In this document: piece by piece, positions 1 through 37,384 of the stretch | Layout: each line of letters begins with the position of its first letter | Position numbering within the stretch: the stretch's first letter is position 1 | Assembly: GCA_031082145.1 (NCBI GenBank) | Contig: JAVHLP010000016.1 | Location: 1-37,384 of the forward strand | DNA length: 37,384 nt | Reading direction: 5' to 3' | Origin: a bacterium | Lineage (GTDB): Bacteria; Bacillota; Sulfobacillia; UBA995 | The notes under the pieces: generated by a model | What the model saw: only the letters and a program-made list of their open reading frames with translations | Databases searched by the model: none | Told to the model about the DNA's origin: nothing | Position numbers and translations under genes: made by a program

Positions 1-4
1 TCCC

Positions 5-1018
5 TTGGTACAGCAGTTTAAGAACTGCCGCCAAGGGAAATGGCTCATCCTCCTCTCGGTGGCAATTGCCGTAACGGGCACCGGGGTCTATGTTCTCCTG
101 ATGCCTCCATCATACGAGGCAAGTTCCTTGTACCTGAGCGAGACCACGACCACCGAGCTGGATGCGGCAGCCGCCTACATGCAGAGCGCCACCCTCCTGG
201 CGACGGCGGCTGAACGGATCGGCTTGACGGAGTCAGCCGAGAGCCTGGGCAGACGAGTGGCGGCAACCCGGCTGGAGGGGAAGAAGGCAGTGCAGGTGAC
301 GGTGCGCGGGCGGGACCCGACAGCGGCGGCCGCACTGGCGAGCAGCCTCGTGGAAGCCTGTGTGTCCTTGGTGGTGGAGACCAAGCTGGCCCAATTGGCC
401 GAGGCTAGCCAGGCTCTTGAGGCGGCCCTCGCCCGCGAGTCAGAGCGCTTTGATCGCGTGAAGGAACTCGAGCACCTCCGGGCCATTGCCGACGCCTCAG
501 CGGCTCTGGCGTGGAAGAAGGATCTGCTGGCAACCTGCCGCTCACGGCTCACCCTGATCGATATCGAGGAGCGGAAACTCAGCGCAGAGGTCCACTACCT
601 CGAGAACAAGCTCCTGAGCGAACCGGCTACCGCGATCCGAAACGTCGTTGAGGATCGGAACTCGTCCCTGCACGGCCTGACGGCTGAACGCACGGCCCTG
701 GCGGCGCTGGTGGAAACCCTGGAGCGGGAGACGGAGCGCTTGGGTGCCGAGCTCTCCACGCTGGAGGTCGAGTTCGAAGCCTTCATGGGCGAACGGGGCC
801 CGCATTCGAGGCAGGTCACCACGCTTGAGAACAAGTACCAGAAGCTCCTGGCGGAAATCGCGGAGGGTACCCACGACCCATCCTGGTTCCCGGCCGCCGT
901 CCCCTCTCAGAGAATCGGGCCCGGTCTTCAGGCATACCTGTCCCTAGGGGGAATCTTCGGGCTCCTAGCCGGCGTGGCTCTGGTCCTCAGCCGGGCCAGG
1001 TGGCAGGGCCGGGCCTGA
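5..1018 (+). CDS. Wzz-like polysaccharide chain-length determinant protein
   Basis: The protein has the Wzz/Wzc-N layout. A transmembrane segment lies near residues 13-33. It is followed by a P-x-YEA motif and a short beta-like stretch, then a long charged helical coiled-coil region (about residues 105-260), and a second transmembrane helix near residues 308-327 with a basic tail. Such proteins set the modal length of surface polysaccharide in the cytoplasmic membrane. No tyrosine kinase domain follows. The frame is open to the window edge and the first listed codon is TTG, so the true start may lie outside. The 3' end overlaps the convergent polymerase gene by 54 bases. The family call is fairly firm; the glycan it acts on is inferred from the neighbours. 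Confidence 0.75.
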   Translation: MVQQFKNCRQGKWLILLSVAIAVTGTGVYVLLMPPSYEASSLYLSETTTTELDAAAAYMQSATLLATAAERIGLTESAESLGRRVAATRLEGKKAVQVTVRGRDPTAAAALASSLVEACVSLVVETKLAQLAEASQALEAALARESERFDRVKELEHLRAIADASAALAWKKDLLATCRSRLTLIDIEERKLSAEVHYLENKLLSEPATAIRNVVEDRNSSLHGLTAERTALAALVETLERETERLGAELSTLEVEFEAFMGERGPHSRQVTTLENKYQKLLAEIAEGTHDPSWFPAAVPSQRIGPGLQAYLSLGGIFGLLAGVALVLSRARWQGRA

Positions 1019-2239
1019 CCCGGTCCCCGCCCTCCGGCTGAAGACCTGACAAGATCCCAGCAGGGCCATGATCAGCCACCAGTGTCGCTGGTAGAAAGCT
1101 TCGATCCCCATTGACAAGGCCACCATGGCCAGATGGGCAACAACCAGGGAACCCACCAGGATCCTCTCATCCCCGGGTGCCGATGCGTACGCCCGTAGCC
1201 CGGCCAGGACGAACCAGGCCAGGAACCCCACGAAGATGACCAGCCCCACGAACCCCATCTCAGTCAAGCTCCACAAGAGGGTATTGTGGACGATGTAGCC
1301 CTTCTGGGCGATCAGGGGGAAGACTCCGAGCCCAATCCCGGTAAGAGGACTCCTCGCGAACGCACCTGTAGCCTCAGCACCTATGTCCAGACGGGCCGCA
1401 ATCTGCGGCAGCCGGCTGGCCACGGCCACCAGTCCGGAGAAGCGGTTGAGCCCCACCAACACGGGGACACCCACCAGCGCGACCGCTCCGGGCACGAGCA
1501 GGGCCCGAAACAGCCCTGGCCTGGCCATTCCAATGAGCGCCAGGAGCACGAGGGCCCCAATCCAGGCTGAGCGGGACAGCGTGAGGAGCAGCCCGAGGCC
1601 GAGGGTCAAGGTTGCGAGGGTGCCCCATATCCCGCCGAGCAGTGGCCGTGAGGAGTACCGGGTGGGAAGGTGAACCGCCAGGGCCGTGACCAGGAGGCCA
1701 CCGTAGGCGTTGGGGTCAAGCAAGAAACCGGCAAGACGCCTCGGGTCGACAATGAACCACGGCAGGCTCATCCCTCGGTTGAGAGCAACCAGGAAGACGG
1801 CCATGGCGAGCAGGTTGGTGGCCACCACGCTCATCAGGAACACCCTTAAGAGGGCGCGGATACGGGCCCAATCGGTGGTCAAGCCGGTCACGAGAGCATA
1901 GCCTCCGAGGAGGACCAGCAGTCCACAACCCTTCTGCCACAGAGCATAGGTGGTGATCTGACCGGTCCTCAGGACGGCAACCAGGAGGCCCATCGCAAAA
2001 AGCGGCGGCAGCGCGAGGTGCCATGCGCTCCAGGCGTGCCGCGGGAACTTCAGCCAACGTGCCGTGAGCAGCAGGCAGACCGCCAGCACCAAGTCCGCCG
2101 GGGCCAGGCGCATCCCGGAAGCGGTGGCGACCTGGAACGGCAATAGGACAACCCAGAGCATGAGCAGCCACGGTCCCAACCGCTCAGGATGGCCGAGTTT
2201 GGGCAAATTCAGCTTGATCAGGATCTGTCTAATCGCCAT
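965..2239 (-). CDS. O-antigen polymerase/ligase family membrane protein (Wzy_C type)
   Basis: A polytopic membrane protein with about ten to twelve hydrophobic helices. A Wzy_C/WaaL-like segment in the C-terminal half contains GIGLGVFPLIAQKG followed by VHNTLLW, where the His-Asn pair matches the conserved periplasmic loop of O-antigen ligases and polymerases. It probably polymerises or transfers lipid-linked glycan repeat units outside the membrane. The start is uncertain. ATG at 2239 gives a sensible N-terminus. The frame also opens at a GTG at 2314 that overlaps the TGA of the upstream glycosyltransferase remnant, and a GGAAAGGAG sits between the two, about 25 bases before the ATG. Polymerase and ligase functions cannot be told apart from sequence. 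Confidence 0.75.
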   Translation of the reverse strand: MAIRQILIKLNLPKLGHPERLGPWLLMLWVVLLPFQVATASGMRLAPADLVLAVCLLLTARWLKFPRHAWSAWHLALPPLFAMGLLVAVLRTGQITTYALWQKGCGLLVLLGGYALVTGLTTDWARIRALLRVFLMSVVATNLLAMAVFLVALNRGMSLPWFIVDPRRLAGFLLDPNAYGGLLVTALAVHLPTRYSSRPLLGGIWGTLATLTLGLGLLLTLSRSAWIGALVLLALIGMARPGLFRALLVPGAVALVGVPVLVGLNRFSGLVAVASRLPQIAARLDIGAEATGAFARSPLTGIGLGVFPLIAQKGYIVHNTLLWSLTEMGFVGLVIFVGFLAWFVLAGLRAYASAPGDERILVGSLVVAHLAMVALSMGIEAFYQRHWWLIMALLGSCQVFSRRAGTGSGPALPPGPAEDQSHAG

Positions 2240-2310
2240 CCCGCCTGCCTGTCTTATGGATGCTTCTCCTTTCCGTTCCCGCTGACCTTCCCGCTGCCCG
2301 GGCTTCCAAC

Positions 2311-2787
2311 TCACCGTTCGGGCCAGACCAAGGGGGGTTGAGGCGGGCGGTTGATCGCGCGGTATAGCCGCTTGCCCAAGGGCGCCGAGCCAGGCCAGAG
2401 GGCCAGTAGCCAGGCCATGAGGCGGCGCACCGGTCCAACGGGCAGGCGGGCAGCGGACAGCAGTTGTTGCCTGGCGGCCCCGACGGCGCCGGTCCCCTGT
2501 AGCCGTCCTGCCTGGGATAGGTGACGCCGGAAGCGTATCGTCCAGTACTCTGAGGGCTTCAGGGGGCTGGCCACGTTGGTGGTAGGATCCCAGCGTTCGA
2601 CAACTCTCCTCTCGCCCTCCAGCATCCGGGTGAGGTTCTGGCCTATGCTCAGACCGTCACTTACCCGACGGTAGAGAACAAGGCGTTCGGTTAGCACGGC
2701 CACGGGGAAGCCTGCAGTCGCTATGCGTGGCCGCATGTCCCAGTCCTCCACCCACGCGGACTCAAAACCGCCAACCGCTTCGACTTG
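2311..2787 (-). pseudogene. C-terminal remnant of a family 2 glycosyltransferase
   Basis: The frame begins directly after the stop codon of the upstream GT4 gene. It opens with QVEAVGGFESAW and then VEDWDMRPRIATAGFPVAV. This is the GGF...EDWD region that normally falls about halfway through GT2 enzymes, with the general-base Asp. The nucleotide-binding GT-A half (DXD motif), roughly 165 residues, is absent. The first possible starts (GTG 2751, ATG 2736) would give only about 140 residues without a catalytic fold. The frame ends at 2311 and overlaps a GTG of the next gene, as an intact operon member would. I read it as a deletion relic. An uncharacterised small protein made from GTG 2751 is possible but less likely. 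Confidence 0.7.
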
Positions 2788-3876
2788 TCAGGCTAGCGGC
2801 CTTCCCGTCCACTCCGCGTATATCGCCTCCATGGCCTGAACTACCCGGTCCACCGCGTACCCCGCGACCCGCTCCCGGGCCCTGGCCCCCATGGTCGCGG
2901 CCAGGTCCGGCTCGCCCAGCAACCGACTGACAGCGGCGGCCATGGCCTCCGGATCGCCGAGTGGCACCAGGAAGCCGGTCCGCTCGTCCTCGACCAGGTC
3001 GCGGTGGCCGCGGACGTCGGTGACAACCACCGGCCGGGCGGCGGCCATGGCCTCCAGGATGACCCGCGGCAACCCTTCCCGGCGGGAGGCACTGACGACC
3101 ACCGTCGCCCCGACCAGCAACTCCGGCAAGTCACGACGGAATCCGAGAAAACGCACCTGCCCACCTATGCCCAACTGGTTGGCCAGAGAGCGTAGTCCGG
3201 CCGCCTGCGGTCCCTCGCCGGCGATCAGCAGCATCGCCCGCGGCTCGGCGTCCATGACATGCCGCCAGGCCCTCAGCAACTGGCCGAGGTTCTTGTTGGC
3301 CAAGAGGTCGCCGGCGGCGAGGACGGTCAGACCCTGCGGCGGGCCGGGATCGGCCGGGAGAGGTACCCCCACCCCGGGCACCCGGTAGACCTTCCCCCGG
3401 ACGGGCAACCGGAGCGCTTGCTGGTAGTCTTCGGCATTAATCGCCAGCAAGCCGTCGGTCCAGTGCGCTGCCAGCCACTCCAGCGGGTAGTAGAGGAGCC
3501 AGTTGAGGAACGGGGCGCCCCGGTAGAAGTGAAAACCGTGGGCGGTGTAGAGAACGGCCGGGACCCGCGTTAGGCGGGCGGCTAGCCGCCCCAGCAAGGA
3601 GGCCACCGGCGTGTGCACATGCACCAGCCGGTAGTCCTGCCGCCGCATCAGGGCAAGCAGGGTGAAGAAGGCCACCAGGTTGGACGGGTTCCAGGGACTC
3701 CTCCGAAAGACCACCGGCCAAGTTCTCACCCCGTGTTCCGCGAGCTTGCCTTCATCACCGTCGGCGCGGCAGGCGACGTGCACCTCGCACCCCTGAGCCT
3801 GAAGGAGGTGGATCACGGGGAGGTGGAAGTAGGTGAAATGGCGGGCCACGCTGGCGACGAGAAGCACCCTGGTCAA
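2788..3876 (-). CDS. Glycosyltransferase family 4 (GT-B fold)
   Basis: About 362 residues, typical for a GT4 retaining glycosyltransferase that uses a nucleotide-sugar donor at the cytoplasmic face. The N-terminal Rossmann-like half begins TRVLLVASVARHF and includes HVHTPVASLLGRLAARL and YTAHGFHFYRG. The C-terminal half has GEGPQ and the EX7E signature (E267 and E275) in REGLPRVILEAMAAARPVVV. The chosen TTG start at 3876 overlaps the pglD-like stop by four bases, with GGAAGG upstream. The frame stays open to 4566, but that extension is a shadow of the acetyltransferase gene. Its place in the cluster suggests it extends the glycan primed by the pglC-like enzyme. Donor and acceptor are unknown. 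Confidence 0.88.
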   Translation of the reverse strand: MTRVLLVASVARHFTYFHLPVIHLLQAQGCEVHVACRADGDEGKLAEHGVRTWPVVFRRSPWNPSNLVAFFTLLALMRRQDYRLVHVHTPVASLLGRLAARLTRVPAVLYTAHGFHFYRGAPFLNWLLYYPLEWLAAHWTDGLLAINAEDYQQALRLPVRGKVYRVPGVGVPLPADPGPPQGLTVLAAGDLLANKNLGQLLRAWRHVMDAEPRAMLLIAGEGPQAAGLRSLANQLGIGGQVRFLGFRRDLPELLVGATVVVSASRREGLPRVILEAMAAARPVVVTDVRGHRDLVEDERTGFLVPLGDPEAMAAAVSRLLGEPDLAATMGARARERVAGYAVDRVVQAMEAIYAEWTGRPLA

Positions 3877-4526
3877 GCCCGGTACCAGCCTTCCTGCCGT
3901 TGGCTGATAACCCTGGCCGGAATCCCCACCGCAGTGACGTTGGCCGGCAGGTCGCGGACGACCACCGCCCCGGCTCCCACAATGGACCAGCCCCCGATGG
4001 CCACATCCTGAATGACGTTGCTGCCCGTCCCGAGGTCGCAGCCAGGCCCCACTCGCACGTTGCCCGAGATGTTCACGCTGGGAGCGGCGGTCACGAAGTC
4101 CCCCAGTTGGGCATCGTGCCCGACGGTGCAGTCCAGGTTGAGGATGACGTGACGGCCGATGGTGAGGTCGGTAGTCACCAGGGTCCCGGCACACACAATG
4201 ACGCCCTCGCCCAAGGCGACCCGGTTGCCGATCCAGGCCCGGGGGTGGACGAGTGTGGCCCATTTCGGCGAGCCGAGGCTCTCGGCAACCCGCCACCTGG
4301 CGGCCGGGCTGCCGATGGCCACTGCCACCGCGACCCCCGGGTGGGCAGCCAGCCACTCCCCGCCGCCGAGAACGGGATAGCCATGCAACTCCTGGCCGTG
4401 GCGAGCCGGCTCCGAGTCCAGGAAGCCCCGGAATCGCCAGGTGAAAGCCTGCTTGTTGATATCCTCGACCACCTGGTGAACCTCGCGGGCGAATCCACCG
4501 GTGCCGAAGATCACCAGATCGTTCAC
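3873..4526 (-). CDS. pglD: PglD/NeuD-type sugar O/N-acetyltransferase
   Basis: 217 residues. An N-terminal Rossmann-like sugar-binding domain (VIFGTGGFAREV near residue 5) is followed by a left-handed beta-helix of hexapeptide repeats (about residues 85-210). H137 in the LDCTVGHDAQLGD context aligns with the catalytic base of PglD. Members acetylate the 4-amino group of UDP-4-amino-4,6-dideoxy sugars with acetyl-CoA, or sialic acid precursors. The neighbouring aminotransferase, 4,6-dehydratase and phosphoglycosyl transferase favour the bacillosamine-type reaction. GTG at 4526 overlaps the upstream stop (GTGA) and has GAGGGGGG about nine bases ahead. Substrate specificity is inferred from context. 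Confidence 0.82.
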   Translation of the reverse strand: MNDLVIFGTGGFAREVHQVVEDINKQAFTWRFRGFLDSEPARHGQELHGYPVLGGGEWLAAHPGVAVAVAIGSPAARWRVAESLGSPKWATLVHPRAWIGNRVALGEGVIVCAGTLVTTDLTIGRHVILNLDCTVGHDAQLGDFVTAAPSVNISGNVRVGPGCDLGTGSNVIQDVAIGGWSIVGAGAVVVRDLPANVTAVGIPARVISQRQEGWYRA

Positions 4527-5149
4527 CTGTCTCTGCCCCCCTCGAATCTGGGCATGGTGGTGTCATGTCCGGGCGCCCCGATCCCTTCCCGGCGGATGGT
4601 CTTCACCAAGGTGAGCCAGAGGATTCTGAGGTCCAGCCGGAGGCTCCAGTTGTCGACGTACCAGACATCCAACTCGAACCGCTCCTCCCAGGTCACAGCG
4701 TTCCGGCCGTTCACCTGGGCCCAGCCGGTGAGGCCGGGCTTCACCTCATGGCGCCTGGCCTGCCGGGGCGTGTACACATCCAGATACTCCAGCAAGAGCG
4801 GCCTCGGACCCACCAGGCTCATGTGGCCCAGCAGGACGTTGATCAGCTCAGGAAGCTCGTCCAGGCTGGTCCGGCGCAGCCAGCGGCCCACCGAGGTGAG
4901 GCGCCGGGCGTCGGGCCGCAGCACCCCGGCGTCATCCCGGAGGTCAGCCATGGTGCGGAACTTGACCAGGGTGAAAGGGCGGCCGCCCTGACCCGGCCGG
5001 CGTTGTAGGAACAGGACCGGACTCCCCATCGTGAGCCTGATGAAGAAGGCGACGGCCAGGAGCACGGGAGCCGCGAGGAGGAGGCCGATCAGAGCCCCGC
5101 AGACATCCATCACGCGTTTGGCTACCACCGAACCCCGAGACCCTAGCAC
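4523..5149 (-). CDS. pglC: Polyprenyl-phosphate phosphoglycosyl transferase (PglC/WcaJ C-domain type)
   Basis: 208 residues, the short monotopic form. It has one N-terminal hydrophobic re-entrant helix after KRVMDVCGALIG, the basic RRPGQGG and KFRTM segments, and the catalytic Asp-Glu pair D97/E98 in SLDELPELINVL. A GPRP motif (about residues 114-117) follows. The family transfers a sugar-1-phosphate from a UDP-sugar to undecaprenyl phosphate, which starts lipid-linked glycan assembly at the cytoplasmic membrane. It overlaps the aminotransferase stop (GTGCTAG) and the acetyltransferase start, so translation is probably coupled. A second GTG a few codons in could also be the start. The size and neighbours resemble Campylobacter PglC, but the sugar is not proven. 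Confidence 0.88.
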   Translation of the reverse strand: MLGSRGSVVAKRVMDVCGALIGLLLAAPVLLAVAFFIRLTMGSPVLFLQRRPGQGGRPFTLVKFRTMADLRDDAGVLRPDARRLTSVGRWLRRTSLDELPELINVLLGHMSLVGPRPLLLEYLDVYTPRQARRHEVKPGLTGWAQVNGRNAVTWEERFELDVWYVDNWSLRLDLRILWLTLVKTIRREGIGAPGHDTTMPRFEGGRDR

Positions 5150-6255
5150 CGCCCCAGTTCCTCCTCCAGGGCACTGACCACCAGGTCGACATCGCCGGCG
5201 GTCATGCGGCCGTGAAAGGGCAGGGCCAGGCCCGACCGGCCGGCCGCCTCGGTGACCGGCAGCTCCCCGCCCCGGAACCCAAAGCGCTCCCGGTAGAAAG
5301 GCTGCAGGTGAATGGGCTGGAAGTAGGGCCGCGAGGGTATTCCCCGCTCCGCCAGCCGGGCCATCACGGCGTCACGATCAACGGCCGGGTCCAGCCGCAC
5401 CACGTACACAAACCAGCTCATCCTGACTCCCGGCGCCACCGGGGGTGGGGTCACTCCCCGGACGGCGGCCAGCCGGGCGTGGTAGAGAGAGGCCACCCGG
5501 TCCCGCTTGGCAAGCAACTCCTCTATCCGCCGGAGTTGCCCCAGCCCGACCGCCGCGCTGAGCTCATCTAGCCGGTAGTTGTAGCCCAGGCGCTCGTGGC
5601 AGAGCCAGGCCTCGCCCTCTCCCCTGCCCTGGTTTCGCAGGCTGCGGCAGAGCCGGGCCAGGTCGTCGTCGCCGGTGACGATCATACCACCCTCACCGGT
5701 GGTGATCTGCTTGTTAGGGTAGAAGGCGAAAACGGCCCCCGTGGCCAGGCGGGGATTCCCTAGCCGCAAGTCCCCCAGAGCCGCCCCCAGAGCCTCGCAG
5801 GCGTCGTCGATGAGGTGAAGACCGCGGCGGGCGGCGATCTCGCCCAGCCGGTCCAGCCGGCAGGGGTGTCCAAAGGCGTCCACCGCCAAGATGGCGCGGG
5901 TGCGGGGAGTGACGGCGGCTTCCACCAGGTCGGGGTCCAGGCATAGATAGCGGGGCTCGACGTCCACGAAGACGGGGCAGGCCCCCTCGTAGAGGATGAC
6001 GTTGCTGGACGCCACGAAGCTAAAGCTGGCGGTTATGACCTCGTCGCCGGCCCCGATACCGAGGGCCCGCACCAGGCAGTGGAGACCCGCCGTGCCGCTG
6101 GAGACGGCGACGGCGTGGGGGGCCCCGACGTATGACGCCAGGGCCGCCTCGAAATCGCGGGTCATCTGCCCCATGCTCAGGGAGTCCGACCGGAGCACGC
6201 GGTTGACCAGTTCTATCTCCAGTTCAGTTATGTCCGGCCGGGCCAGGGCGATCAA
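5143..6255 (-). CDS. pglE: DegT/DnrJ/EryC1/StrS PLP-dependent sugar aminotransferase
   Basis: 370 residues, the usual family length. Landmarks are SSGTAGLHCLVRALG near residue 52, LIDDACEALGA (cofactor Asp near 151) and FAFYPNKQITTGEGG, whose K182 should form the PLP Schiff base. Such enzymes aminate 4-keto-6-deoxy nucleotide sugars using glutamate. Next to a pglF-like dehydratase and a pglD-like acetyltransferase the likely substrate is UDP-4-keto-6-deoxy-GlcNAc. The start is TTG at 6255, chosen because GGAGGAGG lies seven bases upstream and the protein then begins IALARPDITELE as in homologues. It is the first gene after a 209-base gap, so it may be transcribed separately from pglF. Confidence 0.87.
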   Translation of the reverse strand: MIALARPDITELEIELVNRVLRSDSLSMGQMTRDFEAALASYVGAPHAVAVSSGTAGLHCLVRALGIGAGDEVITASFSFVASSNVILYEGACPVFVDVEPRYLCLDPDLVEAAVTPRTRAILAVDAFGHPCRLDRLGEIAARRGLHLIDDACEALGAALGDLRLGNPRLATGAVFAFYPNKQITTGEGGMIVTGDDDLARLCRSLRNQGRGEGEAWLCHERLGYNYRLDELSAAVGLGQLRRIEELLAKRDRVASLYHARLAAVRGVTPPPVAPGVRMSWFVYVVRLDPAVDRDAVMARLAERGIPSRPYFQPIHLQPFYRERFGFRGGELPVTEAAGRSGLALPFHGRMTAGDVDLVVSALEEELGRC

Positions 6256-6390
6256 GGCTGGACCTCCTCCAGACGTCGCCTAGGCCCGCGCTTCGGCGGT
6301 CCGCAGGGGAACTCCTGCCCGGGGGTCCGATTGCCTGGAAATGGACGAGTTGGCGGGGCCCTGGGTGGCATCTGCATCTGGTGCCACTAT

Positions 6391-6408
6391 GTGCAATACT
6401 AGTTGCAC
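6391..6408. repeat. Short perfect inverted repeat in the pglF-pglE gap
   Basis: GTGCAA (6391-6396) and TTGCAC (6403-6408) are exact inverted copies around TACTAG. They lie in the otherwise featureless 6256-6464 gap between two minus-strand genes. There is no T run, so this does not look like an intrinsic terminator. It could be an operator half-site pair or chance. I saw no convincing promoter here, although a TTGACC-like hexamer occurs on the minus strand near 6445-6450. Confidence 0.3.
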
Positions 6409-6464
6409 TAGGATCCGCGGAATGAAGCGGTCTGGCGGCGACGGTCAAGACACACAACCGGCCA

Positions 6465-8303
6465 TCAGGACACGCCCTCCTTGCCGGCGGCCAGCCGGAA
6501 CAACGTCTCCCGGATGGCCGGACCGTCGCCCGCCCGGACCAGTGCTTCCAGACGGCCGAGTTCACGGTCCAGGGCGGACCAGGGTGGCGCCTCCTGCTGG
6601 GCAACGAAGATGCGGTCATGGGAAGTGGCGCCGACTTCTTCCCAGGCCGTGAGCAACTCCTCGTGCACCTTCTCCCCCGGCCTCAGCCCGATGAACTGAA
6701 TGGGGATGTCGGCGCCGGGTTCCTTGCCGGCCAGGCGGATGACGTTCTCAGCCAGCTCCAGAATCCGGACCGGGGTGCCCATGTCCAGAATTAGGACCTG
6801 GCCGCCGTGACCGATCGCCGCCGCCTGTAAGAGCAGCTGGCAGGCTTCCTCCACGGTCATGAAGTAGCGGGTCGCCTCGGGGTCGGTTACCGTCACCGGG
6901 CCGCCCCGGGCCACCTGGCGCTGGAAGAGGGGGAGCACGCTGCCCCGGCTACCCAGGACGTTGCCGAATCGCACCGCCACGAAGACGGTACCCCCCTCAC
7001 GGTTGAGGCTCTGTACGATGAGCTCTCCCACCCGCTTGGTGGCCCCCATCACGCTGGAGGGCCGGACCGCCTTGTCCGAGGACACGTACACAAAGCCCCG
7101 GACCCCAGCCGCCAGGGCCGCCAGGGCCACGTTCCGGGTGCCGAAGAGGTTGTTCTTGACCGCCTCCTCGGGGTTGTTCTCCAGCAGGGGCACGTGCTTG
7201 TGGGCAGCGGCGTGAAACACGACAGCCGGCCCGTAAGAACTCAGGACCCAGTCCATCCGTTCCCGGTCCCGGATGTCGGCCAGCACGATCTGGCGCGGCT
7301 GCCCCGGGTGTTCGAGGTCCAGGTCGGCCGCCAGCTCGTGCAACTGGTTCTCCTCGTTCCCCAGCAAGACGAGCAGCCGGGGACCGAAGCGGCTGACCTG
7401 CCGACACAGTTCGGAGCCGATGGAACCCCCGGCCCCGGTCACCAGGACCACCCGATCGTGGAGGTTGCCTGCGGCTTCTTCGAGATCGATGACCGCCGGC
7501 TCGCGACCAAGGAAGTCCTCCGGCCGGACGTCCCGCAGGGCGGCCAGGTCGATCCGGCCGTCCAGGAGTTCGTAGACTCCCGGGAGGAGGCGGACCCGGG
7601 CCCGGGTCCGGGCCGCAACCCTGGTCCACTCGCTGGTGACCTGCGGGGTGGCGGAAGGCATAGCGATTATGATCTGGCCGATCCGCCGCTCGGTAACCAC
7701 CTGCTCCAGGTTGGCCCGATCGGCCAGCACCCGGAGACCGCCGATGAGCATCCCCCGCTTGCGCCGGTCGTCATCGGCGAAGCCGACGGGGACGGCCCCC
7801 AGTTCGGGGTGGCGGTTGAGCTCCCGGGCCACCATCCGGCCCGCCTCACCCGCCCCGACGACCAGTACCCGGCTGCCGTTGCGGGCCCGGAACCAGGGTT
7901 CACCCGATCCGGCCAGCTTGGCCAGCATGCGGGTGCCACCGGTCAGGAGGAGGGTGAGCATGGCCGCTATCAGGATGGCGCTGCGGGGGTAGCTGAAGCG
8001 CAGGAGGTGGTAGATGATACCCCAGAGGGCGGCGGTGGCCACCGCTTCCCCCGAGACCAGGCGTAGCATATCACGGGCGTCGGCGTACTTCCAGATTCGC
8101 CAGTAATAGCCGGCAACGACAAAGGCCCCGCCGTGCACCAGGTTGACCGGCCATAAGAGGTCGACCCAGGTCGCCCGGTATATGGACGGCACCGCTCCTT
8201 CGAACCGGAGCCAGAGGCCCGCCGCCCAGCCCAGGTTGACCCAGAAGAGATCGGCCAGCAACAGCAGTAGAACGGGAAACGCTCGCTGAACCAAGGCTCG
8301 CAT
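6465..8303 (-). CDS. pglF: Membrane nucleotide-sugar 4,6-dehydratase (PglF/CapD/FlaA1 family)
   Basis: About 612 residues. Four N-terminal hydrophobic helices (about residues 5-125) are followed by a CoA-binding-like Rossmann domain (VLVVGAGEAGRMV near 146). The C-terminal extended SDR domain has TGAGGSIG at about 289-296, SSDK at 408-411 and MGATK at 419-423. The Met in place of the usual SDR Tyr is characteristic of this 4,6-dehydratase subfamily. It should convert UDP-GlcNAc to the 4-keto-6-deoxy sugar, step one of the bacillosamine route finished by PglE and PglD. The frame is open to 8390. ATG at 8303 was chosen because the protein then starts just before the first membrane helix, with GGGCGGGGG adjacent. 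Residue numbers use that start. Confidence 0.88.
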   Translation of the reverse strand: MRALVQRAFPVLLLLLADLFWVNLGWAAGLWLRFEGAVPSIYRATWVDLLWPVNLVHGGAFVVAGYYWRIWKYADARDMLRLVSGEAVATAALWGIIYHLLRFSYPRSAILIAAMLTLLLTGGTRMLAKLAGSGEPWFRARNGSRVLVVGAGEAGRMVARELNRHPELGAVPVGFADDDRRKRGMLIGGLRVLADRANLEQVVTERRIGQIIIAMPSATPQVTSEWTRVAARTRARVRLLPGVYELLDGRIDLAALRDVRPEDFLGREPAVIDLEEAAGNLHDRVVLVTGAGGSIGSELCRQVSRFGPRLLVLLGNEENQLHELAADLDLEHPGQPRQIVLADIRDRERMDWVLSSYGPAVVFHAAAHKHVPLLENNPEEAVKNNLFGTRNVALAALAAGVRGFVYVSSDKAVRPSSVMGATKRVGELIVQSLNREGGTVFVAVRFGNVLGSRGSVLPLFQRQVARGGPVTVTDPEATRYFMTVEEACQLLLQAAAIGHGGQVLILDMGTPVRILELAENVIRLAGKEPGADIPIQFIGLRPGEKVHEELLTAWEEVGATSHDRIFVAQQEAPPWSALDRELGRLEALVRAGDGPAIRETLFRLAAGKEGVS

Positions 8304-8371
8304 TCCCCCGCCCGGGGAGGAATTGCCGGCCCCAGTTTGGCATCCGGAACCCATCCCCTGCCCGCCCCCGC

Positions 8372-10684
8372 TCAAGGCAATCCCAGCCACTGCCGGAGTT
8401 CGACGTACTCGGCGAATAGATCGGGGTCAAGCTCGTAGACAAGGTCGATGAAAGGTGTTGGATCCATACCCAGGAGCTCCAGGGCGAGGCCGGTCCAGAC
8501 GTAGGCCTCGGGGAGATGCTCCGTCTGAGCGAGGGCCATGAGGACCGGCAACGCCTCTTCCACCCGGCCTAGCAGTACCTGGGCCTGGGCGGAGGCCAGA
8601 GACAGATGGGAGTCGGGCATGGCCATCCGAAAGCTGTCGGGGACGAAACCGGGCGCCAGGGCGGCCTGCCTGGTTGCCACCTCCTCCAGCTCGATCACCC
8701 GTCGGGCGCGACCCAGGGCAGCCTCGGTCTGGCCCCGCGCTAACTCGTGTACAGCCAGCATCACGTGGACCCGAGCGAGGTTGGCGTAGTAGGGGGCCAT
8801 GGCCGGAAACAGCTCAACCGACCGCTCCAAGTGGTAAAGACCCTCCCTGATCCGTCCCTGGCCGAACTCGAACACCCCGTAGACATGGTGGTAACCTGAG
8901 TTGTAGGGTTCCCGGCTCAGGGCAGCCTGCATCTGCAACCTGGCCTGCTCGAGCAGAACCGGGTCCCGGCGCCACTCGGCGGCCGTCTCGTAGCACCCGG
9001 CAAGGTCCATTGCGAAGCTGCCCATCAGCGGATCCGCCTTGCGGGCCCGCTCAAACGCGACCCTGGCCTCCTCGTGAAGGCCTTCCTTGAGGGCAATGAC
9101 ACCGCGCTGGCCGTGGAGGTGGCCTTCCAGCAGTACGGCCGCCGTGATGCTCACCGCCAGGATGGCGATCACCACCACAACCGTGACGCCTCCGGGATAG
9201 GGTGCCGGACGGCGGGAAGCCGCGGCGGTCCCGCCCTCCTCCGAGAGCGCCCTGGTCATGCCGAACAGGCTGAAGAGGAGGATCCCGATCGCCGGCAGGG
9301 CCAGGTTGAAGTCGATCAAGCTGTGCAGGCCCAAGGCAAAAGACGCCGTGGCCAGGGCCGCCAGCCGCAGCCGTCGTTCGGGCCGCTCCCTGGCGGCTCG
9401 GATGACCAGCCCGATGAAAGCTACCCAGGCCAGGATCAGGACTGCCAATCCCAGCGTGCCGGTGGCGATCCAGTGTTCCAGCACGAAGTTGTGGGCATAG
9501 GCGCTGTAGTAGGGGTAGGCCTGGAAGGAGTGGTACAGGGCCTCCCAGCCGCCGCCGCCGGCGCCCAGCCAGGGCCGGCTGAGGGCAATGCGCAGGCCGT
9601 CCTGATTGTAGACCAGACGCTGGAGGAGGTTAATGTCGGTACGGGTGATGTCGACCAGCCGCCCCAGGGCCGGCGCAACGCGGCCAAGAACGGTCGCACA
9701 TACGGCCAGCCCCGCCAAGCCGACCAAGATACCTATCGCTCTCACCTTGCCCGAAAGCCGGAGAGGAATGTCGAGCACCCTTCCTCCCGCCAGGGCAACC
9801 AGCCCGCCCCCCAGCAGCCAGCCGCCGACGGCCAGGACTGTCCCCTGCTGCACTGCCTGTCCCACCCGGCCGGCGGTGATCCCGCCCAAGAGCAGGGCCA
9901 AAGCCAGCTGGGACGCCGGCCGGAGCCGCCGCCCGGGAGGAAGGGCCACCAGAAAGAGCCCTACCACGGGAACCATGACCAGCGTGGCGCCGCGGGACAG
10001 GGCCAGCAGCATTCCCACGGCCAGGAGGAAGGCTGCGGCCCCGTAGAGATGTCGCCGGGGCGAGGCTGATGACTCCTCCCGGCGGAGCAGGGCCAGGAAG
10101 AGCAGCGCACTGAGGTAGGCAGCCAGGGTGTTTGGATACTGAAGACTGGACGCCAACCGGCCGGCGATGACCGCCCCCGTCACCTCGACCATGCCGGTGA
10201 AGGCAGCCAGACCGACCACTACCACCCCCACCGCCCCGGCCACCAGAACGTCCAGGAGAACGGCCAGGCGCCCGTTCACCGCCTGGGTGGCTACCAGCCA
10301 GTAGGTCGCCAGGTAAGCGCTGAACTTGAGGGCGTCGCCGACGGCCGCCCGGAGGTTGACGGCCACCGGAAGGCTCAGCACATAGGTGAGGCTCAAGGCC
10401 AGGACGGCCCCGTCGAGGAGCCGCCAGTGCCAGGGCGGGTCGCCCAGGGTGGCCCGGACAGCCCAGGAGAGGGCGAAGAGCCCGGCGAGCACGATGATGG
10501 CGGTGAGATGCTCGGCCGGAAAGTACAGGCCGCGGAAAAAGGGGGCCAGGAAGAGGATGCCCAGGGTCCCAAGCCAGAGCCCGGACCGGGCGACAACGCC
10601 CGGTGAAGGCAGCCGCAAGCTGAAGGGTGCCGGGGCAGGGGTCGCCGGTGCGGGTTGCCGCGGTGTTCGCTTCTTCTTGGCCAC
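8372..10684 (-). CDS. O-antigen ligase family membrane protein with C-terminal TPR domain
   Basis: 770 residues. A basic Ala/Pro-rich N-terminus precedes roughly twelve membrane helices. A Wzy_C domain (about residues 350-420) contains RPWLGAGGGGWEALYHSF and AHNFVLEHWIATGTLGL, with the conserved His-Asn of WaaL/PglL-type enzymes. A final helix near 500-520 is followed by a soluble region (about 530-770) of helical TPR-like repeats. The family includes O-antigen ligases and protein O-oligosaccharyltransferases. Its position beside both the bacillosamine-type genes and the S-layer gene makes glycan transfer to a surface protein plausible, but this is inference. GTG at 10684 has GGGAGGA about six bases upstream. 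A polymerase role is equally possible. Confidence 0.8.
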   Translation of the reverse strand: MAKKKRTPRQPAPATPAPAPFSLRLPSPGVVARSGLWLGTLGILFLAPFFRGLYFPAEHLTAIIVLAGLFALSWAVRATLGDPPWHWRLLDGAVLALSLTYVLSLPVAVNLRAAVGDALKFSAYLATYWLVATQAVNGRLAVLLDVLVAGAVGVVVVGLAAFTGMVEVTGAVIAGRLASSLQYPNTLAAYLSALLFLALLRREESSASPRRHLYGAAAFLLAVGMLLALSRGATLVMVPVVGLFLVALPPGRRLRPASQLALALLLGGITAGRVGQAVQQGTVLAVGGWLLGGGLVALAGGRVLDIPLRLSGKVRAIGILVGLAGLAVCATVLGRVAPALGRLVDITRTDINLLQRLVYNQDGLRIALSRPWLGAGGGGWEALYHSFQAYPYYSAYAHNFVLEHWIATGTLGLAVLILAWVAFIGLVIRAARERPERRLRLAALATASFALGLHSLIDFNLALPAIGILLFSLFGMTRALSEEGGTAAASRRPAPYPGGVTVVVVIAILAVSITAAVLLEGHLHGQRGVIALKEGLHEEARVAFERARKADPLMGSFAMDLAGCYETAAEWRRDPVLLEQARLQMQAALSREPYNSGYHHVYGVFEFGQGRIREGLYHLERSVELFPAMAPYYANLARVHVMLAVHELARGQTEAALGRARRVIELEEVATRQAALAPGFVPDSFRMAMPDSHLSLASAQAQVLLGRVEEALPVLMALAQTEHLPEAYVWTGLALELLGMDPTPFIDLVYELDPDLFAEYVELRQWLGLP

Positions 10685-10800
10685 CGTCTGTCCTCCCGCC
10701 GGGCCTGGTCACGGAAGCTCTGTTTCGGCAGTCGCCGACTCAGCTCCTGCCCGGGCCGCCGGCTGGCGGCAATTGGCTGGACTTGGGGTGGGCTACGGAA

Positions 10801-10824
10801 GGAGGGGCGCTCACGCGCCCCTCC
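10801..10824 (-). terminator. Probable terminator after the S-layer gene
   Basis: A perfect 10-bp GC-rich stem (GGAGGGGCGC paired with GCGCCCCTCC) with a 4-base loop lies 27 bases beyond the S-layer stop codon. On the minus strand it is followed only by TTCCGT, so the U tract is weak. It would separate the highly expressed S-layer gene from the ligase gene downstream. Confidence 0.6.
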
Positions 10825-10850
10825 CCACTTCACGTACCGTCTAGCTCAGT

Positions 10851-12899
10851 CTAGTGAGGCGTCCAGGTGGTCTGGGTGAACTTCCGGAAGATGGCCAGGA
10901 CCCGGAGATCCGTGCCACTTACGGTGGCGAAGTACACCCGGTCGCCCACCTTGAGGTCGGCAGTCGGGATGAAGGCTCCGATAGCGCCAGCCGTGGTCGA
11001 CTGGTAGGCGATGAAGTCAGCGTGGGTCACCAGGTAGTTGTGGGTGAGTCCGAGAGCCTCATCGTATACCCGGATGCTCACCACGTTGTTAGTGGCGTCG
11101 ACGGAGAAGACTTGGCCCCTCTGGATGCCGGTGATACCGCTGATAACCGGAGCCCAGAGGATCTCGAAGTTCGTGACCTCACCGGTCGCCGCACTGACCG
11201 TGATCTTACCGATCTTGCCGATCTCGTTCGGCCAGGTGTGCGCGTAGCTGATGTAGGCCACCGAACTGCCCCTCATGTCGAAGGTCACGTTGTACTTGCC
11301 GCCCGTCGGCCCGGTGGCCGCGCTGACGACCTTGACGTAGTTGGTGGACAGGGTCGCCGCCAACTGCACCCGGGCGTCGCCGGCCTTGTTGAGGCCGTAG
11401 ATGACGGTCGAGCCAGCCGTCGGCAGCGTGGGATCGGTTGTCAGCTGCACGTACCATTTGAGTTCCTTGGTCGTACCGTCGGCCAAACGGAGGGTGAAGT
11501 ACCAGGTGAACTTGCCGGCCTCCGTGTAGACGCGGCGGTCGCTCACCCAGGCGCCCTGGACCGTCTGGCGGATGGCCTCGATGTTGACGGCCTCGCTCAG
11601 ATCGGCGGTAGCGGCATCCTTGGTGGCGATGTAGGCGACGTCGTTGGCCTTGAGGTCGCCCAGGGCCGCAGCCGTGCCGTTAAGGGTGATGACGGTGCTC
11701 ACCTTGAAGTAGGTGTCGTCCTCGAGCGTGATGCGGCTGTCTTGAGTCCAGCCGGCGACGCCCTTGACGTCGACCTTCTTCACCAGCTTGTTCAGGATGT
11801 TGACCCGGAAGGCGTCAACGAAGACGGCCTTCCCGTCGGCAGTGTTGATGTTGACCGCGTCGCCGTTGGCAAGCTGGCCACCCTCGGTCATGGCAGCATC
11901 AGCACCCTTGTTGAGGCTCAGGGTGGTGGTGCCGACAGTGTATACGACCTTGGTGCCGTCAGCCAGAACCAGGTATTTGGTGGTGCCGGTATTGTCGTAC
12001 TCCTTGAAGGTACCCTTGACGACGTTGACCGGCGTGAAGGGCTCCACGAAGACAACCTTGCCCAGCGCGTTGGCGACAGCGCGAACGTTGGTGTTGTATA
12101 GATCGGCGAAGGCTGTGTAGTTCCAGAGGTAGACGCTGTCCGCTAGCGCACGGGCGTGGCCGCCAACTATCAAGGTCTTGCCGGCGGCGTTGAAGGCACC
12201 GGCTAGGCCGGTCCACTGCCTACGAGGAGGCGCGGCATCACCGGTATCCCTCAGGATCTTCTCGGCCCCAGCCGGGTTGTAGCCGGCGCCGGTGCCGGTG
12301 CCGCGCTTGATGTCCATCGCGTTGTAGACGAAATGGGCAACCTCACCGCGGGTGGCCGGCAGCATGGCGAAGGCGTCAACTTTGCCGATGATGCCGAGGT
12401 CGTAGCCGGCGATCATGTAGTTGACGGGCCACATGCCAATGACGCCGGGATCGTGCCCGGTGGCCCGGACCAGCATGGCCAGGGCTTCGGCGTGGGTGAC
12501 GTTGTCACTGCCGCCGAAGCGGCCGTCACCGTAGCCCTTGATGATGCCCATGCTCACGGCCACGTTGACGTGACCCCAAGCCCAGGTCGGGACCTCGTCG
12601 GTGAAGGTCGGCTGGTAGGTCGACAGGGCGACCGCCAGCTGCTCCCGGCCGAGCATGCGAACGACCACCATGCAGAACTCGGCCCGGGTGATGGGGGCGT
12701 CCGGACGCACGATGGTGGTGCCGGCGTCGCCCATCATGATGCCCAGCGCCCGCGCCATGGTCAACTCCTTGGCGTAGGCGTGGCCGCCGATGTCGGTGAA
12801 GGCCTTACCGGCGACGGTAGAAGCGAACGCCGTCCCGGCGAGCCCACAGACCATCGCGACTATCAGGGCCGTCACGAGAGTCTTGCGCAAACTGCGCAT
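10851..12899 (-). CDS. S-layer protein with N-terminal SLH domains
   Basis: About 682 residues. A signal peptide (MRSLRKTLVTALIVAMVC then AGTAFAS) leads into three S-layer homology repeats (about residues 32-195): AFTDIGGHAYAKEL with ITRAEFCMVV, then FTDEVPTWAWGHVNVAVSMG, then a more diverged AGYDLGIIG with TRGEVAHFVYNAM. SLH repeats anchor proteins to secondary cell-wall polymer. The remaining 480 residues are Thr/Val/Asp/Ala-rich and beta-like, with no cysteine seen, as in S-layer lattice domains. ATG at 12899 is chosen: GGGAGG lies eight bases upstream, while the ATG at 12905 would leave two. It stands alone between a strong promoter and a terminator-like hairpin. Whether it is the main S-layer protein is inference. 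Confidence 0.88.
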   Translation of the reverse strand: MRSLRKTLVTALIVAMVCGLAGTAFASTVAGKAFTDIGGHAYAKELTMARALGIMMGDAGTTIVRPDAPITRAEFCMVVVRMLGREQLAVALSTYQPTFTDEVPTWAWGHVNVAVSMGIIKGYGDGRFGGSDNVTHAEALAMLVRATGHDPGVIGMWPVNYMIAGYDLGIIGKVDAFAMLPATRGEVAHFVYNAMDIKRGTGTGAGYNPAGAEKILRDTGDAAPPRRQWTGLAGAFNAAGKTLIVGGHARALADSVYLWNYTAFADLYNTNVRAVANALGKVVFVEPFTPVNVVKGTFKEYDNTGTTKYLVLADGTKVVYTVGTTTLSLNKGADAAMTEGGQLANGDAVNINTADGKAVFVDAFRVNILNKLVKKVDVKGVAGWTQDSRITLEDDTYFKVSTVITLNGTAAALGDLKANDVAYIATKDAATADLSEAVNIEAIRQTVQGAWVSDRRVYTEAGKFTWYFTLRLADGTTKELKWYVQLTTDPTLPTAGSTVIYGLNKAGDARVQLAATLSTNYVKVVSAATGPTGGKYNVTFDMRGSSVAYISYAHTWPNEIGKIGKITVSAATGEVTNFEILWAPVISGITGIQRGQVFSVDATNNVVSIRVYDEALGLTHNYLVTHADFIAYQSTTAGAIGAFIPTADLKVGDRVYFATVSGTDLRVLAIFRKFTQTTWTPH

Positions 12900-13183
12900 C
12901 CACATATCCTCCCTTGGTCGCAAGATGTTCCCCTTCAGTCACAGTAGATCGTTGCCGTTGGAAAAGCATAAGGGGTACTCTGGGTGGGCCCTCACCTCCT
13001 TGGTCTTGCTCTAAGAGCCCGGGGGCGACCCCGGGAAAACTGGCGCCGGCTATATCTCTTTGGGTGCTGCCAGTTTTCGGTCTGGAAGTTTCGCCAGCTC
13101 CTGCTTTGGTTCCTGCTAGCTACCCTTCCATAATCTACGGGAGTTGCTGGCAATCTTACGGGGGTCGTCGCCGCCGGGGCTTG
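12900..13183 (-). promoter_or_regulatory. Long structured 5' leader of the S-layer gene
   Basis: The predicted transcript runs about 285 nt before the S-layer ATG. On the minus strand it holds a GC-rich hairpin (CCCGGGG/CCCCGGG, about 13018-13035), the palindrome GCTCTTAGAGC (about 13007-13017), and AAGGAGGTGAG at 12991-13001. The last is a perfect match to the 16S anti-SD but has no start codon at usable distance. The real ribosome site, GGGAGG, is at about 12908-12913. The leader could stabilise the message or tune translation. No known riboswitch class was recognised. Confidence 0.5.
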
Positions 13184-13189
13184 CACATC

Positions 13190-13218
13190 ATTCTACCACC
13201 TGCTGCCAGTGGCGTCAA
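13190..13218 (-). promoter_or_regulatory. Sigma-A-type promoter of the S-layer gene
   Basis: On the minus strand, TTGACG (13213-13218) and TAGAAT (13190-13195) are separated by exactly 17 bases. Both hexamers are five of six to consensus. Transcription would begin near 13183 and read only the S-layer gene. It is the best promoter in the window. Confidence 0.75.
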
Positions 13219-13296
13219 CGGGTCCCATAGCTAGGTAACGGTTCTACCCGGATTGCCAAACTCCTCCTGGCGATTCTGACTTTTCGTCTTTCTGCC

Positions 13297-14244
13297 TCAT
13301 AGACGCCGGTCCGGCCCTGGTAGTTCCGGTACGGTCACCGTTCCCCGGAGGACCTCGACCGCCTGCCCACCTACCCGGACTCCTTCCACCCGGGAGAGGT
13401 GCATGTCCACTTCCACCTCGATCCGGCTCTCTCGCCCCAGGATATGCCCTTGCTCGGCCAGGAACGACAGTACGGCGGTCCCGTCGGGGGAGGCCGGAGG
13501 TACCGCGACCGCCCGGTTGAGAGCGAGGTAGGCGCCAAGGGCGCCGTTGGCAGTGCCGGTGGCCGCCTCCTCGGGGATGCCGGCGGCGGGCGCGAAGTCG
13601 CGGGTATGCACCAGGGCGGCCGGATCCACGGTCTCGAAGCAGAAGGCGTGCACGCTGACGATGTCCCGGGCCCGGCACCAGGCGGCCAGCCGGGCGTGAT
13701 CGGGCCGTAGCGAGTGAAGGGCGGCCAGCGAGGGCAGGGGCACCAGGAGATCGGGCAGCCCGGTGGAGACCACCTGCAGGGGCAGGCCGGTGCGGGCCAG
13801 GCCGGCGGGATCCGCCCCCAGCAGGGGAGCCACCTCGGCCGGATCGACCTCCCCCAGCACCTGCGGCGGCGCCTGCGCCATCATGACCCGCTGGGGGTGG
13901 CCGGGCCGGCCGGACACCTCGACCGGCAGGATGCCGGCGCCCGTCTCCTGGGTGAAGCGGGTGCGGCCGGCAGGAAGGCGGCCGCAAACGGCCAGCAGCC
14001 AGAAGGTGGCTATGGTGGCGTGGCCGCAGAGATCCACCTCGCGGGCGGGAGTGAAGAAACGGACCCGGAAGTCGGCCCGCGGGGAGGGAAAGACAAAGGC
14101 CGTCTCGGACACGTTCATTTCCCGGGCAATGAGCCGCATGGCCTCTTCGGTAAGTCCCCGGGCGTCGGGGACCACGCCGGCGGGGTTGCCCCCGAAGGGG
14201 GTGGCCGTGAACGCGTCGAGCTGGTAAATAGCGTAGGACCGCAC
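13297..14244 (-). CDS. PhzF family epimerase/isomerase-like protein
   Basis: 315 residues with the two-lobed diaminopimelate-epimerase-like fold signatures of PhzF. These are YQLDAFTATPFGGNPAGVV at the start, MNVSETAFV with E47 at the catalytic Glu position of PhzF, FFTPAREVDLCGHATIA (about 64-80), and a second-lobe half-repeat with EEAATGTANGALGAYL. PhzF itself isomerises trans-2,3-dihydro-3-hydroxyanthranilate. Most family members, including stand-alone ones without other phenazine genes as here, have unknown substrates. The GTG start at 14244 has no close ribosome site; GAGGAGG lies about 20 bases away, inside a carboxyltransferase-like relic. It is transcribed in the same direction as the downstream S-layer gene, which has its own promoter. 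Confidence 0.85.
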   Translation of the reverse strand: MRSYAIYQLDAFTATPFGGNPAGVVPDARGLTEEAMRLIAREMNVSETAFVFPSPRADFRVRFFTPAREVDLCGHATIATFWLLAVCGRLPAGRTRFTQETGAGILPVEVSGRPGHPQRVMMAQAPPQVLGEVDPAEVAPLLGADPAGLARTGLPLQVVSTGLPDLLVPLPSLAALHSLRPDHARLAAWCRARDIVSVHAFCFETVDPAALVHTRDFAPAAGIPEEAATGTANGALGAYLALNRAVAVPPASPDGTAVLSFLAEQGHILGRESRIEVEVDMHLSRVEGVRVGGQAVEVLRGTVTVPELPGPDRRL

Positions 14245-14245
14245 G

Positions 14246-14310
14246 TCAGGCGGGGTAGACCCCTGCCTCCTCGGGGCCAGGTTGCAGCCTGCCTTGCCCC
14301 AGGAATTCGC
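14246..14310 (-). pseudogene. Relic of a carboxyltransferase gene 3' end
   Basis: Bases 14244-14289 align with 15351-15397, the last codons of the intact carboxyltransferase gene, at about 38 of 47 positions with one gap by hand count. The minus-strand frame ending at 14246 finishes GVYPA-stop exactly as the real gene does. Further upstream it reads EFLGQGR where the real gene has KFLQERQ, after an apparent deletion. The two copies flank the MntA/HepT-type module in direct orientation. It is too short and frame-disturbed to be functional. It may be a duplication left by insertion of the module, or what remains of a second gene copy. Confidence 0.55.
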
Positions 14311-14451
14311 CGGAGCACTTCGAGTCCCTTCCGCCTGGTGCGCCCCCCGTAAACAGGGGGACGGACCGGGGTACCGTAGGAGGGATGGGACCCCGAGAAG
14401 GGTTTGGGCGGCCGAATGGGGAACCGGCCAGGCGGGAGGTCTCAGAAAACC

Positions 14452-14832
14452 GTGTCCGGTCGCTGGGACGATTACGTCGCAACCTGGAGAAGACGCCTGG
14501 CCGCCGAACGGGCATCGCGGCGCCAGGATCTTGACCGCGCGAAACGCGATGCGCGGAAGATGGCCCGGATCCTGGCCAGGGAGTTTGGAGCGCGCCGGGT
14601 GTGGCTATTTGGCTCGGTGGCGACCGGTGACGTATTTCACACCCAGTCGGACATCGATCTTGCCGTTGAAGGCGTTGACGATGACCGCTGGACCGAAGTG
14701 GAACGCCGGCTGGAAGAGGTCAGCCGCTTCGCCTTCGACCTGGTTGCGATCGAGCAGGCCTCCCCCACCCTTCGCGAGCGGGTGTTCCGGGAGGGGGTGA
14801 TCCTCCACGATGGCTCCCCGCGGACGCTTTAG
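14452..14832 (+). CDS. MntA-type minimal nucleotidyltransferase (antitoxin)
   Basis: About 126 residues. A basic helical N-terminus is followed by VWLFGSVATGDVF and SDIDLAVEG, the GS...DxD signature of DNA polymerase beta-like minimal nucleotidyltransferases; the two Asp are near residues 67 and 69. In the MntA-HepT system this enzyme AMPylates a Tyr of the HEPN RNase toxin and so inactivates it. The next gene, which overlaps it by 23 bases, is a HEPN protein. GTG at 14452 is chosen with GGGAGG eleven bases ahead; a longer frame starts at 14404. The antitoxin is intact while the toxin frame is broken. Antitoxin function is inferred from family and pairing. Confidence 0.82.
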   Translation: MSGRWDDYVATWRRRLAAERASRRQDLDRAKRDARKMARILAREFGARRVWLFGSVATGDVFHTQSDIDLAVEGVDDDRWTEVERRLEEVSRFAFDLVAIEQASPTLRERVFREGVILHDGSPRTL

Positions 14833-15303
14833 CCGCCTGTCGGCCCAACTCGGCGACGGCCTTGACGCGCTCCGGGTGATCGCCGAGGAGGTAGCGGCCG
14901 CCCGCACGACCTGGAGGGCCAGCAGCCTAGCCGGCTGGAGTTGAGCGGGCTGGCCCACCAGGTGGGACTGTTCTACACGGCTGTCGAGGACCTGCTGGCC
15001 CATGTGGCGCTGGTCTTTGACGAAGAAGTCCCGCGAGGTGAGCACTGGCACCGGGAACTGCTGAGGGGGGCGGCGCTGGAGTTGCCCGGTCTTAGACCGG
15101 CCGTCCTCGGTGCCGACCTGACCAACGAACTCGACGAGTACAGGCGTTTCCGGCACCGAATCCGCCACGTGTACCTCCCGCCGGTCCCCGACTGGCACAA
15201 GATGGCCCACCTGGTGGACCGGCTGGCAGACGTCCATGGCGAACTCGATCGGCAGGTCAGGCAGTTCATTGCCTTTCTCCAGCACCTCGCCGGGTCCACT
15301 TGA
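14810..15303 (+). pseudogene. Frameshifted HepT-like HEPN ribonuclease toxin
   Basis: ATG at 14810 follows GGAGGGGGTGA by nine bases and opens RFSRLSAQLGDGLDALRV then IAEEVAAA. That frame stops in the 14940s. From about 14908 the neighbouring frame continues the protein with DLEGQQPSRLELSGLAHQV, then FYTAVEDLLAHVAL and DWHKMAHLV, to the stop at 15303. A single missing base between about 14890 and 14910 explains it; repaired length would be 164 residues. The catalytic motif RHRIRHVY (R-x4-H with the target Tyr after H-x) is intact in the second part. It may be a decayed toxin, a phase-off state or a sequencing error. An internal TTG at 14941 leaves a 120-residue open frame carrying the motif. 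Confidence 0.75.
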
Positions 15304-15352
15304 GTCGCAGCCGCCGATCCCTAGAGGTTCAGGGAGCACTACTCCCACCCCG

Positions 15353-16741
15353 TCACGCGGGGTACACCCCTCGCTCCTTCCCGGCCAGGTCGCAGTCGAC
15401 TCCGGTGCGGGCCGCCTGCCGCTCCTGGAGGAACTTCAGGGCGACCTGGGGGAAGAGGGCTACCGACAGCACGTCCTCTTCTTGTTCCAGGTAGGGCGCG
15501 GCCTGGCGGCGGGCTTCCTCGAGCCCGGGCGCCAGTTGGTCGGCGGGGCGAACGGTTATCGGCTCCTCGTCGCCGATGACCCGGCGGCGCACGTCCGGGT
15601 CCACCTGGCCGGGGGGCCGGCCGTAAAGCCCCTTCAGGTAGGCGCGGGTCTCCGAGGACACCATCTGGTAGCGCTCGCCGGTGAGCACGTTCAGCACCGC
15701 CTGGGCGCCGACGATCTGGCTGGAGGGCGTGACCAGGGGGGGGTAGCCCAGGTCGGCGCGTACCCGGGGCACCTCCGCCAGGACCTGGGGCAGGCGGTCG
15801 AGGGCGTTCTGCTGGGACAGCTGGGAGTGGAAGTTGGAGATCATGCCGCCGGGGATCTGGTAGATCAGCACGTTGGTGTCCAGCTGCTGGCCGACGTCGG
15901 AAGCGGCGTAGGTCCCGCGGACCCCCCGGAAGTAGTCGGCGATGGCGGAGAGCAGTTCCAGGTCCAGGCCGGTGTCGCGGGGCGTGCCCTGGAGGGAGGC
16001 GACCAGGGACTCGGCCGGGGGCTGGGAGGTGGACAGGGCCAGGGAGGAGATGGCGGTGTCCACCACATCTACGCCCGCCTCGGCAGCTTTCAGGTAGGCC
16101 ATGGAGGCCATGCCGCTGGTATAGTGGCAGTGGAGCTGTACCGGGAGGTCCAGCTCGGCCTTGAGCCGGGCCACCAGCTCGTGGGCAACGTAGGGGGTGA
16201 TCAGGCCCGCCATGTCCTTCACGCAGATGGAGTGGGCCCCCATGGCGGCCAGCTCCCCGGCCAGGCCCACGAAGTGGTCCACGTCGTGGATGGGGCTAAT
16301 GGTATAGCACACCGTGGCCTGGACGTGGGCCCCGGCGGTGGAGGCCACCTCCATGGCCAGGGCCATGTTCCGGGTGTCGTTGAGGGCGTCGAAGACCCGG
16401 ATGATGTCCAGGCCGTTGTCAACCGAGCGGCGGACGAACTCCCGGACGACGTCGTCAGGGTAGTGGCGGTAGCCGACCAGGTTCTGCCCCCGGAGCAGCA
16501 TCTGCAGCTTGGTGCGGGGAAACGCCTTGCGGATGGCCCGCAGGCGCTCCCAGGGATCTTCGCCCAGGAAGCGGAGGCAGGTGTCGAAAGTGGCGCCGCC
16601 CCAGACCTCCAGCGAGTGGAAGCCGGCGGCGTCCAGTTTCTCGGCGATGGGCAGCATGTCGGCGGTACGCATCCGGGTGGCCAAAAGCGACTGGTGGCCA
16701 TCGCGGAGGGTGGTGTCGGTAAGGGCCAGGGGCCTGTTCAT
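15353..16741 (-). CDS. oadA: Biotin-dependent carboxyltransferase subunit (OadA/PycB type, no biotin domain)
   Basis: 462 residues. The HMGL-like TIM barrel begins LTDTTLRDGHQSLLATRMRT, with metal-ligand Asp in TLRDGHQS. SICVKDMAGL carries the Lys expected to be carbamylated, and LHCHYTSGMASMAYL carries the two metal-binding His. The C-terminal part matches the PYC_OADA domain and ends GVYPA. Members move a carboxyl group between biotin and pyruvate/oxaloacetate. The biotinyl carrier domain with its MKM motif is missing, as in split PycB or transcarboxylase 5S-like subunits. No carrier or carboxylase subunit lies nearby, so partners must be elsewhere. ATG at 16741 has GAGGTGA close upstream. 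The choice between decarboxylase, carboxylase and transcarboxylase is open. Confidence 0.87.
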   Translation of the reverse strand: MNRPLALTDTTLRDGHQSLLATRMRTADMLPIAEKLDAAGFHSLEVWGGATFDTCLRFLGEDPWERLRAIRKAFPRTKLQMLLRGQNLVGYRHYPDDVVREFVRRSVDNGLDIIRVFDALNDTRNMALAMEVASTAGAHVQATVCYTISPIHDVDHFVGLAGELAAMGAHSICVKDMAGLITPYVAHELVARLKAELDLPVQLHCHYTSGMASMAYLKAAEAGVDVVDTAISSLALSTSQPPAESLVASLQGTPRDTGLDLELLSAIADYFRGVRGTYAASDVGQQLDTNVLIYQIPGGMISNFHSQLSQQNALDRLPQVLAEVPRVRADLGYPPLVTPSSQIVGAQAVLNVLTGERYQMVSSETRAYLKGLYGRPPGQVDPDVRRRVIGDEEPITVRPADQLAPGLEEARRQAAPYLEQEEDVLSVALFPQVALKFLQERQAARTGVDCDLAGKERGVYPA

Positions 16742-16753
16742 GGGTCACCTCGT

Positions 16754-17308
16754 CTAGAAGATGTCGGGGATGGGAACGCCCTGGACGCCGATCCGGACGA
16801 CGGCCGCGATCAGCACGACCAGGAACACGAAGAACGCCCCCAGGGGGATGAGAACCACCGCCAAGGCCCGCCCGGTGGTGAGACGGTGGGCTTCGCGAAC
16901 CGCCAGCAGCTGCAGGACGAACACCCAGGCGAACAGGGCCAGCCGGGTTAGCGTCCCCAGCCAACCGGCGACCTGGGCCAGCAGGCCGGCGGGGGCGAGC
17001 AGGGCCGAGGGCACCTGGGCCAGGGCCAGGGCCGCCAGCAGGCCGCGGCCGTTACCACCGCCACCCAGGAGTTCGGCGACCAGGTTGAGCACGGCGGCCT
17101 GACCGAACAGGACGAGCAGGCTCGCCAGCAGGCCCACCAGGGTCAGGCCCAGCCTGTGGCCGGGGAAGCCGGCCAGCGAGGATGCGCCGGCGACGGCCAT
17201 GGCGGCCAGACCCAAGGTGAGCGGCAGGGCCAGGTGGCCGGCGGCCGCGCGGCGGAGGGTGGTCACGGGATCGAATAAGATGCCGGAGACCAGGTCAAGC
17301 GCTTTCAT
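16754..17308 (-). CDS. Yip1-domain integral membrane protein
   Basis: 184 residues. The start MKALDLVSGILFDPVTTLRRAA is typical of bacterial Yip1/DUF1282 proteins. About five hydrophobic helices follow (roughly residues 25-45, 55-75, 95-115, 120-142 and 155-178). The function of bacterial Yip1 proteins is not established. It overlaps the sppA stop by four bases (ATGA) and lies 12 bases from the carboxyltransferase gene, so alr-sppA-yip1-oadA may be one transcript. The pairing with sppA suggests a membrane role, which is inference only. Confidence 0.7.
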   Translation of the reverse strand: MKALDLVSGILFDPVTTLRRAAAGHLALPLTLGLAAMAVAGASSLAGFPGHRLGLTLVGLLASLLVLFGQAAVLNLVAELLGGGGNGRGLLAALALAQVPSALLAPAGLLAQVAGWLGTLTRLALFAWVFVLQLLAVREAHRLTTGRALAVVLIPLGAFFVFLVVLIAAVVRIGVQGVPIPDIF

Positions 17309-18219
17309 GGCCCCACTCCGGGGATCAGCGACTGGACCGACCGGGCCAGTGTATGCAGGGAACCGGCCAGGGTCTCGACCGCTCCCAGCAGGCGTTCCAG
17401 GGGGCGGCGGCGGCCGAGCTCACGCACCCTGTAGGCCCGGAGGCCGGCCAGGGCGGCCGCCTCTTCCACCGCCTGGGGGAAGTTGCCGGTGCGGTCGGCC
17501 AGGCCCAGGGCCACCGCCTGGCGGCCGGTGAAGACGCGGCCGTCGGCCAGTTCCAGCACCCGCTCCCGCTGCAGACCGCGGCCCTCGGCCACCACGTCCA
17601 CGAACTGCTCGTAGATATCGTCCACCATGCCCTGGAAGATGGCCCGTTCCTCGTCGGTAGGGGGACGCCGAGTAGACCCCATGTCCTTGTGGGGGCCGCT
17701 CTTGAAGATCTCGAACTCCATCCCCAGCATCCGGTAGAGTTCCTGCAGGGTCGCCGTCTCTATGTACACCCCGATGCTGCCGGTGAGCGAGCCGGGATTG
17801 ACCACCACCAGGTCGGTGAGACAGGCCACCCAGTAGGCGCCGGAAGCCCCCACGTCGGCTATGGCGGCCACCACCGGCTTACCGGCCTCGCGGAGACGCG
17901 AGACCTCGCGGGCGATCTCCTGGGCGCCGGCGGCGCTGCCGCCGGGGCTGTTGATGCGGAGAACCACCGCCCGGATGGAGGGATCGCGGCGAGCCTCCTG
18001 GAGGAGAGAGAGAATGCGATCCGATCCGGAGACTGACGTGAAGAAGTCCTGGGCCGATCCGCCGGCGGTAATGGCCCCCTCCAGCCGGATGACCCCTACC
18101 TCCGGGCCCCGCCCGGCCGCGGGTCCCCCGGGTCCGGCCAGGACCAGGACCAGGAGCGACGAGCCGACCAGGAAGATCAGGATCAGGGTGCCCAGGTTTC
18201 GCCGGGGCAAGCCTCCCAC
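17305..18219 (-). CDS. sppA: Signal peptide peptidase SppA (family S49)
   Basis: 304 residues, the single-domain Gram-positive form. One N-terminal membrane anchor (residues 9-28) precedes the S49 domain. RINSPGGSAAGAQEI is the substrate-binding strand region. DVGASGAYWVAC carries the nucleophile S126 and KSGPHKDMGSTRR carries the base K178. Their 52-residue spacing equals that of the Bacillus subtilis Ser/Lys dyad (S147/K199). It degrades remnant signal peptides and membrane peptides outside the membrane. The GTG at 18219 and an internal TTG are both preceded by GGGAGG-like sites, so the start could move by three codons. It lies nine bases after alr. Confidence 0.92.
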   Translation of the reverse strand: MGGLPRRNLGTLILIFLVGSSLLVLVLAGPGGPAAGRGPEVGVIRLEGAITAGGSAQDFFTSVSGSDRILSLLQEARRDPSIRAVVLRINSPGGSAAGAQEIAREVSRLREAGKPVVAAIADVGASGAYWVACLTDLVVVNPGSLTGSIGVYIETATLQELYRMLGMEFEIFKSGPHKDMGSTRRPPTDEERAIFQGMVDDIYEQFVDVVAEGRGLQRERVLELADGRVFTGRQAVALGLADRTGNFPQAVEEAAALAGLRAYRVRELGRRRPLERLLGAVETLAGSLHTLARSVQSLIPGVGP

Positions 18220-18228
18220 CTCCCGCCG

Positions 18229-19422
18229 TCAGGCTTCGCCGGTGACCGCCGCCGTCCCTGCCGCGACCGGGTCCCGGCTACCGGCGGCGAGGATGCCGGT
18301 CCCCGCCCGGAGGGCGGCCGGGCGCCCCCCCTTGAGGTAGAGGCGGGGAACCCGGGCGTTGACGGTGGTGCGCCGGGCGTGCAGGGTGACTTCCTCGCCC
18401 ACGGCCAGGCCGGCGAAGCCGGTGACGTCCACCACGGTGTGGGCCATGCCGGGACGTCCCACCCGGGGAGCCAGACGTCCCCGGATCTCCACCGCCCCGT
18501 TGGCCGGGGATAGCCGCATCCCCAGCCGGCCCAGAACCGCCCGGGCCAGGTGGCGGGCCAGGTTGCCGGAGCGTTCGAGGCGACCCAGGGGTTCCAGCCC
18601 CAGACCGTCGGCAAAGCCGGCCGGCACCACGGCCACCCGGCTGCCCCGGGGCAGCCGGCGTTCGCCGCCGTAGCCGGTGGCAGACCCGGGGAGGACGTCG
18701 TGCAGGGCGACCAGCCGGGCCCGCAGCCGCCAGGCCGGCCGCAGGTCGAGTCCGGGCCGGGGCCGCCCCTCGGGCCACAGCCCGTAGATGAGGTTGCCCG
18801 CCCGGACCAGGTCCAGGTGGGTGTCCGGGCAGAGCAAGATCGCGGCGCTGGCGGCGGCGTGGGCCAGCGGTGGCCGGCGGCCGAGGTCGGTCAACCGCTC
18901 CAGGAGGGACCGGAAGGGGGCGAAGCGCCGGGCCAGCAGGCGGGGGCGGTGAGCGCCGAGATGAGTGTAGACGCCCCCGGTGGCGGCTTCTTGCAGGATG
19001 GCCTCCGCCTCGCCGGGGGTCACGCCGAAGCGGCCGAAGCCGGTGTCCACCTTCAGGTGGCAGGCCGGGCCCAGGCGGCGGGCCACGGCGGCCCCGGCCG
19101 CGGTGGCGGTCAGAGCGTACTCGGGGTAGAGGTCCATCTCCTCTTCCAGCGGGGGGTTGAAGACGAGGATGGGAGCGTCCAGGCCCGCCTCCCGCAGTTC
19201 CATGGCTTCGGGGACGGTGCTCACGCCCAGCCAGCGGGCTCCGGCGGCGAGGGCAACGCGGGCCACCGTCACCGCTCCGTACCCGTAGGCGTCGGCCTTG
19301 ACCACCGCCATCAGCAGGGGCGGCCGCTCCCGGCCGGCGGAGAGGAAGAAAACGAGCTGGCGTACGTTGTGGGCGATGGCGTCGAGATCTATCTCCGCCC
19401 AGAGCTGTCCGGGGACCGGCAC
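18229..19422 (-). CDS. alr: Alanine racemase
   Basis: 397 residues, a standard Alr length. The N-terminal TIM barrel contains VVKADAYGYGA with K42 as the PLP Lys. The hinge carries GYGGERRLPRGSRV, whose Tyr is the second catalytic base, and VPAGFADGLG binds the cofactor phosphate. The C-terminal beta domain includes CATG-like DVTGFAGLAVGEEVTLHA. It makes D-alanine for peptidoglycan. The GTG start at 19422 has GGGGAGGGG six bases upstream. This ribosome site lies inside an inverted repeat (19424-19463) that could occlude it. Downstream sppA follows after nine bases. Confidence 0.93.
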   Translation of the reverse strand: MPVPGQLWAEIDLDAIAHNVRQLVFFLSAGRERPPLLMAVVKADAYGYGAVTVARVALAAGARWLGVSTVPEAMELREAGLDAPILVFNPPLEEEMDLYPEYALTATAAGAAVARRLGPACHLKVDTGFGRFGVTPGEAEAILQEAATGGVYTHLGAHRPRLLARRFAPFRSLLERLTDLGRRPPLAHAAASAAILLCPDTHLDLVRAGNLIYGLWPEGRPRPGLDLRPAWRLRARLVALHDVLPGSATGYGGERRLPRGSRVAVVPAGFADGLGLEPLGRLERSGNLARHLARAVLGRLGMRLSPANGAVEIRGRLAPRVGRPGMAHTVVDVTGFAGLAVGEEVTLHARRTTVNARVPRLYLKGGRPAALRAGTGILAAGSRDPVAAGTAAVTGEA

Positions 19423-19423
19423 A

Positions 19424-19463
19424 GGGAGCCCCTCCCCGGGCTAGGCTGCCGGCAGAGGCTCCC
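19424..19463 (-). promoter_or_regulatory. Inverted repeat spanning the alr ribosome binding site
   Basis: GGGAGCC (19424-19430) and GGCTCCC (19457-19463) are exact inverted copies, with further CCCGGG and GCCGGC palindromes between. On the minus strand one arm covers the bases just before the alr start. It could act as an attenuating hairpin between rpoE and alr or limit alr translation. There is no U tract for a classic terminator. Confidence 0.35.
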
Positions 19464-19465
19464 GA

Positions 19466-19840
19466 TCATTCATCCCAGTGTTCGGTGTCCTCGGACCACG
19501 CCTCTTCGCAGGCGCCGGAAGGTTCGGGATCCTCCGGCGGCAAGGCGTCCTCTTCGGGCCACTCCAGCCGGGGGGTGGCGGCGCGCTCGGGCCGGCGCCG
19601 GGGGGACCACTGGCGGAGGCCCCAGAGGCCGCCGCCGAGGTGTTGCAGGCGGCCGTCCAGGTTGATCTCGGTGTGGATGATGGCGGCGACCCTGGCGGGG
19701 GTCTCGGCCCGCACCACTCCCCGGGCCGCGATCAGGGGGAGCAGATCTTTGAACAGCATGGGCTTCCCGTTTTCGCGGAGCAGCGAGCAAGCCACGTCGC
19801 CGACGGTCTCCCTCGGGAGCTTCCAAGGCGCCTCGCCCAA
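19466..19840 (-). CDS. rpoE: RNA polymerase delta subunit-like HARE-HTH protein
   Basis: 124 residues. The N-terminal winged-helix HARE-HTH domain (about residues 8-78) includes GDVACSLLRENGKPMLFKDLL and ends LGGGLWGLRQW. After a basic hinge (SPRRRPERA), the C-terminal 40 residues are strongly acidic with many Glu and Asp. This matches the two-part design of the Firmicutes delta factor, which binds RNA polymerase and speeds promoter release and recycling. It is shorter than Bacillus delta (about 170 residues) because the acidic tail is short. The TTG start at 19840 has AGGTGAGG four bases ahead. A promoter lies just upstream. A DNA-binding HARE protein not attached to polymerase is the alternative. 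Confidence 0.78.
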   Translation of the reverse strand: MGEAPWKLPRETVGDVACSLLRENGKPMLFKDLLPLIAARGVVRAETPARVAAIIHTEINLDGRLQHLGGGLWGLRQWSPRRRPERAATPRLEWPEEDALPPEDPEPSGACEEAWSEDTEHWDE

Positions 19841-19874
19841 GGGACCTCACCTCGCAGGAACCATTTTCGCCGTC

Positions 19875-19903
19875 ATTGTACACCTGGCCAGGCCGGCGAG
19901 CAA
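19875..19903 (-). promoter_or_regulatory. Sigma-A-like promoter of the rpoE-like gene
   Basis: On the minus strand TTGCTC (19898-19903) and TACAAT (19875-19880) are 17 bases apart. The -10 is five of six to consensus and the -35 four of six. It starts inside the last codons of the metallophosphoesterase gene and would serve rpoE and perhaps alr-sppA. Confidence 0.6.
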
Positions 19904-19907
19904 GAGT

Positions 19908-21326
19908 TTATCGACCTACGTTCAGCAGCACCCGCTGCAGGGTGAAGCCGGCGCGAACCTTGTAGACCCGGATGGTATCGGCGGCCACCGCGACCGGTCC
20001 TTCCGGGGTGAACTCAACGTAGAGCAAGACCAGGCTCATGGGGATGTCGCCCCGGGCGGCGATCCCGCGGACGCCGGCCGCCCCGGCGGTGCCCGGGTTC
20101 ACGAGCACCGAACCTCCCGCTTCGCGGACGTTCAGGACGTGAAGATGGCCGGACACGATCACCGGGACCCGGCCGGCAAAGCGGTTGACGGTGGCGGGAA
20201 CGTGGCTGACCAGCAAGAAGGGGGGCTCGACGAGGCCGTCCAGCGTCTGTTCGATGGTGGCGGCCAGGCTCTCGATGCCATCCGGGGGGATGCTGGGGTC
20301 GCTGGTCCTGGCCCCCGGGCAGGCGAAACCCAGCACCGTCAGCCCGGCCACCCGGACGGGGCGGCCGTCGAGGACGATGATCCCCAGGTCACGCAGGCTC
20401 TCCAGCACCGGCGGGGCCTCGTGGTTGCCCGGGGCCAAGAGGTAGGGCACCCCGAGTTCGGCGATCCCGTCCACCAGCAGGGCCTCCAGGGGGCTGCCGA
20501 AGTCGGTCACGTCGCCGGCGTCCACCACGAAGTGGACGCCAAACGACCGGGCGACCTGGGCCATGAAGTCGACGGCGGCGGGATTGTTGTGGATGTCGGC
20601 CACCAGGAGCACCCGCACGTCGCCCCGCACCCGGCCCAGGGCCTCCAGGTCGTCCAGGCGCAGGAACATCTGGCGGAGGTTCTCGGCCAGGAACTGCAGC
20701 CGCTCGCCGAGCTCGCGGATGCGCACCAGCGACTCCTCAAAGACCCCTACCATCCACGGGGCCCCGCCGATGACACCGGTGTAGCGGGCGGAGGCGAAAG
20801 CCTCGCGGTCGTAGGTCAGGTGAGAGACGCCGAGGAGCAGGCCGATGACGAGCAAGCCCACCGCCGCCGCCCGGGCCAGGTCAGCCGGCAGGCGCCGGCC
20901 GGAGAAGGCCGCCCCCAGCACGCCGCCCAGCGCGGCCAACACCAGCACCCGGCCGACGAACCGGCGCACGATGGCCGCCACCACGGCCTCCACCCGGGCG
21001 GCCGGGTCATCGCCGGCCAGGAACGTCGCCAGGCCGTCCAGGTCCACCTGGTTCAGGCTAACCTGGAACTCCAGGGGGGTCATGTGGGTCTCCGCCTGGA
21101 TGCTGCCGACCGGCGGGATCAGGATGGTGGTCCGCCCCCGATCGAAGAGCCGCAGCCCCAGCCCCAACTCAAAGGCGTCGGTCTGGTAGCGGGCAGGGCT
21201 GCCCAGGGACACCAGTGCCACCACGCCTAACAGGGCAAAGAGGGCGAGCAGGCCGAGGTCGCCGGCGGAGGCGGGAGGGGGCCGCCGCGACCAGAGCGAC
21301 CGCAGGAAAGACCAGCGGTTGGCCAT
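19908..21326 (-). CDS. Membrane-anchored calcineurin-like metallophosphoesterase
   Basis: 472 residues. A first membrane helix (about 24-42) precedes an 80-residue beta-like region with an unassigned motif (IQAETHMTPLEF). Two more helices follow (about 122-142 and 148-165) with basic GRRLP between, so the catalytic domain is predicted outside the membrane. That domain (about 235-455) has the full metallophosphoesterase set: VADIHNN, DAGDVTD, GNHE, SHVP and SGHLHV. Substrate is unknown; lipid or nucleotide phosphodiesters are possible. ATG at 21326 has AAGGGGG just upstream. It is the last gene after argS, 30 bases downstream. The N-terminal region is not one I can name. Confidence 0.8.
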   Translation of the reverse strand: MANRWSFLRSLWSRRPPPASAGDLGLLALFALLGVVALVSLGSPARYQTDAFELGLGLRLFDRGRTTILIPPVGSIQAETHMTPLEFQVSLNQVDLDGLATFLAGDDPAARVEAVVAAIVRRFVGRVLVLAALGGVLGAAFSGRRLPADLARAAAVGLLVIGLLLGVSHLTYDREAFASARYTGVIGGAPWMVGVFEESLVRIRELGERLQFLAENLRQMFLRLDDLEALGRVRGDVRVLLVADIHNNPAAVDFMAQVARSFGVHFVVDAGDVTDFGSPLEALLVDGIAELGVPYLLAPGNHEAPPVLESLRDLGIIVLDGRPVRVAGLTVLGFACPGARTSDPSIPPDGIESLAATIEQTLDGLVEPPFLLVSHVPATVNRFAGRVPVIVSGHLHVLNVREAGGSVLVNPGTAGAAGVRGIAARGDIPMSLVLLYVEFTPEGPVAVAADTIRVYKVRAGFTLQRVLLNVGR

Positions 21327-21356
21327 TGCCCCCTTACTGTTAGCAGTGGCTCCCGT

Positions 21357-23012
21357 TCACATTCTCGCTGGCGCGCTGACCCCCAGCAGGCCCAGGGTGT
21401 TCCGCAAGGCGATCCCGGAGGCCTCGACGAGCGCCAAGCGGGCCCGGGTCAGGGCCGGGTCGTCACCCAGCACCCGGCAGCAGTCGTAGAATTTGTGGAA
21501 GGCGGTGGCCAGGTCGGTCGCGTAGCGGGTCAGGCGGTGGGCCTCCATCAGCTCGGCGGCCAGGGCCACCTCGGCCGGCAGGTCGGCCAGCTTGCGGGCC
21601 AGGGCGAGCTCGGCCGGATCGGTCAGCAGGCCGGTGTCCGGCCGGCCGGCGTCCCTCCCGGCCGCCTCGCGGAGGATGCTTGAGATCCGGGCGTGGGCGT
21701 ACTGCACGTAGTAGACGGGGTTCTCGGCCGCCTTCAGCCGCGCCAGGTCCAGGTCGAAGTCCATGGGGCTGTCGTGGGACCGCATCAGGAAGAAGAAGCG
21801 GGCGGCGTCGGTCCCCGCCTCTTCCAGGAGGTCCCGCATGAGGATGGTGACGCCCCCCCGCTTGGAGAGGCGGACCGGATCACCGCCCCGCAGGAGACGC
21901 ACCCACTGCACGGTGAGGATCTCCAGGGTACCCCGGGGATAGCCGAGGGACTCCAGTACCGCCTGCATGCGGGGGATGTAGCCGTGGTGGTCGGGGCCCC
22001 AGAGGTTGATCAGCTTCTCGTGCCCCCGGCGCAACTTGTCAACATGGTAGGCGGCGTCCGGCAGCAAGTAGGTGTACTCGCCGTCCGACTTCACCACCAC
22101 CCGGTCCTTGTCGTCGCCAAAGCGGCTGGAGGCGACCCACTTGGCGCCTTCGCGGGAGTAGAGAACTCCCCGGTCCTCGAGCAGGCGCAGGACTTCCTCG
22201 ACCGTTCCCGTGCGGCGAAAGGCCGCCTCCCGGAACCAGGTGTCGAAGCGGACACCGTAGGCCTCCAGCTCCTCGCGATGGGACTTGACCAGCCGGTCCA
22301 CGGCGTACTCGCGGAGGATGGCCAGCCGGCCGGGATCCTCCAGGACCCCCGGGCCCAGGTCCCGCAGGGCTTCGTCGGCCAGGTCGACCAGGTACTCACC
22401 GGGGTAGCCACCCTCGGGGATGACCGCCGGCCTCCCCAGCCGTTCCTCCATCCGGGCCTCGAGCGACCGCGCCAGCAACTCCACCTGGCGGCCGGCATCG
22501 TTCACGTAGTACTCCCGCTCCACCCGGTGGCCAGACCACTCCAGGGCGGAAGCCAGGGCATCCCCGACCGCCGCGGCCCGGCCCGCCACCAGTACCAGCG
22601 GCCCGGTAGGGTTGGCGCTGACGAACTCGAGCAGGACGCGCCGGCCCCGGCCGGCGTCGCTCCGCCCGTAGTGGCGGCCCAAGCGGAGCACCTGCTCCAG
22701 CGCTTGCCCCAGCCAGGCGGGGTCTAGCCGGAAGTTCAGGAAGCCAGGTCCCGCCACCTCCAGTTGCCGCACCCGGGTGCCGGTGGCGTCGAAGCGGCCG
22801 GCCAGGGCCTGGGCCAGGGACCGGGGAGACCGCCCCAGCCGGCCGGCCAGCGCGAGGGCGAGGTTGCTGGCGAAGTCGCCGTGTGCGGGATCCCGGGGCA
22901 CCTCCACGGTGGCGGGCGGCAACCCCTGGCCGGCTCCCATCTCCAGGGCTACCGCCCGGTCCAGGGCCTCCCGGAGTTCCCGCTGTACCTCGAAGATAAC
23001 CGGGGTCTCCAT
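21357..23012 (-). CDS. argS: Arginyl-tRNA synthetase with degenerate HIGH motif
   Basis: 551 residues, a normal ArgRS length. It has an N-terminal additional domain (about 1-110), class I Rossmann core, WGPDHHGYIPRMQAVLESLG, RLSKRGG in the KMSKS position, and a C-terminal anticodon-binding helical domain ending NTLGLLGVSAPARM. The unusual point is the HIGH region. After FVSANPTGPL the usual HVGHxR is V140-L-V-A-G-R145, so both histidines are missing although the flanks (RAAAVGDALA) are well conserved. The enzyme charges tRNA-Arg. It follows speB by six bases, at the end of an arginine/polyamine operon. ATG at 23012 has GGAGGT nine bases ahead. Family is certain; activity of this HIGH variant is the open question. 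Confidence 0.92.
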   Translation of the reverse strand: METPVIFEVQRELREALDRAVALEMGAGQGLPPATVEVPRDPAHGDFASNLALALAGRLGRSPRSLAQALAGRFDATGTRVRQLEVAGPGFLNFRLDPAWLGQALEQVLRLGRHYGRSDAGRGRRVLLEFVSANPTGPLVLVAGRAAAVGDALASALEWSGHRVEREYYVNDAGRQVELLARSLEARMEERLGRPAVIPEGGYPGEYLVDLADEALRDLGPGVLEDPGRLAILREYAVDRLVKSHREELEAYGVRFDTWFREAAFRRTGTVEEVLRLLEDRGVLYSREGAKWVASSRFGDDKDRVVVKSDGEYTYLLPDAAYHVDKLRRGHEKLINLWGPDHHGYIPRMQAVLESLGYPRGTLEILTVQWVRLLRGGDPVRLSKRGGVTILMRDLLEEAGTDAARFFFLMRSHDSPMDFDLDLARLKAAENPVYYVQYAHARISSILREAAGRDAGRPDTGLLTDPAELALARKLADLPAEVALAAELMEAHRLTRYATDLATAFHKFYDCCRVLGDDPALTRARLALVEASGIALRNTLGLLGVSAPARM

Positions 23013-23018
23013 CGCGTC

Positions 23019-23849
23019 TCAACCTCCAATGGCCAGCAGGGCCTCGCGGACTAGTTTGGCCGCCAGGACCGCGGCTAGGTCCCCGGGATCGGGAGCGACC
23101 TCCACCACGTCCAGCCCGACCACCCGCCGGCCCCGGAGAGCCCGGACCGCTTCGAGGAGCTCGGCGGCGGACGCCCCTCCCGGCTCGGGTGTTCCGGTAC
23201 CGGGGGCAAAGGCGGGGTCGGCCACGTCGATGTCAACGGTGAGGTAGACCGGCCGGTCCCCGGTCGCCTCCAGGACGGCCGCCAGCGACGGGCCCAGCCG
23301 GCCCGGCCATAGGTGGGTATGCTCGGCGGCGTAGGCCATCTCCTCCCGGGAGGCCGACCTCACCCCGAGCTGGTGCAGCGAGCGGGGCGGGATCGCCTCG
23401 GCAACCCGCCGCATGACGGTGGCGTGGGAGAGAGGCTGGCCCTGGTAGCCGTCCCGCAGGTCGGCGTGGGCGTCCAGCTGTAGGACGGCCAGGCCGGGGT
23501 GCCGGGCCGCCAGGGCCCGCACCGCTCCCAGGGTCACCAGGTGCTCGCCCCCCAGCATGACCGGGACTTGGCCACGGCCCAGGCTCGCCACCCATTGCTC
23601 GATGAAGGCGACCGCGGCGGCGGGGTCCTCCGGCAGGGCCAGGTCGCCGGCGTCGTGCAGGTAAAGGTCTCTCAGGTCGGCGTCCAGGTCGGGACTGTAC
23701 TCCTCCAGGACGTGGGAGACTTCCCGGATGCGCCCCGGTCCCCGGGCCGTCCCCTTGCGGAAGCAGGTGGTCACGTCCAGGGGAGCCCCAAAGAGGACCA
23801 GGGCTGCCTCCTGGAGGGGAGCCCGGGCGGCGATGAAACAGCTGTCCAC
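23019..23849 (-). CDS. speB: Agmatinase (ureohydrolase family)
   Basis: About 276 residues, typical of agmatinases. The binuclear manganese ligands are visible: GGEHLVTLG, QLDAHADLRDGYQ and DIDVADPAFAPGTGTPEPGG. It hydrolyses agmatine to putrescine and urea in the cytosol. The arginine decarboxylase two genes upstream would supply agmatine, and speE between them would use the putrescine. The start is GTG at 23849, with AAGGAG eight bases ahead that overlaps the speE stop. The frame is open much further upstream, but only as a shadow of speE. The GGEHL variant and short size favour agmatinase over arginase. Confidence 0.9.
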   Translation of the reverse strand: MDSCFIAARAPLQEAALVLFGAPLDVTTCFRKGTARGPGRIREVSHVLEEYSPDLDADLRDLYLHDAGDLALPEDPAAAVAFIEQWVASLGRGQVPVMLGGEHLVTLGAVRALAARHPGLAVLQLDAHADLRDGYQGQPLSHATVMRRVAEAIPPRSLHQLGVRSASREEMAYAAEHTHLWPGRLGPSLAAVLEATGDRPVYLTVDIDVADPAFAPGTGTPEPGGASAAELLEAVRALRGRRVVGLDVVEVAPDPGDLAAVLAAKLVREALLAIGG

Positions 23850-23854
23850 GTCCT

Positions 23855-24688
23855 TTACTCCTTGATGAGTTCTTCCACGAACCGGGGCAGCACGAAGACC
23901 GCTCGGTGCAGGGCGGCCGTGTAGTACCGGGTGGGCAGGCGGTCCGCCATCGGGCCGGGCACCGCCTCGTCCAGCGGGTCCCGCCCCAGCGAGCCCACGG
24001 TGAAGCTCCAGGACCAGTTGGAGTAGGTGGGAACCTTGGCCGTGTACAGCCGGGTCACGGGGAAGCTCCGGGCGATCCCCCGGAAGGCCTTGAGCGTGGT
24101 CTGAGGGGTCACCCAGGGACACTCGGTCTGGGCGGTGAACACGCCGCCGGGGGCCAGGGCCCGGGCCACGGCGGCGTAGAAGTCCTCGTGGAACAGCCCC
24201 ACCGCCGGCCCCACGGGGTCGGTGGAGTCGACCAGGATGACGTCGAAGTCACGGGCTTCGGCCATCCGCCGGATGCCGTCGGTGACGTTTATGCGCACCC
24301 GGGGATCGTCCAGGGCCCCGCTCAGGGTCGGCAGGTATTGGCGAGCGGCGGCGATCACCCGCTCGTCGATCTCCACCAGCTCGACTTCCTCGACCGCGGG
24401 GTGGCGCAGGATCTCCCGCACCGACCCGCCGTCGCCACCTCCCACCACCATGACCCGCCGGGGCCGGGGATGGGTGAACATGGGTACGTGGACCAGCATC
24501 TCGTGGTAGACGAACTCATCCTTCTCGGTCGTCTGGATGATGCCGTCCAGTACCAGCATCCGGCCGAACTCGAAGGTATCCAGTACGGCCAGTTCCTGGT
24601 AGGGAGTCTTCTCCCGGTGCAGCGTCCCCCTCACCCGCAAGCCCAGGGTGAAGTCAGGGGTATGGATCTCGGTGAACCACAGTTCCAG
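23855..24688 (-). CDS. speE: Spermidine synthase (polyamine aminopropyltransferase), apparent CTG start
   Basis: The Rossmann aminopropyltransferase core is complete: VLDGIIQTTEKDEFVYHEML, VMVVGGGDGGSVREIL for decarboxylated SAM, ELVEIDERVI, VDSTDPVGPA, and the C-terminal AKVPTYSNWSW. It makes spermidine from putrescine. The first conventional start is TTG at 24640, which removes the conserved opening LELWFTEIHTPDFTLGLRV that matches the MELWYTEKQT start of homologues. In frame before it are only CTG codons (24688 and 24682) and then the pdaD stop, so CTG at 24688 is inferred; GGAGG lies eight bases upstream. Length from there is 277 residues. Both operon neighbours fit the polyamine pathway. 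Confidence 0.9.
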   Translation of the reverse strand: MELWFTEIHTPDFTLGLRVRGTLHREKTPYQELAVLDTFEFGRMLVLDGIIQTTEKDEFVYHEMLVHVPMFTHPRPRRVMVVGGGDGGSVREILRHPAVEEVELVEIDERVIAAARQYLPTLSGALDDPRVRINVTDGIRRMAEARDFDVILVDSTDPVGPAVGLFHEDFYAAVARALAPGGVFTAQTECPWVTPQTTLKAFRGIARSFPVTRLYTAKVPTYSNWSWSFTVGSLGRDPLDEAVPGPMADRLPTRYYTAALHRAVFVLPRFVEELIKE

Positions 24689-24703
24689 CGCTCCCGCCTC
24701 CCC

Positions 24704-25168
24704 TCAGTACCAGAGAGCCACGCCGGCGAAGACGGCGCCGACGCGGGCAACGGTGTGTTCCACCCCTCGCACGTGCAAGGCGTCCACCTGCAAGCCGCGG
24801 CTGGCCAAGGCCTCCCGGGCCATAGCGGTCACCGCCGCCTCGGCCTCCTCCCGGCCGGAGCAGCCGGAGGTCTCCATGATCACGCCCCAGCCCTCGGGTG
24901 AGAGAGCCACCGCCACCGCCGCCGCGATCAGCTGCCCGGGCTCGGTGGAGGTGATGGCGCCGTAGGCGGTGGGTACCAGCGTGCCCGGCGCGAGGTCGAG
25001 ACGATCCACCATGCGGGTGCCGGGGGGAAGGATGCTGGTCACCCGGATCAAGTTCAGATTGCCGATGCCGGCCCTCAGCAAGGCCTGGTCAAACGCGTTA
25101 AGCGGGGTGCCGCCCTCGGCGGCGGCGGCCAGCAAGGTGTACTTGGTCGGCGTGGCCAGCACGGCCAT
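24704..25168 (-). CDS. pdaD: Pyruvoyl-dependent arginine decarboxylase
   Basis: About 154 residues, a typical PvlArgDC length. The start MAVLATPTKYTLLAAA leads to GIGNLNLIRVTSILPPG and then VPTAYGAITSTEPGQL. The Ser within ITST is the expected self-cleavage residue that becomes the pyruvoyl group. GVIMETSGCSGREEAE and the C-terminal GAVFAGVALWY also match. It decarboxylates arginine to agmatine. ATG at 25168 touches AAGGAGGG, so GTG at 25162 with better spacing may be the real start. It is the first gene of pdaD-speE-speB-argS and has a TATAAT box 25 bases upstream. The exact cleavage bond is inferred from alignment memory. Confidence 0.9.
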   Translation of the reverse strand: MAVLATPTKYTLLAAAAEGGTPLNAFDQALLRAGIGNLNLIRVTSILPPGTRMVDRLDLAPGTLVPTAYGAITSTEPGQLIAAAVAVALSPEGWGVIMETSGCSGREEAEAAVTAMAREALASRGLQVDALHVRGVEHTVARVGAVFAGVALWY

Positions 25169-25192
25169 CCCTCCTTGTCGGTGCACGGGAGT

Positions 25193-25222
25193 ATTATAGC
25201 AGAGGGAAGGGAGGGAAGGAAA
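25193..25222 (-). promoter_or_regulatory. Promoter of the polyamine operon
   Basis: On the minus strand a perfect TATAAT lies at 25193-25198 with a weak TTTCCT (25217-25222) 18 bases upstream. The transcript would start near 25186, about 18 bases before pdaD. The pyrimidine-rich spacer (repeated CCCT) is notable. Confidence 0.6.
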
Positions 25223-25249
25223 CCGCCCGGCCCCGGCAGTCGGCCGGGT

Positions 25250-25624
25250 TCAGCCGCCGAGCAGGCCGGCCAGTCCCCGATGGTCGCGGCTGAAGAGCGT
25301 GATGCCCTCGGCGAGGGCGGGCCTCACCATACCCCAGCCTTCGCCCGCGGCCCGGCGGGCCTCGGCCAGCGTATAGGGGAAAACCTCCACGCCAATCCCC
25401 AGTCTGGTTGGCTTGTACCTCACCAGCCGGTCCGTGAAGGTCAGGCAACTCTCCTCTAACAGGACGAGAACGTCGGCGTCGCTCATGGCCGTGGCGTCAC
25501 CTCGCGCCAGAGAGCCGAACAAGATCACCGCCAGGACGTTCGGGTCTTCCGCCAGGCCACTTGCCCATGAGCGCAGCCGGTCCAGGGCACCGGCCCGGTC
25601 AAGCTTCCAGACTCTTGTTCTCAC
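25250..25624 (-). CDS. Minimal nucleotidyltransferase paired with a HEPN protein
   Basis: About 124 residues. VILFGSLARGDATAMSDADVL is the GSx10DxD signature of DNA polymerase beta-like minimal nucleotidyltransferases. The third acidic strand is probably IGVEVFPYT. GTG at 25624 is inferred because no ATG is present. The gene then overlaps the end of the HEPN gene by 26 bases, with GAGAGGTG upstream. Such HEPN-MNT pairs are common in thermophiles and in several cases act as toxin-antitoxin systems, but this subfamily is poorly characterised. The longer frame reaching 25930 is a shadow of the HEPN gene. Confidence 0.75.
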   Translation of the reverse strand: MRTRVWKLDRAGALDRLRSWASGLAEDPNVLAVILFGSLARGDATAMSDADVLVLLEESCLTFTDRLVRYKPTRLGIGVEVFPYTLAEARRAAGEGWGMVRPALAEGITLFSRDHRGLAGLLGG

Positions 25625-25991
25625 AAAAAGCCAGCACCTCTCGGGCCAGACCGATGGCCTGCAGGGCCTCGTCCGGGGCGTAATGCCGGGAAGCCGGGCC
25701 GGCCGGATGAGCGTCCGGGTACCGGGTGGGAATGTAGTACTTGTCAAGTACCCTGGCCTTCTCCAGCAAGGCGGGCTGCGGCCGGGCCTTGTCTGGTAAG
25801 GTGGATAGCAGGTCGAGAAGCGAGTGCCCCCAGGCCACCTGGCCCCACCGCAGGTGAAGGGCTTTGAGGGCCGCCTCGCCGGCCTGGTGGGCGGCGAAGC
25901 AGGCCCAGGCATGGTCGCCGGCCTGTACACTGTGCTCGGCGTGGCGGAGGTTGTCGTGAGCCTGGTCCAGCCAGTCGCGGTACCGGTTCAC
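25599..25991 (-). CDS. HEPN domain protein (PF05168 type)
   Basis: About 130 residues, all helical. The family marks are NRYRDWLDQAHDNLRHAE at the start, WACFAAHQAGEAALKALHL (about 28-46), GHSLLDLL, and YYIPTRYPDAHP, a conserved segment in this HEPN group. It lacks the R-x4-H-x-Y RNase motif of HepT, so RNase toxicity cannot be assumed. It may form a complex with the overlapping nucleotidyltransferase. GTG at 25991 is chosen, with GGGGGG seven bases upstream; TTG at 25997 is also possible. Confidence 0.75.
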   Translation of the reverse strand: MNRYRDWLDQAHDNLRHAEHSVQAGDHAWACFAAHQAGEAALKALHLRWGQVAWGHSLLDLLSTLPDKARPQPALLEKARVLDKYYIPTRYPDAHPAGPASRHYAPDEALQAIGLAREVLAFCENKSLEA

Positions 25992-26039
25992 CCGCAATCC
26001 CCCCGTCCGGAGAACCCTGCGCCCCGACCGTTCACCTTC

Positions 26040-26069
26040 AGTATAACCTGGCGATGGCGGGGGGGGAAA
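26040..26069 (-). promoter_or_regulatory. Possible promoter of the HEPN-nucleotidyltransferase pair
   Basis: On the minus strand TATACT (26040-26045) has a weak TTTCCC (26064-26069) 18 bases upstream. It lies in the short gap between the PIN gene end and the HEPN start, the right place for a separate promoter. Confidence 0.45.
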
Positions 26070-26080
26070 GCACTATGGCG

Positions 26081-26494
26081 CTACAGCAGGGCGGACGGCG
26101 AGACCCGCTCAACCCCTAGCCGGTCGAAGTCCCGGTCGAACGAGCACACCGCTTCGCCGTGGGTCCGGACAAGCTCGGCCAGGAAGGCGTCCACAAAGGG
26201 TACGTTGCGGTCCTCCATCTGGCCAAGAGCGCTGACCAACAGACCGCCGTCCTGGGTTACCACACCCTCAGCCATTATCAGCGAGACCAGCGCTTGTGAG
26301 ATCTGCCGGCGGGAGAAGCCATAGTAGGAATCCAAAACCCATGCCGCCTCGGCAACGACCAGCGGGCACAGGCGCAGTTCGAACTCACCCTCCTTGGCCC
26401 GGAGGAAGACGGCGAGGGCAGCCCTGGCCTGCTCGGGCTGGTCCCGGGTCAAGAACCGGATCAGCACGTTGGCGTCCAGCCAGAGCGGCCGCAT
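26081..26494 (-). CDS. PIN-domain ribonuclease (VapC-like toxin)
   Basis: 137 residues. PIN acidic residues appear in LWLDANVLIRFLTRDQ, VVAEAAWVL, NVPFVDAFLAEL and CSFDRDFDRL. This is the four-acidic-residue magnesium site of VapC-type RNases. It follows the AbrB-like antitoxin with a one-base overlap (TAATG), the normal antitoxin-first order. The frame is intact. Targets in VapC families are tRNA or rRNA; the target here is unknown. Confidence 0.83.
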   Translation of the reverse strand: MRPLWLDANVLIRFLTRDQPEQARAALAVFLRAKEGEFELRLCPLVVAEAAWVLDSYYGFSRRQISQALVSLIMAEGVVTQDGGLLVSALGQMEDRNVPFVDAFLAELVRTHGEAVCSFDRDFDRLGVERVSPSALL

Positions 26495-26760
26495 TACTCC
26501 TCCCGCCCCTTCTCCAGGCGGTACCTGGCAATGGCCTCGGCGACCTCCTTCTTGATGGCCTCATCGCCGGGGTAGGTCCGGGTGGCCGGAAGCGAGCCGT
26601 ACAACTCGGGGATCGCTCTGACCCGAAAGGGACGGATCGTCACCTCCATCTCCTGTTCAAGGTGAAACTCCAGGTAGTCTCCTGGTTTCAGATCCATCCG
26701 GCGCCGCACAACGGCCGGAATCGTGACCTGCCCCTTACTCGTGATCTTGGCCCTTGTCAT
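26494..26760 (-). CDS. AbrB/MazE-like swapped-hairpin antitoxin
   Basis: 88 residues. The first 45 (MTRAKITSKGQVTIPAVVRR then LKPGDYLEFHLEQ) form a SpoVT-AbrB swapped-hairpin DNA-binding domain. The rest is a helical charged tail likely to bind the PIN toxin. ATG at 26760 has AAGGAGG seven bases upstream. It probably represses its own promoter at 26782-26809. The partner gene overlaps its stop by one base. Confidence 0.87.
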   Translation of the reverse strand: MTRAKITSKGQVTIPAVVRRRMDLKPGDYLEFHLEQEMEVTIRPFRVRAIPELYGSLPATRTYPGDEAIKKEVAEAIARYRLEKGREE

Positions 26761-26781
26761 TGACCGACCTCCTTACATAGC

Positions 26782-26809
26782 ATTCTACGCCTTCCCCCCG
26801 TGTTGTCAA
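26782..26809 (-). promoter_or_regulatory. Promoter of the AbrB/PIN pair
   Basis: On the minus strand a perfect TTGACA (26804-26809) is 16 bases from TAGAAT (26782-26787). Transcription would start about 15 bases before the antitoxin gene. Its position suits autoregulation by the AbrB-like product. Confidence 0.65.
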
Positions 26810-26843
26810 GGTAACGTGCGTCAGCGGTTTCTAGACTACAGTC

Positions 26844-26873
26844 TTGATTGGCGATCGAAGATGCTGATAGGAT
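26844..26873 (+). promoter_or_regulatory. Promoter of the ribbon-helix-helix/PIN pair
   Basis: TTGATT (26844-26849) and TAGGAT (26868-26873) are 18 bases apart on the plus strand, divergent from the AbrB promoter. The start would fall near 26880, only a few bases before the next gene. Confidence 0.45.
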
Positions 26874-26885
26874 AGTTGGGAGGGG

Positions 26886-27128
26886 ATGCCGGTGGCCAGA
26901 GTCAAGATTGGGACTGCCCTTGACGGTGCGCTGCTGGCCAAGGTCAGGGACTTGGCGACCCGGGAACACAAGAACATTAACCAGATCATCGAGGAGGCGC
27001 TTGAGCAGCACTTGGCCACCAGGGACCTGCCGGGCCGTTTGCAGGCCGTGCGGCGTAGCAGGGGCCGGCTGCAGGCATCACCCGAATTGGTCAGAGAAAT
27101 CCTGGCGGAGCCCTACCTTGGCATTTGA
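26886..27128 (+). CDS. Ribbon-helix-helix (CopG-like) antitoxin
   Basis: 80 residues. The start VARVKIGTALDGALLAKVRD then NINQIIEEALEQHL is a ribbon-helix-helix DNA-binding fold: a beta strand, then two helices. A basic linker and a short C-terminal helix (SPELVREILAE) may bind the toxin. ATG at 26886 abuts GGGAGGGG; GTG at 26892 has better spacing. The last codons overlap the TTG start of a PIN gene. Antitoxin role is inferred from this pairing. Confidence 0.75.
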   Translation: MPVARVKIGTALDGALLAKVRDLATREHKNINQIIEEALEQHLATRDLPGRLQAVRRSRGRLQASPELVREILAEPYLGI

Positions 27129-27619
27129 GGAGTTGCCACCCGGCCAGACGATAGTCATCGACGCGAACATCTTCGTGTACCACTTCTCGGGGGTGTCGGT
27201 GGACTGCACCCGACTACTGGAACGCTGTGCCGCTGCCGACTTGGTCGGTGTTACCCCAGCCCACACAGTGCTGGAGGCAGCTCATCGCTTGATGCTTCTG
27301 GAAGCCGTGACCAAGGGCATCGTTACTCGCGGCGATGTGGCCCGGAAGCTTGCCGAAAAGCCGGAAGCGGTAATGCAGCTGACCGAATACTCCCGGCAGC
27401 GTCATGGCCATCGGCGAGATGGGCGTCAACGTTGTTCCCATGAGCTTCGCGATGTGGCGGGCAGGAACTCGGTACCAGCAACGTTACGGACTCTTGAGCA
27501 ACGACTCGGTTCTCGTGGCTTGTTGCACTGAGATCGGTTGCGACAACTTGGCGAGCGGGGATGCCGCTCTCAGGCGGATCAAGGCAGTCCGGCTCTATGA
27601 GCCTGCCGATATCGCGTGA
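27118..27619 (+). pseudogene. Frameshifted PIN-domain toxin gene
   Basis: TTG at 27118, seven bases after GGCGGAG, opens LAFEELPPGQTIVIDANIF then VYHFSGVSVDC, the first PIN strand and Asp. It continues VGVTPAHTVLEAAHRLMLLE and LTEYSR. From about 27399 the next frame continues SVMAIGEMGVNVV, YGLLSNDSVLVACCTEIG and LASGDAALRRI, the remaining PIN acidic motifs, to a stop at 27619. One extra base between about 27391 and 27399 accounts for this; repaired length is 166 residues. The upstream antitoxin is intact. Decay or a sequencing error are both possible. Confidence 0.75.
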
Positions 27620-27632
27620 ACGTGGATTCCCG

Positions 27633-27658
27633 GGCGGCCTGCGGAAGAGTCGGCCGCC
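27633..27658. repeat. Inverted repeat between the PIN gene and jetA
   Basis: GGCGGCC (27633-27639) and GGCCGCC (27652-27658) are exact inverted copies with a 12-base loop. They lie 13 bases after the PIN stop and about 50 bases before jetA. It could end the toxin-antitoxin transcript or regulate the jet operon. No T run follows and no convincing promoter was seen before jetA. Confidence 0.35.
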
Positions 27659-27706
27659 GGTGCTGCCGCGAACAGAGTTCTCGAATCTTGCCCCCGAGGT
27701 GACAGC

Positions 27707-29197
27707 GTGCCCCTGGACCGCCGCAGCCCGCTGGAGGAAATGCCCGAGGCCAACTACCTGGTAGGTCACCAGGACGGGGCCTACTATCGCCTGATCGTTC
27801 GCTTCTTCTACGAACGTCACCGCGCCCACGCCAACTACGTTCGGTCCGACGAGATCAAGGCTCACTTGCAGCAAGTCTTTCCCGACTACGGCGAGACAGC
27901 CTGCCTACGGCACTTGGACCAACTGGAACGCTGGCGGCTGGTCCGGCTCCTGCCGGAGCAGTCTCGACCGCGCAACCTCCTTGAGTTGAGGCAGCGGCCC
28001 CGGACCTACCAGGCCGAGCGGCTGACCCTCAAGTTGGAGGAACTCCGGGTGAGAGAAGAGGCGGCTGCGAGCGCGGCCGCCTCGCTCAACCCGACCGCCC
28101 TAGACGATTTGGTCGAGCGTTTGGAAGACCTGGTGAAGGGGCTAGCCGAAACCGGAATCGAGACAGGGGAAGAGCATATCTACGAGCTGTGGCAAAGCGC
28201 CTGGCGGGCCTTTGAGGGTTTCGCCCGGGACGTAGAGACATACCTGGCCGACCTGCCCCGCCACAAGCCACAACAGACGCTGGACTACCTCGGTTTCATG
28301 GGATACCGCGACTTGGTCACCCGCTATCTCTCGGAGTATGCCCGCCGGCTCTTTGATCGCAAGGGGTACTTGCGCCACCTCCTGCTTGATCTGCCCGCCG
28401 TGGCCGACCGGTTAGCCAGCAGGCTGGCGGCGGTGGCGTCTCGCCAGGTGCGGGCCGACGGCTCCACTCCCGGGTTCGATGCCGAGCGGGATCGGTACCT
28501 GGGGGACCTGGCCGCCCTTCAAGGGTACTTCACCGAGGGCGGGGATGCGGAGACCCTCCTCGAGCGGGCCCAGGGATGGGTGGCCGAGGTGACCCGCCAC
28601 GCCCGGCGGCTCAGCGAGCAACACCGCGGGGGCACGGTCCGGGAGCAGACTCTGCTGGAACTGGGCCGCAGGTTTGCGGGTCTCACCAGCGGGGTGGAAG
28701 CTCAGAGTCTGGCCCAGGTTGCCTTCGGGGCTACCCTGCCGCTGCACTGGAGAGGACCCGCTCCCGCTTCAGTGTCGGCTGTGGCCTGGGCGATCCCACC
28801 CGTTAGAATACGCCTGCAGCCTGTCCGCAGGGGACAGCGGCTGCGCGTCCCAACCGACCCCACTATCGATCGGACGGCCGAGCAGTTCCGGCGCCTGCTC
28901 GAGGAGTCCCGCCAGCGGGAGCGCGCCGCAAGGGAGCTAGCCGCCTTGTTCGGACCAAATATGACCCTTAACCTGGGCCGACTCCGGGTACCGGAACCCG
29001 AGCACCGCCAGCTCCTGCTTCGCCTCTTGTACCAGGCTCTCTCACGGGGTGGGGCCGCGAGCATGGGCTACCGCCACTGGCTGGTGACGGTTGAGGAGGA
29101 AGGCACCCAACTCGGACAGCTACGGGCCCCAGACGGCACCCTCAGCCTGCCGGGCTATGTCCTGCGCCTGCGGACGGGAGTCAGGGACCATGGCTGA
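27707..29197 (+). CDS. jetA: Wadjet type I subunit JetA (DUF2397, kleisin-like)
   Basis: 496 residues. The N-terminal winged-helix region (about 22-115) includes YYRLIVRFFYERH, a CLRHLDQLERWRLVRLL helix-turn-helix and RPRTYQAERLTLKLEEL, as in DUF2397 (TIGR02677) proteins. A long helical middle follows, with the C-terminal kleisin-like region ending GYVLRLRTGVRDHG. In Wadjet, JetA bridges the JetC SMC heads with JetB to extrude DNA loops and detect small circular plasmids. GTG at 27707 has GAGGTGA four bases ahead. The jetB start overlaps its last codons. Subunit call rests on sequence pattern plus the complete four-gene order. Confidence 0.88.
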   Translation: MPLDRRSPLEEMPEANYLVGHQDGAYYRLIVRFFYERHRAHANYVRSDEIKAHLQQVFPDYGETACLRHLDQLERWRLVRLLPEQSRPRNLLELRQRPRTYQAERLTLKLEELRVREEAAASAAASLNPTALDDLVERLEDLVKGLAETGIETGEEHIYELWQSAWRAFEGFARDVETYLADLPRHKPQQTLDYLGFMGYRDLVTRYLSEYARRLFDRKGYLRHLLLDLPAVADRLASRLAAVASRQVRADGSTPGFDAERDRYLGDLAALQGYFTEGGDAETLLERAQGWVAEVTRHARRLSEQHRGGTVREQTLLELGRRFAGLTSGVEAQSLAQVAFGATLPLHWRGPAPASVSAVAWAIPPVRIRLQPVRRGQRLRVPTDPTIDRTAEQFRRLLEESRQRERAARELAALFGPNMTLNLGRLRVPEPEHRQLLLRLLYQALSRGGAASMGYRHWLVTVEEEGTQLGQLRAPDGTLSLPGYVLRLRTGVRDHG

Positions 29198-30419
29198 CCT
29201 CCCCGAGGAGCGAGCGATGGCCCTGCAGGACCTTCTTGATCGGATCCTGGTGACGCGGGCGGATCAGCCCGACAGCTACCGGCGAGTCCATCTGCACCAG
29301 CGTTTCCTCCGGGCCTGGTTCATGGATCGCCCGGCCTGGCGGCTGCTGGTTGGCCCCGGCAGCTACCGGCTTGAACGGCTGCCCTCCCAGGTGCTACCTG
29401 AGCGCGGGCTGCCCCGCTTGCGGGGGCCGCTGGACTACGCTTGCCTCTGCTGGATCCTGTGGTTTGCCGAGTCCCACTCGGCGGGCACAGAGGATTGGTT
29501 CTTGCTGTCCGGGTTAGCTTCCGAGGTTACCCGGGTCGCCGATGGCCTGTTCTCGCTGGGCGAACGCGGCCACCGGGAATCCCTGGTGCGAGCGCTGCAG
29601 TTCCTTGAAGAACTGGGGATCCTCAACCACGGGGACGGTGACCCGGGGCTGTGGGTGGGGCAAGAAGGCCAAGCCGACGTTATTTATGACTTCGCGCCGG
29701 ACGCCCCCCGCCTGCTGGCCGATTTCGACTACCGGGGTCTTGATCGCCTGCGGGAGCCACGGCAGGGCCCTGTCCTGCGTTGGACCGGTGAGACGGTCCC
29801 TCCCCGCTCCCGGGCCTGGCGCGCGCTGCTACTGGGACCTGCCTTCTGGCGGGCCGACGACCCGGACGCTTTTGCCACGCTGGAGGAGGCGGAGGAGAGG
29901 TTTCGCGGCGACCTTGACGGGCTACCGGGTTGGGACTTGGAGGTCGGCAGGGATCACGCCCGGATCTGGCGGACCGCGACCGGCCGGGCCGCCAGTGTCC
30001 TGCTGGATCTCGGTGAGACCGGGGGCGACCGGTCGATCAAGCATATCTACCACCCCATCCTTCTCCTGCTGGCCATAATCCGGGAATGGCTGGCCACGGG
30101 CCGCTTGGCGGTAGGGGATAACGGGACGGTGGTGGTGGGAATTGGCGACCTCGAGGATGCGGTGTGGGAACTGAGGCAGAGCCACCGGCGGGACTGGGGA
30201 GTTGAGCTGGGAGATCAGATGAGCTCGGACCAACTCGCACGGCAGGTCTTCCGTCAGATGCGAGAGATGGGTTTCCTCAGGGGTCCCGACTCCCTGGGCC
30301 GGTGCTTCCTGCTGCCGGCAGCCGCGTTGGCGATCGGGGAGTACCCTCCCGCGACCAAGGTCGCCGCAGTGGACCGACCCGAGCAACTGCCGTTGTCCTT
30401 CGAGGAGGCGGAGCAGTGA
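29190..30419 (+). CDS. jetB: Wadjet type I subunit JetB (DUF2398, MukE-like)
   Basis: 409 residues. The start ALQDLLDRILVTRADQPDSY with VHLHQRFLRAWF and DRPAWRLL matches DUF2398 (TIGR02678). Helical and winged-helix segments follow. It should be the MukE-like subunit that binds the JetA kleisin and DNA. ATG at 29190 overlaps the jetA stop by eight bases. The final TGA overlaps the jetC GTG, so all four genes are probably translated together. No catalytic motif is expected and none was seen. The longer frame from 29091 is a shadow of jetA. Confidence 0.88.
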   Translation: MADLPEERAMALQDLLDRILVTRADQPDSYRRVHLHQRFLRAWFMDRPAWRLLVGPGSYRLERLPSQVLPERGLPRLRGPLDYACLCWILWFAESHSAGTEDWFLLSGLASEVTRVADGLFSLGERGHRESLVRALQFLEELGILNHGDGDPGLWVGQEGQADVIYDFAPDAPRLLADFDYRGLDRLREPRQGPVLRWTGETVPPRSRAWRALLLGPAFWRADDPDAFATLEEAEERFRGDLDGLPGWDLEVGRDHARIWRTATGRAASVLLDLGETGGDRSIKHIYHPILLLLAIIREWLATGRLAVGDNGTVVVGIGDLEDAVWELRQSHRRDWGVELGDQMSSDQLARQVFRQMREMGFLRGPDSLGRCFLLPAAALAIGEYPPATKVAAVDRPEQLPLSFEEAEQ

Positions 30420-33400
30420 ACCTGTGGTCCCCGGACGAGGCCCGGCTAGAGCCGGTCCGCCTGGCCATCCCCGGTGGCCCGGCCGGCTGGCATCCCCATC
30501 GCTTGATCTTCCGCGACTGGTGGCACTGGCGGGACTACGAACTGGGTTTCGCCCACGGCCGGCTTGGCCTGACCGGCCCCAACGGCAGTGGCAAGTCTAC
30601 CCTTCTGGCCCTGACCTTGCCCACCCTGCTGGACGGCGACACCAGCTCCCGACGGCTTGACCCGACCGAGAGCCGTGACCGCCACCTCGACTACTACCTC
30701 CTGGGTGACGACGACATCGACTCGGATTTCCATTACGAGGCCCGCACCGGGTATCTTGCCCTGGAGTTAAGGCACGGGCAGTCCGGCCACTTCCTCACCA
30801 TCGGTATGGGGGCGAGCGCTTCCCGGCAGCACCAACGCCGCCTGAAGGATTGGTGGGGCTTCGTCATCCCCGGGCGCCGGTTGGGCCGGGATCTCGACGT
30901 GCGCGGCAGTGACGGCACCTGCCTGGGTTGTCGGGATTTCGGCCGTCAACTCGAAGCCCCCGCGGTGGTCACCGCCGAGAGGGGAGAATACCGCCGGCAT
31001 GTGAACGCCCACCTGTTCGGGGTCAGCGATGAGGACTTCCGCGAGCTGATCGCCATGCTACTGGCCGCTCGCCGACCCAAGTTGGGGGAGCAACGGGGGC
31101 CCGAAGAGGTCTGCCAGCGGCTGCTCGAGTCGCTGCCGGGAATCTCCAAGGACCGCCTGGATCGGGTGGCGGAAGTGGTCCGCAATATCGAGGATTATCA
31201 ACTGAATCTGGAGGAAGTCGCCCGCCGCGCGGAACGGGTGGAAGCCATCGACAGGCTCCAGTTGGACCTGGCCGAGGGGCTCGTCCAGGAGGCGGCCCAG
31301 CAGTATGCGAAAACCGTTGGGAGCCTGGGAAACGTGGTCGGCCAGCTCAAGGAAGCCCGCGAGATTTACACCAACGCCGGACAGCAACTGGAGATCCTGG
31401 CCCGGGAGGCAGAACGACGCCAAGCCCGCCTGCGGGAGATCGCCGCCGCGCGGGAGGTTTTCCAGGCCGCCCCCGAGGCCGATCTGCCCGATCAGTTAGC
31501 CCGCGCGCGGGCGGAAGTGGAGAAGTCCGCCGGGCGGCGGGGTGAGCTCGCCGGCCGGGTCGACAAGCAGCGCCGGTTGGTGGTGGACGCCGGGCAGGAA
31601 CTAGAGGCCAAGGCCACGGCCTTCAGGTCGGTGGCCCTGAGCTTGCGGGGCCGGTTGACGGCGGCCGCCCGGCAAGCTGAAGCCCTGGGCTGGGACGGTG
31701 GAGCGAGCGGGCTCACGGTGGCCGCGGCGGACTTGCCGGGCCTCGCCGTCACAACCCCTGCGCCGGAGATCTTGGCCAGTCGTCCGAACGCCACCCTGGA
31801 GCCGGAAGGCCGTCACCTGGTTGGCAGCTGCCGCCGTCTGGCGGCCCGCCACCGAGCACTGGCCGAGGCGGAGACCACCTACCGTCGCCACCAGGAGGTG
31901 GTCGTCGACCTGCGAAAGCAACGGCAGGGCCTCTCCGACCGGCTGAACGCCACCCAGGATCAGGTCGACGAAGGCCGCGATCAACTGGTTCGCGGGCTGA
32001 ACGAGTGGCGAGAGGCCAGCCCGGCGGCGGAGGTGCCGGACCACGTGGTGGCCGAGGTGATTGCGGCGGTGGCGGGGTTGACGGTGGCGCCGGCCGGGGG
32101 CCAAGCGGAGTTGTCGGCCCCCATCCGGGCAGCAGCGCACGCACGGCGGCAGGAACTGGAACGGGCCCAGCAGGAGACCTTCTTCCACCAGGCTCAAGTT
32201 GACCACAGACTCCAGGAGCTGTCGCAGCTCCTGGAGGATCTCGCGCGGACGGGACTGGTACCGGCTCGCAGCAGCCTCCGGGCGGCCGCCCGGGCGGGCG
32301 GGGACGAAGACCGGCCACCCCTCTTCCGTTGGGTGCGGTTCCGCCCGGAGGTGGATCTCGAAGTGGCGGCCCGAGTTGAGGCTGCTGCCCTGGAAGCCAA
32401 CCTCCTCGATCTCCTGCTGGACCCGGCCGGCGACGCCTACCTGATCCCTGACCCCCTGCCGGCCGGACCTACCCTGCTGGAACTGCTCGAGCCGGAGGAA
32501 GGTGCCCCGGCGTCGGTCCGCGCGGCTCTGGCTTCGGTGGGATGGGGCGTAGGGCAGGGTGCCCGCTGGATAGCGCCTGATGGGAGTTGGCGAAACGGGC
32601 TGGCCCGGGGTCAGGTCATGCCCTGGCTGATCGAACCCCTCCAGTTGGTGGGTGGCGACCGCCGGGCGGCCGCACTCAGTCGTCGCCGGGCCGAACTCCG
32701 GGAGTTGCGGTCGGCAGCCGCAGCCCGGAAGGCGGCGATCCTGGACGACCGGGAGGAGCTGCGGGATCTTGCCGCCCGGGTCGACAGCGAACTGGCTTTG
32801 CTGGACCGCCTGCCCTGGCAGGCACTATTCGGTGAACTGGCTGCATTAACATCGCTGCAGGCGCAGGTGGCCGCCGCCAGCGCCCGGGTCGAGGCGGCGC
32901 GAGCCGAGGAGCAGGCCGCCCAAAACCGTTACCAGCAAGAAGAGAGCGGGTACACGGCCGCTCTAAAGGAGCTACCAGCTCTTCGCGGGCTTGACGACCG
33001 CCAGCTCTCGGACCGGGCGAGTGAGCTCGAGCGGTTGCTGGATCAGGTGGTCGCTCTGGCGGACAACGGCTACCGCGAACTCGTCACCGGGTCGAAGAGC
33101 TACCGCGAGACAGAGGCATTCTTGACCCAGCTCAGAGACACCCTGGGGCACCTTGATGGCGACCGGGCCGCTGCCGAGGAAGAGTGTTCGGCCGCCCTGG
33201 CCCGAGCGAAAGCCTTGGAACAGCTGATGACCGATCCCGACGTGATCGCCCTGCAGGAGCGAATCGGCGCCCTGGACCGCGAGCAGCGCGAGCTGCAAGG
33301 CATGGAGGAGGGAGTTCCCGGCGAGCGGGCGCGCTTGCAGGCAGATCGCGGAGTTAAGGCGATGCGGATCGCTGAACTGGAACCACGCGAGGAGGAGCTC

Positions 33401-34549
33401 CGCGCCGAACAGGCGGACCGGTTCCGGCGACTGCAGGACCGGCTAGGACTGCACCCCACGCTCGAGCCACTCCTGGAGGCTCTTGCGGGGGAGGGACCGG
33501 TGCCGGTCCTGGCCCGCCTGCCCCGGCCCATAGAAGGGGACCGCTTGGAGGAGGTATTGGGCGAGCGCAAGTCGGCCCTGATGGCCGAGCTTCACCAGCA
33601 CCGGGACGCTCTCGGCGATTACCGGCCGACCCCCAATGCCCAGTGGGAAACGGTGATCTTCTACCAGGATCGCCGGGCTCTGACCGCGACCGAGCTCGGC
33701 CTGCAGTTGCGGGAGGCCGCCGACCGCTACCGGACCCTCATTGCCGAGAAGGAGCAGGAACTCTACCAGGACATTATCTATCAGGGAATGCTCGATGATC
33801 TGAGTAAACTCATGCGCAGGGCCCGCCAGTTCACGGCCGACACCAACACCACTCTCAGGAAAATCCCTCTACCCAGCGGGGAGTGGTTTTCCCTGCGCTT
33901 GACGACTTTGCCGCCGGATGCAGCCCCGGGCGCGGCCATTGCTCGCACCCTCGAGGATGTCAGCCAGGGCACTGAGTGGCTCAGCACCGAGAGGCGGGAG
34001 GTGTTGTTGGGCCAGATCCGGGGCGAGGTCGAACGAGTGAAGCAGGAGTCGCGGGGTCGAGGCGAGGATCTTGACTTCTACCAGGTCATCGAGCGGGCCC
34101 TGGACTACCGTCGCTGGCATCGGTACGACTTGATGAGCCACCGGCCGGGCGTGCAGGCTAAGCCCATCGGCCGTCGGGGTTTCGGCACCCGGAGCACGTC
34201 GGAGAAAGCCTGGGCACTGGCGGTGCCCATCATAGCCGGGGTGGCAGCTCGTTATGGGAATGCCCGGCCGGACGCCCCCCGGGTGATCGCCCTGGACGAA
34301 GCGTTCGCCGGCTTCGACCCGGCCAATCAGGTCAACTACCTGAGGTTTCTATCAGAGCTTGGGCTGGGCTGGATTCTTACCTGCCCCGACGAACTGCCAT
34401 ATAGCGAGTTCCTGTCGGCGGCCATGGCCTACCGGCTAACTCTTGAGGGCGCCGTCCACGCGGCCTTCCCCATCCTCTGGGACGGCCATCGGGCCTTGGA
34501 GCCGCTGGCCGAGTGGTCCGAGGCGGCGGCGGGGGAGGATGGGCGATGA
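30416..34549 (+). CDS. jetC: Wadjet type I SMC ATPase JetC (MukB-like)
   Basis: 1377 residues. Walker A is GPNGSGKST at residues 54-62. Very long coiled-coil arms rich in Glu, Arg, Ala and Leu (about 270-440 and 800-1110) flank a central hinge-like globular part (about 560-760). The head-proximal C-terminus has an STSEKAWALAVPI signature loop and Walker B VIALDEAFAGFDP with D1294 and E1295. It is the DNA loop-extruding motor of the Wadjet plasmid-defence complex (TIGR02680 type). GTG at 30416 overlaps the jetB stop (GTGA) with GGAGG upstream. Earlier in-frame starts are a shadow of jetB. All motor motifs look intact. Confidence 0.92.
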   Translation: MNLWSPDEARLEPVRLAIPGGPAGWHPHRLIFRDWWHWRDYELGFAHGRLGLTGPNGSGKSTLLALTLPTLLDGDTSSRRLDPTESRDRHLDYYLLGDDDIDSDFHYEARTGYLALELRHGQSGHFLTIGMGASASRQHQRRLKDWWGFVIPGRRLGRDLDVRGSDGTCLGCRDFGRQLEAPAVVTAERGEYRRHVNAHLFGVSDEDFRELIAMLLAARRPKLGEQRGPEEVCQRLLESLPGISKDRLDRVAEVVRNIEDYQLNLEEVARRAERVEAIDRLQLDLAEGLVQEAAQQYAKTVGSLGNVVGQLKEAREIYTNAGQQLEILAREAERRQARLREIAAAREVFQAAPEADLPDQLARARAEVEKSAGRRGELAGRVDKQRRLVVDAGQELEAKATAFRSVALSLRGRLTAAARQAEALGWDGGASGLTVAAADLPGLAVTTPAPEILASRPNATLEPEGRHLVGSCRRLAARHRALAEAETTYRRHQEVVVDLRKQRQGLSDRLNATQDQVDEGRDQLVRGLNEWREASPAAEVPDHVVAEVIAAVAGLTVAPAGGQAELSAPIRAAAHARRQELERAQQETFFHQAQVDHRLQELSQLLEDLARTGLVPARSSLRAAARAGGDEDRPPLFRWVRFRPEVDLEVAARVEAAALEANLLDLLLDPAGDAYLIPDPLPAGPTLLELLEPEEGAPASVRAALASVGWGVGQGARWIAPDGSWRNGLARGQVMPWLIEPLQLVGGDRRAAALSRRRAELRELRSAAAARKAAILDDREELRDLAARVDSELALLDRLPWQALFGELAALTSLQAQVAAASARVEAARAEEQAAQNRYQQEESGYTAALKELPALRGLDDRQLSDRASELERLLDQVVALADNGYRELVTGSKSYRETEAFLTQLRDTLGHLDGDRAAAEEECSAALARAKALEQLMTDPDVIALQERIGALDREQRELQGMEEGVPGERARLQADRGVKAMRIAELEPREEELRAEQADRFRRLQDRLGLHPTLEPLLEALAGEGPVPVLARLPRPIEGDRLEEVLGERKSALMAELHQHRDALGDYRPTPNAQWETVIFYQDRRALTATELGLQLREAADRYRTLIAEKEQELYQDIIYQGMLDDLSKLMRRARQFTADTNTTLRKIPLPSGEWFSLRLTTLPPDAAPGAAIARTLEDVSQGTEWLSTERREVLLGQIRGEVERVKQESRGRGEDLDFYQVIERALDYRRWHRYDLMSHRPGVQAKPIGRRGFGTRSTSEKAWALAVPIIAGVAARYGNARPDAPRVIALDEAFAGFDPANQVNYLRFLSELGLGWILTCPDELPYSEFLSAAMAYRLTLEGAVHAAFPILWDGHRALEPLAEWSEAAAGEDGR

Positions 34550-35805
34550 CCTGCTCTCGGGAAGCCGCCCGGCAACTGGGGGCCCGCGGACTCGGTGAAC
34601 TCCTGGTCCGGGCCCGTCAACGGGTGGAAACCCTGGACGGCGTACGAGGAACACTGGCCGTCGATCTCTCACCCCAGGCCCAGGAGGAACTGGTGAGACT
34701 TTTGGGATGGCGGGTTCCGCCCCGGAAGGGCCCGGTCCGGGTCTCCCTGGTCGAACTGGACGCGGCTCTTCGCCGGAGCCGCTTCGGGGTCTCCCTGCTC
34801 GACGTGCTGGAGGCGGACGCCGGCCCGGTGGTCACGCGGAGGGAACGGCGGCAGGCCGAGTTGGCCCACTGGCGGGCGCAACTGGACGACCTGATAACCG
34901 CAGTGCCGCAGGCGCGGGGATGGATAGAGCAGCTCGCCGGTCAAGGAGCTCCGGCCCGCTGGTACCGGAGAGCCTACCGGGAGGACTCGACCCGGGCGGC
35001 CGCGGCCGCGCTGGCCGTGGCCAAGTCTCTGGCACATATTCCGGCCGGCGGGGAACTCGTGGCCGTCTTCGCCGCCCGGGTCGCTGGTGACCCTCATCTG
35101 CTCGACGCCGGTAGCCCTGCCGGCAGCCTGCTGCTGGAGACGCTGCGCGAACGCTGGGGCCCGGTCGCCGAAGGGTTACGTCCGGCCGAGGAGCGGGCCC
35201 TGCTGCTCAACCGGGCCGGGCTGGAGGTAGATGGAGTCTCTTCAACGGTACTGCTGGCTTACCCGGGTGTGACAAGCCATCCCGTCCTGGCCGCCATGGC
35301 TGAACACGGTGGGGGATGGCCGCTTCCCCTGGGCGAAATGCGGCGACTCACAACAATACGGGCTCGCCGTAACATGGCGCACGTGGTGGAGAACCCGGCT
35401 GTGTTCGAGTGGCTGGTACGCGAGACTGCTACTCGAACTGCCGGTGACCGCCCCACTCTGGTCGCGACCGGGGGGTTCCTGAGCGCTGCGGCCGTACAGC
35501 TCCTCGACCGGCTCCGGGCGGCCGGCACCCGACTGTACTATGGCGGCGACTTTGACCGGAACGGGCTGACCATAGCCATGCAACTGGCTAGCCAGTACCC
35601 CGGGCTTATGTTCTGGCGAATGTCGGCCGATGACTACCGCCTGGCTTGCCGGGAGGGCACCCGGCCACTCAGTTCCAGCGATCGGAATTGGCTGATGACC
35701 CTGACCGGCCCACTCGCTCCGACGGCCCAAACGATGACCGCCCGGGGGACCCCCGCCTACCAGGAGAATCTCCTGGCACAGCTATTGGCCGACCTGGGCG
35801 GGTGA
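34546..35805 (+). CDS. jetD: Wadjet type I nuclease JetD (Toprim, DUF2399)
   Basis: 419 residues. The N-terminal arm-like domain (about 1-230) matches the TIGR02679/DUF3323 region. The C-terminal DUF2399 Toprim domain has HVVENPAVFEWL with E282 and YYGGDFDRNGLTIAM with D335 and D337, the metal-binding acidic residues. JetD cleaves the plasmid DNA trapped by the JetABC motor. ATG at 34546 overlaps the jetC stop (ATGA). The complete acidic set argues for an active nuclease. The gene ends before a 172-base stretch without recognisable content, then two broken genes. Confidence 0.92.
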   Translation: MTCSREAARQLGARGLGELLVRARQRVETLDGVRGTLAVDLSPQAQEELVRLLGWRVPPRKGPVRVSLVELDAALRRSRFGVSLLDVLEADAGPVVTRRERRQAELAHWRAQLDDLITAVPQARGWIEQLAGQGAPARWYRRAYREDSTRAAAAALAVAKSLAHIPAGGELVAVFAARVAGDPHLLDAGSPAGSLLLETLRERWGPVAEGLRPAEERALLLNRAGLEVDGVSSTVLLAYPGVTSHPVLAAMAEHGGGWPLPLGEMRRLTTIRARRNMAHVVENPAVFEWLVRETATRTAGDRPTLVATGGFLSAAAVQLLDRLRAAGTRLYYGGDFDRNGLTIAMQLASQYPGLMFWRMSADDYRLACREGTRPLSSSDRNWLMTLTGPLAPTAQTMTARGTPAYQENLLAQLLADLGG

Positions 35806-35977
35806 GGCCAGAGACGGCGGCTGGTGCGCACCGGAATCGTGCCAACGGAGCACCGTAGGCAAGGTGATTGACCTGGTGTGGTCTACTTCCCGCCCACAAC
35901 GTGGCTATCCTGCTCGGGAGGGGAATCGACGGAGGCGTTGAAGAGAGTCTGACTCGGTCCTGGTGAGAGGTAGGCCG

Positions 35978-36407
35978 ATGGGCGTAAGGTACACCGACGG
36001 TGAGATCGCCGCTCTGCTAGCTGAGCCTAAGACGCTGCCGTCGGACTGGCTAACGGGAACCAGTTCAGGATCCTAGTCAGGCAAAGTGCGGTGAACGCAC
36101 TCGACTTCTCAGTAGTCTTGGCCGTGGCTTCCGCACACTCAAACCAGTTCTTCCGTCTTCGGCGCTACAATGGGAGAAGTCACGAGCATACTAATCGGAT
36201 TGAGGGAGTCACTCTGAACGGATTTCACATTCACACGGCTACTGAGCGCTATCAGGACATTGGCGCGCCCGGGAGGACAGCTACGCTGAGGCCACCGACA
36301 GGTACGCGGATTGCCGTCAGGCCCTTGAGTGCATGTTGGCCGACTGTGGGTTTCAGCCACCGTGCGGCACTCAACAACTCCGGCTGTTTGGGGAGGATGT
36401 CCTATGA
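35978..36407 (+). pseudogene. Broken DUF6978-like gene
   Basis: Three frames together give one recognisable protein. ATG 35978, eight bases after AGAGG, reads YTDGEIAALLAEPKTLPSDW and stops soon after. From about 36049 another frame reads ANGNQFRILVRQSAVNALDF, then FFRLRRYNGRSHEHTNRIEG and FHIHTATERYQDIG. From about 36270 a third reads REDSYAEATDRYADC and GFQPPCGTQQLRLFGEDVL to the stop at 36407. An internal deletion near 36048 and a second frame change near 36268 are needed. The family name is from memory. The stop overlaps the next gene's ATG (ATGA), so the two were once an operon. Function is unknown. Confidence 0.7.
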
Positions 36408-37193
36408 CAATCGAAAGCGTCGAACGGGACTTCCGAGATAAAGTTTGTTCCCAGTTGCGCAAGTGAGGGGCTTGATCGTTTCCGGGTGCTCACACCCTTC
36501 ATCTTCGATGATGGTGACCACCTCACCATAGTCCTCAAGAGGAAAAACGGGCAGTGGGTGCTGTCCGACGAAGGTCATACGTATATGCACCTGAGCTATG
36601 AACTGGATGAGAGGGACCTTCACCGGGGTACTAGGCAGAAGATAATCACGAACGTTCTTTCTACTTTCCACATCGACGATCTAGAGGGTGAGCTTGTGCT
36701 CCCCATCGAGAATGCCCGGTACGGTGATGCCCTCTATGACTTCGTGCAGGGACTCCTCAAGATCTCGGACGTCACTTACCTCTCCCGGGAGCGGATCAGG
36801 TCCACGTACCTGGAGGACTTCCACCTGTTCATCGCTGAGACCATTCCGGAATCCAAGAGGGAGTTCAACTGGCATCACCCTGAGCGGGACCCTCATGGTC
36901 GCTATGAGGTAGACTGCCGCATCAACCACGGCGTACGTCCCGTCTTTGTCTTCGCTCTCGGCACCGACGGCCGTACCCTCGACGCCACGATTGCCATCCT
37001 TCAGTTCGAGCGGTGGGGACTGGACTTCCATTCGGTAGGGATCTTCGAGGACCAGGAGGCCATCAACAGAAAGGTGCTCGCCCGACTCTCCGACGTATGC
37101 GGGAAGCTCTTCTCGGGGCTGGACGGCAATCGGCCCCGCATTGCCAGCCACCTCATCCAGCATGCCGGCCGGGAACCAGGGGCGCTCGGGTAG
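36404..37193 (+). pseudogene. Frameshifted DUF1828-like gene
   Basis: ATG 36404 reads MTIESVERDFRDKVCSQLR, then stops at 36464. The frame from 36462 continues SEGLDRFRVLTPFIFDDGDH, then WVLSDEGHTYMHLSYELDER and FERWGLDFHSVGIFEDQEA to 37193. One extra base between about 36457 and 36462 breaks an otherwise full-length 262-residue protein. The second part (from GTG 36486, 235 residues) could in principle still be made, as it is long and well preserved. DUF1828 proteins have no firmly known function to my knowledge. The overlap with the DUF6978-like gene and the place beside a Wadjet operon suggest a defence or toxin-antitoxin role, which is inference. Confidence 0.72.
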
Positions 37194-37263
37194 TACCCTG
37201 ACCTACCTCCCATGGAAACTCGGCCGGCTGGGATCGCCCCGACCCGCACCCGGTCCGGAAGCC

Positions 37264-37293
37264 TTGACTCGTTCCCGCGCTCTTCCATATACT
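37264..37293 (+). promoter_or_regulatory. Promoter of the dnaK-type gene
   Basis: TTGACT (37264-37269) and TATACT (37288-37293) are 18 bases apart, each five of six to consensus. No CIRCE inverted repeat (TTAGCACTC-N9-GAGTGCTAA) is present nearby, so HrcA control is not indicated. Confidence 0.65.
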
Positions 37294-37341
37294 TAACCCG
37301 TAACCCAGGATAAGGCTCACACCGCATGGAGGGATTGGGAG

Positions 37342-37384
37342 ATGCAGAAGGTCGTCGGTATCGACCTCGGAACGACCAACTCGG
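37342..37384 (+). CDS. dnaK: Hsp70/DnaK, first codons only
   Basis: Fourteen codons are visible before the window ends. They read QKVVGIDLGTTNS, the phosphate-1 loop that opens DnaK chaperones. ATG at 37342 has GGAGG nine bases upstream. The rest lies outside, so it could be DnaK itself or a DnaK-like paralogue. It is the first gene after the defence island. Confidence 0.75.
   Translation, partial: MQKVVGIDLGTTNS

Follow-up and report, generated by a model that had tools for sequence, protein, structure and literature searches.

Among aminoacyl-tRNA synthetases of class I, HIGH is one of the two signatures that are taught and used for recognition. Altered forms of this motif have been described in IleRS and LeuRS. 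In IleRS2, whose motif has the swapped form GXHH, the enzyme is active and serves as a housekeeping synthetase, and the tip of the motif helix is shifted (PMC10485003). In LeuRS, mutation of HVGH to AVGA left measurable activity, and an AVGA urzyme was the most active of its series, whereas in the full-length enzyme the wild-type histidines favor catalysis (PMC10450160). Across class I structures, the HIGH histidines make few ligand contacts outside ATP complexes (PMC5919687). Our search of the open-licence literature, with subscription journals mostly outside its reach, found no paper on an ArgRS without HIGH. Here, we describe such an ArgRS, encoded in a 37,384-nucleotide stretch of DNA (contig JAVHLP010000016.1 of assembly GCA_031082145.1; Bacillota, Sulfobacillia, UBA995), which we refer to as the window.

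RESULTS

An ArgRS with V-L-V-A in place of HIGH

The product of the window argS gene (Table 1) scored 378 bits against the TIGR00456 profile (cut-off, 262 bits) and contains, above the Pfam cut-offs, the N-terminal domain (PF03485), the class I core (PF00750), and the DALR domain (PF05746), and thus belongs to the ArgRS family by both curated profile and domain order. Its AlphaFold2 model, computed from 67 aligned sequences (pLDDT 96.1, pTM 0.94), is closest among PDB structures to the Campylobacter jejuni ArgRS 3fnr (TMt 0.94; Foldseek). Foldseek ranks 1-20 in the PDB are ArgRS throughout, as expected of an ArgRS fold, and matches with ArgRS, CysRS, and MetRS identify a Rossmann-type class I catalytic core.

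Residues 129-151 read EFVSANPTGPL-VLVA-GRAAAVGD, so that the motif glycine is replaced (by Val142) alongside both histidines, and the model places V-L-V-A at the start of helix 141-159. The segment therefore does not carry the class I HIGH signature, and with Val and Ala at its third and fourth positions, it does not have the G/AXHH form of IleRS2-like enzymes either. In each of the five alignments examined, among 13 PDB sequences that match the protein, H-x-G-H stands opposite V-L-V-A. No HxGH occurs anywhere else in the protein, which also fails to match the class I pattern taken as PROSITE PS00178. The initial annotation had reported that both histidines are missing between conserved flanks at 22573-22599, and indeed the four motif codons fall within this interval. 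Its description of the gene as otherwise full length with an RLSKRGG loop also holds, since the 551-residue protein has all domains and a KMSKS-type loop, V-R-L-S-K-R-G-G, at residues 380-387. The role that it gave to the histidines, stabilization of the adenylate transition state, agrees with PMC10485003.

The surroundings of the motif are strongly conserved. In the 67-sequence alignment, Glu129, Ser132, Asn134, Pro135, Gly137, and Arg145 are invariant, and Ala148, Gly150, and Asp151 are at least 90% conserved; farther along, Tyr315, Asp319, Arg385, and Gly387 are invariant, and Ser383 and Lys384 are at least 90% conserved. The arginine-site residues, namely Glu129, Asn134, Tyr315, and Asp319, are thus all kept, their roles being assigned by yeast numbering, by which Asn134 presumably corresponds to the active-site residue Asn153 and Tyr315 and Asp319 to the putative arginine-binding pair. 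Residue 153 of the structure 1f7u is named in PMC5919687. In the KMSK-type loop, Leu382 occurs in the window protein and in that of another family genome (L002), and Met occupies this position in 183 of the 190 others; the loop block is the least sure part of the AlphaFold2 model. By every sequence and structure test made, the class I HIGH signature excepted, the window protein is an ArgRS.

Table 1. Positions in the window of argS and of the ArgRS segments and residues discussed in the text
Feature	Position	Strand	Remarks
argS, arginyl-tRNA synthetase, 551 aa, ATG start	21357..23012	minus	ORF; profile, domain, and fold matches
V-L-V-A replacing class I HxGH, residues 140-143	22584..22595	minus	Codons GTA CTG GTG GCG (22595..22584)
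Glu129 to Asn134	22611..22628	minus	Both ends invariant in the 67-sequence alignment
Tyr315 to Asp319	22056..22070	minus	Both ends invariant in the 67-sequence alignment
KMSK-type loop R-L-S-K-R, residues 381-385	21858..21872	minus	Leu382 replaces Met; pLDDT of loop block 67
Ala146	22575..22577	minus	Gly in HxG-keeping ArgRS, Ala in most HIGH-less ones
His245, candidate partner	22278..22280	minus	Gln/His in the majority of HIGH-less ArgRS; HxG-keeping ArgRS chiefly have Ile/Met/Leu
Pro340 of G-x-D-H segment, candidate partner	21993..21995	minus	Ala in nearly all HxG-type ArgRS

Upstream of argS, in a block on the minus strand (21357-25186), lie genes for a pyruvoyl-dependent arginine decarboxylase, a spermidine synthase, and an arginase-family protein, so that arginine use for polyamines adjoins arginine charging. 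Elsewhere in the window, the minus strand encodes a HEPN protein beside a small nucleotidyltransferase (25250-25997), resembling an MNT/HEPN toxin-antitoxin pair, and a PIN-domain protein (26081-26494). Four plus-strand genes (27707-35802) match the PADLOC defense models JetA2, JetB2, JetC2, and JetD2, a set that we take to be a Wadjet-type defense system, and are followed by a gene for a DUF1828 protein (36486-37193) with a match to the candidate defense model PDC-M24B.

The replacement segment is itself conserved

Among 221 ArgRS compared (L206 and L227 having been skipped as duplicates), 211 were distinct and full length after six sequences shorter than 480 residues were left out and four identical ones merged. 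The type of the window enzyme accounts for 192 of these, a set biased towards its relatives: 107 have neither histidine (hereafter HIGH-less), 50 have HxG followed by another fourth residue, 21 have the fourth histidine only, and 14 have HxGH. The pattern taken as PS00178 matched none of the 107 HIGH-less sequences and 63 of the 64 with HxG. Within the HIGH-less group, the first position is occupied by Asn (64), Val (26), Gly (6), Leu (6), Thr (3), or Ile (2); the second by Val (92), Leu (7), Ile (7), or Ala (1); the third by Val (106) or Ala (1); and the fourth by Asn (65), Ser (21), Gln (19), or Ala (2), with both of these alanines belonging to the window enzyme and L002. The replacement segment is thus itself conserved, and the family of the window enzyme has lost its last polar residue.

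This pattern bears on the possibility that ArgRS chemistry tolerates nearly any residue in the HIGH segment, which would then have drifted with neither a reshaped ATP site nor compensation. Consistent with such relaxed constraint, ArgRS show many HIGH variants, including HMGN, the majority form in the phylum sample, as well as GIGH/TVGH, SVAH/TIAH, and HVGR, and just 14 of the 192 ArgRS in our relative-biased set retain HxGH. However, the near-uniformity of the third position (Val in 106/107) and the fourth (Asn, Ser, or Gln in 105/107) in the HIGH-less group indicates that the replacement is constrained and not free, and the groups are sharply set apart by residues 146 and 340. We therefore hold drift to be possible but rather unlikely.

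HIGH-less enzymes differ from those with HxG at three further positions, by (i) Ala in place of Gly146, (ii) Gln or His in place of Ile, Met, or Leu at residue 245, and (iii) Pro or Gln in place of Ala at residue 340. One exception, L077, combines HIGH with Gln245 and Pro340, which shows that these residues do not require the loss of HIGH. A quick tree of 134 representatives, from whose alignment the motif columns had been removed, requires a minimum of five changes of the HIGH-less label. Nevertheless, an AU test under a mixture model (67 rows) did not reject placement of all HIGH-less rows in one clade (p-AU 0.736), and the tree constrained in this way outscored the unconstrained quick tree by 22.7 log units. 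Independent losses with compensation are therefore not established; the independent pairs available for co-variation number two to three, too few for a test. Judging from these alignments, residues 146, 245, and 340 may be linked to HIGH loss through compensation or through common descent, and because a single shared origin was not rejected, compensation is not proven. On the quick trees, three HxGH enzymes (L121, L157, and L077) fall among or beside HIGH-less ones, a placement that could reflect motif regain or mis-rooting.

The HIGH-less state is a lineage trait

All four genomes of the family encode V-L-V-A. The class sample comprised 61 genomes, own genome included, and the 52 ArgRS of the window's type read in it lack both histidines without exception; the remaining genomes had only the other ArgRS type, with HxGH (five), or no match (four). 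These counts support the suggestion in the initial annotation that some bacterial ArgRS lineages have an altered HIGH and that the change could be a lineage trait. In the phylum sample of 101 genomes (four of them of the class, own genome included, and 18 left unread, two of these without any match), 14 genomes had a HIGH-less ArgRS of the window's type, 49 had one with HxG and another fourth residue, 9 had one with HxGH (three of these also having the other type), and 11 had only the other type.

Named records place HIGH-less ArgRS in at least ten phyla, namely Bacillota, Armatimonadota, Eiseniibacteriota, Zixiibacteriota, Methylomirabilota, Poribacteria, Gemmatimonadota, Goldiibacteriota, Firestoneibacteriota, and Spirochaetota, and also in candidate division KSB1; this list derives from the best 80 of at least 583 relatives in a contig scan and is a lower bound that gives no frequencies outside the window's phylum. 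The HIGH-less state is a lineage trait. Broad conservation had been foreseen as a result that would make the variant ordinary: the HIGH-less state is indeed broad, so that the window enzyme is no isolated case, yet among the sequences compared VLVA, with its four non-polar residues, is confined to the window's family, and the broad HIGH-less clade is itself unexpected.

By analogy with mupirocin and IleRS2, a natural ArgRS inhibitor that occupies the ATP site could have driven the motif change, although we know of no such inhibitor. In IleRS2, the GXHH motif confers resistance of up to 1000-fold with only a minor cost to the enzyme (PMC10485003). Against inhibitor pressure, the occurrence of the HIGH-less state in at least ten phyla points to an ancient trait rather than a local arms race, and we consider this origin improbable.

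Other ArgRS in these samples also depart from the signature sequences. The other bacterial ArgRS type in the phylum often lacks the first histidine, showing GIGH, GVGH, GFGH, or TVGH (L213-L217, L219, L221), and two sequences have HVGR (L222, L225). Three genomes of the phylum (G079, G120, and G157) each encode a pair of nearly full-length ArgRS that differ in type (L152/L212, L162/L213, and L170/L214, respectively). Omnitrophota ArgRS (e.g., L079 3010-4680 and L087 3001-4674) have SVAH or TIAH together with MSTR for MSKR, so that both class I signatures are altered within one enzyme.

The window argS is the only one found in its genome

A search of the own genome (2,336,491 bases, 98.3% complete) with the window protein as query gave one match and no second ArgRS at E <= 0.001. 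The same query detected the divergent ArgRS type in five class genomes (E 6e-25 to 6e-18), where the window's type was not found; a second ArgRS in the own genome would therefore have been noticed. Similarly, three single-contig genomes that are 99-100% complete (G029, G030, and G049) gave a single match each, and these are HIGH-less (VLVQ, GVVN, and GVVN, respectively). Among genomes of other lineages, all 22 tested had exactly one match above the TIGR00456 cut-off; these genomes were reached via their ArgRS loci, 17 of which lack both histidines, and the remaining five have HVGH (L100, L070), SVPH (L066), SVAH (L087), or TVAH (L048). Comparison of the window argS (L001) with L002 by NG86 gave dN 0.163 and dS 0.771 (dN/dS ~0.21), which shows that purifying selection acts on the gene.

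Missing catalytic histidines are a common sign of pseudo-enzymes, and their loss here could mean that the window protein is inactive, or a paralog with another job, with Arg-tRNA made by another synthetase. This reading is very hard to reconcile with a single argS, a full-length protein with all domains, purifying selection, and the same state across the class, and we regard it as highly improbable; the combination that the initial annotation had named as decisive against its own view, a second canonical ArgRS with loss of function here, did not materialize, with one argS found and dN/dS at ~0.21. A sequencing, assembly, or frameshift artifact, to which the 34-contig assembly and the GC-rich motif might point, has next to no probability and is ruled out by three other family genomes (L002, L003, and L004), which use other synonymous codons for V-L-V-A and its surroundings and so preclude an error of one assembly, and the open frame and conserved flanks likewise speak against it.

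A genome-wide loss of HIGH was considered and rejected, since six other class I synthetases of the own genome retain HxGH or HIGN: ValRS HMGH, IleRS HIGH, LeuRS HMGH, MetRS HIGH, GlnRS HIGH, and GluRS HIGN (Pfam families were computed and the individual enzymes assigned by reading their sequences; CysRS, TyrRS, and TrpRS are outside this set). Among the synthetases read, HIGH loss is particular to ArgRS in this genome.

DISCUSSION

Taken together, the sequence comparisons make it probable that the window protein is the working and only ArgRS of its cell, that it belongs to an old bacterial clade in which HxGH was replaced as a unit, and that it makes its adenylate without the HIGH histidines. 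A broader reading, to which we lean with modest confidence, is that a large, old clade of essential ArgRS forms the adenylate and charges tRNA without the His and Gly of HIGH by means of a reshaped ATP site (Val142, Ala146, Gln/His245, and Pro/Gln340).

In such an enzyme, ATP would be held and the adenylate transition state stabilized without imidazole side chains. The stabilizing groups would be the main chain at the N-terminus of helix 141-159, Lys384 of the KMSK-type loop, and perhaps the invariant Arg145, with Val142 lying against the adenine in the place of glycine and residues 146, 245, and 340 possibly forming part of the reshaped site. ArgRS requires bound tRNA prior to activation, and this requirement could make the histidines dispensable. 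The published data on IleRS2, LeuRS, and class I ligand contacts make ATP positioning without the histidines plausible, and since the histidines favor catalysis in full-length LeuRS, a His-free ArgRS might be slow.

A sole ArgRS without the HIGH histidines, with relatives in many phyla that lack them too, suggests that this chemistry may be able to proceed without the signature. If the broader reading is true, class I synthetases would not universally require HIGH, VLVA would be the barest natural form, and a natural, essential, and widespread HIGH-less enzyme would reveal the indispensable part of transition-state stabilization. HIGH-less ArgRS would also offer natural counterparts to the engineered AVGA mutants with which the origins of these enzymes are studied, and motif-based annotation rules would miss them.

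Canonical bacterial ArgRS (C. jejuni 3fnr; Listeria L067 and L072) share the fold, the NPTG segment, the arginine site, and the KMSK-type loop with the window enzyme, whereas they carry HIGH or HLGH, together with Gly146, Leu245, and Ala340 in L067, where the window enzyme has VLVA, Ala146, His245, and Pro340. The HMGN-type ArgRS of its phylum are of the same ArgRS type and likewise lack the fourth-position histidine but, unlike it, keep the first histidine and the glycine (HxG with another fourth residue, 50/192). Its HIGH-less relatives (NVVN, NVVS, VVVQ, and GVVN) resemble it most, being without both histidines and having Val for Gly, mostly Ala146, and usually Gln/His245 and Pro340, yet they keep Asn, Ser, or Gln at the fourth position, where VLVA has Ala. 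Outside ArgRS, IleRS2 with GXHH is likewise an active housekeeping synthetase with a naturally altered class I signature, in which motif residues 1 and 3 have traded places and histidines are retained (PMC10485003), whereas the window ArgRS has neither the histidines nor the glycine. The LeuRS AVGA mutant and urzyme (PMC10450160) have a class I site that works in vitro without the HIGH histidines; they are engineered and keep the glycine, whereas the window ArgRS is natural and has lost it.
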